Part shown: positions 1 through 64,000 of the stretch, one piece after another
How the letters are laid out: each line of letters begins with the position of its first letter
Numbering within the stretch: position 1 is the stretch's first letter
Program-made: the position numbers and the translations under genes
Assembly: GCA_004297165.1 (NCBI GenBank)
Contig: SCUJ01000006.1
Coordinates: forward strand, 868,001 to 932,000
Direction of reading: 5' to 3'
From: Gammaproteobacteria bacterium
Lineage (GTDB): Bacteria > Pseudomonadota > Gammaproteobacteria > Eutrophobiales > Eutrophobiaceae
DNA length: 64,000 bases
Notes under the pieces: generated by a model
What the model was told of the DNA's origin: nothing
The model's database searches: none
What the model saw: only the letters and a program-made list of their open reading frames with translations

Positions 1-1
1 C

Positions 2-112
2 GGCAAGGAGACCAGCCTGCCGCCAGGATTGAGTCTGTGGGACTTGCTCAAGGCCATCGAGCCGGACCTGCTCGGCATGAATCGTGTGATCGGGACTTAC
101 AAGCGCGCCTAG
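2..112 (+). CDS. C-terminal end of an unidentified protein (partial)
   Basis: An open frame enters from the left edge and stops at TAG 110-112. Only 36 residues are visible, including LWDLLKAIEPDLLGMN and ending VIGTYKRA. Too little is present to assign a family. Codon use looks normal for the window. It is called a gene because the frame is open to the edge and a small gene follows on the same strand about 50 bases later. Confidence 0.5.
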   Translation, partial: GKETSLPPGLSLWDLLKAIEPDLLGMNRVIGTYKRA

Positions 113-166
113 TCCCGGCGGAAAGTTCTGTAGAGTGTGATGTAACCAATCGGGAGAACCATCGCC

Positions 167-295
167 ATGTCAAAAGAACGCAACACCCGCAAGGAAACGT
201 TTAAGAAGGCCACCTTGTCTCTCAAAGAGAAACGGGCGGCTAAAAAGGCCAAGAAGTCGAACAAGCCAACGTCACTCGCATTCGAAAAGAAATAA
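167..295 (+). CDS. Small Lys/Arg-rich basic protein (42 aa)
   Basis: This reading frame of 42 residues begins MSKERNTRKETFKK and ends SLAFEKK. About one third of residues are Lys or Arg. A purine-rich GGGAGAA lies 8-10 bases before the ATG, a good ribosome binding site. I recall similar tiny basic proteins of unknown function in gammaproteobacteria. The composition suggests a nucleic-acid-associated or ribosome-associated role, but that is inference. It ends a few bases before the convergent YecA-type gene. Confidence 0.6.
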   Translation: MSKERNTRKETFKKATLSLKEKRAAKKAKKSNKPTSLAFEKK

Positions 296-299
296 CCGG

Positions 300-1001
300 T
301 TAGTGCAGGCAGCACTTTTTGTATTTCTTGCCGCTGCCGCACGGACAAGGGTCATTACGTCCAGCCTGCGGGACGTCGTAGGTGCGCGGCGCCGCCTTCG
401 GCATGGGGTTCTCGCGCCGCGTCAACCACCAGGCGTGGATCTTGCGGACGCTCGGTTTGATGCAGAGTTGCAGTTTTTCTATCTCCTCATCCGGGAGGTC
501 ATCGAGTTCATCCCAGTAGGCCTCATCCACGAAGCGCGCGATGGGTTCAAGAAGTGTTTCCATTTCCTCGCCGCCGACGTCCCATGCGGTCCCGGCCAGG
601 GATACCCCGCTCATGAAGCCATAACACCATTCATCGACAATCATGTAAAGTTTGCCCTTGACCACCCGCTCCATAAACAGGGGCTCATAATAGTCGGGCG
701 CTTCCATCAGCATCCCGGCGATCGTGTTCATGTGCCGCAACATGAGATTGAGGATCTGCCGGAATTCCTCTTCATTCTTCCACTCCGGCTCGAATTCGCC
801 CCACACCACCGGTAGCCACTGCGATGGCGGGATCAGGACCGGTCCGCACAGGATGGCGGTAAAAAAACCGTCCAGTTCGGAGACATCAAGGATCCCCTCA
901 TCGCTTTCCGGCCCGGCGATGCCTTCAGGCACCCGGTCGAGGAGAAAGTTATCCAGCAGATCGAGCTCGGTATCGCTCAGAGGTTGGTTAAGGTCATGCA
1001 T
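300..1001 (-). CDS. YecA/UPF0149 family protein with C-terminal SEC-C zinc motif
   Basis: The 233-residue protein starts [20 protein letters not shown], which is typical of the UPF0149/YecA family, and contains the family-like block [13 protein letters not shown]. The last 20 residues form a SEC-C zinc-binding motif, [18 protein letters not shown], the same motif that ends SecA. Family members are cytoplasmic and poorly characterised; E. coli YecA has been linked to SecA and ribosomes. The upstream frame stays open for 44 more codons, but the family N-terminus begins at the chosen ATG. No strong Shine-Dalgarno sequence was seen. Confidence 0.85.
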
Positions 1002-1285
1002 AACATCGTTGTATAAAACATTCCGGGAGCAGGTTATCCCGGTCGGGACAGGATGCGCGGATTTTATAGCAGATCGTCCGGCCCCTCCACTCCTAAAACA
1101 GTTCGGGCCCGCAGGAGAAGCAGCTGGAAGCAAGTATACCGGCGATTATGTAAACAGCGGGGGTTTCCATGGTTGATGCCGGCTTTATTATGGCGCGATA
1201 ACAGGCGACAGGTATATCATGCGCCGGACAATTTCATAACAGCGTAAGCACACATACTTTTCCAAGAACACGGGAGGAACTCACG

Positions 1286-3520
1286 ATGACTCGCATCCAG
1301 GTTTGGGGACTTGGCGCCCTGTTATCATTATTACTGGCGGGTTGCGACCGCGCCGAGACGCCGGCCCCAGCCGCGCCCGAGACCGCAACTCCGGCCCAGG
1401 CCGTCGCGCCAACAGCCCCTGCCGCCGCCAATGTGACCGCGGAGCGTCTGCTCAATGCCGGCGCCGAACCGGGTCAATGGATGACTTATGGCGGCGCCTA
1501 TGAAGAACAACGCTATAGCCGGCTCACGCAGATAAACAAAGAGAACGTCAAGAGTCTCGGTCTCGTCTGGTTTGCCGATTACGACACCAATCTCCAGCAG
1601 ACCGGTTCACCGCTCTATGTCGACGGCGTGATCTATGTCTCCACCGCCTGGAGCAAGGTATATGCCTTCGACGCCAAGACGGGCAAGGAGCTCTGGAAAT
1701 TCAATCCCAAGGTTCCGGGCGAATGGGCGGTCAAGGTCTGCTGCGGTCTCGTCAACCGCGGGATCGCCGCCTGGAATGGCAAGATTTATGTCGGCACTCT
1801 GGATGCGCGCCTCATCGCCATAGACGCCAAGACCGGCAAGGAAGCCTGGTCCACGCACACCTTCGATGAAACCAAAAAAACCGACGCCTTGTACCGTTAC
1901 TCGATCACCATGGCCCCGCGCGTGGTCAAAGGCAAGGTCATCATCGGCAACTCCGGCGGCGAGTTCGGCGTGCGCGGCTACGTCAGCGCCTACGATGCCG
2001 AGACCGGCGCCCTGGCGTGGCGTTTCTACACGGTGCCCGGCAACCCGGCCGAACCCTTCGAAAATGAGCAGATGAAGATGGCGGCCGCGACCTGGGGCGA
2101 GGGCGAATGGTGGAAGGTCGGCGGCGGCGGGACCGTGTGGGATTCCGCTGTCTACGATTCGGTCAACGACTTGGTCATGTTCGGCACCGGCAACGGCACC
2201 CCCTGGAATCAACTGGCCCGCGACCCATCGGGCGGAGACAATCTCTTCCTTGCCTCCATCATCGCCGTAAAAGCAGACACCGGGGAATACGCCTGGCACT
2301 ATCAGACGACGCCGGCGGACACCTGGGATTATGACGCCACGAGTCCGATGCTGATCGCCAACCTGAACCTGGATGGACAGGAGCGCCGGGTCGTCATACA
2401 GCCCTGCAAGAACGGCTTCCTCTATGTCCTGGATGCCGCCAGCGGCAAACTGCTCGCGGCCAAAAATTTCACCGAGATGAACTGGGCCGACGGCGTTGAC
2501 ATGGAGACCGGGCGTCCGCGGGTCAAACCCGAGGCGCGTTACAAGGATACCCCCTTCAATTTGCTGCCCGGCGTGCAAGGCGCGCACGGCTGGCATGCCA
2601 ACGCCTACAGCCCCGATACGAACCTGGTTTACATCCCGACCCAGCACGCCTATTTCCCGATGGTCAGCGCGATCGACACCTATAAGCAGTCCGATGTCGG
2701 TTATAACCTGGCGATCGATTTCGGGGCGCAGGTGACCTACTACCGCGACAAACCCGATGCGCCGAGGACATTCGAAGGCTATCTCCAGGCCTGGGATCCC
2801 GTGGCCATGAAGGAGGTCTGGCACAGCGAATCCAACCAGGGTCCGACCGGCGGCGCGCTGGCAACGGCCACCGGCCTGATCTTCCAGGGCAGCGGCAGCG
2901 GCCAGGAATTCCGCGCCTTCGACGCCGCGACCGGAGAAAAGCTCTGGAGCACACAGGCGCAGACCGCCGTGCTGGCGCCGCCCATCAGCTTCGAGCTGGA
3001 AGGCCAGCAATATGTCGCCGTCAGCGTCGGCGGCGCCGTGCAGGGCGGCTATTACGCCCCGAACTATTCGCGCATGCTGGTCTTCGGCCTGAACGGCGCA
3101 CTGCAACTGCCGGCGATCACGCCCTACGTGCCGCCGCAGCTCAATCCGCCGCCGGCCACAGCGAGCGCCGAGGTCGTCGCAGCCGGGAGCGGTCATTACT
3201 CGCAATATTGTGCGGCCTGCCATGGCGAGAATGGCCAGACCCGCGGCGCCACCTTCCCGAATCTCATGCTCTCCCAGATGCTGCATTCCCAGGAAGGCTT
3301 CGATACCGTGGTCCTGCAGGGAGCGCTGTCCGAACGCGGTATGGCCTCCTTCGCCGAGGCATTGAAACCGGAGGATACCGCGGCCATTCGCGCCTTCATC
3401 ATCGCCCGTGCGAACGAGGCGAAGAACAACCCCGCGCCGGCCTTTGGCGCGCCCCCCGCGCAAGAGCAACAGCAAGAAGACGGGGAAGAGGGAGCGCAAC
3501 AACCGCACGAAGAGCGTTAA
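1286..3520 (+). CDS. PQQ-dependent alcohol dehydrogenase, quinohaemoprotein lipoprotein
   Basis: The 744-residue protein has a lipoprotein signal (LLSLLLAGC, Cys20). An eight-bladed quinoprotein beta-propeller with repeated GxxxW motifs covers about residues 60-600. A C-terminal cytochrome c domain carries CAACH at about 642-646. Family landmarks are the vicinal Cys pair in VCCGLVNRG, the metal-ligand Glu in GGEFGVRG, Asn in GTGNGTPWN, and catalytic Asp in TWDYD (about 348). The second Asp two residues later is the feature associated with lanthanide-using enzymes. It should oxidise an alcohol in the periplasm and reduce its own haem. Upstream GGGAGGAACTCACG supports the ATG. Its closest relative in the window is the gene at 17238-19433. 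The substrate is unknown. Confidence 0.92.
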   Translation: MTRIQVWGLGALLSLLLAGCDRAETPAPAAPETATPAQAVAPTAPAAANVTAERLLNAGAEPGQWMTYGGAYEEQRYSRLTQINKENVKSLGLVWFADYDTNLQQTGSPLYVDGVIYVSTAWSKVYAFDAKTGKELWKFNPKVPGEWAVKVCCGLVNRGIAAWNGKIYVGTLDARLIAIDAKTGKEAWSTHTFDETKKTDALYRYSITMAPRVVKGKVIIGNSGGEFGVRGYVSAYDAETGALAWRFYTVPGNPAEPFENEQMKMAAATWGEGEWWKVGGGGTVWDSAVYDSVNDLVMFGTGNGTPWNQLARDPSGGDNLFLASIIAVKADTGEYAWHYQTTPADTWDYDATSPMLIANLNLDGQERRVVIQPCKNGFLYVLDAASGKLLAAKNFTEMNWADGVDMETGRPRVKPEARYKDTPFNLLPGVQGAHGWHANAYSPDTNLVYIPTQHAYFPMVSAIDTYKQSDVGYNLAIDFGAQVTYYRDKPDAPRTFEGYLQAWDPVAMKEVWHSESNQGPTGGALATATGLIFQGSGSGQEFRAFDAATGEKLWSTQAQTAVLAPPISFELEGQQYVAVSVGGAVQGGYYAPNYSRMLVFGLNGALQLPAITPYVPPQLNPPPATASAEVVAAGSGHYSQYCAACHGENGQTRGATFPNLMLSQMLHSQEGFDTVVLQGALSERGMASFAEALKPEDTAAIRAFIIARANEAKNNPAPAFGAPPAQEQQQEDGEEGAQQPHEER

Positions 3521-3530
3521 GCGTATCGAA

Positions 3531-3558
3531 CGTGGCCGGGATTAATTTCCCGGCCACG
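3531..3558 (+). terminator. Perfect 11-bp hairpin after the PQQ dehydrogenase
   Basis: CGTGGCCGGGA and its exact reverse complement flank a six-base TTAATT loop, 10 bases after the stop codon. There is no T-tract behind it, so it may act as a weak or factor-assisted terminator or an mRNA-stabilising hairpin. Confidence 0.5.
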
Positions 3559-3722
3559 CCTTCCGAACAGGTTGTTGAAAAACTACTGCGCACCATGAAA
3601 TCCAGGGCAGTTGATCCAGGTCAACCAGCCGTGGATTAGTCGATGAAATTTTCTTTCCGCCGCCTAACATTAAGTGAGTCTATTCAGTTCTCGCTGTTTA
3701 TAGCTTGCGGAGGAAAACAATC

Positions 3723-4037
3723 ATGAACCCGACAACCACCGAACTCATTATCGGCTTCAGTATGTTGGTAATAACGGTTTTTCTCGTCGTCGCTTTTTTA
3801 CGCTATAAGGCGGGGGCATCGGAACGGCGCATGCAGGGCATGCTGGAGCGGTGTGGCATCGATCCGGGGATAATCGCCTCGGGGGATAAACAGGCCATCA
3901 TCAGGGAAATGCGGCGCCACTGCCATAAATGCCAGAGCGAGGATGTCTGCGAACGTTGGCTCTCCGGCGAGGAGACCGGGGAAAATGCCTTCTGTCCCAA
4001 TGCCAAGACCTTCGAGGTCCTTTCGAAATCCTCTTAA
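3723..4037 (+). CDS. Membrane-anchored DUF6455-like Cys-rich protein
   Basis: The protein has 104 residues. One N-terminal transmembrane helix (ELIIGFSMLVITVFLVVAFL) is followed by a cytoplasmic or periplasmic domain with the Cys pattern HCHKCQSEDVCERWL...AFCPNA. That spacing resembles DUF6455, whose Cys residues may bind a metal or redox cofactor. The start was chosen at MNPTTTE because GGAGGAAAACAATC precedes it; an in-frame ATG six codons earlier lacks this. Function unknown. It stands alone between the PQQ dehydrogenase and the convergent EVE-domain gene. Confidence 0.75.
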   Translation: MNPTTTELIIGFSMLVITVFLVVAFLRYKAGASERRMQGMLERCGIDPGIIASGDKQAIIREMRRHCHKCQSEDVCERWLSGEETGENAFCPNAKTFEVLSKSS

Positions 4038-4049
4038 CCGAGGACTCAA

Positions 4050-4511
4050 TTACTCCAGTTTCAGGATGTAATCCCACTCCTGCTTGCTCACCGGGGTAAT
4101 CGACAGGCGGTTGCCCCTCAGCAGGATCTGCATGCCCTGTAATTTCTTGTGCACCCGTAATTCGGCGAGCGCAATCACACGCCGCAGCTTGCGTTTGAAA
4201 CGGACATCCACCTGATACCAGCGCGGCTTGTCGGGGTCACTCGCGGGATCGAAATGATGGTCCATGGGATCGAATGCGGTCGGATCGGGATAACCTCCAC
4301 GCACGATCTCCATGATCCCGACGATGCCCGGTTCCGCGCAGCTTGAGTGATAGAAAAAAGCCAGATCGCCTTTTTGCATTTCATCGCGCAGCATATTGCG
4401 CGCCTGAAAGTTGCGCACCCCGTCCCAGGGTTCGATCTTGCGCCGACGCAGGTCCTCGATACTGAAGGACGACGGCTCGGATTTCATCAGCCAGTAATGC
4501 ATAGCCGACAT
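4050..4511 (-). CDS. EVE-domain protein (THYN1-like)
   Basis: The 153-residue protein is a complete EVE domain. It opens with HYWLMKSEPSSFSIEDL and has the usual WDGVRNFQARN and GDLAFFYHSS blocks and RWYQVDVRF. EVE domains have a PUA-like fold and are thought to bind modified bases in DNA or RNA. The protein has no signal and should be cytoplasmic. TGAGGCACACGT upstream supports the first ATG. The gene is monocistronic and divergent from the following cupin gene. Confidence 0.9.
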   Translation of the reverse strand: MSAMHYWLMKSEPSSFSIEDLRRRKIEPWDGVRNFQARNMLRDEMQKGDLAFFYHSSCAEPGIVGIMEIVRGGYPDPTAFDPMDHHFDPASDPDKPRWYQVDVRFKRKLRRVIALAELRVHKKLQGMQILLRGNRLSITPVSKQEWDYILKLE

Positions 4512-4595
4512 ACGTGTGCCTCAGGTTATGGGGTAACGGGATTGTATGTTAGCGTAAGCAATACCATATCCCATAATTTCCGGTTGGAGATACAC

Positions 4596-5069
4596 ATGCC
4601 GAAGATCGACATCGCACAAGCGCAACGCCACAAGGGATCGAGCTACCCGCCACCGTATGATGAACCCTGCAAGGAACGCGAGGCCGTACGGTTGGGCCTG
4701 GCGGCTGGTCTCACGCAATTCGGCGTCAACCTGACGACCTTGCCGCCCGGTGTCTGGGCAAGCCAGCGCCATTGGCACGCCACCGAAGACGAGTTCGTCT
4801 ACATGATTACCGGCGAACTTGTGCTGATTGAAGACAAGGGCGAAACCATCCTGCGCCCAGGCGATTGCGCGGCCTGGCCGGCGGGGGTCCGCAAGGGCCA
4901 TCACCTGGTGAATCGATCATCGGCCTCGGCGACTTTTCTGGTGGTGGGCAGCCGGAGAGACGACGATTGGGGCGAATATCCCGACATCGATCTGCGTTTC
5001 AATCCGGATCGCTATTCAGGCAACCGGAAAGGTCCTGGGTTCTCGCATAAGGACGGTACTCCTTATTGA
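4596..5069 (+). CDS. Cupin-domain protein
   Basis: The 157-residue protein has a single cupin barrel. Motif 1 is RHWHATEDEFVYMITGE, with metal-binding His and Glu, and motif 2 is RPGDCAAWPAGVRKGHHL. The C-terminal extension DWGEYPDIDLRFNPDRY is seen in a group of stand-alone cupins annotated as mannose-6-phosphate-isomerase-like. GGAGATACAC precedes the ATG. The substrate is unknown; small cupins of this kind bind a divalent metal and may be isomerases, decarboxylases or dioxygenases. Its 3' end overlaps the convergent tannase-family gene by 7 bases. Confidence 0.85.
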   Translation: MPKIDIAQAQRHKGSSYPPPYDEPCKEREAVRLGLAAGLTQFGVNLTTLPPGVWASQRHWHATEDEFVYMITGELVLIEDKGETILRPGDCAAWPAGVRKGHHLVNRSSASATFLVVGSRRDDDWGEYPDIDLRFNPDRYSGNRKGPGFSHKDGTPY

Positions 5070-6697
5070 TTTGCGTTCACTTCCAAGCACTGGAAGTTGG
5101 CCGCCTCATCGATACTACCCTGCCCTCGATAGCGCGCCACTTGCGGATAGGGACACAGCGGACGGGAGCGCGTGACCTTGCCATTCACGATCTTGCGGGC
5201 AAGCAAGGCTTCCGGCGCATGGTTTTTTTCCACCCAGTCGATGATGGCCGTGACGGCATCGTGCTGATCGGGACCGTTGCCGCCCGCGCAGTGCGACATG
5301 CCCGGCGCCATGAAAAGACGCAGGAAGTCCGCGCCATCCGGGCCATTCGCCGTAACAGCCTGTTCGAAATAATCCACCCCCATCATCGGTTGTAAGATGG
5401 TATCAGCCCAGCCATAGGTGATGATCAGTTTGCCGCCACGGGCGCGAAAGGCGCGCAGATTGATATCGGTGGCGTCGGCCAGACGGCTCCAGCGCTCCAG
5501 GAGTTCGGGGTCGTGGTCGAAATCGAAGTCCCGGTAATTCCAATCCGGGCGCGGCGGTTGAAATACCAGATAACGCATGGTGTCCTGCGCCAGACCGAAA
5601 TCCGCCGGCCTGGCATCAGGGCCGTTCGAAACAATCAGGTTCATCCAGCCACTGTTAACGGACCCATCGCGACCCGTGACCACGGCCTCGCTGCCGGGCA
5701 TGAATCCGTGGAAGATCCGCCGGCCGCGACTGTCTCGCGGTCCATCGTACACCTTCTGCACCGCCTCGGCCTGGGCCGGGGTGAGGCAGGAATCGTCGTC
5801 CGTCCCCGTTTGACAAATGGGCACGACCTCGGCGACGTTCAATGGACAGTTGCGCGGGTCATCGATCAATCCATCCACCAGACCGTCCACGGCATCGCAA
5901 TGCCGCATGATGCGGTCGGCGATCAGGGTCAGCTTGCCTGCCGTCACCGGGGCCTCATCCAGCGCGCGCTGATTCCACAACGCCCCGATGGTAAAGCCCG
6001 TCTGATCCACCCAGGGCGCAACGGCGATGATACCGTCGAAATCCTCAGGGTAACGCTGCGCCTCAAGGAGCCCCTGGCGACCGCCGTTGGAACAGGAATT
6101 CCAGTACGAGTAGGAAACCGGACGGTCGTAAAAGGCATTGGCAATCTGCTTGGCCGTTACCGCCGTCATGTGAACGGCGCGAAAGGCATAATCGATTGCC
6201 TTCTGCGGGTTACTCAGCACAAAGCTCGCCCCCGGTTCCTTGGCGGAATCGTGACCGGTGTCGGTGGATGCCATGACGAAATGCTGCGTCAGCACCTGGT
6301 TGCGCAATGGCGCCTGGAACGGATCGTCAGGCTGCTGCCCGGCGTGACCGCCATTGCCAACCATGTAAAACCGGCTGTTCCAACGGTCCGGCAGATTCAC
6401 CTGGAAGTGAATCTCGGGATCGATAGTCCCATTGACGCGGCAATGCGCAGGCACTCCCTCCACCGCCGGGATGGACTCCGCCTTCAACACGATGACCTCC
6501 CGCAACTCAAGATTCGCCAGGTTTGCGCAGGACATCGCGGGTTCGATTTCTCCCGCGGTATAGCCGCTCAGCGACGCGGGCGCATCGGTAAAGGGCTGGG
6601 CCAGTGCCGCATCGGGATTTAGCGCCGGCAAGATGCCAAGCAGGATATACCGCGATACTCCGGGAAATTTTCGAACTGTTGGTTTGGCCCTTCTCAT
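5063..6697 (-). CDS. Secreted tannase/feruloyl-esterase family hydrolase
   Basis: The 544-residue protein has a Sec signal peptide ending near ALA-QPF. The catalytic set of the tannase family is present: Cys202-Ser203 in NSCSNGGRQGL, Asp432 in YGWADTILQP, and His469-Cys470 in GMSHCAGG. The two Cys should form the disulphide of the CS-D-HC motif that joins the Ser and His loops. Known members hydrolyse gallate, ferulate, or mono(2-hydroxyethyl) terephthalate esters. AGGAGATACTTA precedes the ATG. Neighbouring acyl-activating enzyme and PQQ dehydrogenases suggest it releases an aromatic acid or alcohol in the periplasm. The exact ester is unknown. Confidence 0.9.
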   Translation of the reverse strand: MRRAKPTVRKFPGVSRYILLGILPALNPDAALAQPFTDAPASLSGYTAGEIEPAMSCANLANLELREVIVLKAESIPAVEGVPAHCRVNGTIDPEIHFQVNLPDRWNSRFYMVGNGGHAGQQPDDPFQAPLRNQVLTQHFVMASTDTGHDSAKEPGASFVLSNPQKAIDYAFRAVHMTAVTAKQIANAFYDRPVSYSYWNSCSNGGRQGLLEAQRYPEDFDGIIAVAPWVDQTGFTIGALWNQRALDEAPVTAGKLTLIADRIMRHCDAVDGLVDGLIDDPRNCPLNVAEVVPICQTGTDDDSCLTPAQAEAVQKVYDGPRDSRGRRIFHGFMPGSEAVVTGRDGSVNSGWMNLIVSNGPDARPADFGLAQDTMRYLVFQPPRPDWNYRDFDFDHDPELLERWSRLADATDINLRAFRARGGKLIITYGWADTILQPMMGVDYFEQAVTANGPDGADFLRLFMAPGMSHCAGGNGPDQHDAVTAIIDWVEKNHAPEALLARKIVNGKVTRSRPLCPYPQVARYRGQGSIDEAANFQCLEVNANQ

Positions 6698-6755
6698 TAA
6701 GTATCTCCTGTTATGACTTTGCTAAGGAACGAATGTTGTCCCGCAGGTTAACAAC

Positions 6756-7397
6756 TCAGCGCTTGCAGGTGATGGCGACTCCGCCGCCGCTACTGTCCAC
6801 CCGGGTCGTCATGTCCGGAACGGAGTTAACGTAATCGAGATATTCCTTGACCCAGCCGCGTCCCCACCGGTTGCTGATGTTGTGGGCGGTAAAACAGGCA
6901 TTCGGAGTCAACTTGGTTTGGAGATCCTTGAAATATTGCACATACCATTCCTTGTCCGCGTCGCTGAAGACAAAATCGAATGCGCCGGTTTGCGCCGGGG
7001 TCAGTTCATGGGCGTCGCCGAGCAGAAATTCCACGTAATCGCCAAGGCCGATTTCTTCTATATTGCGTTTCGCGATGGCCTGACGCTCTGCGTCGATCTC
7101 CACCGTAATGAGTCTGCCGCCGGTCTTGCGCATGGCCCAGGCGATCCAGACCGTGGAATGTCCGGTCGAGGTCCCGATTTCGAACCCGCGTTTGAAACCG
7201 CGCTCGATAATCAGATCGTGCAGCAACCGGCCATCGCTGAAGGGTACGTTCAGGTCCCGCCAGCGACCGCGTTCCTCGTCCAGAAACGCCTGAACCTTGT
7301 CATCCACTGCATCCGCCAGAACGGTTCTATTCAGCATCCAGACAGCTTGCCACAGCAGCGGCAGGATGAACATTATCGTTCTCAAGTTTACCCGCAT
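6756..7397 (-). CDS. Class I SAM-dependent O-methyltransferase-like protein with N-terminal signal or anchor
   Basis: The 213-residue protein carries a Rossmann methyltransferase domain: EIGTSTGHSTVWIA (motif I), GGRLITVEID, and GAFDFVFSDADKEWY, similar to caffeoyl-CoA O-methyltransferases. Unusually, it begins with a hydrophobic segment (IMFILPLLWQAVWML) followed by TVLADA, like a signal peptide or membrane anchor, although S-adenosylmethionine is cytoplasmic. GGAGACGAGTGTC upstream makes the first ATG the natural start. It is in the same direction as the tannase-family gene and divergent from the acyl-activating enzyme. The methyl acceptor is unknown, possibly a catechol. Confidence 0.8.
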   Translation of the reverse strand: MRVNLRTIMFILPLLWQAVWMLNRTVLADAVDDKVQAFLDEERGRWRDLNVPFSDGRLLHDLIIERGFKRGFEIGTSTGHSTVWIAWAMRKTGGRLITVEIDAERQAIAKRNIEEIGLGDYVEFLLGDAHELTPAQTGAFDFVFSDADKEWYVQYFKDLQTKLTPNACFTAHNISNRWGRGWVKEYLDYVNSVPDMTTRVDSSGGGVAITCKR

Positions 7398-7521
7398 GAC
7401 ACTCGTCTCCGATAGAAATGTTATGGTCGATTATCGACCCGATGATGCCCGTTTTCCAGTGTGCAAAAACCGGACTCCGCAAGTGGTCTACAGATATGCC
7501 CGGGACTATACTGCCGCATCC

Positions 7522-9384
7522 ATGAGCGTGAACCATCCTGACAACCGGCACGAGGCGGCGAAGCCCGGCACGGTTCCGATTGCCTGGAAACCTTCCGCGG
7601 CGATCATCAACCAATCGAATATCGGCCGCCTCATGCGGGAGCAAGGCTGCCCGGACTATCCGAGCCTCTATCGCTGGTCCTGCGAGCGACAGGAGGATTT
7701 CTGGCGCGTCATGCTGGACAAACTGCAACTGCGTTTCGCCATCCCACCCATGCGCATCCTCGGCCGTCCGTATCGCCCGCAGGCGCCGGAATGGTTGCAA
7801 GGGTCCATCTATAACATCACGGAGAGTTGTTTCAATGCGCCACCAGATCGCATCGCCCTGATCTGTGGTACGGAAGACTCTGATGAGATCCGGCGGTTGA
7901 CGTACGGCGAACTGGAACGGCTGGTCCACCGCATTGCCTCCGGTCTCACCGAGAGATTTTGGCCGGGGGATCGCATCGGCATCTATATGCCGTTGATACC
8001 CGAGGCCATCGCCATCTACCTCGGCATCATCCGGGCCGGGATGGCGGCCGTCTCCATCGCGGACAGTTTTTCCCCCGAGGAATTGCAGTCACGGCTGCGC
8101 ATCGCCGGAGCGCGCTGCCTCATCACCGTAGACAGCTATCGCTATGGCGGCAAGGATCTGCGCATCTACGAGAAGGTCTGCACAGCGCAACTCACCGAGG
8201 TGTTCGTCGTAAATCCAAGGCATCTGGAGTGGGGACATCACGACTTTGCGGATCTCCTGGGTGATGAACATTTCGAACCCGTTCGCTCGGGTCCAGAGAC
8301 CATCACCAATATCCTGTTTTCCTCCGGTACCACCCGTGAACCCAAGGCCATCCCCTGGACGCAGGTCACCCCCATCAAGGCCGCGGCCGACGGCTGGCTG
8401 CATCACGACATCCATGAAACCGACGTCGTCACCTGGACCACCGGCATGGGCTGGATGATGGCGCCCTGGCTCATCTATGCGAGCCTCATGAATCGCGCCG
8501 CATTCGCGATCTATTCCGGGTCACCGGCGACCGCGGCTTATGCGAGATTCATCGAATCAAGCGGCGTCACCATTCTCGGGACCATCCCTTCGCTGGTTCG
8601 GTCCTGGCGGGTCGGCGCGACCATGGAGGGCCATCTCGATAAGGTGCGCCTCTTCAGTTCCACCGGCGAACCATCCAACGCCGAGGATTATCTTTATCTC
8701 ATGTCGCTCGCCGGCGGCCGGGCGCCGATCATCGAATATTGCGGCGGGACGGAGATTGGCGGCGGCTATCTCACCGGCAGCATCACCCTTCCTGCCGCCC
8801 CTGGGATGTTCAACACCCCCACGCTGGGGACCCGCCTCGCGATTCTGGATGCCGACGGACAACCCGTGGCGGTCGGCGGCGCGGGCGAGGTCTTCATCAT
8901 CCCGCCTGCGTTGGGGATGTCGGAGACCCTGCTCAACCGCGATCATGCGGAGGAATACTTTGCCGAGACGCCACTACTTGACGGCGTTCCGTTGCGCAGG
9001 CACGGCGACGGCTATCAACTCATCGCGGATAAAAATTCCGGACTGACCTTCTATCGCAGCATCGGCCGCACCGACGACGCCATGAACATCGGCGGCATCA
9101 AGGTCAGCGCGGTCGAGATCGAGGAAACGATCAAGGAGCATCCCGCGATTACGGATTGCGCCGCAGTCGCCATCCAGCCGGAGGGAGGCGGCCCGGAACG
9201 CCTGGTTATCTACTTCACCGGCGCGGCACAGATGGAAAAACCCCTCCTGCTGGCCGAGTTGCGGCAGATCATCGCCATGCGCCTGAATCCCCTCTTTCGC
9301 ATCCACGATATCGTCCCAATCGAGACCCTGCCCCGCACGGCATCGAACAAGCTCATGCGGAGAAAACTGCGGGGAATCGGTTGA
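7522..9384 (+). CDS. AMP-forming acyl-CoA synthetase (acyl-activating enzyme)
   Basis: This protein of about 620 residues is an ANL-superfamily adenylating enzyme. It has the phosphate loop FSSGTTREPKAIPWTQ, the A5-type motif YCGGTEIGGGYL, GRTDDAMNIGGIKVS, and the C-terminal catalytic Lys in RTASNKLMRRKL. The overall layout resembles acetoacetyl-/acetyl-CoA synthetases and plant AAE17/18. It should activate a carboxylic acid to its CoA thioester in the cytoplasm. The start is uncertain: the frame is open to 7297, into the divergent methyltransferase. ATG 7522 and 7423 both lack strong ribosome sites. The neighbouring esterase suggests an acid released from an ester as substrate, by inference. 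Confidence 0.87.
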   Translation: MSVNHPDNRHEAAKPGTVPIAWKPSAAIINQSNIGRLMREQGCPDYPSLYRWSCERQEDFWRVMLDKLQLRFAIPPMRILGRPYRPQAPEWLQGSIYNITESCFNAPPDRIALICGTEDSDEIRRLTYGELERLVHRIASGLTERFWPGDRIGIYMPLIPEAIAIYLGIIRAGMAAVSIADSFSPEELQSRLRIAGARCLITVDSYRYGGKDLRIYEKVCTAQLTEVFVVNPRHLEWGHHDFADLLGDEHFEPVRSGPETITNILFSSGTTREPKAIPWTQVTPIKAAADGWLHHDIHETDVVTWTTGMGWMMAPWLIYASLMNRAAFAIYSGSPATAAYARFIESSGVTILGTIPSLVRSWRVGATMEGHLDKVRLFSSTGEPSNAEDYLYLMSLAGGRAPIIEYCGGTEIGGGYLTGSITLPAAPGMFNTPTLGTRLAILDADGQPVAVGGAGEVFIIPPALGMSETLLNRDHAEEYFAETPLLDGVPLRRHGDGYQLIADKNSGLTFYRSIGRTDDAMNIGGIKVSAVEIEETIKEHPAITDCAAVAIQPEGGGPERLVIYFTGAAQMEKPLLLAELRQIIAMRLNPLFRIHDIVPIETLPRTASNKLMRRKLRGIG

Positions 9385-9574
9385 TTTTCCTGACATTGAA
9401 GGACGTGATTGAGTGGCATTGACGCGGCCTACCGGGTTGTTTTCCGGTTAAATTGTGGCTTGAAATAGGATTCGCACTTGGAGGCTTTCCTCATGCCGAT
9501 ATTTCCCGTATGTTATGCCTCGAAATGGAATGGAATCCGCGTTCCCATCCAATAATAATTCCGGAGGATCTGTC

Positions 9575-11314
9575 GTGTTAAAAATGCAGAAATTCTTCTT
9601 CCTCGCCGCGCTTGCCGCGACAACCCAGGCGCAATCGGCGGACTTCAAACCCGTCACCCAAAAGATGCTGGAAAACCCGGCCCCGGGCGACTGGCTGATG
9701 TTCAGCAGGACGTACGATGCCCAGCGCCACAGCCCGCTGGATCAGATAAACAAAGAGAACGTCGCCAAACTGCAACCTGCCTGGTCCTACAATCTTGGAA
9801 CCGCGGGCGAGATCCAATCCGTTCCGCTGGTTTACAACGGCGTGATGTATGTGCTGGGTCCGGGCGGGGTCATCCTCGCGCTGGACGCCGTGAAAGGCAA
9901 TTTGATCTGGAGTTACGACCGGCCGATGGATGAAGCCACCAGGAACCGGGCCAGACCCCGCAGCAAGAACCTGGCGATCTATGAAAACATGATCATCAGC
10001 ACGACGCCCGACAACTTCCTCATCGCCCTGGATGCGCAATCGGGCAAGCTGCTCTGGGAGACCGAAGTGACAGGCGGCGGCCAGCAGACCGCCGGTCCCA
10101 TTGCAATGAACGGCATCATCGTCTCCGGCCGGGCCTGTGCCGGAGGCAAGCGCGATTCATGCTTCATCGCCGGCCATGACGCCAAGACCGGCAAGGAATT
10201 GTGGAAGTTTTATACCGTCCCAGCCATGGGCGAACCCGGCAGCGAGACTTGGGGCCAATCCCCCAACCATGATCGGAACACGGCCTCCACCTGGGGCATG
10301 TCCGGCGCCTACGATCCGAAGACCAATCTGGTCTATTGGGGCATAGCGAATCCGGTGCCGAACACCCGGGGCGATAGGCATGGCGGCGACGCCGCGGGGA
10401 CGGCCTTCGCCTCCCCCGCCGATCTCTACAGCAATTCCACCGTGGCCCTGGTTCCCGAGACCGGCGAGTTGAAATGGTATTACCAGCACCTGCCGGGTGA
10501 CGATTGGGACATGGACTACACCAACGAGCGCGTCCTGGTGCACACGAAGATCAACCCCGATCCGAAACAGGTAAAGTGGATCAACGAGGCGGCGCGGGGT
10601 CAGGAGCGGGACATCACGGTCATGCTCGGGGAAGGCGGCGGCATCTTCGTCAACGATCGCGCCAGCGGCGAGTTCCTCTGGGCCACGCCCTATCCTTTCG
10701 ATACGGAACACTTCGTGATTTCCAATATCGATACGAAGACCGGGCAGACCTTCATCAATCAGAACGTCGTGCTGAAGGCGCCCGGCGAGCAGCATTTGAT
10801 CTGTTACTGGAACGCACGCAGTTACTGGCCGACAGCCTACAGCCCGCGCACCAATTCCCTGTATTCGACCTATGCCGACAACTGCCTGGACATGACCCGG
10901 AGCAAGGAAGGCCAACCCGAGCGCCGGATGCGCGGAATGCGTCCGGGGTATGTGGAGGAGAAATCCAACGGTCTGGCGAAGATCAATCTCGAAACCGGCG
11001 AGATCGTGTTCTTCAATCAGTCCAACCGCCCCTCGACGGGGGCGATGTTAACCACGGCCGGCGGCCTGGTCTTCAACGGCGACCTCCACCGGTATTTCCG
11101 GGCCTTCGATGACGAGACCGGCGAGAAACTGTGGGAGACCCGCCTGGACGGCCCCGCCACCGTCAGCACGATCTCCTATGCGGTCAATGGCAAACAATAT
11201 ATCGCGGTACTGGAGGGCTTCAACTTTGCCAGTAACAGCCTGGCCGGGATGTGGAAGATTACGGATTTCGTGAGGGATCATTACTCCGTAAATGTATTTG
11301 CCTTGCCTGACTAG
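9575..11314 (+). CDS. Soluble PQQ-dependent dehydrogenase without haem domain
   Basis: The protein has 579 residues. A GTG start is chosen because GGAGG lies seven bases upstream; an ATG follows three codons later. The signal peptide KFFFLAALAATTQAQSA exports it. The quinoprotein propeller runs to the C-terminus with no cytochrome c domain, so electrons must leave to a separate acceptor. The catalytic region is GDDWDMD (about Asp312 and Asp314). It lacks the vicinal Cys pair and, where relatives have GxEFGxRG, reads GRACAGGKRDSCFIAG, so it belongs to a different quinoprotein clade from its neighbours. Substrate unknown. Confidence 0.88.
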   Translation: MLKMQKFFFLAALAATTQAQSADFKPVTQKMLENPAPGDWLMFSRTYDAQRHSPLDQINKENVAKLQPAWSYNLGTAGEIQSVPLVYNGVMYVLGPGGVILALDAVKGNLIWSYDRPMDEATRNRARPRSKNLAIYENMIISTTPDNFLIALDAQSGKLLWETEVTGGGQQTAGPIAMNGIIVSGRACAGGKRDSCFIAGHDAKTGKELWKFYTVPAMGEPGSETWGQSPNHDRNTASTWGMSGAYDPKTNLVYWGIANPVPNTRGDRHGGDAAGTAFASPADLYSNSTVALVPETGELKWYYQHLPGDDWDMDYTNERVLVHTKINPDPKQVKWINEAARGQERDITVMLGEGGGIFVNDRASGEFLWATPYPFDTEHFVISNIDTKTGQTFINQNVVLKAPGEQHLICYWNARSYWPTAYSPRTNSLYSTYADNCLDMTRSKEGQPERRMRGMRPGYVEEKSNGLAKINLETGEIVFFNQSNRPSTGAMLTTAGGLVFNGDLHRYFRAFDDETGEKLWETRLDGPATVSTISYAVNGKQYIAVLEGFNFASNSLAGMWKITDFVRDHYSVNVFALPD

Positions 11315-11328
11315 AAAGTAAGGTAGCG

Positions 11329-11357
11329 TGGGTCAGAGTTATCGTTACTCTGACCCA
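11329..11357. terminator. 11-bp inverted repeat between convergent genes
   Basis: TGGGTCAGAGT and its exact reverse complement flank a seven-base loop, between the end of the PQQ dehydrogenase and the end of the convergent cation transporter. The hairpin covers the stop codon of the transporter. Placement suggests a bidirectional terminator, although no T-tract is present. Confidence 0.5.
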
Positions 11358-11977
11358 TGCTGCACAATCTCCAGACGCGCTGCGTATACCTGCCGGATGA
11401 CCTGCCAGGCCGAGTGCAGGAACAGACCACAGATCAAAAGGCCGACGAGGATGTCGGGCCAGGGCGTTGCCGCATACCAGACGGCCCAGGCCGCGAATAA
11501 CACACCGGTGTTGGCGAACAGGTCATTGCGGGAGCACAGCCATACGGAGTCCATGTTGATGTCTTCGCCGCGATGGCGCCAGAGCAGCAGGAAGCAGTAG
11601 GTATTTGCCGCGAGGGCGAGTACGCCGATGCCGCCCATAGTGAAATAGCCAGGCAACTCCGGAAAGATCATCTTGTACACCGCCTGCGCGAGCACTGACA
11701 ATCCGAACGCCGCCATGACCACAGCCTTCATAAGAGCAGCCCGCGCCTTCCACACCGGCCCCAACGCCACCACATAAAGGCTGAAGCCGTAGACCAGGGC
11801 ATCGCCCAGCATATCCAGGGAATCGGCCAACAGGGCGATGGAATCCGCCAGCAACCCGGCGGAGAGTTCCACCACGAACATGGCCGCATTAATCAGCAGC
11901 ACTATTCGCAATGTCCCTATCTGACGTTCACGCAATAGCTCGACGGCACAGGACTTGTCATTGCAGCAGTCGTTCAT
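11345..11977 (-). CDS. Cation diffusion facilitator family transporter
   Basis: The 210-residue membrane protein has about six transmembrane helices. It contains VELSAGLLADSIALLADSLDMLGDALVYG, the helix-2 metal-site region of the CDF family (Asp residues), and a second polar site in DSVWLCSRNDLFAN. The short Cys-rich start CCNDKSC may also bind metal. It lacks the usual long C-terminal cytoplasmic domain and is shorter than typical CDF proteins (about 300). Expected role: proton-driven export of Zn, Co or Fe from the cytoplasm. AGGTGAGGTT supports the ATG. Confidence 0.85.
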   Translation of the reverse strand: MNDCCNDKSCAVELLRERQIGTLRIVLLINAAMFVVELSAGLLADSIALLADSLDMLGDALVYGFSLYVVALGPVWKARAALMKAVVMAAFGLSVLAQAVYKMIFPELPGYFTMGGIGVLALAANTYCFLLLWRHRGEDINMDSVWLCSRNDLFANTGVLFAAWAVWYAATPWPDILVGLLICGLFLHSAWQVIRQVYAARLEIVQHGSE

Positions 11978-12061
11978 AACCTCACCTGGCGTTGCTGAGT
12001 GTTGTCACCCGCCGTAAATACGCAGACAATATGCGCATCATACAACACATCAGACATGACA

Positions 12062-12307
12062 ATGCATCAGGTATTTGACAGCAACGCCCCGAAAAAACCG
12101 ACCAACCTCAGCATCAACAGCGGGTTGCTGGCCGAAGCCCGCCAGTTAAAAATCAATTTATCCGCCACTCTGGAGCGGGCGCTGGAGAAGGAAGTGCGGA
12201 CCGCACGGAGAAATAAATGGCTGGACGAGAACAAAAAAGGGATGGAAACGTGTAATAAGCTGGCCAGCAGGCATGGCCTGTTCGCGGACAAATACAGGAT
12301 CTTCTGA
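12062..12307 (+). CDS. ccdA: CcdA-type antitoxin
   Basis: The 81-residue protein has the CcdA layout. An N-terminal ribbon-helix-helix segment (KPTNLSINSGLLAEARQL) should bind the operator, and a charged tail (RRNKWLDENKKGMETCN...HGLFADKYRIF) should bind the toxin. An alternative ATG lies two codons upstream. The stop codon TGA shares one base with the toxin's ATG, the usual translational coupling. Upstream ATGCGCAT at 12031-12038 is a short palindrome that could be part of an autoregulatory operator. Confidence 0.88.
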   Translation: MHQVFDSNAPKKPTNLSINSGLLAEARQLKINLSATLERALEKEVRTARRNKWLDENKKGMETCNKLASRHGLFADKYRIF

Positions 12308-12624
12308 TGAGCCAGTTCGACTTGTACGTAAACACCGACAAGGACACAAAAAAAACCTACCCGTATTTTATCGATGTGCAAAATGACTTGCTGGACACCT
12401 TGAACAGCAGATTGGCAATCCCGCTGACGCCGCGCGCCAGAGGGGACAAACCCTATCCCGCCAATTTATGCCCCCTGATAAAGATCAGAGGAAAGGAGTT
12501 CGCGTTGTTAACGCACCAGATGACCAGCATTCCGGTTTCATTTCTGCAGAAGAAGGAAGGGACCTTGTCCCGCTTCAGAAAAGAGATCGTTTCCGCAATC
12601 GACTTTCTGATTACCGGGATTTAG
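12307..12624 (+). CDS. ccdB: CcdB-type gyrase-targeting toxin
   Basis: The 105-residue protein has the standard CcdB length and motifs: FDLYVN at the start, YPYFIDVQNDLLD, and TPRARGDKPYPANLCP. CcdB of plasmid F poisons DNA gyrase through its last three residues, Trp-Gly-Ile. Here the end is FLITGI, so Gly-Ile are kept and Trp is Thr. The toxin may therefore be weaker or use a variant contact. It overlaps ccdA by one base. Confidence 0.88.
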   Translation: MSQFDLYVNTDKDTKKTYPYFIDVQNDLLDTLNSRLAIPLTPRARGDKPYPANLCPLIKIRGKEFALLTHQMTSIPVSFLQKKEGTLSRFRKEIVSAIDFLITGI

Positions 12625-12638
12625 TAGATAACTTAATC

Positions 12639-13601
12639 ATGATTGCCTGGACTCCTTACGTTAGAAACCTGCTTGCCTGGCTGCTTTGCGGATTCATCTG
12701 CGCCTGCGAAAATCCTCGGGATTCCGACATCGTCAGCGGCTACGTCGAGGCGGAATATGTCTATGTCGCGGCGCCGCGACCCGGCTGGATCGTCCGGCAG
12801 ACCCTCCGTGAAGGCGATCGGGTAGAGGACGGGGCCATGCTGTTCGAACTGGACCAGGACCGTGAGGATCGGCAGCTTGAAGAGGCCCAGGCGCGTCTGG
12901 TGCGCTCCCGTGAACTGCAAGAAGATGCCGGGCAAGGCGCCCGCAAAGAAGAGATAGATCTGCTTGAGGCGCAATTGCAGGCGGCGCGGGCCAGACTGGA
13001 CCTCGCCGCCGCGGAGCGGGAACGCTGGGAAAAGACGGCGGCGCAGGACCTGGCCTCCCACTCCCAGCGCGATGCGGCGGTGGCCGAACATCGCGCCGCG
13101 CAGGCCGAGCTTCGGGTTACGGAACAACGCATCCGCGTCGCCAGACTTCCCGCCAGGGAACATCAGATCAACGCCGCCAGGGCAGAGACGGAGGCGGCAA
13201 CGGCCGCGGCCGCGGTGGCGGAATGGGAACTGGGGCAACGCGCGGTCCGGGCCGGGACGGTGGGGATCATCGACGAGATCTATTTCCGCACCGGGGAATA
13301 CGTTCAGGCCGGGACCCCGGTCTGTTCGATCCTGCTGCCCGATACCCGCAAGGCGCGCTTCTATCTCCCGCAAGCCCGCTTGTCGGAGATACAACTGGGG
13401 GCTACGGTGGAGGTGCGCGTGGACGGCAACCCGCATGGTCTTGCAGCCAGGATCAGTCACATCGCCTCCGACGCCGAATTCACGCCGCCGGTGCTCTACG
13501 GGCGGGAGGCGCGCGACAATCTCGTTTTCCTCGTCGAGGCCGATCTGGAGGACTCTGTCACTTTGCATCCCGGGCAACCGGTGGATGTGATCCTCAGATG
13601 A
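12639..13601 (+). CDS. HlyD-family periplasmic adaptor
   Basis: The 320-residue protein has a signal/anchor ending at FICAC, possibly a lipobox. A biotinyl-lipoyl half motif (VAAPRPGWIVRQTLREGDRVEDGAMLFELD) is followed by a long Ala/Glu/Arg-rich coiled-coil hairpin at about residues 80-200. The second half-lipoyl motif is GTVGIIDEIYFRTGEYVQAG. It should bridge the inner-membrane ABC exporter encoded by the next two genes to an outer-membrane channel. Its stop overlaps the ATPase start (ATGA). The three-gene set resembles YhiI-RbbA-YhhJ systems. Confidence 0.88.
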   Translation: MIAWTPYVRNLLAWLLCGFICACENPRDSDIVSGYVEAEYVYVAAPRPGWIVRQTLREGDRVEDGAMLFELDQDREDRQLEEAQARLVRSRELQEDAGQGARKEEIDLLEAQLQAARARLDLAAAERERWEKTAAQDLASHSQRDAAVAEHRAAQAELRVTEQRIRVARLPAREHQINAARAETEAATAAAAVAEWELGQRAVRAGTVGIIDEIYFRTGEYVQAGTPVCSILLPDTRKARFYLPQARLSEIQLGATVEVRVDGNPHGLAARISHIASDAEFTPPVLYGREARDNLVFLVEADLEDSVTLHPGQPVDVILR

Positions 13602-14524
13602 CCGAGATCGTCATCGACGTCCGCGGCCTCGTCAAACGTTTCGGGGAGCGGACCGTGGTGAACGGCGTGAACATCCGCATGCCGAAGGGTCAGGTCTGGG
13701 GCTTCCTCGGGCCCAACGGGTCCGGCAAGACCACCACTCTGCGCATGATCACGGGACTCCTCAAGCCGAACGCGGGGGAAGGCGCCTGCCTCGGCCATGA
13801 CATCCTGCGCGAGTCGGCGGCGATCAAGCGCGCCACCGGTTACATGACCCAGGGTTTTTCCTTCTGGAGCGACCTCACGGTGCGGGAAAACCTCGACTTC
13901 GTCGCCCGCGTCTATCAACTCCCAAACCGCAGGCAGGTCGTCGACGAGGCCCTGTTGAAACTCGGTCTAGCACAGCGACAGAAGCAACTCGCAGGATCGC
14001 TTTCCGGCGGCTGGAAACAACGCCTCGCGCTGGCGGCGGTGACCCTGCATCGACCGCAACTGCTGTTGCTGGACGAGCCCACTGCCGGCGTCGACCCCCA
14101 GGCGCGGCGCGATTTCTGGGACGAGATTCATCGCCTCTCGGGGACGGGACTAACCGTGCTGGTGACAACCCATTACATGGACGAGGCGGAACGTTGCGAC
14201 CGGATCGTCTGCATCGCGCAGGGCAACCTGATCACCGAGGGCAACGTCGCGGATGTCATCGCCCATTCCGGACTCACGACCTTCAGCGCCTCGGGGGCCG
14301 GCGTCCGCCGGCTCGCGCCATCGCTCAAGGGAAAACCGGGGGTGGAACATGTGGCCTTTTTTGGCTCCGCCCTGCACGTCAGCGGGACGGACAGCGAGGC
14401 GCTCCGGACCGCCATCAGTTCCTTCAAACAGGACGCGGACTGGGAAGAGATAGCGCCCAGCCTGGAGGACACCTTCATCGCCCTGATGGCGCGGGCCGGC
14501 GTGGATCTGAGGCAACAATCGTGA
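13598..14524 (+). CDS. ABC transporter ATP-binding protein
   Basis: The 308-residue cytoplasmic ATPase has Walker A GPNGSGKTT at about 38-46, a Q-loop in YMTQGFSFW, signature LSGGWKQRLALA, Walker B LLLLDEPTAGVDP, and an H-loop VTTHYMDEAERCD. The signature reads LSGGW rather than LSGGQ, a tolerated variant in drug/multidrug ABC-2 exporters. It powers the following permease. ATGA overlaps at both ends show a tightly coupled operon. Confidence 0.93.
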   Translation: MTEIVIDVRGLVKRFGERTVVNGVNIRMPKGQVWGFLGPNGSGKTTTLRMITGLLKPNAGEGACLGHDILRESAAIKRATGYMTQGFSFWSDLTVRENLDFVARVYQLPNRRQVVDEALLKLGLAQRQKQLAGSLSGGWKQRLALAAVTLHRPQLLLLDEPTAGVDPQARRDFWDEIHRLSGTGLTVLVTTHYMDEAERCDRIVCIAQGNLITEGNVADVIAHSGLTTFSASGAGVRRLAPSLKGKPGVEHVAFFGSALHVSGTDSEALRTAISSFKQDADWEEIAPSLEDTFIALMARAGVDLRQQS

Positions 14525-15660
14525 TTCCGCTCGCCGGCAGTGGACCGCGCATCCTGGCGATCCTCATCAAGGAGGCGATCCAGATGCGGCGCGATCGTCT
14601 GACGCTGGCCATGATGATGGTGATCCCGATCGTGCAACTGATCCTCTTCGGCTTCGCCATCAATTCCGATCCCAAACATCTGCCCACCGCCGTATACACT
14701 GAGGAGAACACGCCGGTGGTCCGCGCCCTGGTGCAATCGTTCATAAACTCCGGTTACTACGATGTGACCATGCGCAGCGGCGGTCCGGAAGACAGCAGCC
14801 GGAGGCTGGCGACGCGGGAAGCCAGTTTCGTCATCCATATCCCGGCCGGTTTCACCCGGCGCCTCATCCGCGGGGAGCGGCCGCAAATGCTGATCGAGGC
14901 CGATGCCTCCGATCCGGCCGCCTCCTCGATCGCCATCGGCAGGGCGCAGGCCATCGTCGATCACGCCCTGAGTCACGAGCTCAAGGGGCCGTTGTCCCGC
15001 CAACGGCAACAGCCCGGTCCCGTGCAGGTCGTGATCCAACCCCGCTACAATCCGGAAGGCATCACCCAATACAACATCGTGCCGGGTCTGCTCGGCGTGA
15101 TCCTGACCATGACGCTCGTGATCATCACCTCCATGGCCATGACCCGCGAGAACGAACGCGGCAACATGGAGAACCTGCTGGCGATGCCGGCCCGGCCGCT
15201 GGAGGTCATGATCGGCAAGATCGCCCCCTACCTGCTGATGGGCGCGACACAGACACTCATCGTGTTGCTCGCAGCGCGCTTCATCTTCAACGTGCCCTTC
15301 AGAGGCCCGCTGTGGACGCTGCTGCTCGGAGTGCTCACGTTCATCATCGCGAACCTGTCCCTCGGATTCACTTTTTCCACCATCGCCAAGACCCAGTTGC
15401 AGGCCATGCAGATGACCTTCTTTTTCTTCCTGCCCTCCATCCTGCTGTCCGGATTCATGTTTCCGTTCCGGGGCATGCCGAACTGGGCGCAGTACATCGG
15501 GGAGGTTTTGCCGCTCACCCATTTCCTGCGGATCGTCCGCGGGGTGATGTTGAAGGGGGTCGGGATCGGCGATATCGCAATCGAATTCCAGGCCTTGCTG
15601 ATCTTCATCATGGTGGTGGGCACGATCGCAATCCTGCGCTACCGGAGGACGCTGGATTAG
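14521..15660 (+). CDS. ABC-2 type permease (YhhJ-like)
   Basis: The 379-residue inner-membrane permease has one N-terminal helix (MMMVIPIVQLILFGFAIN), a periplasmic domain of about 150 residues, and five C-terminal helices with the ABC-2 signature region around ERGNMENLLAMPARPLEVMIGKI. The start is GTG 14521, overlapping the ATPase stop. With the HlyD adaptor and ATPase it forms an export system. The cargo is unknown; homologues are annotated as multidrug exporters. Confidence 0.9.
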   Translation: MIPLAGSGPRILAILIKEAIQMRRDRLTLAMMMVIPIVQLILFGFAINSDPKHLPTAVYTEENTPVVRALVQSFINSGYYDVTMRSGGPEDSSRRLATREASFVIHIPAGFTRRLIRGERPQMLIEADASDPAASSIAIGRAQAIVDHALSHELKGPLSRQRQQPGPVQVVIQPRYNPEGITQYNIVPGLLGVILTMTLVIITSMAMTRENERGNMENLLAMPARPLEVMIGKIAPYLLMGATQTLIVLLAARFIFNVPFRGPLWTLLLGVLTFIIANLSLGFTFSTIAKTQLQAMQMTFFFFLPSILLSGFMFPFRGMPNWAQYIGEVLPLTHFLRIVRGVMLKGVGIGDIAIEFQALLIFIMVVGTIAILRYRRTLD

Positions 15661-15768
15661 AAGCTATTGGAGGATCCATTCCCGTGCACGGTATGATTGT
15701 TTCCCCGGCGGCTGTGCTATGGTTATCTGGCTGACTCGGATCAATGGACCCAATAAGGAGATATCGTC

Positions 15769-17058
15769 ATGAGACAAATCAACTGCCTCGCCATTGTGGT
15801 GTTTTCCGTTTGCCTCTCTTTCAGTTTCCAGGCCAGGGCGGAGACCTGGAGAAAACTGGAAAACTCGCATTTCAGGATGTACTCAACAGCGAGGGAGAAG
15901 GTTTCGCGGGAATTATTCATGGAGCTGGAAGGATTTCGCGCCCTGGTCGTCAATTTCATCAAGGTCGAGATCCCTCCCGCTGCGGAAAAGGTCGAAGTCA
16001 TCGTCTTCAACAACCAGGCGAATTTCAAGAAATATACCTGGCGCGATGACATCGCCGGATACGTCTTGCCGACCGAGAACAGTGCGATCATCGTGGTGCC
16101 GGCATGGGTCTGGGGGATGGACGCCACGAACATCATCTACCACGAGTTCGTGCATACGTTGTTACGCCATCATAAGGCGAAACTGCCAGGCTGGTATCAG
16201 GAAGGAATAGCCGAGGTGTTCGGCGCGACTAAATTCCTAGACGGTCATTTTAACGTCGGCGCCGCGCCCAAGGATCGATTCGAGGCAATGTCTTATGGAG
16301 GGCAACTGGCCTCTTTCAATGACATTGTGTCCGACAAGTTTCAGACTCATCGCTCAAAATTCAATCAGGATCCCTATCTCCAATACTGGATGCTGGCGCA
16401 CTATCTTGAATTCGGCAGCAAGAAACGCAAACAGGATCTCGATTTGTATCTGACTTTATACAACGATGGAGCGGATTCCCTGGAGGCGTTTCAGTTGGTG
16501 TTCGGGCAAACGCCGGAAGAATTCTGGCAGACGGAATTGAAAAAATACATGAATCAGCGGCGCATCCCGGGATTGCGTGTGGATGTCGCTCCGGAGATGT
16601 CCGACAGCGCAATTTCCATGAGCGAGGCGGATCTGGGTGAGGTGGAACGCACGATGGTTCCACTCAATATCGTATCCGCCTCCGGCGCCATCCAGAGGAA
16701 AAATTATGAACGCGGCTATAACCTGCTGAAAAAACTGGCCGATAACGCCAATCCCGAAGATGAGGGGTATATCGTGATCATAAATAATCTCGTCTGGTTC
16801 TTGTCTACCTGTCCCAAGGACAAATACCGGAATGGCGCAGAGGCAGTAAGACTGGGCGAGCTATATATCAAGGACAAAACGGAGAATATCGGCTATCTCG
16901 ATACCCTGGCTTCGGCATATGCGGAGGCAGGTCTTTTTGAAAAGGCAGTCGAACTCCAGGCCAGCCTGGTCGAAAAACTCGATTCGAACGACTCCAATCG
17001 CGAGGAATTTTTAAAACGGCTGGGTAAGTACCGGAATAACGAACCCTGGCGAGAATAG
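15769..17058 (+). CDS. Secreted gluzincin-type metallopeptidase-like protein with C-terminal repeats
   Basis: The 429-residue protein has a Sec signal ending QARA-ETW. The zinc motif HEFVH lies at residues 125-129, followed by LPGWYQEGIAE in which Glu145 is the likely third ligand. This matches the peptidase MA-like/DUF1570 group. The C-terminal 130 residues (NYERGYNLLKKLADNA, NIGYLDTLASAYAEAG) look like TPR helices. AAGGAGATATCGTC precedes the ATG. It probably acts in the periplasm; the substrate is unknown. It stands alone and converges on the PQQ dehydrogenase, with the CRISPR-like repeats just after its stop. Confidence 0.8.
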   Translation: MRQINCLAIVVFSVCLSFSFQARAETWRKLENSHFRMYSTAREKVSRELFMELEGFRALVVNFIKVEIPPAAEKVEVIVFNNQANFKKYTWRDDIAGYVLPTENSAIIVVPAWVWGMDATNIIYHEFVHTLLRHHKAKLPGWYQEGIAEVFGATKFLDGHFNVGAAPKDRFEAMSYGGQLASFNDIVSDKFQTHRSKFNQDPYLQYWMLAHYLEFGSKKRKQDLDLYLTLYNDGADSLEAFQLVFGQTPEEFWQTELKKYMNQRRIPGLRVDVAPEMSDSAISMSEADLGEVERTMVPLNIVSASGAIQRKNYERGYNLLKKLADNANPEDEGYIVIINNLVWFLSTCPKDKYRNGAEAVRLGELYIKDKTENIGYLDTLASAYAEAGLFEKAVELQASLVEKLDSNDSNREEFLKRLGKYRNNEPWRE

Positions 17059-17063
17059 AAGCC

Positions 17064-17152
17064 CCTCCCCCCGCGCGCGCGGGGAGCAGCCGGGGTGGCT
17101 GTGATGGTGCTGGATGAATCGGGTCCTCCCCCCGCGCGCGCGGGGAGCAGCC
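17064..17152. CRISPR. Minimal type I-E-like CRISPR remnant: two repeats, one spacer
   Basis: Two identical 28-base copies start at 17064 and 17125, a period of 61. They begin CCTCCCCCCGCGCGC and end GCGGGGAGCAGCC. The copies enclose a 33-base unique segment at 17092-17124. A 28-29 base palindromic repeat with TCCCC...GGGGA arms and a 61-base period is typical of type I-E arrays. No cas gene is present in the window. It could be a remnant or a solo array served in trans; two copies alone could also be a duplicated hairpin. Confidence 0.6.
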
Positions 17153-17234
17153 CGTAGGGTGGGCATGTCTTCCATGCCCACGCGGGATCGGTGGCAATGT
17201 CCACGTGGGCGCCAATAACGTGCCCACCCTACGG
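17152..17234. repeat. Palindromic GTAGGGTGGGCA repeat element
   Basis: CCGTAGGGTGGGCA at 17152-17165 is the exact reverse complement of 17221-17234. An inner hairpin starts GTGGGCA and closes TGCCCAC. It fills the space between two convergent genes and abuts the second CRISPR-like repeat. The same core recurs at 57892-57914 and 57976-57998, so this is a dispersed REP-like family. It may also terminate transcription from both sides. Confidence 0.8.
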
Positions 17235-17237
17235 CTC

Positions 17238-19433
17238 TTACTGTTCCTTATGCGGCTGCTCCACTTCCTCTTCCTCAGCCGGCGGTGGACTTGCGGCGGG
17301 CTGCTCCGCCCGTTTGAGATCGTTGGCGCGCGCGATGAGGTAGGAACGGATGGCCACTGTGTCCTCAGCCTTCAGCCCATCGGCGAATGAACCCATGCCG
17401 CGCTCGATTAGGGCACCCTGCAATACGACCGTATCGAACGCCGCCTGATCATGCAGCATCGGCGTACGGGTAAGGTTTGGCGAGGCCGTGCCGCGGGTCT
17501 GGCCTTCCTCACCGTGACAAACGGAGCAGTTCTGCGAATACAGCGCCGCACCCGCGGTCACAACCTCGGCCGCGGCGGTGGCCGGCGGCGGATCGAGCGG
17601 CCTGGGCGTATACGGCGCTGCCGGCGGCAGCTCCGTCTTTCCGCCGAGACCGAAGACCAGCAGCCGCGAATAGTTTGGGGCGTAGTAGTCGTTGGCGCTG
17701 CCGCCGACGCTCACGGCGACATACTGCTGGCCGTCGAGTTCGTAAGTAATGGGCGCTGCCAACACTGAAGTCCGCGCGTCCATGCTCCACAGCTTCGCGC
17801 CAGTGCGTGCGTCATAGGCGCGAAACTCACCCGCGCTGCCGCCGCCCTGGAAGACCAGACCGCCGGCGGTGGCCAGCGCGGCGCCGGTGGTGCGATCCAC
17901 GGATTCACCGCGCCAGACCTCCTTGCCTTCAACAGGATCCCAGGCCTGGAGGTAACTCACGAAGCCGCTCGGTTCATCGGGATGCTCGCGATAATAGTCG
18001 GCGGAGGTCCCGAAGTTGACGCCCAGGTTGAAGCCGACGGTGCTGGGCTTGAACTCGGGATCGTGGGTCATCGGCATGTAGGCATGCTGGGTCGGGATAT
18101 ACATCAGTTCCGTATCCGGGCTGTAGGCATTGGAATGCCAGCCGTGCGCGCCCTGCACGCCCGGCAGCAGGTTGAAGGGCTTGTCATCGTATCTCGCTTC
18201 CGGCCTGACCCGCGGGCGCCCGGTCTCCATGTCCACGCCATCGGCCCAGTTCACCTCGGTAAAGGGCTTCGCCATGAGCAGCTCGCCGGTGCGGGCGTCG
18301 AGCATATAAAAGAATCCGTTCTTGCAGGGTTGCAGGATCACGCGGCGCTCCTGGCCATTGACGGTCAGGGTCACCGCCATCATCGGGCTGACCGCATCGT
18401 AATCCCAGGTATCGGCCGGGGAGGTCTGGTAATGCCAGACGTATTCACCGGTATCGGGCTTCAGGGCGAGGATGGAGGCGAGGAACAGATTATCGCCGCC
18501 GCTGGGGTCGCGGTGTTTCTGGTTCCACGGCGTGCCATTGCCGGTGCCGGTGTAGATCAGATCGGTCTCCGGATCGTAAATGGTGGAATCCCACACCGTG
18601 CCGCCGCCGCCGAGTTTCCACCAATCGCCGCTCCAGGTCTTGGCCGCCATCTCCATCTGCGGATTCTCAAAACCATCCGCCGGATTGCCGGGCACGGTGT
18701 AGAAGCGCCAGATCTGTTTGCCGGTCTCGGCATCGAAGGCGCTGATGAAGCCGCGTACGCCGAACTCGCTGCCGGAGGCCCCGACGAAGACCTTGCCCTT
18801 CGCCACCCTGGGCGCACTGGTGATGGAGTAACGATGTATCGGCGAGCCGGCCTTGTCTGCGTCATAAACCAGGGTGGACCAGATCTCCTTGCCGGTTGCG
18901 GCGTCTATGGCGATCAGCTTCGCGTCGAAGGTGCCGACGTAGATCTTGCCGTTCCAGGCGGCGATGCCGCGGTTGACCAGGCCGCAGCAGACCTGACGGG
19001 CCGCCTCGCGGGGCGTCTTCGGATTGTAGCGCCAGAGCTCCTTGCCCGTTTTCGCGTCGAAGGCATAGACAACGCTCCAGGGCGTGGCCGCATAGATCAC
19101 GCCATCGATGTAGAGCGGCGTGCCGTATTGCGACTGGTTCGAGTCGAAATCGGCGTACCACATCAGACCGAGATCCTTGACGTTGCCGGTATCGATCTGC
19201 GTCAAACGGCTGTAGCGCTGCTCGTCGTGGGTGCCTCCATAGGACAGCCACTGGGAGGGTTCAGCCGCGGCATTCAGCAGGCGCTCGGCCGTCACATTCG
19301 CCGCTTTCACCGCGGCGGTAGCGGTCTGGTCAGGCGCGGCTGGCGCGGGCGCCGCCGGTTCCTGGGCGCGTTCACAACCCGTCAATGTCAGCGCCAGTGA
19401 GGCGATTAAAACCAGGAGCCGTATCTGAAACAT
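17238..19433 (-). CDS. PQQ-dependent alcohol dehydrogenase, quinohaemoprotein lipoprotein
   Basis: The 731-residue protein is a close paralogue of the one at 1286. The lipobox is LTLTGC. The propeller carries VCCGLVNRG, SEFGVRG, GTGNGTPWN and TWDYD (about Asp344 and Asp346), and the C-terminal haem is CSVCH at about 636-640. The start was placed at MFQIRLL, where GGGGGGAACAACG precedes; an ATG five codons upstream lies inside that sequence. It is followed upstream on the same strand by the flavocytochrome genes, so both enzymes may act on one pathway. The C-terminal tail is Pro/Glu-rich. Confidence 0.92.
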   Translation of the reverse strand: MFQIRLLVLIASLALTLTGCERAQEPAAPAPAAPDQTATAAVKAANVTAERLLNAAAEPSQWLSYGGTHDEQRYSRLTQIDTGNVKDLGLMWYADFDSNQSQYGTPLYIDGVIYAATPWSVVYAFDAKTGKELWRYNPKTPREAARQVCCGLVNRGIAAWNGKIYVGTFDAKLIAIDAATGKEIWSTLVYDADKAGSPIHRYSITSAPRVAKGKVFVGASGSEFGVRGFISAFDAETGKQIWRFYTVPGNPADGFENPQMEMAAKTWSGDWWKLGGGGTVWDSTIYDPETDLIYTGTGNGTPWNQKHRDPSGGDNLFLASILALKPDTGEYVWHYQTSPADTWDYDAVSPMMAVTLTVNGQERRVILQPCKNGFFYMLDARTGELLMAKPFTEVNWADGVDMETGRPRVRPEARYDDKPFNLLPGVQGAHGWHSNAYSPDTELMYIPTQHAYMPMTHDPEFKPSTVGFNLGVNFGTSADYYREHPDEPSGFVSYLQAWDPVEGKEVWRGESVDRTTGAALATAGGLVFQGGGSAGEFRAYDARTGAKLWSMDARTSVLAAPITYELDGQQYVAVSVGGSANDYYAPNYSRLLVFGLGGKTELPPAAPYTPRPLDPPPATAAAEVVTAGAALYSQNCSVCHGEEGQTRGTASPNLTRTPMLHDQAAFDTVVLQGALIERGMGSFADGLKAEDTVAIRSYLIARANDLKRAEQPAASPPPAEEEEVEQPHKEQ

Positions 19434-19484
19434 CGTTGTTCCCCCCATTGCTGCTTGTTTTGTTATGAATTCTGTTAAGAAAAA

Positions 19485-19820
19485 CTACTGCCGCGTCAGG
19501 TAGGCGGCCAGCGCCTCGAGGTCCTGATCGCTGATCTCCGTCTTACGGAAGAAGGGCATGACGGAAACGCCCTTGCGGACGTTGATCTTGATGAAATCCG
19601 GCGTCAGGTCGCCGCGTTTGGATAATACCGGTTCGATCTTGCCCTCATACTTGGCGCGCAGCGCCGTGGTGCCGGGGAAGGTCGGGCCGTCCCCATGACA
19701 GGGTTCGCACCAATGCGCGAATACCTCGCGGCCTTGTGCCTCCAGTTCTCCGGCGGCCCACGCCGAACCAGCACCGGTCAGAAGCAGACCGGCCATAGCG
19801 AAACCTAATATCCGCATCAT
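19485..19820 (-). CDS. Small cytochrome c subunit of a p-cresol methylhydroxylase-like enzyme
   Basis: The 111-residue periplasmic protein has a cleavable signal (GLLLTGAGSAWA) and one haem site CEPCH at residues 38-42, with a distal Met in SVMPFF. Its ATG overlaps the stop of the upstream flavoprotein by ATGA. That pairing is the arrangement of p-cresol methylhydroxylase and eugenol hydroxylase, where the cytochrome takes electrons from covalent FAD. It may pass them on to the terminal oxidase chain. Confidence 0.82.
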   Translation of the reverse strand: MMRILGFAMAGLLLTGAGSAWAAGELEAQGREVFAHWCEPCHGDGPTFPGTTALRAKYEGKIEPVLSKRGDLTPDFIKINVRKGVSVMPFFRKTEISDQDLEALAAYLTRQ

Positions 19821-21457
19821 GGTTTCCTTCTCCCCTCGCGTAAATGTTTGGGCCAGATGCCATAGCGGCCTGGCGAGATGATGCCGTTGGGATCCACCGC
19901 GTCCTTGAGCGTCTCATGGAACCGCAACAGGGCATGATTGTTAAAGGAATAGGTTGCCATGATGTCGCCCTGATAGGCGGGCGCGGTGCGGTATTCGCCC
20001 CAGCCGTTCTCCGCGGCGATTGTTATCAGCTTGCGAAAGGACTCGCGATTCTTTTTGTTGGTGGCGACATCCTTGATGATCGGGAAGCCGTACAGGAACA
20101 TGAACGATCGGATCCAGTAGGTGCCCACCGCGGGAAACGGCACGCCGGGCAGACCGAGCTCGACGGCGGCCTGATTGATGACCCGCTGGGCCCGCAACAC
20201 CTCCTCGCCCGTGCGCGGGATGATGGGCGAGAACCAAATATGGCCGTCGCTGGGTTGCGGCACGGTTTCCGACCGCGCGCCGATGAAGAAGATGTCGAGA
20301 TTGGGGACTCCGAAGACCACCTTGTGGACCTTGGCGATCTGTTCCGGCGTCAGGGGCATCTCCAGGAGTTCGGGTTCCGAGAAGGTAGCGCCGGGGATTG
20401 CTTCGAACTTTTTCCGGGAATACGCCCACTGCGCCCGGATGACCTCGGGCGGTCCGTAATATTGCAGGCGGCAGGCCCACATCCCCATCCCCTTGTCCCG
20501 CGCGAGTTTTTCCAATTGCGCATCGGACGGTCCGCCCGGCGTGGCCAGGAGTTCCATCAATTCCGCCGCGGGCGGGCGGCGGACCTCATCGCCCGGCATC
20601 AGGCCGGGATTGGTGAGCGGTGCGCCGAGGAATGGCATGCCGTTCGTAATCGCGGAGTTCTCCAGGAAGTTGAGGGTGTCGATGAGCGGGATCAGGTCGT
20701 TGTACTTCGGCACGCTCACGGTGGCGGAGAGATAGGCCTCGGGCTGCGGCATCAGCCAGAAACCCATCTTCGTGCAGATGCCGAAATTGGATTGCGAGAA
20801 CAGCCCGTCCACCGAGGGGCCGAAACCAGTCTTGTACTGTTGCCAGCTCTTGCAGCCCGGCATGGCCCCCATCCCTGTGCGCATCGTCTCGCCGTTCGCG
20901 AGCACGACCTCCATGCCGCAATGCGCTTCGAAATGATTGCGGTACATCGGCATGGTGTAACCGCCGCCGCGATCCATGGCGTTGCCGATGAGGCTGCCCC
21001 AACCGGGGTCCGGCACATCCAGCCAGAGTTTCGAGCCGGCGGCCTGCAAATGCTTGTAGGCCTCGAAATAACTCACGCCCGGCTCCACCAGGATCGAGGC
21101 ATTGCGCTCGTCCACCTCCAGCACCCGATTCATGCGCTTGAGGTCCAGGACCACGCTGCCCGAAAGGGTCGGGGCCGAGCCGCCGTAACCGAGGTTCCGG
21201 CCGGTGGAGATGGGATAGATCGGTAGACGCCTGCGGTTGGCGATGCGCACGATCTCCTGGACCTGCTCCACGGTATCGGGCGCGACGGCGGCGGAGGCGA
21301 CCAGTTCCTCTTCCTCCTGCCAGAAGGGGGTGTAGGCGTCGCGATAGAGATTCACATCCTCCTCGCTGTCGAACACCCATTCCGCGCCGACCACGTCGCG
21401 GAAGTCCTTCACCGCGGCGGCGAAATCCTGCTGGCTGACGCCTGGCGGTAATTTCAT
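19817..21457 (-). CDS. FAD-linked oxidase, p-cresol methylhydroxylase/vanillyl-alcohol-oxidase family
   Basis: The 546-residue flavoprotein has a PCMH-type FAD-binding domain (IYPISTGRNLGYGGSAP at about 90-105, DLKRMNRVLEVDERN, LIGNAMDRGGGYT) and the VAO-family C-terminal cap (GHIWFSPIIPRTGEE). Length and order match the 4-cresol dehydrogenase flavoprotein. Such enzymes oxidise para-alkylphenols by hydride removal and hydration, in the periplasm. No N-terminal signal is evident, which is also true of known flavoprotein subunits. The coupled cytochrome gene supports the assignment. The phenol (cresol, eugenol or other) cannot be told from sequence. Confidence 0.87.
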   Translation of the reverse strand: MKLPPGVSQQDFAAAVKDFRDVVGAEWVFDSEEDVNLYRDAYTPFWQEEEELVASAAVAPDTVEQVQEIVRIANRRRLPIYPISTGRNLGYGGSAPTLSGSVVLDLKRMNRVLEVDERNASILVEPGVSYFEAYKHLQAAGSKLWLDVPDPGWGSLIGNAMDRGGGYTMPMYRNHFEAHCGMEVVLANGETMRTGMGAMPGCKSWQQYKTGFGPSVDGLFSQSNFGICTKMGFWLMPQPEAYLSATVSVPKYNDLIPLIDTLNFLENSAITNGMPFLGAPLTNPGLMPGDEVRRPPAAELMELLATPGGPSDAQLEKLARDKGMGMWACRLQYYGPPEVIRAQWAYSRKKFEAIPGATFSEPELLEMPLTPEQIAKVHKVVFGVPNLDIFFIGARSETVPQPSDGHIWFSPIIPRTGEEVLRAQRVINQAAVELGLPGVPFPAVGTYWIRSFMFLYGFPIIKDVATNKKNRESFRKLITIAAENGWGEYRTAPAYQGDIMATYSFNNHALLRFHETLKDAVDPNGIISPGRYGIWPKHLREGRRKP

Positions 21458-21482
21458 GACTTGCTCCCCCCTTGTGTATCGA

Positions 21483-21992
21483 TCAGGCTGCCGTCACTGG
21501 CGCGATGACCCAGGCGTATAACGTCTCCCGGTCCCGGATCTGTTGTTGTGGTTTGAACTGTGTTGCCGCATGCAGCGTGGCCGCGACCGATCGCGCCGCC
21601 TGCCTCGCCCATTCTGTGTTTTTTTCAAGATTCGCGACTGGCGCCGGGAATACAAGGCTCGTCTTCATGCGCAGTTCCCGCGCCAACATCTCCAGACAAA
21701 ACAAGGTATCGCCACCCGTGAGACCAACCAGATTCAAGGGCGTGCCCCGAAGCGCCGGGCGCAGTTCCCCATACCAATACTGTGCAAGCGCGTCGGCGCC
21801 TGCCAACTGCACGGTGTTTATTGAATCAAACTGCGCTGCGAAGTCCCGGCTTTCCGGGTAACGGCTATCGATGAGGATGGTATGGTCGAGTTTACGAACA
21901 GGGCCGGCGAGTGCATTGTGTATTCCGTAACCCGCCAACGGCAATGCGGCAGTGGCAACGCCCAGCTTGAGAAAAGACCTGCGGTTAGTCAT
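21483..21992 (-). CDS. Tat-exported protein of unknown function
   Basis: The 169-residue protein begins with a twin-arginine signal, NRRSFLKLGVATAALPLAGYG. The mature part has an alpha/beta look (HTILIDSRYPESRDFAAQF, NLVGLTGGDTLFCLEML) and no cofactor motif I recognise. GGGAGGACTGAAGCCG supports the ATG. It lies directly upstream of the flavoprotein and in the same direction. It may be a folding or cofactor-insertion factor or an accessory subunit, but this is guesswork from position. Confidence 0.75.
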   Translation of the reverse strand: MTNRRSFLKLGVATAALPLAGYGIHNALAGPVRKLDHTILIDSRYPESRDFAAQFDSINTVQLAGADALAQYWYGELRPALRGTPLNLVGLTGGDTLFCLEMLARELRMKTSLVFPAPVANLEKNTEWARQAARSVAATLHAATQFKPQQQIRDRETLYAWVIAPVTAA

Positions 21993-22125
21993 CGGCTTCA
22001 GTCCTCCCCAACTCTACTTAAGCCTCTTTCCGGAATCGGCTGCCGGCAACGGTCGCGGCATGCCTGTCCGAATCATAACTGGACCGGCAGGACACTACAA
22101 TAACCGGATTCCGGAGCTTTTCTGG

Positions 22126-22539
22126 TTACGCCGGACGGTGCTCGGTGCCGGCGCCGTCGGTCAACGCCAGCAGCAGGCACGCCTGGATCATGTGCGCGGT
22201 GTGCCATACGCCTTTGGGCACGATCGCGAGCCGGCCTGCCGTCAGTTTGAGCAGCCGTTCCTCGCCCTCAATCTCGAAAATCAGGGTCAACTCGCCGCTT
22301 ATAAGATATAGGATTTCATCGCCGGCCGGGTGCCTCTCCCAATTTGGCCAGTCCCTGTCCATCGGCAGGACCGTGAGCAGCCGTCCATGTGGTGCGGCAA
22401 GCAGTCGTTTGATGCCCGCATCCGTGGGACTGCCTGACATTACCTGTGACCAGAATGCCTCGCCGCCGGGCAGGGTCACGGCCGCGCCGTCGGTTTCCAG
22501 GAGGAGGTAGTTCTTCTGGGGATCGATCAGGTTGGGCAT
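22126..22539 (-). CDS. Cupin-domain protein
   Basis: The 137-residue protein has one cupin barrel: WERHPAGDEILYLISGELTL, with His and Glu ligand positions, and LTAGRLAIVPKGVWHTA. GGAGACAGTC upstream selects MPNLIDPQ as the start over an ATG 15 codons earlier. It is a probable divalent-metal binder of unknown activity, read in the same direction as the Tat protein and flavocytochrome genes, so it may serve the same pathway. Confidence 0.82.
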   Translation of the reverse strand: MPNLIDPQKNYLLLETDGAAVTLPGGEAFWSQVMSGSPTDAGIKRLLAAPHGRLLTVLPMDRDWPNWERHPAGDEILYLISGELTLIFEIEGEERLLKLTAGRLAIVPKGVWHTAHMIQACLLLALTDGAGTEHRPA

Positions 22540-22629
22540 GACTGTCTCCGGGCGGGTGGTTAAATACCCTCCCCCTGCCAACACAGGGGGAGGTTCTGAC
22601 AGATGAATCTGCTTAAGAGGTAAAGTGAG

Positions 22630-25092
22630 CTAGAAATGGCGGGTCACTGTCACTCCAAACTCACGCGGCGGGGCGACGTTACCCTGCTCGCGTCCCAGGC
22701 CAATGCCGATGAGCGGCAGCTTGCCGTTGAAATAGACCTTGTCCGTGAGATTGACGGCATAGAGCTGGACATCCCAATCCGTGCTCGGCGATACCCAGGT
22801 GATGCGGCCGTTGACGACCGTGTATCCTTCCTGTACGCCTTCGATCGGATTAGACGCAACGTTATTTCCCAGATCGGCGGTGTAGGGCAGGAAATAGATC
22901 TTCGACTGGTAACGCGCGTCGATCCTGGGAGTTAGCGTGCCCCTGTCGCCAAGGTTAAACTCGTATGAACCACCGATGGCGAAGGTAAATTCCGGCGTGC
23001 GCGTCGAGTAACATGGGTCGCCGTTCGCGAACTCGACACATTGACCCGAAAATCCCGGGTCAGTGAGTTCATGGTGGATATAGCCGAGCGTACTGTCGAT
23101 CATGAGGTTTTCGATCGGGTTGGCCTGCGCCTCGACTTCCACACCCCAGTACTCGGACTCGCCGGAGTTAATCTGGTGGAACCACTGCGCGCCGGACGCA
23201 TCCGGCAAGTCGCCTCGGAATACCTGCTGATCGGAGTAAATGGAGAAAAACACGTTGGTGTTAAGACGCAGCCGGTGTTCGAACCATTCGCTCTTAAAGC
23301 CGCCCTCGTAGTTATCCAGGTTCTCGGACAGGAAATTGGCCAGTTGCAGTCCGTTCGCGGGACGCGGGCTGAAACCACCGCCACGGAATCCGGTCGAGTA
23401 GAATGCAAACAAGAGCAGGTTATCGTTGACCTGGTAGTCCAGACCAACCGTCGGCGACCAGTTGGTCTCCGCGATGGGCACCAGCCCCGGGGAGGTTTGC
23501 GTCGTGAACCCTGGCACGGGCAGCCGGTCGGTGCCGTCGAAATTATGCCGCGAGATGTACGCATTCTTCTCGTCATCGGTGTAACGGATGCCGGCGGTCA
23601 ACGCGAGTTGATCGGTGATGTCATAAACGCCATGCACGAACACCGCCCAATTGGTCGCATCCTGGGTGTCATGGGAGTCCTGTTGGTAGATGACCCCCGG
23701 AAAGAGCGAGCCGGACTGATAGTTGGAATCATCCGCTGTGTAATAGAAGAAACCCGCCGTCCAGTCGAGCCGGTCAAACGCCCGGCCGGTGAACTGGAAT
23801 TCCTGGGTGAGTTGATCGTGCCGGGTGACGTCCCAAGTCAGATCCAGGGGGATCGGCGAGCCGCTCGAGGTCCGTCCAAAACTGTTTTTGAATTCTCGGT
23901 AGGCGGTGATCGACTTGATATTCAGTTCCGGGCTGATCTGCCATTCAACGGCGCCAGCTATTCCGTATTCGTCCACGTCGTTGACGTTGGGGAAGGTCCG
24001 GCCTGAGACCGGATCGACATAGCGGTTATAGTTGGTGTAGGGGCTGTCGGTAAGAAAGCGATCGTCCCATGCCACGCCGAATATCGGCACGCCGACGGCA
24101 AAGTTCCAAAACTCGGACAGACCCGCTTCCGGCGTGCCCGGCCGGTAGAATCGGACATATTTGTCCGCCGGACCCTTCTGATGCTGGTGGGTGACATCGG
24201 CGCTCAGGGTTACATCAATTTCGGGGGAGGCATGCCACAAAAACATGGCGCGGCCTGACTGGACGTTTTCGTTGCCCAGTTCGTCGACGACGCAATTCCC
24301 GCTCTCATTTACAGCCGAGCCGAGATCGATGGATAGTCCAGGGAAGCCAAGGCCCGGTATGGGTGGAACGCCTGTCCCGCCGCCGCCGAGACTGCCGGGG
24401 CCGTTGACGCATTCGTAGTCCAGAATGTCGAAGTAGCCGTCCTGGGTCTTCGAGGACCCCGAAAACCTCGCCAGCAGCACATCGGGCACGACCTCGACGT
24501 CCAGCATGCCGCGCACGTTCAGGCGGTCGCGTTCGCCGACGGTGATGGAAATATTACCGCCGCCGCCCTGCGGTTTGCTTGAAATAAAACGCACCGCGCC
24601 GCCGACTGCGTTCTTGCCGAACAACGTGCCTTGGGGGCCGCGCAGCACCTCCACGCGTTCGAGATCGAGCAGGTCCAGGATGGCGCCCTGGTTGCGACCG
24701 AGATAGACGTCGTCAATGTAGATCGGCACACCCGGCTCGTAAGAGAGGATATTGTCGTTGAGACCGATGCCGCGCACGAAAGCGGCCATGGTCGAACCCC
24801 AGCCCGCGCCCAACGGCGCGATGACCGCGTTGGGCACAAACATTTCGATGTCGGCGGTGTCCGCAGCGCCCCGATCCTCAAGCAGATCGCCTGAAAAGGC
24901 CGAGATGGCGAGCGGGGTCTCCTGGAGATTTTGTTCACGGTAGCGCGCCGTGACCGTGATCTCCTCAATGCCCTGCTCCTGTCCGTAAGCGGGCCAGGCG
25001 ATCGCGGCGACGGCAAAAACGCCAGCCGGGATCACGACCTTGGTAATAAGTGAGTGAACGTGATGTGCTAATGAAGCGCCTGGTAATGTCAT
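22630..25092 (-). CDS. TonB-dependent outer-membrane receptor
   Basis: The 820-residue protein has a signal peptide ending PAYGQ, then a TonB-box-like EEITVTARYREQNLQETP. The plug domain (VEVLRGPQGTLFGKNAVGGAV) and a 22-strand-type barrel end in the C-terminal aromatic GVTVTRHF. This is the class common in catabolic gene clusters for bulky or hydrophobic substrates, and resembles receptors of the iron-complex group. GGGGAGGATGAC selects the start. The ligand is unknown. Neighbouring oxidative enzymes suggest a carbon substrate; a metal-chelate such as a lanthanide complex is an alternative. Confidence 0.92.
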   Translation of the reverse strand: MTLPGASLAHHVHSLITKVVIPAGVFAVAAIAWPAYGQEQGIEEITVTARYREQNLQETPLAISAFSGDLLEDRGAADTADIEMFVPNAVIAPLGAGWGSTMAAFVRGIGLNDNILSYEPGVPIYIDDVYLGRNQGAILDLLDLERVEVLRGPQGTLFGKNAVGGAVRFISSKPQGGGGNISITVGERDRLNVRGMLDVEVVPDVLLARFSGSSKTQDGYFDILDYECVNGPGSLGGGGTGVPPIPGLGFPGLSIDLGSAVNESGNCVVDELGNENVQSGRAMFLWHASPEIDVTLSADVTHQHQKGPADKYVRFYRPGTPEAGLSEFWNFAVGVPIFGVAWDDRFLTDSPYTNYNRYVDPVSGRTFPNVNDVDEYGIAGAVEWQISPELNIKSITAYREFKNSFGRTSSGSPIPLDLTWDVTRHDQLTQEFQFTGRAFDRLDWTAGFFYYTADDSNYQSGSLFPGVIYQQDSHDTQDATNWAVFVHGVYDITDQLALTAGIRYTDDEKNAYISRHNFDGTDRLPVPGFTTQTSPGLVPIAETNWSPTVGLDYQVNDNLLLFAFYSTGFRGGGFSPRPANGLQLANFLSENLDNYEGGFKSEWFEHRLRLNTNVFFSIYSDQQVFRGDLPDASGAQWFHQINSGESEYWGVEVEAQANPIENLMIDSTLGYIHHELTDPGFSGQCVEFANGDPCYSTRTPEFTFAIGGSYEFNLGDRGTLTPRIDARYQSKIYFLPYTADLGNNVASNPIEGVQEGYTVVNGRITWVSPSTDWDVQLYAVNLTDKVYFNGKLPLIGIGLGREQGNVAPPREFGVTVTRHF

Positions 25093-25283
25093 GTCATCCT
25101 CCCCGAGTATGGTCAGACAAAGCATGGGTATGAATCACCGCACCTGATGAACACAAGCACGACGATCCATTTAGATTACGATAGATACTGCCATCAACCC
25201 CGCTAGGAACTCTAGTAGCCGGGAATGAGGATAGCAAGAGGATAATGGAAAGGCCCTACTACTCTAGGGATTGCGAATTTGGA

Positions 25284-26621
25284 TCAACCCTCTCCTGCCG
25301 CCATCTTGTTCAACTGTTCCGTCTTCGCCAGATCCGCACGATAGCTGCGCGCGCCCAGAAAATAATGGACCGCCGCCCAGATATTGGCCATCCCAACAAT
25401 CACAAGACCGTAAGATAATGAGGGTTTGCCGACGGTGGGCTCCAGTTGATCGCTGATCATCCCGGCGAAGAGCGGACCGAGACCGAGACCGATCAGGGTC
25501 TGGACGAAGAGCAGGATGGAGGTGGAGACCGCCCGCATCCGGACCGTGGCCAACGCCTGCGCCACGGCGAAGGATGGGCCGAAGAACATCGAGGCGAGGA
25601 TAACCATCACCGAAAAGGCCGGCACGACCAACCGCATGTCCGGCGACAGATACGACACAAACTGGAACGGCACCATTATCACGCAGGCGATGCCCGGCAC
25701 CCACATGTACCAACGCCGGTCGCCGGTCCGGGTGCTCAGTCTGTCGGAGAGCAGCCCGCCCGTGAAGGTGCCGACGGTCCCGACCAGGGCGAAGATCGCC
25801 AGATAGGCGCCCGCCGCCTTGGTATCCATGCCGTGGGAACGCATGAAGAACGAGGCGTTCCAGGTGCTGCCCGCGTACCAGACCACGGAATGCAGGGCTG
25901 CGGCCATGGACATGTGCATGAAGGACCAGCGGGTGCATAAATATTTGCACGCCTCCCACATGGCGGGGGTCTCGTGTTTGCGGATCGCACCTTCGGTGTC
26001 GGAATAGCCGCGGGGCGGCTCCTTCACCGTCAACCGGAGCAGCAGGGCGACGGTGAGCCCCGGCAGGCCGACCAGCACGAAGGTCAACCGCCAGCCGAAG
26101 GCTACGTTCAACCAGCCGGAGGCGTAGTTGCCGATGGCGGTCCCGAACGGCACCGCCATGGCGTAGATGGAGAGCGCCGTGCCGCGGATCTTGCTCGGGA
26201 AGTAATCGGAGATCAGGGAGTGGGACGGCGGCGAGCCCCCGGATTCCCCGACCGCGGTGCCGATGCGCGCGCAGATGAGCGAATAGAACCCCTGCGCCGC
26301 GCCGCACAACGCGGTCGCGATGCTCCAGAGGGCTACCGCGATCGTCAGGACATTCACCCGGCTCCAGGCGTCCGCCAGCCGTGCGATGGGGATGCCCAGT
26401 ACGGAATAGAACAGTGCGAAGGCGATCCCGCCCAGCAGCCCCAGTTGAGTGTCGGTGAACTGGAACTGTTCCTTGATGGGTTGCAGGAGGACGCCAAGCA
26501 CGCCCCGGTCGACGGTATTAAAGATGTAACCGAGCACCAGCATGCCCAGCACGTAACCCCGGTAGGCGTTGCTGTAAACAGGCCGCGCAGCGGCGTCCTG
26601 GCTCCCCGATTCAACCGTCAT
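25284..26621 (-). CDS. Major facilitator superfamily transporter (spinster-like)
   Basis: The 445-residue protein has about 12 transmembrane helices and MFS motifs: VDRGVLGVLLQPIKEQF near helix 1 and SVLGIPIARLADAWSRVNV as the helix 2-3 loop. AVGESGGSPPSHSLISDYFP is characteristic of the spinster-like group seen in aromatic and steroid clusters. It should move an organic acid or similar solute across the inner membrane. GGAGAGGGACGG precedes the ATG. It lies just upstream of the TonB receptor on the same strand, so the two could form an uptake route. Confidence 0.9.
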   Translation of the reverse strand: MTVESGSQDAAARPVYSNAYRGYVLGMLVLGYIFNTVDRGVLGVLLQPIKEQFQFTDTQLGLLGGIAFALFYSVLGIPIARLADAWSRVNVLTIAVALWSIATALCGAAQGFYSLICARIGTAVGESGGSPPSHSLISDYFPSKIRGTALSIYAMAVPFGTAIGNYASGWLNVAFGWRLTFVLVGLPGLTVALLLRLTVKEPPRGYSDTEGAIRKHETPAMWEACKYLCTRWSFMHMSMAAALHSVVWYAGSTWNASFFMRSHGMDTKAAGAYLAIFALVGTVGTFTGGLLSDRLSTRTGDRRWYMWVPGIACVIMVPFQFVSYLSPDMRLVVPAFSVMVILASMFFGPSFAVAQALATVRMRAVSTSILLFVQTLIGLGLGPLFAGMISDQLEPTVGKPSLSYGLVIVGMANIWAAVHYFLGARSYRADLAKTEQLNKMAAGEG

Positions 26622-26764
26622 CCGTCCCTCTCCCCCTGTTTATTTTGTCGACAACAACTTGCCCACCTCTTAACAAGTCGTCGATTCTGAGAATCCCTGT
26701 TCGGGATTAATGGTAACGCAGCGAACAGGATAACTGGTTATGGTCCGACTATTCAAACTGCCCT

Positions 26765-28156
26765 TTACGATCCCGGCGGCAGGCGCAGGACAAAACGGGT
26801 AAGACCTCCCGACGAACTGACGCTCACATCGCCGCCATGCGCGATGAGGATGGAGCGGGTGATGGCGAGCCCGAGCCCCGAACCTTCCGTGGACCGCTGC
26901 CGCACGGGATCGGCACGGTAGAAGCGATCGAAGAGGCGCGGCAGATGTTCAGCAGGAATCTCGGGGCCGGTATTTGTGACGGTTAACAAGACCTCGCCGG
27001 AGTCCTGTGGTTCGATCGAGACATCGACCGCGCCACCCGCCGGGGTGTGATGCAGGGCGTTGGCCAGAAGGTTGTTCACCGCCCGCCGCAGCATGAGCCG
27101 GTCGCCTGCGACCCGCCCCTCGCCGGCAGCGGAAAGTCGAATCCCCTTTTCTTCGGCGAGGACCTCGTAAAACTCCAGCAGACTCGCCACCTCATCGGCC
27201 AGTTCAAGTTGCTCACGGTTGGGGATGATCTGGCGATTCTCTGCCTGCGCCAGAAACAGCATGTCGGCGATGATGCGGGAGAGACGTTCGAACTCCTCGG
27301 CATTGATCGCCAGGATCTCCCGGTATTCTTCTGCAGTCCTGGCCCTGGAGAGGGTGACCTGGGTCTGCGTCAGGAGATTGCTGACCGGGGTCCGGAGCTC
27401 GTGTGCGAGATCCGACGAGAAATCCGACAGCCTTTGAAACGACTCCTCGAGCCTCGAGAGCATGTCGTTAAGGGCGCCGGCAACATCGGCGAGTTCCAAC
27501 GGGATGGCCTCTACCGGCAAGCGGGTGTGCAACCGCCTGGCGGTGATCTCCCCGGCCCGGCGCTTGATCGTTTGCAATGGAGCGAGGCCGCGGCGCACGA
27601 CGAACCAGCCCAGAAGGCCCATGGCGAATGCGGCTGTCGTCATGAAGATCCAGAGTGTGACGCGAAAGGATTCCATGAAGTGTTCATGATGGGAGATCTC
27701 GATCGCTATGGCGACAGTGTATGTGGCGCCGTCTCCCACCAACAGACGATCGGCGATGGCACGCCAGTGCCGACCATCGTCGGCGGTCCATTTCATGGGA
27801 CGATCCGTTGCGGCTCCGCCGGGGTTCGCCAATAGTTCCGGTGGAAAATCAAGCTCGGCGCTCTGATATAGAACGCGCAATTTGTCATCGTAAACGGCGG
27901 CAACCAGGTCATCATCGCCGGAGAGCGCCGCATCCAGATAGTCGATCGGCAGTGCCGCATCCGTGCCGGATATTCCTCTCAGGATCGCCCGCGCCGCGGC
28001 CATTTTATTCGCGAGCGCATCCCTATCCATCTCGATGAAATGCCGTTCGACGGCATTGCCGATAAATAGCCCCAGCAGGAAGAGAACAAGGGCCGAGGCC
28101 AGCGCGAACAGCAGGGTCAACCGCAGGGTCAGCGATTGACTCCGTGGCGGGTTCAA
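26765..28156 (-). CDS. cusS: Heavy-metal sensor histidine kinase (CusS-like)
   Basis: The 463-residue membrane kinase has an N-terminal helix ([18 protein letters not shown]), a periplasmic sensor region of about 130 residues, a second helix, and a HAMP region. The H-box [12 protein letters not shown] has phospho-accepting His252. N, G1 ([12 protein letters not shown]) and G2 (GSGLGLAI) boxes are intact. The layout and sequence fit the CusS/IrlS heavy-metal group. Its ATG overlaps the regulator's stop. It probably senses periplasmic copper or silver and controls the efflux operon at 34 kb, by inference. Confidence 0.87.
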
Positions 28157-28830
28157 GGCGACGCCTCCAGGACATAACCCATGCCTCTGACCGTGCGGAT
28201 CAGTCTGGGCGTGAAGCCCTCGTCCACCTTTCGCCGCAGGCGTTTGATGGCCACATCGATGACGTTGGTGTCGCTGTCGAAATTCATGTCCCAGACCTGC
28301 GAGGCGATCAGCGATCGGGGCAGCACCTCGCCCTGCCGGCGCATGAGGAGTTCCAGCAGGGCGAATTCCTTGGCCGTGAGATCGATCCTTTTACCGGCGC
28401 GGAACACCCTGTGGCGCAGGAGATCGAGTTCGAGGTCAGCGACGCGCAAGGCTTCCGCTTCCTTCACCTTCATGCCTCGCCGCAAGAGGGTCCGGACCCG
28501 CGCCAGGAGTTCCGCAAAGGCGAAGGGTTTGACGAGATAGTCGTCCGCTCCCAATTCGAGGCCGCGCACGCGGTCTTCGACCTGATCGCGGGCGGTGAGA
28601 AACAGGACAGGCAAATCCTTCCCGTCCCGACGGATTCCTTTCAATATCTGCCAGCCGTCGAGGCCGGGAAGCATCACATCGAGGATCGCCAGATCGTAGG
28701 TTTCGGTACGCGTGAGGTGCAGACCCTCCTGGCCGTCTGCCGTGAGATCCACCACGAAACCGGCCTCCGCCAATCCCTGCTTCAGATAGGCACCGGTCCT
28801 CGGTTCGTCTTCGACTATGAGTATTTTCAT
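28153..28830 (-). CDS. cusR: OmpR-family response regulator (CusR-like)
   Basis: The 225-residue regulator has a receiver domain with the phosphorylation site Asp51 in [10 protein letters not shown], the acidic pair EDE at 7-9, and Lys in DDYLVKPF. The C-terminal winged helix DNA-binding domain ends [11 protein letters not shown]. Sequence pattern matches CusR/CopR-type heavy-metal regulators. It is transcribed with the kinase and likely activates the cus operon beginning at 34153, though no CusR box was recognised there. Confidence 0.88.
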
Positions 28831-28867
28831 TGGGTGTTAGCTTTGCTCGTTATGACCCATGAAAAAC

Positions 28868-28900
28868 GGAAATCAGTTCATTCCTTCCGGGCTACACGTG
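28868..28900. repeat. Partial copy of the composite palindromic repeat
   Basis: The segment holds TTCATTCCTTCCGGGCTACA, matching the second half of the composite repeat at 30841-30919, 31471-31550 and 32107-32150. It lies between cusR and the downstream end of the hypothetical gene on the same strand. Confidence 0.7.
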
Positions 28901-28903
28901 TTG

Positions 28904-29521
28904 TTATTCGTAGTTATGATATCGCCAAACGATTGCGGCACATTTGTCAGTGCAGTCCGGATCCACCTCTATTAAGTATCGCGCGCGCTTCGCATCTGTA
29001 ACATGTAAATTCATCATCCAAGCGCCGTCTCCGTGTTTCCTATAGGACACTTCTGAAGGTTCAATCGGTGAGCTTGGCATATCTGTAGAAACTTGAAACT
29101 GAAACTTATAACTAGAGCCCGCTGTGCTATGGCCGTTAAATTCATTAAGCAATGCTTTCACTGCATCCAAGTGCGCTACCGAAACTTCGAATAAAAAATA
29201 ATTGTGCGTTTTTGGGGATGGGCAAGCGGTATTGGGTTCTACATCCATGTTAATGAATGGCCTAGTACTTCGCCCTACTTCTCTGATGCCCTCATTTGTT
29301 CGCTCAACTATGAGTGTGTCTTCCGGCATCACACAGCCGATACCATCAATAAAAAATGGTTCCAGTGATATCGATAGTGAAATGTTATCACCTTCAATAT
29401 AGGTCGCGTCTCGACTTAGCAGGTCAGTGATGTACTTATAAATATCTGACGGTATAGCACTATCTGCAACTGCACTTGCGGACATTGTGAATGTTACAAA
29501 CAGCAGGATATATCTGTTCAT
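28904..29521 (-). CDS. Secreted hypothetical protein (205 aa)
   Basis: The protein begins with a signal peptide, MNRYILLFVTFTMSASAVADS. The mature part is beta-rich with a few Cys (GIGCVMPEDT, NTACPSPKTH, PDCTDKCAAIVW). No family was recognised. It ends next to a composite repeat copy and has lower GC than the flanking metabolic genes, as do the other secreted hypotheticals up to 32725. The set may have been acquired. Role unknown. Confidence 0.7.
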   Translation of the reverse strand: MNRYILLFVTFTMSASAVADSAIPSDIYKYITDLLSRDATYIEGDNISLSISLEPFFIDGIGCVMPEDTLIVERTNEGIREVGRSTRPFINMDVEPNTACPSPKTHNYFLFEVSVAHLDAVKALLNEFNGHSTAGSSYKFQFQVSTDMPSSPIEPSEVSYRKHGDGAWMMNLHVTDAKRARYLIEVDPDCTDKCAAIVWRYHNYE

Positions 29522-29600
29522 CGGAGGTATGCCTGATAAAGTCGATAAAGATTAAAGTCCCCGGACAAATCCATTGGGATTGTAGCTCATAAAACATCTG

Positions 29601-29680
29601 GATGGGGTTCGCTGGTTCGCCTACAACCTGCAACTGATGTCATCCCTGGAATTAATTGTATTCCTACCGGGTTATGCTGG
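29601..29680. repeat. Diverged copy of the composite palindromic repeat
   Basis: It starts GATGGGGTTCGCTGGTTCGC, continues CTACAACCTGCAACT and ends with a CCTGGAATTAATTG...TACCGGGTTATGC block. Both halves of the composite element are recognisable but have drifted compared with the copies at 30841 and 31471. It fills much of the 266-base gap between the hypothetical gene and the antitoxin. Confidence 0.7.
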
Positions 29681-29718
29681 CTGCAAAGGTCTCTTACAAG
29701 AGTATCCGGCCAGATAGC

Positions 29719-29736
29719 CCATATAGGTAAATATGG
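29719..29736. promoter_or_regulatory. Possible antitoxin operator
   Basis: CCATAT and ATATGG form a six-base inverted repeat around AGGTAA, about 50 bases before the antitoxin ATG in an AT-rich stretch. Phd/YefM antitoxins bind such short palindromes to repress their operon. The assignment rests only on position and symmetry. Confidence 0.3.
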
Positions 29737-29787
29737 ATAATAAGGGTAAAATGGCCATACATTAGGAAGAAACCCGCGAGAACCCCC

Positions 29788-30153
29788 ATGACGACCTCGA
29801 CCAAACCCACCACCCTGCCGCCCATCGACAAGCTGCATAGCGCGCCCGCGTCCGACCTGAAAAAGCTCGGCTGGCGAGGGATGATGAAGACTCTACGGAG
29901 CAAGGGAAAAGTTCTGGTCACGAATCACAATCAACCCGAAGCGGTGATCATTCCCGTCGAGGAATATGACGCCCTAATTAGCATCATGAAACTGTCGGAG
30001 ACCAAGATCGAAGCGGCGCTTGCAGGACTGCGGCAAGATTTTGACGGGCGCCTCTCGGTGCTCCAGGGCAACTCCGCTGCAACCCGTTTGCACTCAACCA
30101 TTCGCAGCCGCGCCAAACTGGGCGGCAAAGTCAAGGCCGGCAAGGGCTATTGA
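29788..30153 (+). CDS. Phd/YefM-like antitoxin
   Basis: The 121-residue protein contains a Phd/YefM-like core: MMKTLRSKGKVLVTNHNQPEAVIIPVEEYDALI, the DNA-binding fold with its EEYDAL helix. The C-terminal tail is longer than usual and basic (RSRAKLGGKVKAGKGY). Its TGA stop shares its last base with the ATG of the zeta-like gene. The pairing implies it neutralises that toxin. No strong ribosome site was seen. Confidence 0.75.
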   Translation: MTTSTKPTTLPPIDKLHSAPASDLKKLGWRGMMKTLRSKGKVLVTNHNQPEAVIIPVEEYDALISIMKLSETKIEAALAGLRQDFDGRLSVLQGNSAATRLHSTIRSRAKLGGKVKAGKGY

Positions 30154-30800
30154 TGGCGCGTCCGGTTCTCTACGTCCTCGCGGGCGCAAACGGAGCAGGT
30201 AAAAGTTCGATCGGCGGCCGCCTCCTTGAAAGCGCCGGGTTGACGTGGTTCAACCCGGATACGTTCGCCCGGAAACTCATCGCTGCGACAGAATGCGACC
30301 AGGAAACCGCCAACTCCTACGCATGGCATGAGGGCATTCGCCGCCTTGACGAAGCCGTCGCACAGGGTCTCAACCATGCCTTCGAAACGACACTGGGCGG
30401 CACGACGTTGACCGCAAAGATCCTGGATGCCGCAAGGACGCATGACGTGCTGGTGTGGTTCTGCGGACTGTCTTCCCCCGAACAGCACATTGCCCGCGTA
30501 ACCGCCCGCGTCGCCGCTGGCGGCCATCCCATTCCAGAAGAGCGAATCCGCGCGCGTTATCCGCGCGCGCAACTGAACCTCATCAAGCTCATGCAGCACG
30601 TGTCGTATATCAAAGTTTACGACAATAGCAAGGAAGCGTCCGCCGACGGTACGGTGCCAGACCCCGTGCTTGTGCTGGAAATGGAAAACGGCGAAGTCGT
30701 CTGGCCTGCCCACGATGACTTCAAGGAATTGCAGCGCGCACCGGAGTGGGCGAAGCCCGTTCTTGAGGCCGCACTGCGCGGCAGATCGGCACAGGACTGA
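30153..30800 (+). CDS. Zeta-toxin-like P-loop kinase
   Basis: The 215-residue protein has Walker A GANGAGKSS at 11-19, then TWFNPDTFARKL and an ETTLGG segment typical of zeta/AAA-type kinases. RARYPRAQLNLIKLM is the conserved C-terminal block. Zeta toxins phosphorylate UDP-N-acetylglucosamine and block wall synthesis; related proteins phosphorylate other metabolites. It is coupled by a one-base overlap to a Phd-type antitoxin rather than an epsilon protein. Confidence 0.8.
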   Translation: MARPVLYVLAGANGAGKSSIGGRLLESAGLTWFNPDTFARKLIAATECDQETANSYAWHEGIRRLDEAVAQGLNHAFETTLGGTTLTAKILDAARTHDVLVWFCGLSSPEQHIARVTARVAAGGHPIPEERIRARYPRAQLNLIKLMQHVSYIKVYDNSKEASADGTVPDPVLVLEMENGEVVWPAHDDFKELQRAPEWAKPVLEAALRGRSAQD

Positions 30801-30809
30801 TCTTCCGCA

Positions 30810-30826
30810 CCGAGCATGCTGCTCGG
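30810..30826 (+). terminator. Short hairpin after the zeta-like gene
   Basis: CCGAGCA and TGCTCGG pair around a three-base loop 10 bases after the stop codon. TCCTT follows instead of a real T-tract, so termination is only likely to be partial. Confidence 0.4.
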
Positions 30827-30840
30827 TCCTTACAAGGCGT

Positions 30841-30919
30841 ATGTTGGGGTTCGCACGCTCACCCGCAACCTACAATTTGTTTCATGCCCGGAATTCATTT
30901 CATTCCTTCCGTGCTACGC
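30841..30919. repeat. Composite palindromic repeat
   Basis: Two imperfect palindromes lie in tandem. The first runs from ATGTTGGGGTTCGC to CCCGCAACCTAC; the second has CCCGGAATTC and TTCCTTCCGTGCTACGC. It overlaps the 3' end of the next minus-strand gene and encodes its last residues. A nearly identical copy lies at 31471. Confidence 0.8.
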
Positions 30920-31416
30920 TTGCTTTTAATTTCTGAGAAGACGTATGTTTCGATAATCTTCTCGGAAAAAACTCGAAGTAAAAATAACTGGAGGGTGTAG
31001 TCGCATGCCAGAGGCTTAATTGCGAATCGGACATCAGAATGCTGATATCTGGTCAACTCTGAATCAAATGGGTTGGAACCATTTGGGCTAGGCAACAAAA
31101 ATGCGAGTCCTTCCAGTATAATTTCATCACTTTCAAGAGTAGCTTTCACTGGGAAGTAGTCGGATCGAAATGTTGCGACCCAAATTCTGCCATTACTTGT
31201 TTGAATTCTAGCAACGGGATAAAAATTAGTATCTTCTTCAATCCTCGGTAGCAACACATACCATTCTCTGTCATTTTTAAGCATGCTCTTTAGAAGATCA
31301 GATTGGCTGCATGTTTCTGAATTGGCCTGCATTGCTATAGTCAAGCACAGAATACCTATTGCGATATGGCTCATCCTAATTGAGACTAGGGATAATAAAT
31401 CCGTCACCTTTTTCAT
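30895..31416 (-). CDS. Secreted hypothetical protein (173 aa)
   Basis: The protein has a hydrophobic N-terminal signal (HIAIGILCLTIAMQANSETC). The mature region contains DREWYVLLPRIEEDTNFYPVAR and is predicted beta-rich. No family recognised. The last residues (SKRSTEGMK) are encoded by the palindromic repeat, so the original C-terminus may have been replaced. An ATG 12 codons inside could also serve as start. It sits in the series of similar secreted hypotheticals. Confidence 0.6.
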   Translation of the reverse strand: MKKVTDLLSLVSIRMSHIAIGILCLTIAMQANSETCSQSDLLKSMLKNDREWYVLLPRIEEDTNFYPVARIQTSNGRIWVATFRSDYFPVKATLESDEIILEGLAFLLPSPNGSNPFDSELTRYQHSDVRFAIKPLACDYTLQLFLLRVFSEKIIETYVFSEIKSKRSTEGMK

Positions 31417-31470
31417 CCCGAATGCCTCCGGCTTAACTTATAAAATCTGTCTCACGATATGGATTTTGTT

Positions 31471-31550
31471 ATGTTGGGGTTCGCAGGCTCACCCGCAACC
31501 TACAACTGGTTTCATTCCCGGAATATATTTCATTCTTTCCGGTTTGCGCT
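31471..31550. repeat. Composite palindromic repeat
   Basis: It starts ATGTTGGGGTTCGCAGGCTC, then CCCGCAACCTACAACTGG and CCCGGAATATATTTC, closing CTTTCCGGTTTGCGC. It is the best-preserved partner of the copy at 30841. It encodes the last five residues of the gene at 31530 on the minus strand. Confidence 0.8.
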
Positions 31551-32039
31551 CACTGTGATTATTGAGTCATAACAATTGGTGATGTAATCAGCGTCGACTC
31601 GAATTGGGATAAGTTTTACCTCGTATGCGTCATCGTGAAAGTACACTTCGACAACATTACGATACCGGACGCGATCAGCGATGAGCGGTTTTCCGTAGGC
31701 TAGACAAACCGAAAATCCGTTGATAGGGCCTCCATTCCTTATACTGGCTACGCTCTGTTCGTAGGTAATTCTGGTGCTCCTAATATCAAAGTCGGACACA
31801 GGGGTTTCACTTAGGAGATTGTTTTCTACCTCGAAGTGCCTGCCTTTCGTATCAATGGTGAAGTGGATCTGATCTCCAGCCAAGCTAAGGTCCACCAGCG
31901 TATTACCATATGGGATCGGCAGATTCGCCCCCAATCTAATCTCCATATATTTCGCATCAAACGCTTCACTTGCATAAGCTGCAATGCAACTAATAGTCAC
32001 AAGGATTGCAACAAAAAGTTTGCGTATTACCCGCATCAT
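31530..32039 (-). CDS. Secreted hypothetical protein (about 169 aa)
   Basis: The start was put at the ATG ATG pair following GGAGCC. A signal peptide (KLFVAILVTISCIAAYASEA) is followed by a beta-rich domain with EIRLGANLPIPYGNTLVDL and DADYITNCYDS. No family was recognised. The C-terminal SANRKE comes from the adjoining repeat. GC content is lower than in the flanking operons. Confidence 0.6.
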   Translation of the reverse strand: MMRVIRKLFVAILVTISCIAAYASEAFDAKYMEIRLGANLPIPYGNTLVDLSLAGDQIHFTIDTKGRHFEVENNLLSETPVSDFDIRSTRITYEQSVASIRNGGPINGFSVCLAYGKPLIADRVRYRNVVEVYFHDDAYEVKLIPIRVDADYITNCYDSIITVSANRKE

Positions 32040-32106
32040 GGCTCCGGTATACACTTTACCCATATGCTTTTCTCTGTATCAAATCGTTCAAAGATAGTCG
32101 TTTTAT

Positions 32107-32150
32107 TTCATCCCCGGAATTCATTGCATTCCTTCCGGGCTACGCGCACT
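32107..32150. repeat. Half copy of the composite palindromic repeat
   Basis: Only the second palindrome is present: TTCATCCCCGGAATTCATTG and CATTCCTTCCGGGCTACGCG. It lies between the 5' end of one secreted hypothetical and the 3' end of the next. Confidence 0.75.
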
Positions 32151-32161
32151 GACTAATTTCA

Positions 32162-32725
32162 TTACCGAGCGCCAATTGACGGAATATCTGACGCGAAAAA
32201 CATGGGGGAATTAGCGGCTCCGGTCTGTTCTAAATATTCTGAGAATGCCAATAACCCAGCATCGTACGAGTAAATAACCTGGAAAAGTTTGGTTTTCTTG
32301 CTGCCTGGAAGATAGTAGCTCATGTCCTTCTTGACACTAAGCAAATATACTTTACCGAATCTGCGGCCAAGTAGCTGCAGGTCATCTATCACTGCAGTTA
32401 CTGAAAATTGCGTTCCACCTATAGTCCACACGGCGGCAAGATCCGGCTGTTCAACCGGAATTGCCATATCTAGAGAACCCGATTGAAAACAAAAGATATA
32501 CGCTTCTCCGTCACCACACGAAGATACTTTTTCAGTTACATCCCCGATCCTTACTGAGTACTCGTCTCTTCCTTCATCATGAGTAATGACGAGGGTCTGA
32601 CCAACCAGCGTCTCGAACTTCCATTCATTTTTATCGGCTGCAACTAAAGTATTCCATCCAAGGCAACATAATATGACAAGAACTGTACACATGACCGGAC
32701 GTAATTTCGAGTAATCAATATCCAT
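32162..32725 (-). CDS. Secreted hypothetical protein (187 aa)
   Basis: AGGAGACATT before the ATG selects MDIDYSKLRP as the start. A signal/anchor (MCTVLVILCCLGWNTLVAA) is followed by a beta-rich domain containing WKFETLVGQTLVITHDEGRDEY and ICFCFQ-like Cys residues. No family recognised. Its 5' region borders the IS630 left end, so its promoter may have been altered by the insertion. Confidence 0.65.
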   Translation of the reverse strand: MDIDYSKLRPVMCTVLVILCCLGWNTLVAADKNEWKFETLVGQTLVITHDEGRDEYSVRIGDVTEKVSSCGDGEAYIFCFQSGSLDMAIPVEQPDLAAVWTIGGTQFSVTAVIDDLQLLGRRFGKVYLLSVKKDMSYYLPGSKKTKLFQVIYSYDAGLLAFSEYLEQTGAANSPMFFASDIPSIGAR

Positions 32726-32766
32726 AATGTCTCCTAACAATAAGCCCCCATCTCCGGCGTTACCTA

Positions 32767-33935
32767 CCCTAAATAACTGAGCATAAATATCGATCACTCG
32801 GGGAACTCGGGTGGCATTTAAGGATCCGATCGGTTGCAAACTGAATCGACCTTAAGGAGGCCACCCGATGGTCCATAGTGTAACGGAAATTCGCCGACCG
32901 GTACGCCGCCGCTTGAAACGCATTGTGCAAAAATCGCCTGACAAAGAGCACGCGCGGCGGGCCTTGGCGATCCTGCAGTTGTATGCGTTGCGGGGTTGCG
33001 TGACCGCGGCAGCCGCCGCCGTGTGTGCGGCCCGCTCGAGCGTGCAGCGCTGGCGCTCGTTGTATGAAAGCTATGGGGAGGACGGACTGGTGCCCCAACC
33101 GAAGGGGCGCACGGACTGGAAGGCGAGTGCTGCGGTCTGGTCGGCCTTGCGACAGTTGCTGGCGGGCACGCCCCGGGACCATGGCTATCTGCGCAGCCGC
33201 TGGAGTTCGGAATTGCTGGCGGTGGTGCTGCACCGCCAGAGCGGGCTGCACGTGCATGCCACGACGGTGCGGCGCTGGTTGCAGCGCCTGCACTATGGCT
33301 GGCGCCGTGCCCGGCCCACCTTATGTATCCGGGACCCGCGGAAATTACAGCGCATGCAGGCGATCGCCGCAGCCTTGGCCGACTCAACCCCGGGCACCGA
33401 AGTGTTCTATGAAGATGAGGTGGATATTCACTTGAATCCCAAGCTTGGTCATGGCTGGATGCCACGTGGTCAGCAAACCGCAGTGCCAACGCCGGGGCAG
33501 AATCGCAAGGCCTATCTGGCCGGCGCCCTGCACGCGCATACGGGTCGGGTGATCACCGTCGCGGGGGAACGCAAGGACTCGCTGCTGTTCATCCATCTGC
33601 TGTATCAACTGAAACGCACCTACCGGGCGGCCCGCCGCATCGTCCTCATCCTCGACAACTACAAGGTGCATGACAGTGTTCTCACCCGACGCTGGCTGGC
33701 ACGGAATCCCAAGTTCCAGTTCGTGTTCCAGCCGGCCTATCATCCCTGGGTAAATCGTATTGAGCGCTTGTGGAAGCAGTTGCACGACACCGTGACCCGG
33801 AATCACCGGTATCCCACTCTCCCAGCCCTGATGACGGCCGTACGCCGTTTCCTGCGTGTCTGTCAGCCCTTCCCAGGGGCGCAGCCTGGCTTAGCAACCG
33901 CCGCGTGAAGCGGATTTATGCTCAGTTATTTAGGG
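32767..33935 (+). mobile_element. Intact IS630-family insertion sequence
   Basis: The element carries one transposase gene between perfect 22-base inverted repeats at 32767-32788 (CCCTAAATAACTGAGC...) and 33914-33935. TA dinucleotides at 32770-32771 and 33931-33932 fit the TA target duplication of IS630/Tc1 elements, in which case the mobile core is 32772-33930. The right end adjoins a MITE. The intact ends and frame suggest recent activity. Confidence 0.85.
32868..33908 (+). CDS. IS630-family transposase
   Basis: The 346-residue protein has an N-terminal helix-turn-helix (RGCVTAAAAAVCAARSSVQRWRSLYESYG) and a DDE catalytic domain. The triad is Asp183 in FYEDEVDIH, Asp263 in LILDNYKVHDS and Glu299 in WVNRIERLWKQLH, the last two separated by 35 residues, as expected for this family. 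AAGGAGGCCACCCG precedes the ATG. The frame is intact. Confidence 0.92.
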   Translation: MVHSVTEIRRPVRRRLKRIVQKSPDKEHARRALAILQLYALRGCVTAAAAAVCAARSSVQRWRSLYESYGEDGLVPQPKGRTDWKASAAVWSALRQLLAGTPRDHGYLRSRWSSELLAVVLHRQSGLHVHATTVRRWLQRLHYGWRRARPTLCIRDPRKLQRMQAIAAALADSTPGTEVFYEDEVDIHLNPKLGHGWMPRGQQTAVPTPGQNRKAYLAGALHAHTGRVITVAGERKDSLLFIHLLYQLKRTYRAARRIVLILDNYKVHDSVLTRRWLARNPKFQFVFQPAYHPWVNRIERLWKQLHDTVTRNHRYPTLPALMTAVRRFLRVCQPFPGAQPGLATAA

Positions 33936-34067
33936 AACTTCTGTAAAAGTGTCTATTCCGTCTTGCCGGGCTTGACCCGGCATCCAGTAGACCATTTGTT
34001 TTGACTGGATTCCGGCTTTCGCCTGAAAGACGACCAATTGTGTTTGGCACTCGTTCAGAGCATCCCC
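33931..34067. mobile_element. MITE copy 1 (137 bp)
   Basis: It starts TAGGGAACTTCTGTAAAAGT and ends ...CGTTCAGAGCATCCCCA, imperfect terminal inverted repeats. The interior has CTTGCCGGGCTTGACCCGGC and ATTCCGGCTTTCGCC palindromes. It matches the element at 41943-42080 in the opposite orientation. It has no coding capacity and fills the gap between the IS and cusF. Confidence 0.75.
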
Positions 34068-34152
34068 AGATTACAAAAATATCATCTTCCGGTCAGCTTG
34101 TTGTTGGCTTGGGTCGCTAGACTACAGCCATGAACAATTGGAGCAACTGACT

Positions 34153-34497
34153 ATGAAAATATTTCTTTCTGCCCTAATAATCGCCCTGGGTTCATTCACA
34201 ACCATTACGGGCTGCGCCCAGGAAGACCATTCGATTCATGACGCCATGGCGCAGACAGATATGCAGGCCACCGTGCCACTGGTCCATGGCGAAGTCAAAA
34301 AAGTCGATAAGACTGCGGGAACGGTGACGCTCGCGCATGATGCGATTCCCAATCTCGAAATGCCGGCCATGACCATGTCCTTCAAGGTCGAGGATGCCGG
34401 CTGGCTCGAACGGATGCAGCCTGGCGATCATATTCGCTTCTCGGCGGAGAACGTCGATGGCGAGTTCACCGTCACGCACTTCGAACCGGACGAGTGA
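34153..34497 (+). CDS. cusF: CusF-like periplasmic copper-binding lipoprotein
   Basis: The 114-residue protein has a lipoprotein-like signal (FTTITGC) and a CusF domain: VHGEVKKVDKTAGTVTLAHD and LEMPAMTMSFKVED, which supplies the Met ligands of CusF. CusF carries Cu(I)/Ag(I) to the CusCBA pump. Whether the Cys is lipidated is not certain. GGAG lies nine bases before the ATG. It is the first gene of the efflux operon. Confidence 0.88.
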   Translation: MKIFLSALIIALGSFTTITGCAQEDHSIHDAMAQTDMQATVPLVHGEVKKVDKTAGTVTLAHDAIPNLEMPAMTMSFKVEDAGWLERMQPGDHIRFSAENVDGEFTVTHFEPDE

Positions 34498-34500
34498 CCC

Positions 34501-35760
34501 ATGTTGAGGCTTGCCATGCTGCTGTTTCTGGCCACGGTTCTTGTCCTGCCAGTCGCGGCGCAGGAGGAGGAACTGGGCGGCACGGTCGCGGGTCTGCTCG
34601 AGTACGCCGCCAGGCAAAATCCCGAATACGCGGCGCTGCAAGCGGAGGCCGCGGCGCTGCAAGAACGGATCGCGCCCGCCGGGGCCCTGCCCGATCCGAT
34701 GCTCCGGACGGAATTCATGGACCTCACCCGCTTCGGGGGACGCAGCGACATGGAATCCCTGAGCCGTTACGGCAGCACCCGCATCACCCTCATGCAGGAC
34801 GTCCCCTGGTTCGGCAAACGCGGCTTGAGAACGGCGATCGCCCGAGACGAGGCCGAAGGCGCGGAGGGAATGGCCCGAGGCGGCTGGGCGGACATCGCCG
34901 GCCGGATCAAGATGACCTTCGCCGAGGCCTATTACCTGCAAGGCGATGAAACACTGGCCCGCGAGATCCTTGATCTGCTGGCGCGACTGGAGGACATCGC
35001 GGCGATCCGCTACGGCAACGGTCAGGCCCCCATGCAGGATGTGATCCGCGCGCAAGTGGAACAAACCAATTTACGCAACGAGTTGATCGAGCTGGAGACC
35101 GAGCGCCATCATGCGCATCTGCGCATGAACGCCCTGCTGGCGCGGCCAGGCAACGCCCCGCTCGCCGCGCCGCGGGAACTCCCGCGCCTGCCGTCTCCGG
35201 AGGAACTCGATTTTGCCCTCCTCCAGGATCGGGCGCGCGTCAACAATCCGGAATTGTTTACCGATGAAACCCGCATCCTGGCCGCGGAAAAGACGCGCGA
35301 TCTGACCTACAGGAATCGTTATCCCGATTTCAAAGTCGGCGTCGGGCTCGTGCAGTATCAGACAGACCTCAAGGAATGGGAAATGATGGTCGAGTTCAAC
35401 ATCCCGCTGCAACAGAGGACCCGGCGCGCGCAAGAGGGCGAAGCGGAAGCGATGCTCACGGCGGCCAGGGCCAGGAAATCGGCCACCGAGAACGAGGTGT
35501 CGGCCGAACTCGCGCGTGAGCTGACGCATATCGATACCATGCGCCGCATCGAAACCCTGGTGAGCGAAAGCCTGCTGCCGCAGGCCGAACTGACCTATCA
35601 GGCCGCGCTCGCCGGCTACGAGACCGGCAAGGTCGATTTCGCCACGCTCCTCGAAGCGCAGCAACAGATTCGCGAGGCCCGGCGGAATCGGCTCAAGGCA
35701 CAGACCGATGCACGGATCAGCCTTGCCGCCGTCGAACGACTCGTGGGAGAAGACCTGTGA
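34501..35760 (+). CDS. cusC: Outer-membrane efflux protein of the Cus/Czc type
   Basis: The 419-residue TolC-family protein has a Sec signal (AMLLFLATVLVLPVAAQ) and two structurally repeated halves with long helices. EYAARQNPEYAALQAEAAALQERI and GSTRITLMQDVPWFGKRGL are typical of heavy-metal RND outer-membrane partners. There is no lipobox. The start follows the CusF stop by three bases and the end overlaps the GTG of the adaptor. It forms the outer-membrane exit duct. Confidence 0.87.
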   Translation: MLRLAMLLFLATVLVLPVAAQEEELGGTVAGLLEYAARQNPEYAALQAEAAALQERIAPAGALPDPMLRTEFMDLTRFGGRSDMESLSRYGSTRITLMQDVPWFGKRGLRTAIARDEAEGAEGMARGGWADIAGRIKMTFAEAYYLQGDETLAREILDLLARLEDIAAIRYGNGQAPMQDVIRAQVEQTNLRNELIELETERHHAHLRMNALLARPGNAPLAAPRELPRLPSPEELDFALLQDRARVNNPELFTDETRILAAEKTRDLTYRNRYPDFKVGVGLVQYQTDLKEWEMMVEFNIPLQQRTRRAQEGEAEAMLTAARARKSATENEVSAELARELTHIDTMRRIETLVSESLLPQAELTYQAALAGYETGKVDFATLLEAQQQIREARRNRLKAQTDARISLAAVERLVGEDL

Positions 35761-37334
35761 AAACCAGTTCAGTTTTACTTATCGGTCTTGGCGCGGTCGT
35801 GCTCGCCGCGGGTGGCGGTTACTGGTTTGGACAAATCGCCGGCACACAAAACACGAAAGCCACAGCAGCCGCATCCGAAACACCCACCGCGCAAGAACGC
35901 AAGCCGCTCTACTACCGCAACCCGATGGGCCTGCCCGATACCTCGCCGGTCCCGAAGAAGGACCCGATGGGCATGGACTACATCCCGGTCTACGCGGACG
36001 AACAGGATGAAGGGACTTCGGCAGCCAATCAGATCGCGATCAGCACGGCGAAGGTGCAGATACTCGGCGTGCGTACCGAGGTTGTCCGCAAGCGGGTGTT
36101 GGACAAGCGGGTGCGCGCAGTGGGACGGGTGACGCCAGACGAGCGCCGCACCTTCGTGATCGCACCCAAGTTCGAAGGTTACGTCGCCCGCCTGCATGTA
36201 AATGTCACCGGTCAATCGGTGAACCAGGGACAGGCCCTGTTCGAGGTCTACAGCCCCGAACTGATCTCGGCACAGCGCGAATATGCACTGGCGGCGCAGG
36301 GCGTCGAGTCGCTGCGGGCGGCCGGAGGACCTGCCTTGGAAGGCATGCAACACCTGGCCGAGGCCAGTCTCCTGCGCCTGCGAAACTGGGACATCTCTGC
36401 ACAGGACCTCAAGGCGCTCGCCGCAACCGGCGAAGTCCGGCGGACCCTGACGTTCCGTGCGCCGGCAGCCGGCATCGTCACCGAAAAAATGGCGATCGAA
36501 GGCATGCGGTTCATGCCCGGCGAGACCTTGTTCAAGGTGACGGACCTCACCACCATCTGGGTGGTGGCGGATGTCTTCGAACAGGACATCGGCTCGATCC
36601 GGGCCGGCGCGCAGGCCGGGATCCGGATCAACGCCTATCCGGATAAACAGTTCACCGGCACGATCACCTATGTCTATCCCACGCTTGCCGCGGAGACGCG
36701 AACCGTGCCGGTGCGCATCGAGTTGCCGAACCCCGACCTTTTACTCAAACCGGACATGTACGCGGAGGTGGAGTTGCCGGCAGGGACAGGCATCCAGGTT
36801 CTTTCTGTGCCGACCTCTGCCGTGATCGACAGCGGCGCCCGGCGCATCGTGCTGATCGAGACCGGCGCGGGCCGTTACGAGCCGCGCGAAGTCCGGCTCG
36901 GGCAGCGCAGCGACAGCCATGTCGAGGTCATCGAAGGCGTGAACGAGGGCGAGGACGTCGTCGTGACCGCCAATTTCCTCATCGACGCGGAGAGCAACCT
37001 CAAGGCGACCTTCAGCGGGTTCGGTGATACGACCACAGGTGCCCCCCCCGCGACAGGGATGCCCATGGATAGACCTGTTATCCATGAAGGCGAAGGCACG
37101 GTGATCGGCGTAAACAACGAGGCAAAATCGATCACCCTCAGGCATGCCCCCATCGCCAGTCTCAACTGGCCGGCGATGACCATGGATTTTGCAGTGGCGG
37201 ACGCCGGGCTGTTATCCGGCCTCGAGACCGGGGCATCGGTTACATTCGAATTTCATGAAGGGCAGCCGGGTGAATGGGTTATCACCTCGATTGCCGAAAA
37301 TCAGGCCTCGGCGACACCCCACACCGATCACTGA
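35757..37334 (+). CDS. cusB: CusB-type RND adaptor fused to a CusF domain
   Basis: The 525-residue adaptor has a GTG start within the upstream stop overlap. After an N-terminal membrane helix comes a heavy-metal-binding motif (YYRNPMGLPDTSPVPKKDPMGMDYIPVY), then lipoyl, helical hairpin and beta-barrel domains (about 110-430). The last 90 residues repeat a CusF fold (GEGTVIGVNNEAKSITLRHA, LNWPAMTMDFAVAD), so metal delivery and pump adaptor are in one chain. The fusion is known in some Cus-like systems. Confidence 0.9.
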   Translation: MKTSSVLLIGLGAVVLAAGGGYWFGQIAGTQNTKATAAASETPTAQERKPLYYRNPMGLPDTSPVPKKDPMGMDYIPVYADEQDEGTSAANQIAISTAKVQILGVRTEVVRKRVLDKRVRAVGRVTPDERRTFVIAPKFEGYVARLHVNVTGQSVNQGQALFEVYSPELISAQREYALAAQGVESLRAAGGPALEGMQHLAEASLLRLRNWDISAQDLKALAATGEVRRTLTFRAPAAGIVTEKMAIEGMRFMPGETLFKVTDLTTIWVVADVFEQDIGSIRAGAQAGIRINAYPDKQFTGTITYVYPTLAAETRTVPVRIELPNPDLLLKPDMYAEVELPAGTGIQVLSVPTSAVIDSGARRIVLIETGAGRYEPREVRLGQRSDSHVEVIEGVNEGEDVVVTANFLIDAESNLKATFSGFGDTTTGAPPATGMPMDRPVIHEGEGTVIGVNNEAKSITLRHAPIASLNWPAMTMDFAVADAGLLSGLETGASVTFEFHEGQPGEWVITSIAENQASATPHTDH

Positions 37335-37345
37335 CGGTTTACGCC

Positions 37346-40300
37346 ATGCTCGCAAAAGTCATCGAGTGGTCGGTCCGCAACCGTTTCCTGGTCCTTCTCG
37401 CCACCCTGTTCATCGTCTTCGGCGGCGTCATCGCCGTCATGCAGACGCCGCTGGATGCCCTGCCCGATCTCTCCGATGTCCAGGTCATCGTCTACACCGA
37501 ATATCCCGGCCAGGCCCCGCAGGTGGTCGAGGACCAGGTGACCTACCCGCTGACCACGGCAATGCTGTCGGTGCCGAGATCCAGGGTGGTCCGCGGGTTC
37601 TCCTTCTTCGGCGCCTCCTTCGTTTACATCATCTTCGATGACGGCACGGATATCTATTGGGCCCGCTCGCGCGTCCTGGAGTATCTCAATTTCGCCGCCG
37701 GCCGGATGCCAAAAGGCGTTGTCCCGCAACTCGGACCGGACGCGACCGGGGTCGGTTGGGTCTATCAATATGTTGTCCTCGCCAAAGACCGGTCCCTCGC
37801 CGAACTGCGCACCCTCCAGGACTGGTACCTGCGTTACCAGTTGACCAAGGCCCCCGGCGTTGCCGAGGTGGCCTCCATCGGCGGCTTCGTGCAGACCTAT
37901 CAGGTCACCGTCGATCCGGTGAAACTGCGGGCCTACGGGATACCGCTGGCCAGGGTGTCCCAGGTCATCCGCGACTCCAATCGCGACGTCGGGGGGCGCG
38001 TGGTCGAGATGGCCGAGACCGAATACATGGTGCGCGGCAGGGGTTATCTGCGCAATTCCGCGGATATCGAGAACCTCGTCGTTAAATCGGACCGGGGCAC
38101 CCCGGTGTTGATCCGCGATATCGCCCAGGTCGAACTCGCGCCCGACGAGCGCCGCGGCCTGACAGAACTCAACGGCGAGGGCGAGGTGGTGTCCGGCATC
38201 GCGATGGCGCGTTACGGACAGAATGCGCTGGAGGTGATCCACAATCTGAAGGAAAAGATCGGCGAGATCGCCTCCGGGCTGCCGGAGGGCGTCCGGATCG
38301 AAACCGTCTACGATCGCTCCGAGTTGATCCACCGCGCCATCGACACGCTGAAGCGCACCCTGACGGAAGAAAGCGCGATCGTCGCACTGGTCTGCATCGT
38401 CTTCCTGCTCCATGTGCGCAGCGCCCTGGTGGCGATCCTCATGCTGCCGGTCGGCATCCTGATCGCCTTCATCTGCATGCGGCTCATGGGAATAAACTCC
38501 AACCTGATGAGCCTCGGCGGGATCGCCATCGCCATCGGCGCGATGATCGACGCGGCCATCGTGATGATCGAGAATGCCCACAAGCACCTCGAGCGGCTGC
38601 CGCCCGGCCACGCGCACGCCGATCGGATCGAGGCGATGGTCGCGGCCTGCAAGGAGGTGGGCCCGGCCCTATTCTTCTCGCTATTGATCATCACCGTATC
38701 CTTCCTCCCGGTCTTCACCCTCGAGGCCCAGGAGGGCCGCCTGTTCGCGCCGCTGGCCTACACCAAGACCTTCGCCATGGCCGGCGCCGCCTTACTCTCG
38801 ATTACGCTCGTGCCCGTGCTGATGACCTTGTTCATCCACGGCAGAATCCTCCCCGAGTCCAGAAATCCGGTGAATCGTTTCCTGATCTGGTGTTATCGCC
38901 CGCTCATCGCCGGCGTGTTGCGCTGGAAGATAACGACCATCCTTGCGTCTTTAATCATCCTCGCGGCATCCATCCACCCGTTGCGGCAACTCGGTTCCGA
39001 GTTCATGCCCACCCTGAACGAAGGGACGCTCTTCTACATGCCCACCTCGCTGCCGGGGATGTCGATCACCAAGGCGGCGGAGGTCCTGCAGATTCAGAAC
39101 CGAATCATCAAGGGTTTCCCGGAGGTGGCCTCGGTCTGGGGCAAGGCGGGACGCGCCAACACCGCCACCGACCCGGCGCCGACCGAGATGTTCGAGACCG
39201 TCATCAATCTGAAACCGGAGTCCGAATGGCGGCCGGGCATGACCACCGACAAGTTGATCGCAGAACTGGACCAGGCCTTGCAATTTCCGGGGATCGCCAA
39301 CTCCTGGACCATGCCCATCAAGGCGCGAATCGACATGCTCTCCACCGGCATCCGCACCCCTATCGGGATCAAGGTCTTCGGCAAGGATCTCGCCGGGATG
39401 GAGCGCCTGGCCAAGGAGATCGAGGCGGTCGTCCGGACCGTACCCGGCACGACCAGCGCCTTCGCCGAACGGATCACCGGCGGCTTCTACCTTGACATCG
39501 AGCCGGACCGCGAGCAACTGGCCCGCTACGGCCTGGCCGTAGGCGATCTGCTGGTGGTCATCGGCACGGCGCTCGGCGGCGAGATGGTCACGACCATGGT
39601 CGAGGGGCGCGAGCGTTACGGCGTCACCGTGCGCTACCCCCGTGAACTGCGCGCCGATCCCGAGCAGATCGCCCGCGAGGTGCTGGTGCCTACGATGGAC
39701 GGGGCGATGGTGCCGCTCGGCCAGGTGGCAAAGGTTGGCGTGGCCAAGGGCGCGCCCTCCATACGCACGGAGAACGCGCTGCTTTCCGCCTATATCTACG
39801 TGGACATCCGCGGCCGCGACATCGGCGGTTACGTCGCCGACGCCAAACGGGCAGTTGCCGATCGCGTCAAGTTCCCCTCCGGCTACTACGTGACCTGGAG
39901 CGGTCAGTTCGAATACATGGAACGGGCGATTGCGAGGATGAAGATCGTCGTGCCGGCCACGTTGCTCACCATCTTCCTGTTGCTCTATCTCAATTTCAGA
40001 CGCATGACCGAGACCCTGATTGTCATGCTCTCGGTGCCCTTCGCCCTGGTCGGCGGCGTCTGGCTGATGTGGCACCTCGGCTATAACCTGTCGGTCGCCG
40101 CCGGCGTCGGCTTCATCGCGCTCGCGGGCGTCGCGGCGGAAACGGGCGTCGTCATGCTGATCTACATCGATCACGCCTGGGAGAAGGTGAAATCGCTACA
40201 GCGGGTCGAGGGCCGGTCGCCGGTGCTGACTGATCTCTACGCGGCCATCATGGAAGGCGCGGTCGATAGGGTCCGGCCGAAGATGATGACCGTGGTCGCC

Positions 40301-40480
40301 ATCATGGCCGGTCTCTTGCCGATCATGTGGGGCACGGGGACCGGCTCGGAGGTGATGCGCCGCATCGCCGCGCCCATGGTCGGCGGCATGATCTCCTCGA
40401 CCGTGCTGACCCTGGTGGTGATACCCGCTATTTATGCGCTGGTCAAACAGTGGCGGCTGCGACGGGGGATGGAACAATGA
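37346..40480 (+). CDS. cusA: Heavy-metal efflux RND transporter (CusA/CzcA)
   Basis: The 1044-residue inner-membrane pump has the HME-RND N-terminus (VIEWSVRNRFLVLLATLFIVFGG), about 12 helices and two large periplasmic domains. GGIAIAIGAMIDAAIVMIEN is the transmembrane-4 proton relay with its Asp. The Met-rich FMPTLNEGTLFYMPTSLPGMS region resembles CusA more than CzcA, consistent with Cu(I)/Ag(I). It ends with ATGA overlapping the next gene. Confidence 0.93.
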   Translation: MLAKVIEWSVRNRFLVLLATLFIVFGGVIAVMQTPLDALPDLSDVQVIVYTEYPGQAPQVVEDQVTYPLTTAMLSVPRSRVVRGFSFFGASFVYIIFDDGTDIYWARSRVLEYLNFAAGRMPKGVVPQLGPDATGVGWVYQYVVLAKDRSLAELRTLQDWYLRYQLTKAPGVAEVASIGGFVQTYQVTVDPVKLRAYGIPLARVSQVIRDSNRDVGGRVVEMAETEYMVRGRGYLRNSADIENLVVKSDRGTPVLIRDIAQVELAPDERRGLTELNGEGEVVSGIAMARYGQNALEVIHNLKEKIGEIASGLPEGVRIETVYDRSELIHRAIDTLKRTLTEESAIVALVCIVFLLHVRSALVAILMLPVGILIAFICMRLMGINSNLMSLGGIAIAIGAMIDAAIVMIENAHKHLERLPPGHAHADRIEAMVAACKEVGPALFFSLLIITVSFLPVFTLEAQEGRLFAPLAYTKTFAMAGAALLSITLVPVLMTLFIHGRILPESRNPVNRFLIWCYRPLIAGVLRWKITTILASLIILAASIHPLRQLGSEFMPTLNEGTLFYMPTSLPGMSITKAAEVLQIQNRIIKGFPEVASVWGKAGRANTATDPAPTEMFETVINLKPESEWRPGMTTDKLIAELDQALQFPGIANSWTMPIKARIDMLSTGIRTPIGIKVFGKDLAGMERLAKEIEAVVRTVPGTTSAFAERITGGFYLDIEPDREQLARYGLAVGDLLVVIGTALGGEMVTTMVEGRERYGVTVRYPRELRADPEQIAREVLVPTMDGAMVPLGQVAKVGVAKGAPSIRTENALLSAYIYVDIRGRDIGGYVADAKRAVADRVKFPSGYYVTWSGQFEYMERAIARMKIVVPATLLTIFLLLYLNFRRMTETLIVMLSVPFALVGGVWLMWHLGYNLSVAAGVGFIALAGVAAETGVVMLIYIDHAWEKVKSLQRVEGRSPVLTDLYAAIMEGAVDRVRPKMMTVVAIMAGLLPIMWGTGTGSEVMRRIAAPMVGGMISSTVLTLVVIPAIYALVKQWRLRRGMEQ

Positions 40481-40953
40481 TATCACCTGCTGTGTCGAAC
40501 AGCACCCGTCTCCAGGCCGACCACTTCGAATACCGCGGATACATGGCGCGCGTTGAGTCATCCCCGGGACCCGACAATGGCCACCGGCAGGGGCGCTCTG
40601 TCATGCACTGCGAGGATATCCGGAGAGCCATCGAACACGGCGATCACTGCGACTGCAAGGTGCTGGCGCTCGCTGCGGGATGCGATCCGCGACGCATCGA
40701 TTACAGCTATTGCCTGAATGTCCTGCAGAAACGGTGGATCATGGAGTGCAACCACGGTTGCAAGGTTGAAGCGGCCGTTACGGCGGACGCGTCGAAGCTC
40801 CACGACATCGGCTCGCTTGACCCCGTGAAGGCTATCCTGATCTCGAATCTGACCTGTATTGGAGCCAGGAAAAGAATTAGTGACTCCTTACAGAAATGTA
40901 ATCGGGGCGTCATGCATCGGACAGTGTCGCAGGAGCAGAATGGAGGCGAATGA
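40477..40953 (+). CDS. Cys-rich protein of unknown function in the copper operon
   Basis: The 158-residue protein has nine Cys, several in clusters (MHCEDI, DHCDCKVLALAAGC, YCLNVL, MECNHGCKV). No signal peptide is seen. Its ATG overlaps the cusA stop (ATGA), evidence of translational coupling. No family recognised. The Cys clusters suggest a cytoplasmic copper-binding or sensing role. A pseudogene cannot be ruled out because the second half lacks clear conserved features. Confidence 0.55.
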   Translation: MISPAVSNSTRLQADHFEYRGYMARVESSPGPDNGHRQGRSVMHCEDIRRAIEHGDHCDCKVLALAAGCDPRRIDYSYCLNVLQKRWIMECNHGCKVEAAVTADASKLHDIGSLDPVKAILISNLTCIGARKRISDSLQKCNRGVMHRTVSQEQNGGE

Positions 40954-40981
40954 AAGATCCACAATTACCAGGAGAATGACC

Positions 40982-41236
40982 ATGAAACCGCGATCCGTAA
41001 TTTCCGCTGTCCTGTTCATAACAGTCTCCCTCATTTCTGCCGGTATCCATGCCGCGGACGACAAAAAGGAACAACCTGCCGCTGAAGCAAGGAGTGAGAA
41101 AGTTCTCAGGCGGCACTCCCACCAATGGGAAAAAATCAGAGTCCGGGAGAGCACCTCCGCAGAGGCTGACGTGTCCGACGAGAAAAGCCGTGTCCAGGAC
41201 CGGACCAAACATTTTCACCCGCGAGACAAGCGATAA
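40982..41236 (+). CDS. Small secreted protein of the copper operon (84 aa)
   Basis: AGGAG lies seven bases before the chosen ATG. A clear signal peptide (SVISAVLFITVSLISAGIHAADD) is followed by a charged mature part of about 60 residues with His (LRRHSHQWEKIRV, KHFHPRDKR). No family recognised. It is probably periplasmic; the His residues and position hint at metal binding. Confidence 0.65.
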   Translation: MKPRSVISAVLFITVSLISAGIHAADDKKEQPAAEARSEKVLRRHSHQWEKIRVRESTSAEADVSDEKSRVQDRTKHFHPRDKR

Positions 41237-41252
41237 GGAGGCGAGGCTGGCG

Positions 41253-41945
41253 ATGAACAAACTACTGCCGGGCATATTGGTGGCGGTCGCTATCGGCGCA
41301 GTCGCCGGTAGCATAATCATTGGCGCCGGCATCATCGATGCAGGGGCGGATACGCCACACGGGCCTTTGATCCACCAGGCGCTGGCCTTCGCCCGCGAGC
41401 GCTCCATCGCCAGGCGTATCGCCGACCTCAAGGAACCGGAGGATTTTACCGAACCGGAGCGGATTCGACGCGGGGCTGGCAATTACGCGGCGATGTGCGT
41501 GAACTGCCACTTGGCGCCGGAAATGGAGGACTCGGAAATCCGCCAGGGGATGTATCCAGCGCCGCCCAATCTGGCGGCAAGACCCGATCTCACTCAAGCC
41601 AGAAATGCAGTACGCGATTTCTGGATCATCAAACATGGCATCAAGTCCACCGGCATGCCTGCCTGGTCCAAGGGGGGCATGGAAGATGCCGTCATCTGGG
41701 ATCTGGCAGCCTTCCTGCAGCGATTGTCACATCTTTCAAAGGATGACTATGACCTGCTGGTGACGGCCAGTGACGGTCATTCCCATGGCGGGTTGGCAGG
41801 AGATGAGCATGGGCATGATGAACAAGCGACGGATCACGGAACTCCGGAACCCGCGCCTGCCGTCAATTCCGCAAACGATGTGCAAAAAGAGCAAAACCAC
41901 GACCCTGACCACGACGCTCATGAACATGATGATCACGAACATTAG
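41253..41945 (+). CDS. Membrane-anchored cytochrome c with His/Asp-rich metal-binding tail
   Basis: The 230-residue protein has an N-terminal helix (LLPGILVAVAIGAVAGSIII) and a haem c domain with CVNCH at residues 82-86 and a distal Met in KSTGMPAW. The last 60 residues are rich in His and Asp (DGHSHGG...DEHGHDEQ...DPDHDAHEHDDHEH). It probably accepts electrons in the periplasm and binds metal through its tail. Its TAG stop is the first codon of the MITE at 41943. It is the last gene of the copper operon. Confidence 0.82.
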   Translation: MNKLLPGILVAVAIGAVAGSIIIGAGIIDAGADTPHGPLIHQALAFARERSIARRIADLKEPEDFTEPERIRRGAGNYAAMCVNCHLAPEMEDSEIRQGMYPAPPNLAARPDLTQARNAVRDFWIIKHGIKSTGMPAWSKGGMEDAVIWDLAAFLQRLSHLSKDDYDLLVTASDGHSHGGLAGDEHGHDEQATDHGTPEPAPAVNSANDVQKEQNHDPDHDAHEHDDHEH

Positions 41946-42080
41946 GGAAGCTCTGAATAAGTACCAATTCCCATTGGTCGTCTTTCCGGCGAAAGCCGGA
42001 ATCCAGTCAATAACAATTGATAACTGGATGCCGGGTCAAGCCCGGCAAGACGGGATAGACACTTATGCAGAACTTCCTTA
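41943..42080. mobile_element. MITE copy 2 (138 bp)
   Basis: Terminal inverted repeats TAGGGAAGCTCTGAATAAGT and ACTTATGCAGAACTTCCTTA match at 17 of 20 positions. TA at both ends fits Tc1/IS630-type mobilisation. The interior holds CCGGCGAAAGCCGG and GCCGGGTCAAGCCCGGC hairpins. It is in inverted orientation to copy 1 and provides the stop codon of the cytochrome gene. Confidence 0.8.
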
Positions 42081-42135
42081 GATGAAATTCGCCGTCCAAA
42101 TATCGGATGTTCCATGACGGCTGTGATTGATTATA

Positions 42136-42876
42136 ATGCGTTCCATGCACGCTGCTCACAAACGCCGGCATCGCTCAAATAGGCTGCTTTCCTGCCTCCT
42201 TGCAATCTCGTCTGTAATTCCGGCCCTGACCCTGGCCGAGCCAGCGCAATTCGAAGCGCTCAGTCAACAAGTGGCGAACCTCGAACAACGGGTGGAGCGG
42301 GTGCGCGATGTGGAGTCCATTGAGGTCCTGATCTCCGCGTACGGTTATTATCTCGACAAGGCCCTCTGGGATCAGGTTACGGACCTGTTCATCGAGGATG
42401 GCACACTGGAGATCTCGCTGCGCGGCGTCTATCGGGGCAAACCCAGCATCCGCAAGGCCATGGAACTCTTCGGACCGCAGGGTCTGCAACAGGATCACCT
42501 GCACAACCATATCCAGATGCAGCCGCTCATCACCATCGCGGATGATGGCCTGACCGCCCGCTCACGGCATCGAGCCGTAAGCCAGCTTGGGACCTTCGGG
42601 CGGGACGGCGTGCTGGGCGGCGGCGTCTATGAGAATGAGTACGTGAAGGAGAACGGGGTGTGGAAGTTCAAGAGCGACCATGTCTACACGACCTTCTTTG
42701 CCATGTATTCAAACGGCTTCACCGGCGGACGCGCGGCGCCCAAGCCCAGCGCGGACATCCCGCCCGATAGTCCGTCGACGGTGATCTATGAGGCCTATCC
42801 GGGGGCTCATCTCCCGGCCTTTCATTATCGACATCCCGTAACCGGCAAGGCCATTCCGTATGTTGATGCAAACTGA
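42136..42876 (+). CDS. Secreted SnoaL-like (NTF2-fold) protein
   Basis: The protein has about 246 residues. A signal peptide (RLLSCLLAISSVIPALTLA) is followed by a short coiled segment and an NTF2/SnoaL domain: VESIEVLISAYGYYLDKALWDQVTDLF and GGGVYENEYVKENGVWKFKSDH. Such domains hydrolyse or isomerise small polycyclic or phenolic molecules, or just bind them. An ATG three codons downstream is also possible; ribosome site weak. The next gene is a paralogue. Confidence 0.8.
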   Translation: MRSMHAAHKRRHRSNRLLSCLLAISSVIPALTLAEPAQFEALSQQVANLEQRVERVRDVESIEVLISAYGYYLDKALWDQVTDLFIEDGTLEISLRGVYRGKPSIRKAMELFGPQGLQQDHLHNHIQMQPLITIADDGLTARSRHRAVSQLGTFGRDGVLGGGVYENEYVKENGVWKFKSDHVYTTFFAMYSNGFTGGRAAPKPSADIPPDSPSTVIYEAYPGAHLPAFHYRHPVTGKAIPYVDAN

Positions 42877-42929
42877 ATATCCCTCGATGATAATTCGGGA
42901 AATAAATATGCAGTCGGCTGAAAGCCGAT

Positions 42930-43098
42930 TGAAAAACTTCCCTTCGCCCTCCGGGAGACGACTACATGGATGTAGTCGGTTGGCCGCGCCGGGAGCATGC
43001 GGCCCGAGGGCCGGGGATGAGGGAAATTCAATCACTGACACACCGCTTTCCCTCACCCGCCGCTTCGCGGCGGCCTCTCCCGGGGGGAGAGGCGAAAA
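42930..43098. repeat. Dispersed hairpin-rich repeat preceding a SnoaL-like gene
   Basis: The segment has perfect hairpins: CTACATGGATGTAG near 42961, CCGCCGC/GCGGCGG at 43057-43073 and CCTCTCCC/GGGAGAGG at 43074-43092. It resembles the CCCTCTCCCGGAGGGAGAGGG-type repeats found across proteobacterial genomes. It lies between two paralogous genes and keeps the reading frame of the second one open. Confidence 0.6.
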
Positions 43099-43108
43099 CT
43101 GCTCACGC

Positions 43109-43849
43109 TTGCTCAGAGCATACTTAATCTCTGGCTGCCTGCTAATCTCCGGTATTCCCTGCGCATCGACAGCCCAGGAGAGCAGCACTGCGCCCAGTCT
43201 TGCCGATCTGGAGCGCGACGCCACCGCCATCGAGCAGCGTCTGCAACGGCAGGAGGACATCGCCGCCATCGAAAACCTGCAACGCAGTTACGGTTTTTTC
43301 TTCGACAAGGCCCTGTGGCAGGAGGCCGCCGATCTCTTCACGGCAAATGGCCGAATCGAGATCGCAGGAGTTGGCAGTTTCACTGGCCACGAACGCGTGC
43401 TGGCCTATCTGCAATCGCTGGGACAGGAAGGCCCCCAACACGGCCGGTTGCTCGATCACATCCTCTTGCAGCCGGTCGTTACCGTGGCCGAGGATGGCAA
43501 GACCGCCAAGGGTCGCTGGCATCTGCTGGCACAGGGTGGTTCCCTGACCCCGGCGGATGACCCTGGCCTCTCAATGGTGGCGACCGAAGATAACAAACCC
43601 GTCGGCTATGTCGGTTCGGGAATTTACGAGAATGACTACGTCAAGGAAGATGGAATCTGGAAGATCAGCGCCCTGCGCCTCTTCCCCCGGATGACGGCCC
43701 GGGATACCGAAGGTTGGGCTAAGTCTGCCATCCCACAATCGCTCCCAGCCACGCCTCTCACACCGGATGAGGCGACGACCTCCACCCATGAGCCCTACCC
43801 TGGGACATCCATCCCGCCGGTGCATTATCCCCATCCGGCCAGAGACTGA
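43109..43849 (+). CDS. Secreted SnoaL-like (NTF2-fold) protein, paralogue
   Basis: The protein has about 246 residues from a proposed TTG start at 43109, which gives a proper signal peptide (LLRAYLISGCLLISGIPCASTAQ). The frame is open to ATG 42908, but that extension is coded by the repeat and is unlike a real N-terminus. The domain includes AIENLQRSYGFFFDKALWQEAADLF and GSGIYENDYVKEDGIWKISALR, parallel to the upstream gene. Role as for the paralogue; substrate unknown. Confidence 0.75.
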   Translation: MLRAYLISGCLLISGIPCASTAQESSTAPSLADLERDATAIEQRLQRQEDIAAIENLQRSYGFFFDKALWQEAADLFTANGRIEIAGVGSFTGHERVLAYLQSLGQEGPQHGRLLDHILLQPVVTVAEDGKTAKGRWHLLAQGGSLTPADDPGLSMVATEDNKPVGYVGSGIYENDYVKEDGIWKISALRLFPRMTARDTEGWAKSAIPQSLPATPLTPDEATTSTHEPYPGTSIPPVHYPHPARD

Positions 43850-43908
43850 GTTACCCCTCATCTGTAACGCGAGGGTTAATTAGGTACCCCGATCACGCGT
43901 CAACGTGA

Positions 43909-44535
43909 TTATTTATACCATTGATTGACGCTATCCAAATCATCTAACCCCATGATCGGGCCATACATCACGCTACCCAGATCTGAAGATGCTTCGTAAC
44001 CATACAGATGGTAACCGAGTGCTTTATTAACCAGCTTAGTAGCCCTGTCCAACATCAGTCCTGAATTCGGGGGCTCTCCAAAGCTAACAGGGTCTATTCG
44101 TGCCAGGGACATCACAGTCAGGCGCGGCTTGAAGAAGTGTTTGGAGAACAAAAACCGTAGACTGAAGTCTGCAGAGTTCATGTCGCCGGGAATGATAATG
44201 ATGGCTGGAGCATTTGAATTCGAACTGGCGCGTAACTTTTCAGCAATGATTTCACCGGACTTGGCAATCTCCTCAACAATGAACTGTTTGTGTTGCTTAT
44301 CGAAATGTTTGGCATCCAAGCCCATTTCAGTTGTTGTTTTAACGCGCACACCGTGTTGTTCTTGCAGGCGTTTTTCGAGTTCGGCCACGAGAGAAGTCTT
44401 CGCTCCGAATACAGGGATTATAAAGATCCCGACTGGTTCATCTGAATAGTCCTGGTTGCCAAGTCTGGGCTCCACTACAGGCTGTGAAACACAACCTGAA
44501 AGTATCAAGAGAAAAGTACAGCAGAGCATCCTCAT
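43909..44535 (-). CDS. Lipoprotein resembling archaemetzincin without the zinc motif
   Basis: The 208-residue protein has a lipobox (LLILSGC, about Cys15). The body resembles archaemetzincin peptidases: VGIFIIPVFGAKTSLVAELE, PRLTVMSLARIDP and SVMYGPIMGLDDLD. Where those have HExxHxxGxxHC, this protein reads NKALGYHLYGYE, so the zinc ligands and catalytic Glu are missing. It is likely a non-catalytic derivative at the membrane. The homology is my reading and needs a profile search. Confidence 0.6.
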   Translation of the reverse strand: MRMLCCTFLLILSGCVSQPVVEPRLGNQDYSDEPVGIFIIPVFGAKTSLVAELEKRLQEQHGVRVKTTTEMGLDAKHFDKQHKQFIVEEIAKSGEIIAEKLRASSNSNAPAIIIIPGDMNSADFSLRFLFSKHFFKPRLTVMSLARIDPVSFGEPPNSGLMLDRATKLVNKALGYHLYGYEASSDLGSVMYGPIMGLDDLDSVNQWYK

Positions 44536-44640
44536 AAACGTATTCTCCTTTACGTTATTGCCTTTAATATATCCGTGAGATTCTCAAAGGCTTAACCCGG
44601 CACGGGGTATGCCGACATTAATGTTCTGGGACTCCAGAGA

Positions 44641-45126
44641 TTACAGCAGGAAGGGTATCAACCGCCCCATCACTATTACCCCCGCCCAGATGAAGAGTGA
44701 CAATCCGGCGATAAGTTTGGCGGTGCCATCGGCCTGCTCGCCGTCAGGGAGGCTGGAAAGCTTCCCATGCTTTGAGAGCCAGAACCAGATTGCGTTGAGG
44801 CCGCCGAGGACGATCAACGACATTTTGATCCGGAACGCGGTATTGGGGGCATAGTTGAACGGATTCGAGGCGAAAAAGGCGAATCCGGTGAAGACCACGA
44901 CCACGAATGCGCCGATAATCAACGGGGTGAAGGACAGGGCCGGACGCATCGGGATGAACCGGGCGATGCCAAGCACCCGGAGATCGATCACAAGCAGACC
45001 GCCGAACATCACGCAAAGACCCATGAAATGCAGCGTCTCGAACAGCGGAAAGACCCAGATGACATCGCGCGTCACTTCCGCCAGCCAGGTGGCTTCGAGC
45101 CAATTCAGAAATCCCGTCTCTGCCAT
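44641..45126 (-). CDS. DUF6644-like four-helix membrane protein
   Basis: The 161-residue protein has four predicted membrane helices and the family-like opening FLNWLEATWLAEVTRDVIWVFPLFETLHFMGLCVMFGGLLVIDLRVLG. His in ETLHFMG could ligate haem, as in related membrane proteins, but this is unproven. It begins two bases after the stop of the upstream paralogue. Function unknown. Confidence 0.75.
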   Translation of the reverse strand: MAETGFLNWLEATWLAEVTRDVIWVFPLFETLHFMGLCVMFGGLLVIDLRVLGIARFIPMRPALSFTPLIIGAFVVVVFTGFAFFASNPFNYAPNTAFRIKMSLIVLGGLNAIWFWLSKHGKLSSLPDGEQADGTAKLIAGLSLFIWAGVIVMGRLIPFLL

Positions 45127-45128
45127 GG

Positions 45129-45590
45129 CTATTTCTCCACACCGATGTAGGCGGTCAGGCGTCCCGCGGTGATCGCGCCAAACCAGCAAAACAGGGAAAA
45201 TGCGGCTGTCATTTTAGCCCCCTTCGTGATCGCCTGATCGCGAAGCTGGCGCAACAGCACCCACAGGGCGATGACGCCGAGTATGATCAGCAGGATCTTT
45301 ATCTGAAAGACAGTCTGAAAGAAAAAACGGTCGGCATCGGCGCTGAAGAGCAGAAATCCGGAGAGGAAGTTCAGAAAGAAGCCGATCCAGGCGATGGTAA
45401 ACAGATTGTCGATGCTGCTTATCGGTATGCGTGAGGCGAATCCAAGCACCCTCAAGTCGAGCATGGTGATGATGCCGATCACGATAGCCATGCCAATGGC
45501 GTGACTCGCGAGTATGAGCGGATATCCCCACATCGATTCGCGGACCCAGACACCCAGACCGCTTTCTTCCAGCCAGATTAGAGATTCCAC
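45129..45590 (-). CDS. DUF6644-like four-helix membrane protein, paralogue
   Basis: The 153-residue protein has four helices and the same layout as its neighbour: LIWLEESGLGVWVRESMWGYPLILASHAIGMAIVIGIITMLDLRVLG. The His in LASHAIGM aligns with that of the paralogue. The two form a tight operon and may make a heterodimer. Family members often lie near oxidoreductases. AGGGGGCTGCGTGGA upstream is a plausible ribosome site. Confidence 0.75.
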   Translation of the reverse strand: MESLIWLEESGLGVWVRESMWGYPLILASHAIGMAIVIGIITMLDLRVLGFASRIPISSIDNLFTIAWIGFFLNFLSGFLLFSADADRFFFQTVFQIKILLIILGVIALWVLLRQLRDQAITKGAKMTAAFSLFCWFGAITAGRLTAYIGVEK

Positions 45591-45727
45591 GCAGCCCCCT
45601 CCCCTTGTGGAAAGGCGCCTCAGCGCCCATGGTTTTATTCATTTAATATATTCCCAAAATGTCACATTTCGCAAGAAAATATATTCTGGTTGACATGCCC
45701 TTGGTGAGAAGTCCGGGAAGGATTTAT

Positions 45728-48700
45728 TCAGTACTTCGACAATCTCTCCCGGATGTCGATCTGCTCAACATTATCAAATTCCCGCAGATAACGAATCTCG
45801 CGCCGCGTTCGCATGGCGACGGGCAGGCCGTTGCGGAGCAGGATGCGGTTGCCGGATATCGCCGGGATGCGTTCTCCGGGCAGGAGGATACCGGTGAGGT
45901 TGAGCGGATCCGCCGCGGAAATCGCGATATCGGGCAGGTTCTCCGTACGGCTCTGCCTCCGCAATAACGGGACCGCCTCCGGCAGTGCGAACTGCTCCCC
46001 GCTCCAACCCGCCACGAAGCGCCCGCCGCGGATCTCGCCCCGCGCCTCGAACCGGCGATAGACATACAGCAGGTCGCGCCATGGCGGCAGGCCGTGCTCC
46101 CGCGCCAAAGCGGCGCGAAAGACCACGCCATACCGGTGCAGCAGGACCCAGCCGATCTGTTCCAGGGATTCGAGGTCGCGACTCAACCACCCGCCCGCGG
46201 GTACGGATTGCGGGACCGGTCCCCGGATCAGCGACCAGCGTCCGGCGCGATCGATGCCGGCGAAGGCGTCGTGCCTGCGTGCGGCATAATACGGCCGGGG
46301 TCGTTCTGATCGCTTTTTTGCCGCAGGTATAATCAGCGCCCGTAGACCGGCGAAATTATCCGAGGTCGCCAGACCGCGGGCCGAGAGTTCCGCCAACGCA
46401 CCTTCCACATGAGTGCGCAAAAGGCCGGTACGCCGGACCAGATCGCTGAAGAACATGGCGCCTTCTTCCAGGAGCAGGGCATGAATCCGCTCGGCATTCG
46501 ACGTTAGCAGGATCTCTTCCGGCGGCGCCCCGCGCCAGCATTCCAACCCCGCGCGTCCCAGCAGGGCGATGGGAGTGTTGCGCAACAGTCCGGACTTGCC
46601 GCTCCCGGCCTGTTCGCGATGCAGGCGCAGCCAGGAGACCTGTCCGGATCCGCACAGGTTATCCAGATAGAGGCTGAGATAACCCCGGACCCGCGCCGGC
46701 AGGACCTCCCGTTCCCACAAGGCTGCCGGGATGGAAAATCCCTCCAGTTGATAGAGCACGGCGGCGAGTCCCGCTTCGCCTTCGAGGGGTTCTTCGAGGT
46801 GTTGCCAGCGGACCAGGAAACGCAGGTAATCCGCCGTGGCAACCGCCTGGGTCGCAGCGCGCAGGTCCTTGATCGTGTAGCGATGCATCCGGGCCAGCAG
46901 CCCCCGCTCGCACCATTGTTGATCCGTCGCGCCGGGTGCGAACCGGCCCTGCATCGCATAGCCTTCATTCTGCAACCAGAGCAGCGCGGCCTGCACGGGA
47001 CCGATGGGTGTCTCCAGGCGCTGGACCAATTCCTCTGCGGTCACCGGTCCCACTCCCTCCAGCCGGGCGCGGATGAGTTCCACCAGGGCCTGGTCCCTCT
47101 CCCAAGTCCGGTCTTCGGTCTGCGGCGCCGGCGGGATAGGCGGATCGAGATGCGCGCTGGAGAAGACCGCGAGGCATTGCCGCAGGCGTTCGGCGCAGAC
47201 CAGCAGCCGCTGTTGCCCGGTATCGAGACAGGTAGCCCGCCGCCCCCGGATCAGCTCGTCCAGCCAGGGCCTGCCGTCCTGATGCAACGGGTTATCTCCG
47301 CCGGCTTCCGCAACGGTCATGAAACCCAGCATCAGCAGGGCGTCATGCAGGTCATCGGCGCTCTCCACAACCGGCCAGGCCTCGGCCCGCACCGCGGCGA
47401 TCGCCTCCTCGCCAAGGCTGCCGAGCGCTGCCGCCTCGGCCGGATCGAGATAACGCCGGGCCTGTACGTTCTGGGTGCGACGTTCCTCCAGGGGGGCATC
47501 GTCCAGAAAGGCATAGGGCCGCGCGTTGAGGATCCCCTGGGCGAGCGGCGATGGCGAGTTCAACTCCCGGCACGAGATCTCTACTGCGCCGGTGGCGCAG
47601 CGTTCAAGCAACGTTTCCAAACCGTCGATGTCCATCACCTCGTGCAGACAATCGTGAACGGTCTGATCCACCAGCGGGTGGGAGGGGATCTCGCGCTCGC
47701 CTTGCAGATTTTCCTGGCACGCCAGTTGATCGGGAAAGACCACGGCCAGCAGGTCTTCCGCGTCCGCCCGCTGGAATTGCGGCGGCGTCCGGCCGCGGGT
47801 CGTGTTCCGCAAAACGGCCAGCGCGATGTTGGCGTTCCAGCGCCAGTGCGTGGGAAACATCGGCGCCGCGAGCATGGCCTGGGTGACCAGATGGCGCACG
47901 TTACCGGGGCTGACATAGCGCGTCGCCTCCTCCAGCGGAAAGCTGTGGGTCGCGCCCAGCGAAATGACGATGCTGTCCTCAAGCGCCGCAGCCTGCAACT
48001 CGAAGTTGAACTGCCGGCAGAAACGTTTGCGCAGGCCCAGACCCCAGGCCCGGTTGATCCGGATCCCGTAGGGCGAATGGATCACCATATGCTGATCCCC
48101 GGCCTCGTCGAAAAAGCGCTCGAAGATGATCCGTTCCTGTGTGGGGAGGCGCCCCAGCGCGGCGCGGGCCGCGGCCAGATACTCGCACAATTGTCCGGTT
48201 GCTTCGGGCGAGAGCCCGATTTCCGTAACCAGCCAATGTTGCGCGGCTTCCACGTCTTCCCGCAGACGGGAATCCAGCGTGTCCCGCAGGCCCGATACGG
48301 CGCGGCTCAGGAGGTCGCTGCGGCCCGGCGCCTCGCCCAGCCAGAAAGGGATGTTCGGCGGGCGATCGCCGGCATCCGCCACGCGGAGCCGGCCCGACTC
48401 GATCTTGAGAATGGAATAGGAGGCGTTGCCGAGCTGAAAGGTGTCGCCCGGCAGACTCTCGAAGGCGAAGTCCTCGGTGACCGTACCGATGGGGTGCCCT
48501 TCGGGTTCCAGCACCACCACATATTCGAACTGATCGGGGATTGCGCCGGCGTTGGTGACGGCGGCAAGTCGCGCCGAGCGGCGCGGCCGCAGGCGTTCGT
48601 TGACGCCATCATGGTAGAGATACCGGCCGCGCCGGCCCCGGCGGGTGGAAAAACCTTCCGCCAGCATGGTCACGATCCGATCGAAATCCGCGCGTTTCAG

Positions 48701-50017
48701 GGCGCGATAAGGCCAAGCCAGGCGCAGGCATTCATAAAGTTCCGCAACCCCGCGCTCGCCGCAGGCGACCTCGGCGATGATCTGCTGCGCCAGCACGTCC
48801 AGATGCCCCGGCGGCACGGTCAGTTCTTCCAGTTCATCCCGGCGCACCGCATCCAGCAGGGCAGTACACTCCAGCAGATCGTCACGGCTCAACGGAAACA
48901 ACCGGCCTTTCGGTAGACCGCCGAGCGTATGCCCCGAGCGGCCTACACGCTGAAGAAAGGTGGTAACCGATCCGGGCGAACCCAACTGGCAGACCAGATC
49001 CACATGGCCGATGTCGATGCCAAGTTCAAGCGACGCGGTGGCCACCAGCGCCTTGAGTCCGCCCTGCTTCAGCCGTTGCTCGGCCATGAGTCGGTGTTCC
49101 CGCGCCAGACTCCCGTGATGCGCGGTCACATGATCCGCCCCCAAGCGTTCCGCCAGTTGCCGCGCGGCCCGTTCCGCGAGTCGCCTGGTGTTGACGAAGA
49201 TCAGGGTCGAGGTATGCTGCGCCACGAGGGCCGCGAGCCGGTCGTAGATCTCGCCCCAGATCTCGTTGGACATCACTGTGGACAGCGGCGAATCCGGTAT
49301 CTCCAGCGCCAGATCCCGATCCCGCACATGACCGCAGTCCACCTCCACGCAAGGGATGGGACGATCCCCCGCCAGATACCGGGCCACGGTCGCGAGCGGT
49401 CGTTGCGTGGCCGAGAGGCCGATCCGTTGCGGCGGCCTCGCGCACAAGGATTCCAGACGCTCCAATGAGAGACTCAGATGACTGCCGCGCCGGTTGCCGA
49501 CCAGGGCATGAATTTCATCGACTATTACCGTCCGGACACTCGCCAGCATGCTTCGTCCCGACGCGCTGGTGAGCAGGATAAAGAGCGACTCCGGTGTGGT
49601 CACCAGGATGTGCGGCGGCCTCCGGCGCATGCGTTCGCGATCGCCGGCCGGGGTATCGCCGGTGCGTACTGCCGCACGGATTTGCAACTCGCTGTTTCCT
49701 TCCGCGGCAAACCTGGCGTCGATCCCCTGCAAGGGCAGTTCCAGGTTGCGGTGGATATCGTTCGACAGGGCCTTGAGGGGCGAGACGTACAGGACATAAA
49801 CCTCATTCCGCAATTCCCGCCGCAGCCCGGCGGTAACGAGACCATCAATCGCGCAGAGGAAGCCCGCCAGGGTCTTGCCGCTCCCGGTGGGGGCGGCGAT
49901 CAGGGTGTGCGTTCCGGCCCGGATGGCATCCCAGGCCCGCAACTGGGTCGGCGTCGGTCCGGCGAAGGCCGAGGCGAACCAGTCCCATACGACGGCATTG
50001 AACGGCGGGGAGGACAT
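45728..50017 (-). CDS. lhr: ATP-dependent helicase Lhr (long form)
   Basis: The 1429-residue superfamily-2 helicase has motif [13 protein letters not shown], motif Ia [11 protein letters not shown], motif II VDEIHAL, motif III LSATQRP, and motif [21 protein letters not shown] winged-helix and Lhr-specific core follow, with the long C-terminal extension of about 500 residues that defines full-length bacterial Lhr. Lhr translocates 3'-5' on single-stranded DNA and unwinds DNA-RNA hybrids in repair. The gene is monocistronic and intact. Confidence 0.93.
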
Positions 50018-50140
50018 GATCGGTTATCATAAGTGTATTTACCGTTATTTACATTCACTAGAAGGACTGCGAAAACGTCGCATTGCTATACTTTGTGAAC
50101 TCCCTGATACTGCGTATAACAAATCCTGAGGATTAAGCCG

Positions 50141-51082
50141 ATGGCTGGTGAAGCGAATCCATCCCATGCCGATACCAATGTCGTGCGCTTCGAGAAACAT
50201 CTGCGCAAGAATCTCGAAGACATCCTCGATTGCATGCCGATCGCCGTCTCCTGGGCCAACCTCGAAACCCAGGAACTCATCTACATCAACAAGACCTTCA
50301 CCCAGATGTTCGGTTATATCCTCGGCGACCATCCCACCGTCACCGACTGGATCGAGAAGACTTACATCAATCCCGATCACGTGGAACGCGCCGCGCAGAT
50401 GTGGTATCCCCATTTCGGCAGCGCCTCCATGGAGGCCATCGGCATCGATCAGGTGGAGGTCGATGTGCTCTGCAAGGACGGATCGGTCAAGACCACGCTG
50501 CTCGGGGGCATGATCCTGCCGCAGAACCGTTGGGCGCTCGCCACGTTCGTCGATATCACCGAACGCAAGAAATCGGAGTTGCAAATCCAGAAAATGGCCA
50601 TGGAAGACGCACTGACCGGGCTCGGCAACCGGCGCGCCTTCAACGATGCGTTGCGCGCCGGGATCGCCCGGGCGGATCGCCACCGGTCGCACAACGCCCT
50701 GCTGCTGCTGGATCTGGACGGTTTCAAGCAACTCAACGACACCATGGGTCACGACTGCGGCGATATCGCACTGGAGACCATCGCCAAACGCATCCTGTGC
50801 GCCACCCGCGGCGGCGATTCCGTCTACCGTCTGGGCGGCGACGAATTCGCCATCATCATCGAAAACGTCGGCGGCCTCGACGTCGCCGTCCAGGTGGCCG
50901 AACGCATACTGAAGTGCGTGGAGGTCCCCCTGGCGATCAAGGATAAAGCGGCGAATCTCGGGGTGAGCATCGGGATCAGCGTCTACCCGGACGACGCCGA
51001 CAAGGATGCCGCTCTCATCAAACTGGCCGACGAGGCCCTCTACCGGGCCAAGGCCAAGGGCCGCGGCCGCTGGGAACACTAA
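50141..51082 (+). CDS. PAS-GGDEF diguanylate cyclase
   Basis: The 313-residue cytoplasmic protein has a PAS sensor domain (about 20-145, ending ALATFVDITERKKSE). A GGDEF domain follows with intact RLGGDEFAII and an RGGD inhibitory site five residues upstream, so it should make cyclic di-GMP and be product-inhibited. CTGAGGATTAAGCCG precedes the ATG. It is divergent from lhr. The PAS ligand is unknown. Confidence 0.9.
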   Translation: MAGEANPSHADTNVVRFEKHLRKNLEDILDCMPIAVSWANLETQELIYINKTFTQMFGYILGDHPTVTDWIEKTYINPDHVERAAQMWYPHFGSASMEAIGIDQVEVDVLCKDGSVKTTLLGGMILPQNRWALATFVDITERKKSELQIQKMAMEDALTGLGNRRAFNDALRAGIARADRHRSHNALLLLDLDGFKQLNDTMGHDCGDIALETIAKRILCATRGGDSVYRLGGDEFAIIIENVGGLDVAVQVAERILKCVEVPLAIKDKAANLGVSIGISVYPDDADKDAALIKLADEALYRAKAKGRGRWEH

Positions 51083-51165
51083 TCCGGTAAAAACCGTTTG
51101 TATATCGCCGCCACATTCATGAAAATGTGGCGACATCATCCAACACAGCGAGGGGGAAATCTTTT

Positions 51166-51996
51166 ATGCCAAGCAAACAAATCGAAACAGGCCGGGAACT
51201 GAATGCGGCCGGGGAACAACGCCGGACCCTGCTCAAAGGCGCCGGCGCGGCGCTGACCTGGGGGGCCTTGTGCTCGGTCCTCGGCGTGGCGCTGCCGCGA
51301 GGCGTGCGCGCCGATGGCGTCATCGGCAAACGCTGTCTGACCATACTTTATAACGCCGGTCCCGATGTGACCTTCAATTTCGACTATTACCGCGACAACC
51401 ACCTGACCATGATCATGAAGTTGTTCGGCAACTCCATCAAACGCTTCGAGTTGCGCAAGCCCGTTGCCCAGCCCGAAGGGGCCCCGCCGGCCGCCTTCGT
51501 CGCCGCCGTCAACATCTGGGTGAACGACAACGCCGCCTTCGACGCGGGCAATGCCCAGCACGGCCAGACCATGGTCGATGACATCAAGAACTTCACCAGC
51601 ACCAACGCCGTGATCCAGAACGACGAGGTCTGGGGCGAAATGGGCGGCGATCTCGCCAGCCCCCAGATTGGGGCGCGCTGCATGACCATCGTCTATCCGG
51701 CGGCGGAAGGCGCGGTGTGGAACGCGGACTACTACCGCGACAATCACATGCCGCTGATCATGCGCCTCTACACCACGGAGGCCATCAGCCGGTTCGAGAT
51801 CCGCAAGGGCATCAGCGCGATGGACGGGACTGCCCCGCCCTATGCCGGTTGCGTGAATTTCTACATCGCCGATCAGGCGAAATTCGAGGCCGCGGGGGCG
51901 CAACACAGCCAGGCCCTGCGGGATGACGTCAAGAACTTCTCCAGCGTCATGCCATCCGTTCTCGCCACCGATATCGTCGGGCTCGCCAACACCTGA
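51166..51996 (+). CDS. Tat-exported protein with two EthD-like domains
   Basis: The 276-residue protein has a twin-arginine-like signal (EQRRTLLKGAGAALTWGALCSVLG). Two copies of an EthD/dimeric alpha-beta barrel unit follow, each with a CLTILYNAG or CMTIVYPAA strand, DYYRDNH, FELRK or FEIRK, and VKNFSS or IKNFTS near its end. The duplication makes an internal pseudo-dimer. EthD-fold proteins are often accessory to catabolic oxidation. GGGGGAAATCTTTT supports the start. A strong terminator follows. Confidence 0.8.
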   Translation: MPSKQIETGRELNAAGEQRRTLLKGAGAALTWGALCSVLGVALPRGVRADGVIGKRCLTILYNAGPDVTFNFDYYRDNHLTMIMKLFGNSIKRFELRKPVAQPEGAPPAAFVAAVNIWVNDNAAFDAGNAQHGQTMVDDIKNFTSTNAVIQNDEVWGEMGGDLASPQIGARCMTIVYPAAEGAVWNADYYRDNHMPLIMRLYTTEAISRFEIRKGISAMDGTAPPYAGCVNFYIADQAKFEAAGAQHSQALRDDVKNFSSVMPSVLATDIVGLANT

Positions 51997-52015
51997 TCCG
52001 ACCGGGCACAACAAG

Positions 52016-52048
52016 CCGGGATGATCTGACGATCATCCCGGTTTTTTT
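52016..52048. terminator. Strong intrinsic terminator between convergent genes
   Basis: CCGGGATGATC and GATCATCCCGG form a perfect 11-bp stem with a TGAC loop, followed by seven T residues. It lies 20 bases after the EthD-protein stop and overlaps the end of the convergent PQQ dehydrogenase. Confidence 0.9.
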
Positions 52049-54140
52049 ATTCTTCTTTTTCCGGAACCAGCTCCTCGATGATATAACTGCCGATGTCGTG
52101 CATGTCGTCTGCCGACAGCGCGACGCTGAAATTGGGCATGGCGTTGCGCCCGGTATTCAACACATTCATGACGGAGGCGATGGTGAGCGCGGTGGTGAGC
52201 CGCGCCCCGCCAAGCTCCGTGCCCTCGCCATCCTCGCCGTGACAGTAGACGCAGGATTGCAGATACAGCGTTTTACCGTGTCCCCGATCCGCGGTCCGCT
52301 CCGGCACTGCGATCGTTGCGGCCGCAGCTACCGCGGGTCCCGTGGGCTGGGGCGGCAACGGATTCAAGGCGCCCTTGAGCGAGAACAGCCAGATGGCATC
52401 GCCGCGCGTGCCGTTGTCGCGCGCGCCGCCGGCGTAGGCGGCGATGTACTGATCGCCCCGGTATTCGAAACTTGAGATCCCCGTGTTGATCCCGGAATCG
52501 GTGAGGAATTCCCATCTGGTCTTCCCGGTGCGTTTGTCCATCGCCATCAACCTGCCGTCATTGCGTCCGACGAAGACCAGCCCGCCCGCGGTCGCAAGCG
52601 ATCCGCTGCGGCAGCGATCCGCCCACTGGCGCTGCCAGACGATCCGGTTGGTCCGCACATCCAGCGCGGTATAAATCCCGCGCCGCGTCATGACGGGGTG
52701 CGCCCAGGACCCGCCGAAGAAATGCCTGTCATAGGAGGGTTCATCGTATTGCGTGTCGTTCGCCCGCGCCCCGGCGGCGGCATCGTTCGCGCACATATAC
52801 AACAGATGCGTTTCCGGATCGTAGGAACTCGGCGGCCAGTTCACGGCGGTGAGCGGTTTGTAGATGACCGCCTCCTCGAAGAACGGGGTGAAGATCCGGC
52901 CCTGATTGACCAGATCCACGTTCTCCGGCGCGATATCGATGTGTTGCGGCGCGACGGCATCGCCGACTGGGTAGGGTTGCGTGGGCGCCGTGGCCTGTCG
53001 CGGTTCCTGCGGCACGGGCCGCTCCTCCATCCCGAGCAGCGGTTCGCCCGTCTCCCGATCGAGCAGATAGACCCAGCCGGTCTTGCCGGCGTGGGCGATG
53101 CCCTTGCGCATCCTGCCATCGATCTCGGCATCGAAGAGGATCACCGGATTGGCGGCGTCGTAATCCCAGATATCGTGATGGACCTCCTGAAAATGCCAGC
53201 GGTATTTGCCGGTCGCGATCTCGATCGCCATGATCGAATCGCTGAAGAGATTGTCGCCCGGCCGCACGGCGGCCCCGAGGTCCGGGGCCGGATTGCCGGT
53301 GCCGAAATAAAGCAGTCCGAGTTTCGGGTCCACCGCCGGCGTCATCCAGATCGAGGCCCCGCCGTATTTCCAACTGTCGTTGTCGGCGGGCCAGGTTTCG
53401 GATCCAGGTTCGCCGGGCGCCGGGATGGTGTAATAGGTCCAGAGCAGCGCGCCGTCTTTCGCGGAATAGGCCTTGATGCGTCCCCTGGTCCCCATATCAG
53501 CGCCGGCGAAACCGACGATCACCATGCCGTTGTAATAGAGCGGCGCGCTGGTGATGCTGAAGCCGATCCCGACGGGCTCCGCCTGTATCGACCAGACCAC
53601 TTCACCGCTCCGCTGATCGAGCGCCACGAGTTTCGCGTCGAGCTGGCCGTGAAAGATCCTGCCCTCCCCGATCCCCACGCCGCGATTCACCCAGGCGCAG
53701 CAGACCTGCACATTCTTCGGCTCGAGTTTCGCCTTGTAAGTCCACAACAGTTTCCCGGTGTCGATGGCGATGGCGAAGACATCGTTCTCGCCCGTGGCAA
53801 TGTAGAGGACGCCCTCATGGACCAGGGGCTGCCCCTGATTGTTGTGGGTTGGCCCCAACCCAGAGCCCAGGCTCGCTCGCCACACGCCTTTCAGTCCCGC
53901 AATATTTTCAGTGTTGATCTGCGCCAGCGGAGAATAACGTTGATTGAAGAGATTGCCGCCGTTGGTCAGCCAGCCCGCCTGCGGATCGGCGCGCAATTCC
54001 CCGGCGCTGAAGGCCGGCGCCGGCGAGATATTTTCATCAGCGACAGCGGCAACGGCGCAAGACATCAGTAGTGCGATGCACAACCAGCGCGGGAGTATTT
54101 TTTCTTGCAGAAGGATCGTTTTTGTTATTGTCATGCGCAT
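52047..54140 (-). CDS. PQQ-dependent alcohol dehydrogenase, quinohaemoprotein
   Basis: The 697-residue protein has a signal (PRWLCIALLMSCAVAAVADE), a quinoprotein propeller and a C-terminal haem CVYCH at about 630-634. VCCAWVNRG supplies the vicinal Cys, GTGNPAPD the Asn ligand, and IWDYD (about 326-328) the catalytic and extra Asp. Where relatives have the Glu metal ligand (GxEFGxRG) it reads ADMGTRG, so the ligand may be Asp. GGGGGACAGATC selects the ATG; the frame is open 31 codons upstream. Substrate unknown. Confidence 0.9.
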   Translation of the reverse strand: MRMTITKTILLQEKILPRWLCIALLMSCAVAAVADENISPAPAFSAGELRADPQAGWLTNGGNLFNQRYSPLAQINTENIAGLKGVWRASLGSGLGPTHNNQGQPLVHEGVLYIATGENDVFAIAIDTGKLLWTYKAKLEPKNVQVCCAWVNRGVGIGEGRIFHGQLDAKLVALDQRSGEVVWSIQAEPVGIGFSITSAPLYYNGMVIVGFAGADMGTRGRIKAYSAKDGALLWTYYTIPAPGEPGSETWPADNDSWKYGGASIWMTPAVDPKLGLLYFGTGNPAPDLGAAVRPGDNLFSDSIMAIEIATGKYRWHFQEVHHDIWDYDAANPVILFDAEIDGRMRKGIAHAGKTGWVYLLDRETGEPLLGMEERPVPQEPRQATAPTQPYPVGDAVAPQHIDIAPENVDLVNQGRIFTPFFEEAVIYKPLTAVNWPPSSYDPETHLLYMCANDAAAGARANDTQYDEPSYDRHFFGGSWAHPVMTRRGIYTALDVRTNRIVWQRQWADRCRSGSLATAGGLVFVGRNDGRLMAMDKRTGKTRWEFLTDSGINTGISSFEYRGDQYIAAYAGGARDNGTRGDAIWLFSLKGALNPLPPQPTGPAVAAAATIAVPERTADRGHGKTLYLQSCVYCHGEDGEGTELGGARLTTALTIASVMNVLNTGRNAMPNFSVALSADDMHDIGSYIIEELVPEKEE

Positions 54141-54294
54141 GATCTGTCCCCCGGAAGTTATATGGCGTTCTATAACAGAATAGCCGAATTGGCGGAAGAA
54201 ATTCCAACTGCCGTGGATCCTCATTTCTTGCAATATCCCCGCGTAATATCCGGCCTACACTCTCATCAGCAGTTCACTGAGGTAATGGTGATCC

Positions 54295-55833
54295 ATGTCA
54301 ATGACTGACCCACAACAACCCACGACGGACAGCGCCATCGGCGAATTCAATCCATCCTCCCGGCGCCGGCGGAAACGCCGCAATTATTTTCTGCTAATCG
54401 CCGCCGTCATCGTCGTCGCCATCGGCGTATCGCTCTGGCTCAAGGACGATGCGCAAGTGGCGGAAGACCAGCCCCTCATCGAGACTGTAACGAAAGGAAA
54501 TATTGAAAATACCGTGGCCGCCGCCGGCAGTCTGAAACCGCTCAAGGTCGTGGAAGTCGGCGCCCAGGTGTCGGGACTGCTCCAGAAACTGCATGTGGAA
54601 GTCGGCGATGTCGTCAAGGAAGGCCAGTTGCTGGCCGAGATCGACGCCCGCGTGCAGGCCTCCCGCGTGGAGGCGAGCCGCGCCAATCTCGCCGCGCTGG
54701 AGGCGCAGATCGACGCGCGCAAGGCGGGGCTCGAACTGGCGCGCGCCAATGCCGCCCGTCAGGAACGGCTGCGGACGGACAAGGCAACGAGCCAGCTCGA
54801 CTATGACAACGCCGTTAATGCCCTCGCCTCCGCGGAATCCAGCCTGACACAATTGCAGAAACAGATTGAGCAAAGCCGCGCGAGTCTCGATAGCGACGAA
54901 ACCACGCTGGAATACAGCAAGATCTTCGCCCCCATCGGCGGCACCGTGGTGTCGATCGACATGATTGAAGGGCGCACGCTGAACGCGGTGCAGATGGCCC
55001 CGACCATCCTGCGGATCGCCGACCTTTCGACAATGACCGTGCAGACCGAGATCTCCGAGGCGGATATCGCGAGCGTGAAGAAAGGGATGGAGGTCTATTT
55101 CACCACCCTCGGCGGCGGCGATCGACGCTGGTACAGCAAGGTGCGGCAGATCCTCCCCACACCGCTCGTGGAGAACAATGTGGTTTTATACACCGGTCTC
55201 TTTGACATCGAAAACGCGGATGGCAGCCTGATGCCCGAGATGACGGCGCAGGTTTTTTTCGTCACCGAGGCCGCGCGCGATGTCCTGACTGTCCCGATCG
55301 GCGCCCTGACCTTCGCCGAGGACGCCCAGCCCGGTAACGCCGCTCCGCAAATGGCGGCCGGATCCGGACCCGGTGGCATGCCACCCGCTGGCGCGATGCC
55401 GGGCGGACGTCCCGGCGGCGCCGGTGGCGCCATGGTTTTCAATGGCGAGATGACCGAGGAGATGCGCCAACGCATCCGCGAGCGCATTGCGCAAGGCGGC
55501 GGCTTTCCCGGTGGCGGTCCGCCGCCCGGAGGCTTTCCCGGCGGCTTCGGCCGTCCTGGCAACGGCATGTCACAAGGCGCGGCCGGCGCCCCGCCCGCCC
55601 GCCGCGACGCAACCGTCAAGGTTGTGCGCGTGGACAATTCTACCGAAGAACGCAAGGTTGTGATCGGCGTGAGCAGCCGGATCAAGGCCGAGGTGATCTC
55701 GGGATTGGCCGAAGGCGAAAAGGTGGTGGCCGGCATCGTCCAGGCGGAATCCACTGAAACGGAACAACAGGCCGGCAGTAATAACAACTTCCGTGGGCCG
55801 CCCGGCGGTTTCATGCCTCCGTTCATGCGTTAA
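54295..55833 (+). CDS. macA: MacA-like periplasmic adaptor with a Gly/Pro/Met-rich insertion
   Basis: The 512-residue adaptor has an N-terminal membrane helix (NYFLLIAAVIVVAIGVSLWL), a lipoyl domain (GAQVSGLLQKLHVEVGDVVKEGQ), a helical hairpin and a beta-barrel. A low-complexity stretch of about 100 residues, rich in Gly, Pro and Met (GSGPGGMPPAGAMPGG, GGFPGGGPPPGGFPGG), breaks the membrane-proximal domain at about residues 345-440. The ATPase-permease MacB follows. The pair exports a peptide, macrolide-like compound or lipid. Confidence 0.88.
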   Translation: MSMTDPQQPTTDSAIGEFNPSSRRRRKRRNYFLLIAAVIVVAIGVSLWLKDDAQVAEDQPLIETVTKGNIENTVAAAGSLKPLKVVEVGAQVSGLLQKLHVEVGDVVKEGQLLAEIDARVQASRVEASRANLAALEAQIDARKAGLELARANAARQERLRTDKATSQLDYDNAVNALASAESSLTQLQKQIEQSRASLDSDETTLEYSKIFAPIGGTVVSIDMIEGRTLNAVQMAPTILRIADLSTMTVQTEISEADIASVKKGMEVYFTTLGGGDRRWYSKVRQILPTPLVENNVVLYTGLFDIENADGSLMPEMTAQVFFVTEAARDVLTVPIGALTFAEDAQPGNAAPQMAAGSGPGGMPPAGAMPGGRPGGAGGAMVFNGEMTEEMRQRIRERIAQGGGFPGGGPPPGGFPGGFGRPGNGMSQGAAGAPPARRDATVKVVRVDNSTEERKVVIGVSSRIKAEVISGLAEGEKVVAGIVQAESTETEQQAGSNNNFRGPPGGFMPPFMR

Positions 55834-55856
55834 CGCGATCGTCCGACACCCTGGCT

Positions 55857-57854
55857 ATGGACACCAAGACAGCCACTGCCCTAACCTCGGCGGCGATCCC
55901 CCTGATCGAATTGCGGGAGGTCAGCCGGACCTTCGTCACTGGCGGCGGAGTCGAGGTCCAGGCCCTGCGCGGGATCTCCCTGAAGATCTACCCCGGCGAG
56001 TTCGTCGCCATCATGGGACAATCCGGATCCGGTAAATCCACCTTGATGAACGTCCTCGGTTGTCTGGACCGGCCGACAGGCGGCGCCTATCTGTTCGCCG
56101 GGCGCGATGTGAAGACCTTCGATCCGGACGGACTCGCCTGGTTGCGGCGCGAGGCCTTCGGTTTCATCTTCCAGAGCTACAACCTCCTGCCCACCGCGAC
56201 CGCGGAGGAGAACGTCGAGATACCGGCGATCTATGCGGGGATTTCGGCGAAGGATCGGATCATACGCGCGGATGGTCTGCTGGCCTCGTTGGGGCTCGGA
56301 GATCGGCTGGATCACCGGCCGAGTCAGTTGTCCGGCGGCCAGCAACAGCGCGTCTCCGTCGCCCGCGCCCTGATGAATGGCGGCAACGTGATCCTCGCCG
56401 ATGAACCTACCGGGGCGCTGGACTCGAAGAGCGGGACCGAGGTCATCGCCCTGCTCGACGATCTCGCGCGCAAGGGACACACGGTCATCCTCATCACCCA
56501 TGACGCCAAGGTCGCATCCCATGCGGACCGGATCGTCGAGATCCGCGACGGCGAGATCGTAAAGGATAGCGGACCGGCCAAGGGCAGGACCGACGTTGCG
56601 AATAATGCCGGATTGCGGGACCTCTTCCGTATCCGCGAGGCCTCGCATTTCCTGGCCGGCGAGGCGGAGGCCATCCGCATGGCCTTGCGCTCCCTCTATG
56701 CGAACCTCTTCCGCACGGTGCTGACCCTGCTGGGCATCGTCATCGGCATCTCCTCGGTCGTGGTCATGCTCGCGATTGGCGAGGGCTCGCAACAACAGGT
56801 CGTGGAGCGCATCAGCTCCATCGGCGGCACCAACATGCTGAACCTGCAACCCGCGCGGGGTCAGGGCCAGTTCCGCGACATGCCGTCCACCCTCACCTTC
56901 GAGGACGCCGACGCCATCCTCGAAGGCGTGCCGAATGTGCTTTATACGCTGCCGGAATTGACCGGGATGTACACGGTGCGCGCCGGACATCAGGACCATT
57001 CCACGCAGATCACGGCCACCTCCGAAGTGCTTCCGGAGGCGCGCGCCTGGCAGCTTGCCCGGGGCGTGTTCTTCACCCGCGAGGACAGCAACCGCTATTC
57101 GGCGGTGGCGGTGCTCGGCGCCACGGCGGCCGAGGAATTGTTTCCCGAAGGAAATGACCCGCTCGGCGAGTATATCCTGATAGGCAAGGTGCCGTTTCAG
57201 GTCATCGGCGTCCTCACCCGCAAGGGCGGGTCATCCGGCTTTGGCGGGCGCGATCAGGATGACAACGTCTTTGTACCGTTGAAGACGGGCGGCCTGCGCT
57301 TGTTCGGTCAGACGATCGCCCGCAGCATCGCGGTAACGGTGGACGACATCGAACGCATGGACAAAACGGAGAAGGACTTGATCGATTTCATGACCGCGCG
57401 CCATGGCTCGGAGGATTTCCGGATCTTCAATGCCGCCGAGATGCTGGAGACGGTCTCCGCGACCCTGGAGACCTTCACCATGCTGCTGGGATCGGTCGCG
57501 GCGATCTCGCTCCTGGTCGGCGGCATCGGCATCATGAACATCATGCTGGTCTCGGTGACCGAACGGACCCGCGAGATCGGGATCCGCATGGCGACCGGCG
57601 CGCGCCAGGGCGATATCCTCTCGCAATTTCTGTCGGAGGCGATCGTCGTCTCCGGCTTCGGCGGCGTCATCGGCATATTGCTCGGGGTCGGCATCGGCTC
57701 GATCATCGGCAATTTCGGCATACCGATCCTGTTCACCCCAAAGCCGATGATCCTGGCGTTTACCTGCGCCGCCTCGACCGGCCTCATCTTCGGGTTCGCC
57801 CCGGCGCGCAAGGCCGCGCGGCTCGATCCCGTCGTCGCCCTTGCCAATGAATGA
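55857..57854 (+). CDS. macB: MacB-type ABC exporter (ATPase fused to FtsX-like permease)
   Basis: The 665-residue protein has an N-terminal ATPase with Walker A GQSGSGKST, signature LSGGQQQRVSVARAL and Walker B ILADEPTGALD. Four helices follow with a large periplasmic domain and the FtsX-type end VSVTERTREIGIRMATGARQGDIL. It works by mechanotransmission with MacA and a TolC-like duct. Its end overlaps the outer-membrane gene by eight bases. Confidence 0.92.
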   Translation: MDTKTATALTSAAIPLIELREVSRTFVTGGGVEVQALRGISLKIYPGEFVAIMGQSGSGKSTLMNVLGCLDRPTGGAYLFAGRDVKTFDPDGLAWLRREAFGFIFQSYNLLPTATAEENVEIPAIYAGISAKDRIIRADGLLASLGLGDRLDHRPSQLSGGQQQRVSVARALMNGGNVILADEPTGALDSKSGTEVIALLDDLARKGHTVILITHDAKVASHADRIVEIRDGEIVKDSGPAKGRTDVANNAGLRDLFRIREASHFLAGEAEAIRMALRSLYANLFRTVLTLLGIVIGISSVVVMLAIGEGSQQQVVERISSIGGTNMLNLQPARGQGQFRDMPSTLTFEDADAILEGVPNVLYTLPELTGMYTVRAGHQDHSTQITATSEVLPEARAWQLARGVFFTREDSNRYSAVAVLGATAAEELFPEGNDPLGEYILIGKVPFQVIGVLTRKGGSSGFGGRDQDDNVFVPLKTGGLRLFGQTIARSIAVTVDDIERMDKTEKDLIDFMTARHGSEDFRIFNAAEMLETVSATLETFTMLLGSVAAISLLVGGIGIMNIMLVSVTERTREIGIRMATGARQGDILSQFLSEAIVVSGFGGVIGILLGVGIGSIIGNFGIPILFTPKPMILAFTCAASTGLIFGFAPARKAARLDPVVALANE

Positions 57855-59370
57855 GAATTACTCGATGCCAGGAATGAATCCGCTTTGCAGGGTGGGCACG
57901 CCTTCTGTGCCCACGCGGGAAAACAATGTTGGGCTGCATTTCATTCCGCCCAACCTACGCGCGCTTCGTAGTAGGGTGGGCACGTCGTTCGTGCCCACGC
58001 TGCTATTCCTCCTCTCCGCGTGTGCGACCACCGATGTCCCGAAACTCGCGGATACGGATGTCCCCGGGAACTGGCAGGGTCCCGTTGAATCGTCCGCGGC
58101 CGAATGGCCGGACAAAACCTGGTGGGACAATTTCAAGGACCCGGAACTCACCACCCTGGTCGGTCAGATACAGGAAAATAATCTCGACCTTGCCTCGAAC
58201 CGGCGCAACCTGATCGCGGCGCAGCTTACCCTGAAGGAGGCCGGTTTCAATCTCTGGCCCACCCCTTCTGTCACAGCCGGCATCGGCAGCGGTTATACCG
58301 AGACCCGTTTCAATGGACTGACCACTTCATCCGGGCCCGACTCGCCCTCGCGGATTGGTCTTTCGCTGAGTTATAACAACATCCTGAGCAAACCGGCGGA
58401 ATACGATCGCGCGGTTGCGGAATACGACTCCAGGGTCGCGCAGCTCTCTGACCTCGCGTTGAACATACTCGGCACGGCCTCCTCCACCTATTTCCAGATC
58501 CTGCTGACCCGCGACAAGATCGAGGCGGCGAAACAGAATGTCGCGAATGCCGAGGCCATTGGCGCGATCGCCCAGTCCCGCGTGGACTCCGGGGTGGCCG
58601 TGCCCATCGAGGCCCTGCAGCAGCGGATCGCCATTCAGCGGGAACGTTCCAACCTGAGCAGCCTAACCCAGAACGACCTGGCGGCACGGGCCTCGCTCGC
58701 CCTGTTGTTGGGCCGGAGCGTTCAAGGTTTCGACATCAAGGGCCAGACGCTCGCGGATATCCAGATTCCGGTCGTACGGCCCGGTCTGCCCTCCGACCTG
58801 TTGATCCGTCGTCCCGATCTGGTGCAGGCCGAAGCAAATCTGCGCGGCGCCACATCCAACGTGGATCTGGCGCGGCTCGCCTTTCTTCCGCAGATCTCGC
58901 TGACCGGCGGCGTCAACGCCTCCAGCACCTCGCTCCTGGATATCGTCGCCTCGCCCACCTCGGTCTTTTCACTCAGCGCGGATCTCGTCCAGACCCTGCT
59001 GGATAACGGCCGCCGCACGCGCAATCTGGAACAGACCAGGCTCACCCTCGAAAACAACCTCGCGAGCTACCGCAAGGCCGTGTTGAACGCCTTCAACGAC
59101 ATCGAAGTGCAGTTGAGCAACATCCGGTTATTGGACGAGCAGGGTCAGGTGGCCTTCGACAATCTCGGCGCCGCCGAGGAGGCCTTCCGGATCGCGCAGG
59201 CCAGATACCGCGAAGGCGTCATCGACTACCAGTCCGTGCTCAACGCGCAGAACACGCTGTTTGCCACGAGAAATACCTTTCTCGACAACAAGCTGCAGCG
59301 GTTGAACGCCATGGTGGGTTTCTATCAGGCTCTGGGCGGCGGCTGGCAAACAGGCGCGGAGCTGCCCTGA
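57847..59370 (+). CDS. NodT/OprM-type outer-membrane efflux lipoprotein with repeat-derived N-terminus
   Basis: The protein has about 507 residues. After a lipobox (LLFLLSAC) the RND/NodT-type channel has two repeats of OEP helices, such as WWDNFKDPELTTLVGQIQENN, LLIRRPDLVQAEANLRGA and ARYREGVIDYQSVLNAQNT. It should be the outer-membrane exit for MacAB. The first 45 or so codons are made of two GTGGGCA palindromes and a TTGGGC/GCCCAA palindrome, so the n-region of the signal is unlike any normal lipoprotein. The start is uncertain among ATG 57847, 57865 and 57874. Confidence 0.85.
   Translation: MNENYSMPGMNPLCRVGTPSVPTRENNVGLHFIPPNLRALRSRVGTSFVPTLLFLLSACATTDVPKLADTDVPGNWQGPVESSAAEWPDKTWWDNFKDPELTTLVGQIQENNLDLASNRRNLIAAQLTLKEAGFNLWPTPSVTAGIGSGYTETRFNGLTTSSGPDSPSRIGLSLSYNNILSKPAEYDRAVAEYDSRVAQLSDLALNILGTASSTYFQILLTRDKIEAAKQNVANAEAIGAIAQSRVDSGVAVPIEALQQRIAIQRERSNLSSLTQNDLAARASLALLLGRSVQGFDIKGQTLADIQIPVVRPGLPSDLLIRRPDLVQAEANLRGATSNVDLARLAFLPQISLTGGVNASSTSLLDIVASPTSVFSLSADLVQTLLDNGRRTRNLEQTRLTLENNLASYRKAVLNAFNDIEVQLSNIRLLDEQGQVAFDNLGAAEEAFRIAQARYREGVIDYQSVLNAQNTLFATRNTFLDNKLQRLNAMVGFYQALGGGWQTGAELP
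57888..57998. repeat. Cluster of three palindromic repeats inside the lipoprotein signal region
   Basis: GTGGGCA/TGCCCAC hairpins at 57892-57914 and 57976-57998 flank a TTGGGC...GCCCAA palindrome at 57929-57953. The outer hairpins are the same family as the element at 17152-17234; the middle one resembles the GTTGGG...CAACCTAC half of the composite repeat at 30.8 kb. The whole cluster is read in frame by the outer-membrane lipoprotein gene. Confidence 0.85.
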
Positions 59371-59377
59371 TTGATCG

Positions 59378-59483
59378 TCATTCCGGCGAAGGCCGGAACC
59401 CCGACAAAAACAATTTATTGCTGGATGCCGGATCAAGATCAAGCGCGGCATGACGGGATCGTTGATATTGCAGAGATTCCCGA
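59378..59483. repeat. Partial MITE-like repeat
   Basis: CATTCCGGCGAAGGCCGGAA and GCTGGATGCCGGATCAAG, then GCATGACGGGATCG, match the interior of the MITEs at 33931 and 41943, and the end TTGCAGAGATTCCC resembles their terminal repeat. The other end is not recognisable, so this is a decayed or truncated copy. It lies in the gap between the efflux lipoprotein and the toxin gene. Confidence 0.6.
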
Positions 59484-59521
59484 GGATCACATTCGTTATG
59501 ATTCCTGAAATCCCTTGAGCA

Positions 59522-59538
59522 ATACTCCATTGGAGTAT
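59522..59538. promoter_or_regulatory. Operator palindrome of the toxin-antitoxin operon
   Basis: ATACTCCA and TGGAGTAT form a perfect 8-bp inverted repeat around one T, ending 11 bases before the toxin ATG. This position and form fit an operator bound by the HTH antitoxin for autoregulation. Confidence 0.7.
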
Positions 59539-59549
59539 ATCATCGCGCG

Positions 59550-59903
59550 ATGATAACCGTAGCCGAAACAAGGATGTTTCAGCGGAAGGCAGCCCGTTTG
59601 CTGTCTGAAACGGATTTAGATGATCTGATAGCCTATCTGGCCGAACATCCCAGCGCCGGAATCATCATGGAAGGGACAGGAGGCATACGTAAACTGCGGT
59701 GGGCACGGACTGGCGGCGGTAAAAGCGGCGGACTCCGGGTTATCTATTATTTTCACGACGAATTAATGCCACTGTATTTGCTGACTGTCTTTGGCAAGAA
59801 TGAAAAAGCGAATTTAACAAAAGCGGAATGTAATCTTCTGGCAAAGACAGTTAAAGAATTGGTGGCCTTCTGGAGGCAACGCAATGAGCAAAGCATATAC
59901 TGA
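59550..59903 (+). CDS. higB: RelE/HigB-type toxin
   Basis: The 117-residue protein has the RelE fold features of the HigB2-like group: FQRKAARLLSETDLDDLIAYLAEHP, IRKLRWARTGGGKSGGLRVIYYF and LYLLTVFGKNEKANLTKAE. Such toxins are ribosome-dependent mRNA interferases. It precedes the antitoxin and overlaps it by 20 bases, the toxin-first order of HigBA. The palindromic operator lies just upstream. Confidence 0.85.
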   Translation: MITVAETRMFQRKAARLLSETDLDDLIAYLAEHPSAGIIMEGTGGIRKLRWARTGGGKSGGLRVIYYFHDELMPLYLLTVFGKNEKANLTKAECNLLAKTVKELVAFWRQRNEQSIY

Positions 59904-60171
59904 AATAACCGCTGGCCTTGCGGATGCGATTTCCCATGCCAAGGGGAAGAGGTCCCGGGCCAGGATAAATCGTCCCGACCCCATCGATGTCAAAGCCATC
60001 CGGGAGAAAACGGGCATGAGCCAGCAGCGCTTCTGCACTGCATTCGGCATTTCACTCGGAACGTTACGGCATTGGGAGCAAGGCTTACGGGCGCCAAGAG
60101 GGGCGGCGCGCGTATTGCTCAAGGTGGTTGCCAGCAATCCAAAAACGGTTATGAATGCAATTGCGAATTGA
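59884..60171 (+). CDS. higA: HTH (HigA-type) antitoxin
   Basis: The 95-residue protein has an XRE-like helix-turn-helix (DVKAIREKTGMSQQRFCTAFGISLGTLRHWEQGLRAPRG). It should bind the toxin and the operator at 59522-59538. GGAGGCAACGC upstream supports the ATG. It ends three bases before the convergent GGDEF-EAL gene. Confidence 0.87.
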   Translation: MSKAYTEITAGLADAISHAKGKRSRARINRPDPIDVKAIREKTGMSQQRFCTAFGISLGTLRHWEQGLRAPRGAARVLLKVVASNPKTVMNAIAN

Positions 60172-60174
60172 CCG

Positions 60175-62073
60175 CTAACCAATCACGCTTTCGGCCTCTG
60201 CCGGCTGGCTGAGCCGGGCAAGGTGCTGTTCGGACTGCTCCCACCATTCGACAAACTTCCCCGCGGGCAGCGGCGGGCTGAAGAGAAACCCCTGTAAATA
60301 ATCGCAGCCGGCGTTCACCAGAAATTCCACCTGCGCCGGCGTCTCGACGCCCTCGGCCACGGTTTTCAGATGCAGTGTGTTGGCGAGCGCGATGATGGCG
60401 AGCGTGATCCCCACGTCCTCCTTGTCGCCCGGCAGATCCATCACGAAACTGCGATCGATCTTCAGGGTCGTGATGGGAAAGCGTTTCAGATAGCCCATCG
60501 AGGAGAAGCCGACCCCGAAATCGTCGATTGACAGACTGACGCCCAGTGCCCGCAGTTGTTTCAGCATGTTGAGATTGGACTCGATGCCCTCCATGAGCAG
60601 GGTCTCGGTCAATTCCAGCTCGAGTTTTTCGGGCGTCAGGCCGCTGGTTGTCAGCGCCTCCGCGACCACCTTCACGAATTCCGGGTCCCGGATCTGCAAT
60701 GATGAAACGTTGATCGAGATTGAAATCCCCCCGTGCTTCTCGCGCTCCCAGGCCGCGGCCTGCGCGCAGGCCTTGCGCAGCACCCAGGCGCCAATGGGGA
60801 TGATGAGCTGACTCTCCTCGGCGACCGGGATGAATTCCGCCGGGCTGATAAACCCAAATTCCGGATGCCGCCAGCGCAGCAATACCTCCGCGCCGACGAT
60901 GCAACCGCGCTTGAAATCCACCTTGGGCTGAAAATACAGTTCCATCTCCTCGCGCTCCAGCGCGAGGCGCAGCCGCCCTTCCAGATTCATCCGCCGATCC
61001 GCCTTCACCGTCATCTCCCGGCGGAACATGGCCGAGGTGTTTTTGCCCGCCTGTTTGGCGTGATACATCGCCATATCGGTATGACGGATAAGCCGTTCCG
61101 TGGTGTCCGCATGCTCGGGGAACATGCCGATGCCGCAGCTTGCCGTGACGTAGACTTCCTGCGACGAAATCGTGTACGGCGCGGCTATCTTCTCGATCAG
61201 ATTACCGGCCACATCGGTGGCCTGACGGCCATCGGCGATATTTTCCAGGATCACGGCGAACTCGTCGCCGCCGAGGCGGCAGATGATGTCGCCGCGCCGG
61301 AGACTCTGATGCAGGCGCTGGGCCACGGATTGCAGGAGCGCATCGCCGGCCTGATGTCCAAGGGTGTCGTTCACATACTTGAAGTTATCCAGATCGATAA
61401 GCAGCAAGGCGACATGGCCGCCGAAGCGCCGGGTCCGCTCCATGGAGAACGCGATGTGCTCGTTGAAGGCATGCCGATTATAGAGATTGGTGACGGGATC
61501 GAAATGCGCGAGATAATGCAGACGTTCCTCCGCGTGCCGCACCGCCTTGTGCAGACTGGAAATCAGCACTTTTGCGATAACAATCGACAACACGAAGGCG
61601 AGCAAGGTCGTGCCGGCGAAGATGGCCAGCCGGATGAGGATTTGCCCCTGGCTGCCGGTGAGTTGCAAGGTGCCAAGCGAGGCGCCCCGATAGACAATGG
61701 GCTGGGTTACCTCCACCTTGCCCCAGATCGCGGCGTCGAAGGGATTCGCGGCCGCGGGATCGCCGCCGGTTCGCTCGTAGGCGGCCAGCGGATTGCCTTC
61801 CGCATCCAGTATGACCGCGGCGATGATCGTTTCCGAGGCGTGCAATGATTGGAGGATTTCGGTCGCGGCCTGCCGGTCCGCGAAGGCCACTGCCGCCTGG
61901 ACATTGTCGCCGACGATGCGGGCCTGCACCGAGAGGTCCAGCCGGTAGGTGGCGGAGAGAGACCAGTATTGGAACAAGGTAAGCAGGCCGCCGGCGATCA
62001 GCAGGGCGATGGCCACGCTGAGCAGGCTGAGCCGCTCCGGCTGCGCCGATATGAGTTCCCGGATCCTGATCAT
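60175..62073 (-). CDS. Membrane GGDEF-EAL cyclic di-GMP enzyme (YfiN-like sensor half)
   Basis: The 632-residue protein has two membrane helices around a periplasmic CHASE8-like domain (YRLDLSVQARIVGDNVQAAVAF), then GGDEF (RLGGDEFAVI) with an RRGD inhibitory site, and an EAL domain. The EAL motif reads EVL (GAEVLLRW), but the other metal and catalytic residues (SINVSS, ELTET, DDFGVGFSS, KIDRSF, AEGVET, YLQGF) are present. It may both make and break cyclic di-GMP. Its ATG overlaps the YfiR stop, so YfiR likely controls it from the periplasm. Confidence 0.92.
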   Translation of the reverse strand: MIRIRELISAQPERLSLLSVAIALLIAGGLLTLFQYWSLSATYRLDLSVQARIVGDNVQAAVAFADRQAATEILQSLHASETIIAAVILDAEGNPLAAYERTGGDPAAANPFDAAIWGKVEVTQPIVYRGASLGTLQLTGSQGQILIRLAIFAGTTLLAFVLSIVIAKVLISSLHKAVRHAEERLHYLAHFDPVTNLYNRHAFNEHIAFSMERTRRFGGHVALLLIDLDNFKYVNDTLGHQAGDALLQSVAQRLHQSLRRGDIICRLGGDEFAVILENIADGRQATDVAGNLIEKIAAPYTISSQEVYVTASCGIGMFPEHADTTERLIRHTDMAMYHAKQAGKNTSAMFRREMTVKADRRMNLEGRLRLALEREEMELYFQPKVDFKRGCIVGAEVLLRWRHPEFGFISPAEFIPVAEESQLIIPIGAWVLRKACAQAAAWEREKHGGISISINVSSLQIRDPEFVKVVAEALTTSGLTPEKLELELTETLLMEGIESNLNMLKQLRALGVSLSIDDFGVGFSSMGYLKRFPITTLKIDRSFVMDLPGDKEDVGITLAIIALANTLHLKTVAEGVETPAQVEFLVNAGCDYLQGFLFSPPLPAGKFVEWWEQSEQHLARLSQPAEAESVIG

Positions 62074-62603
62074 GTGCCGCCCGTCACTTTCACCGCAAGG
62101 TTGAGGAGTCTCGCGCCGATTGTGAGTTCGGCGGCGCCCGTCGCGGCGAGATTCACTTCAAACACGATCTTTTTGCGCTCTTTGAGTAATCCGATCGCCA
62201 CGCCCTGTTGTATCGCATCCGGAATATCGGATACGGTCAGGACACAATCGCCGTCAAGACTGGCCATCAATTCACGCAGATCGGTTTTCTGTACGGAGGG
62301 GATGTACAACAGGTCGCAATCCTTCACCGGTGCGCCGCTCACGACCCGCACAATAACCGGCCGGCCGTGCAGCGCCCGTTTCGCAAGCGCCAGCCCGCCG
62401 GGGCCGAGGGCATCGGCCCCGTACTGGCAGATATCGAAGGTCGTGCGGCGATGATGTTCCGGCCATTCCACAAACAAGGCGATATTATAGAGGTACGCCG
62501 CCTTGAGTTCCTCCTCGGAGGCGGTCTGGGCCGGGATGTCATTCATCATGACAGCCAGCAGCGCTGATATCAGGCATCCGGTCAACTGGCCGCGTGGATT
62601 CAT
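62070..62603 (-). CDS. yfiR: YfiR family periplasmic regulator
   Basis: The 177-residue protein has a signal (LISALLAVMMNDIPAQT) and the YfiR/DUF4154 pattern: EELKAAYLYNIALFVEWPEH, FDICQYGADALGPGG and the C-terminal KIVFEVNLAATGAAELTIGARLLNLA. YfiR binds and represses the periplasmic domain of YfiN-type cyclases and responds to redox or envelope stress. It sits between the TonB receptor and its partner enzyme, coupled to the latter by ATGA overlap. Confidence 0.9.
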   Translation of the reverse strand: MNPRGQLTGCLISALLAVMMNDIPAQTASEEELKAAYLYNIALFVEWPEHHRRTTFDICQYGADALGPGGLALAKRALHGRPVIVRVVSGAPVKDCDLLYIPSVQKTDLRELMASLDGDCVLTVSDIPDAIQQGVAIGLLKERKKIVFEVNLAATGAAELTIGARLLNLAVKVTGGT

Positions 62604-62610
62604 TCCCGGC

Positions 62611-64000
62611 TCAGAATCGATAGCTTAGCGAGATGCGCAGGCCCCGGCCATCCTGCATGATCATGTCCTGAACATGCTCCTCCGAGCCAGGATCGAAGTA
62701 TTCCGTATCGAATAGGTTATACGCGCTGGCGGATGCCTCCAGGCCGGGCGCCAGCCTGTCGGTCGACAGCGTCAGATTGACGATCGCATGATCGGCAGCG
62801 TTGTCGCCGGCCAGGGTGGGTCGGGAATCCATATACCTGGCATCGATGGCCGCGGTGGCAACATCCATTACCGGCATGGAGAAACTGATTTGACCCAGCC
62901 ATTCCGGGGAACCGATGAGACGGGCGCCCGTCGCGCGGTCGTCCGCATCCTGCCAGCTCACGCTCGCCCGCACGCGCATGCCGTTCGCCCAGCGACGCTC
63001 AGCCTCCAATTCGAGGCCGTTGGTGGAGACCTCGCCGGTATTTACGAACTGTAATTCGCCGTCCGCGGGCCGGGTCATCAGGGCGATGACGTCGGTGATG
63101 TCGTAATGATAAAAGGAGACCGCGAGCCGCAGGCCATTTGGACGGCGCTCCTCCACCACCGCCTCATAGTTACTGATGCGCTCGGGCTGAAGATCGGGGG
63201 CATCGGAATAGGCTGAATTGTAGTAATAATGTTCATAGGCATTCGGATTGCGGAAGGCTGTGCCATAGATGAGCTTGACCGTGGTGGTCTCGCGCAATTG
63301 ATGGATGAGCGCCAGTCGCGGATTGAGAATATCCTGATCGTTGACATCGTAGTAATCGTAGCGCAAACCGGCGTTCAGCAACCAGCCGGGCAGAAAGGCC
63401 ACCTCATCCTGCGCGAACACGCCGTACCGCTTGCTGGAACGCCGGTCGTCGAATTCCAGCAGGTCAAGATCCACGAGATAGGAATATTGATCCTGACGCG
63501 CATTGTCATGGTAATCCGCCCCGAAGATCAGGTGGTGGTTCCCGAAGGGGTGTGCGCCGAACTGGATCTCGGCATCCCACCATTCGGCCCTGGCCGTGTC
63601 CTGGTTGGCGCCGGCCGGCGCCACATCGAAGGTATACAAACCGTCATAGTCGTACTGCGTATAAGACAGCCTCGCGAGCACTTCATAGCGGGACCAGTTC
63701 CCGACATAGGCAGCGCTGAGGGCGGTGCGCCCATCCACTGTCTCGCTGCGGGGATCGTTGAAGGTCTGTCCGTAGGAAGCGGTGGGGAGCCCCTTGGTCC
63801 GCTCCGCGTGCGTCAATTCCAGTTCGAAGCCAAACCCGGAATACTTGCCGAACAGGGTGTAATAGCGGTCATGGTCGAGTCCCTGGGCGATGCCGTTGTT
63901 GTCGGCCGGCGCATCGAATTCGGGGAAATATAGATCGCGGCCCTCGCTGTCCATGATTGAAGCCGACAGCAACAGCTCGCCGCCGTTGGCGAACCCATGT
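62611..64000 (-). CDS. TonB-dependent receptor (partial; N-terminus beyond the window)
   Basis: The frame runs off the right edge; at least 460 residues of barrel are visible. It has AFRNPNAYEHYYY, typical of the barrel region, YNLFDTEYFDPGS near the end, and the terminal aromatic LRISLSYRF. The sequence resembles vitamin B12/siderophore-type and plug-less-loop receptors seen beside YfiR-GGDEF genes. It ends seven bases before yfiR, so the three form one operon. The ligand is unknown. Confidence 0.88.
   Translation of the reverse strand, partial: HGFANGGELLLSASIMDSEGRDLYFPEFDAPADNNGIAQGLDHDRYYTLFGKYSGFGFELELTHAERTKGLPTASYGQTFNDPRSETVDGRTALSAAYVGNWSRYEVLARLSYTQYDYDGLYTFDVAPAGANQDTARAEWWDAEIQFGAHPFGNHHLIFGADYHDNARQDQYSYLVDLDLLEFDDRRSSKRYGVFAQDEVAFLPGWLLNAGLRYDYYDVNDQDILNPRLALIHQLRETTTVKLIYGTAFRNPNAYEHYYYNSAYSDAPDLQPERISNYEAVVEERRPNGLRLAVSFYHYDITDVIALMTRPADGELQFVNTGEVSTNGLELEAERRWANGMRVRASVSWQDADDRATGARLIGSPEWLGQISFSMPVMDVATAAIDARYMDSRPTLAGDNAADHAIVNLTLSTDRLAPGLEASASAYNLFDTEYFDPGSEEHVQDMIMQDGRGLRISLSYRF

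Follow-up and report, generated by a model that had tools for sequence, protein, structure and literature searches.

Type I-E CRISPR repeats are laid out as a CCCCG..CGGGG stem with arms of 5 and 7 nt (5 + 16 + 7). During insertion in these systems, Cas1-Cas2 places a 33-nt piece of DNA at both ends of the 28-bp repeat, and the repeat is duplicated by gap filling. In its passages on orphan arrays, a review takes such arrays to suggest that CRISPR systems degenerate, and states that viral mini-arrays mostly have the same repeat as a full host system (PMC8616872). Furthermore, overexpression of Cas1-Cas2 has been reported to cause integration outside arrays (Nivala 2018, as cited in a passage of PMC11788318). 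Here we describe a single repeat-spacer-repeat unit from the genome of a gammaproteobacterium (3,526,527 bases, 13 contigs, 98.95% complete), found in a stretch of 64,000 nucleotides (the window) on a contig of 1.78 Mb. The unit is probably an orphan CRISPR mini-array of type I-E form, built by a type I-E Cas1-Cas2 whose machinery is now undetected.

Geometry and surroundings of the unit

The unit sits at the junction of two convergent genes (Table 1). Its repeat copies are identical at 28 of 28 positions, start 61 nt apart and enclose a spacer of 33 nt; the coordinates thus confirm the two identical 28-base repeats, the 61-base period and the 33-base spacer given in a preliminary description of this DNA. 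The copies diverge immediately outside the 28 nt (C at 17063 versus T at 17124; G at 17092 versus C at 17153). A repeat of 28-29 nt and a period of ~61 nt characterize a type I-E array, and the unit shows both. The G at the start of the spacer is presumably the 29th, PAM-derived base of the repeat, followed by 32 nt, as in type I-E. Because the 33 nt downstream of copy 2 share 10 of 33 positions with the spacer, a 61-bp tandem duplication is ruled out.

Table 1. Features at the junction (window positions) and the type II CRISPR locus of the same genome.
Feature	Position	Strand	Description
Left flanking gene	15769..17058	+	429 aa, assigned to no Pfam family; 5 nt between its stop codon and repeat 1
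CRISPR-type repeat, copy 1	17064..17091	+	28 nt = 5 nt + 16-nt palindrome CCCCGCGCGCGCGGGG + 7 nt
Spacer	17092..17124	+	33 nt, first base G
CRISPR-type repeat, copy 2	17125..17152	+	same 28 nt as copy 1
Dispersed palindromic (REP-like) element	17153..17233		starts exactly where repeat 2 ends (17152)
Right flanking gene	17238..19448	-	736 aa, PQQ-dependent dehydrogenase with cytochrome c domain
Type II CRISPR locus, own genome	L038:8866-13748, about 1.03 Mb on its contig		1162-aa Cas9, Cas1, two 38-nt repeats and one spacer

When up to 3 mismatches were allowed, the 23-nt core of the repeat was found at two places in the window, compared to 0.01 expected, and none of 100 shuffles reached two. 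These are also its only two places in the whole genome, in agreement with the solo state claimed earlier. In the window, the unit is the sole exact pair of at least 18 nt at a spacing of 45-90 nt, and again the sole one if pairs of at least 20 nt up to 120 nt apart are considered. A 400-kb sample of the same genome contained five such exact pairs, all in one 20-kb stretch (L060) and none in the other 19; the longest of them measure 32 and 28 nt, have an 84-nt period and are partly simple tandem runs. The single stem CCCCGC-N4-GCGGGG occurred once in this sample, and pairs of type I-E-like stems did not occur there (0 in 400 kb).

Neither promoters nor terminators were called at the repeats, an IHF-consensus motif is absent from positions 16851-17350, and Rfam gave no match at the gathering score in the window or in loci L009, L010, L011 and L038. 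Two open frames of the minus strand (16868-17227 and 16893-17204) cross the repeats and encode SPRARG/PARAGG-like peptides, which we take to be the kind that type I-E arrays yield when translated; both frames were judged spurious.

The palindromic REP element that the preliminary description had placed beside the repeat, between convergent genes, is indeed there and has dispersed copies. Its sequence has the form CGTAGGGTGGGCA ... TGCCCACCCTACG. At least 25 matches were obtained in the own genome with a 221-nt query and at least 35 with a 701-nt query, the site of the unit included; both counts are lower bounds (40 places scored out of 62 and 63 candidates, respectively), and some places were counted on both strands. 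Among the matches listed, the element family has about 30 further places in this genome, and partial copies appear among those listed for a genome of the same genus. Away from the site of the unit, the matches are confined to the element portion of the query, apart from a few that start or end some bases outside it. We judge the element to be independent of the CRISPR unit. The repeat was also considered as a dispersed repeat or a piece of the REP-like element, and this was rejected because its two genomic copies both lie at the site of the unit and it is absent from the inspected stretches of 15 further loci that carry the element.

Repeat type, similar arrays and the spacer

In a public genome collection, exact matches to the 23-nt core were found in three stretches, all three inside arrays of ~61-nt period, which supports the type I-E form proposed beforehand. 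They belong to Actinoplanes solisilvae (L009), Streptomyces sp. A0958 (L011) and a Clostridiales MAG (L010), and the stretches retrieved contain 35, 12 and 39 stems, respectively, compared to two in the unit. Like the unit, these arrays have a 28-nt repeat and an identical core around the stem, whereas their outer repeat bases differ from those of the unit; they are known by repeat form alone. The core is identical to the repeats of I-E-form arrays over 21-23 nt. The repeat thus has the CCCCG..CGGGG stem flanked by arms of 5 and 7 nt, and its agreement with the compared arrays comprises the stem and AGCAG on one side, with a poor match in the other arm. On the plus strand the 28 identical nt have the 5 + 16 + 7 layout, but the sequence of the arm agrees better on the minus strand (CTGCT, then the stem), and the array may therefore run in either direction.

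In a distant plasmid search, 84 records matched the 97-nt unit (73 from Streptomyces), and in 68 of the 84 one place covered at least 80% of the query. Some of the weaker matches lie inside ordinary genes (e.g., LysR, ParA, tssL), and therefore not all 84 records are arrays. In the two records whose annotation was examined, the array adjoins annotated type I-E genes: cas3/casA/casB/cas7e on the Streptomyces anulatus plasmid NZ_CP109523.1, and cas2e/cas1e/cas6e/cas5e on the Paracoccus aestuarii plasmid NZ_CP067170.1. The repeat core was found in no stretch of IMG/VR, and a search of phages with the unit returned two records, both with short matches within the spacer.

For the spacer, 30 bases had no exact match in IMG/VR. 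One of two 20-nt spacer pieces matched a single viral contig (L043), which was rejected as the protospacer because the agreement does not continue beyond these 20 nt: over the whole spacer, 24 of 33 positions agree, as many as in a stretch of the own genome (L055). This comparison across loci excluded eight loci covering the site of the unit itself. The comparison with phage and plasmid sequences, proposed in the preliminary description as a check, yielded nothing better than partial matches (best E 0.03 and 0.3). No other place of the spacer in the own genome was among the matches listed for the 221-nt query (40 of 62 candidate places scored). In IMG/VR, phages and plasmids, no match beyond chance speaks for an origin of the spacer from a mobile element, and these searches yielded no convincing source.

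Cas genes in the genome and in relatives

A Pfam scan of seven neighbouring proteins of the window matched no cas family, and neither Cse1 nor Cas7e was detected in the own genome (each of these searches detected its family in 2 of 14 control genomes), so the statement that there are no cas genes here held up. The cognate type I-E cas genes searched for genome-wide (Cse1 and Cas7e) were thus not found. The one Cas1 of the genome overlaps the end of the Cas9 gene and is followed after 0.4 kb by two copies of a 38-nt repeat, spaced at 67 nt; adjoining Cas9 and these repeats, it is therefore part of a type II system with another geometry, which we take to be II-C-like. Like the unit, the type II locus has an array of just two repeats, but its repeat is different, its period is 67 nt and it adjoins Cas9 and Cas1. 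With 38-nt repeats at 67-nt spacing at that locus, an origin of the unit from the resident Cas1 is disfavoured. The search for a type I-E cas operon with the same repeat elsewhere in the genome, also suggested beforehand, turned up a CRISPR system, though one with Cas9 and a different repeat. When six cas proteins from loci L046 and L051 were looked for in the window, in L038 and L072 and in a 400-kb sample of the own genome, each matched its source locus alone, in a comparison whose sensitivity was little gauged.

The Cse1 search covered 53 family genomes (the order-level set consists of the same 53) and found no match in any of them; the Cas7e and Cas1 searches covered the own genome. With up to 3 mismatches, the repeat core was found in 0 of 52 other family genomes, and the 28-mer in 1 of 369 genomes of a class sample drawn from a larger group, this one being the own genome (0 of 368 others). 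The same unit at many loci devoid of cas genes, which would have marked it as an ordinary dispersed repeat, was thus found neither in the own genome nor in the 52 family and 368 class genomes. Furthermore, no empty (single-copy) site was present among these 52 and 368 genomes, and no longer array with the repeat of the unit among the relatives searched. The comparison of the locus in relatives produced one genome of the same genus with a different junction, in which another open frame of the same strand follows the dehydrogenase gene, and no single-copy site. The left flanking gene has a distant match in the same-genus genome (25% identity).

Of 53 family genomes, two contain a generic pattern of two type I-E-like stems ~61 nt apart; the reversed control pattern gave 0 hits. 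Besides the site of the unit, it marks an array of I-E form in family member G015 (GTGTTCCCCGCAGACGCGGGGATGAACCG; L072:850-1183, on a 4.9-kb contig), which has six repeats, counted by eye, a different sequence and degenerate end repeats; no Cse1 match was found in this genome. The first bases of the 4.9-kb contig resemble what we assume to be the end of a type I-C repeat.

Possible histories and comparison with known systems

A type I-E origin of the unit is likely, because the length, period and stem sequence of the repeats, their sharp boundaries and their uniqueness in the genome fit it jointly. Several observations stand against an orphan type I-E mini-array: there are two repeats and one spacer only, no convincing source of the spacer was found, the outer bases match poorly and the better-matching minus direction conflicts with the 5 + 16 + 7 layout, no IHF-consensus motif lies nearby, and the core is absent from IMG/VR, while in phages short spacer matches alone were obtained. 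If the unit arose as in type I-E systems, Cas1-Cas2 would have joined a 33-nt piece to both ends of a single 28-bp repeat, whose duplication by gap filling would have given repeat-spacer-repeat; the product would then have outlived local type I-E machinery or never had it. If transcribed, the unit would give a hairpin RNA, and no searched-for Cascade subunit that could use it was found. As no searched-for type I-E effector gene and no Cas1 outside the Cas9 locus were detected, the unit is most likely inert today. In fact, with the searched-for type I-E genes not found, it is most likely either an inactive relic or a misplaced insertion.

Between these two, we place a relic of a longer array slightly ahead of an ectopic insertion at a repeat-like hairpin. 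For the relic, which we favour tentatively, a longer or imported type I-E array would have lost its cas genes, leader and other units by deletion. The identity of the core to I-E-form array repeats over 21-23 nt agrees with such a loss, as do the reading of orphan arrays as a sign of CRISPR-system degeneration in the cited part of the review (PMC8616872) and the six-repeat I-E-form array of G015, with its degenerate end repeats and no Cse1 match. However, no cas family was seen in the seven scanned neighbours, no further repeat copy exists within 3 mismatches, and the unit fits tightly between the stop codon (5 nt) and the dispersed element (0 nt).

This tight fit at a convergent junction is easier to reconcile with an ectopic integration (neo-CRISPR), in which a transient type I-E Cas1-Cas2 would have acted on a pre-existing GC-rich hairpin at the junction, a history that we hold to be conceivable and somewhat less probable. 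In its favour, exactly 28 nt are duplicated and the 33-nt insert begins with G; a single CCCCGC-N4-GCGGGG stem was found in 400 kb, and candidate target sites therefore exist; and off-array integration under Cas1-Cas2 overexpression is reported (Nivala 2018, as cited in the passage of PMC11788318 mentioned above). Against it, the 52 other family genomes contain no empty site (core with up to 3 mismatches), there is no present-day Cas1 besides that of the Cas9 locus, and the likeness to I-E-form repeats extends past the stem. The more specific case of a natural neo-CRISPR, i.e. a one-spacer fossil of a single type I-E Cas1-Cas2 insertion into the junction hairpin in a family without detected Cse1, appears a little less probable still. 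Of the preliminary description, the type I-E form, the solo state and the lack of detected type I-E cas genes hold up; the relic, ectopic integration and off-target integration site that it offered were not separable, with no empty site found, a different junction in the same-genus genome and no convincing source of the spacer.

We regard it as improbable that the unit is no CRISPR at all and that two GC-rich palindromic hairpins (terminator-like or REP-like) came to lie 61 nt apart by chance at the convergent 3' ends. This reading is in keeping with the core, which forms a perfect 16-nt palindrome and lies between convergent genes, with the good folding of the minus-strand RNA of the unit (z -4.0, compared to z -1.96 for the plus strand), and with the exact close repeats of another kind, 28-32 nt long, in stretch L060 of the genome. 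However, no terminator was called at the repeats, the repeat has no other genomic copy and is missing at the 15 other element-bearing loci (inspected stretches), the 28/61 geometry and the sequence match I-E-form arrays, and 400 kb of the own genome contained no pair of I-E-like stems. An assembly collapse of a longer array to two repeats is highly improbable in a genome of just 13 contigs and on a contig of 1.78 Mb, even though the array of the Cas9 locus in this genome has two repeats as well.

Most likely, the unit thus belongs to a known class of features, the orphan CRISPR mini-arrays, and is nothing new in kind. Orphan arrays are a record of past contact with CRISPR systems since lost. 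As a relic the unit would be routine; as an ectopic insertion it would be a natural example of the reaction that the cited passage reports under Cas1-Cas2 overexpression (PMC11788318). In contrast to the viral mini-arrays described in the review as sharing the repeat of a host system (PMC8616872), the unit has a repeat that is found nowhere else in its own genome. The plasmid loci of S. anulatus and P. aestuarii share the repeat geometry and the stem type with the unit (DNA similarity), but differ from it by their adjoining type I-E cas genes and long arrays. The unit resembles the orphan CRISPR mini-arrays described for chromosomes and viruses, which also consist of one spacer between two repeats, with no cognate cas genes found.
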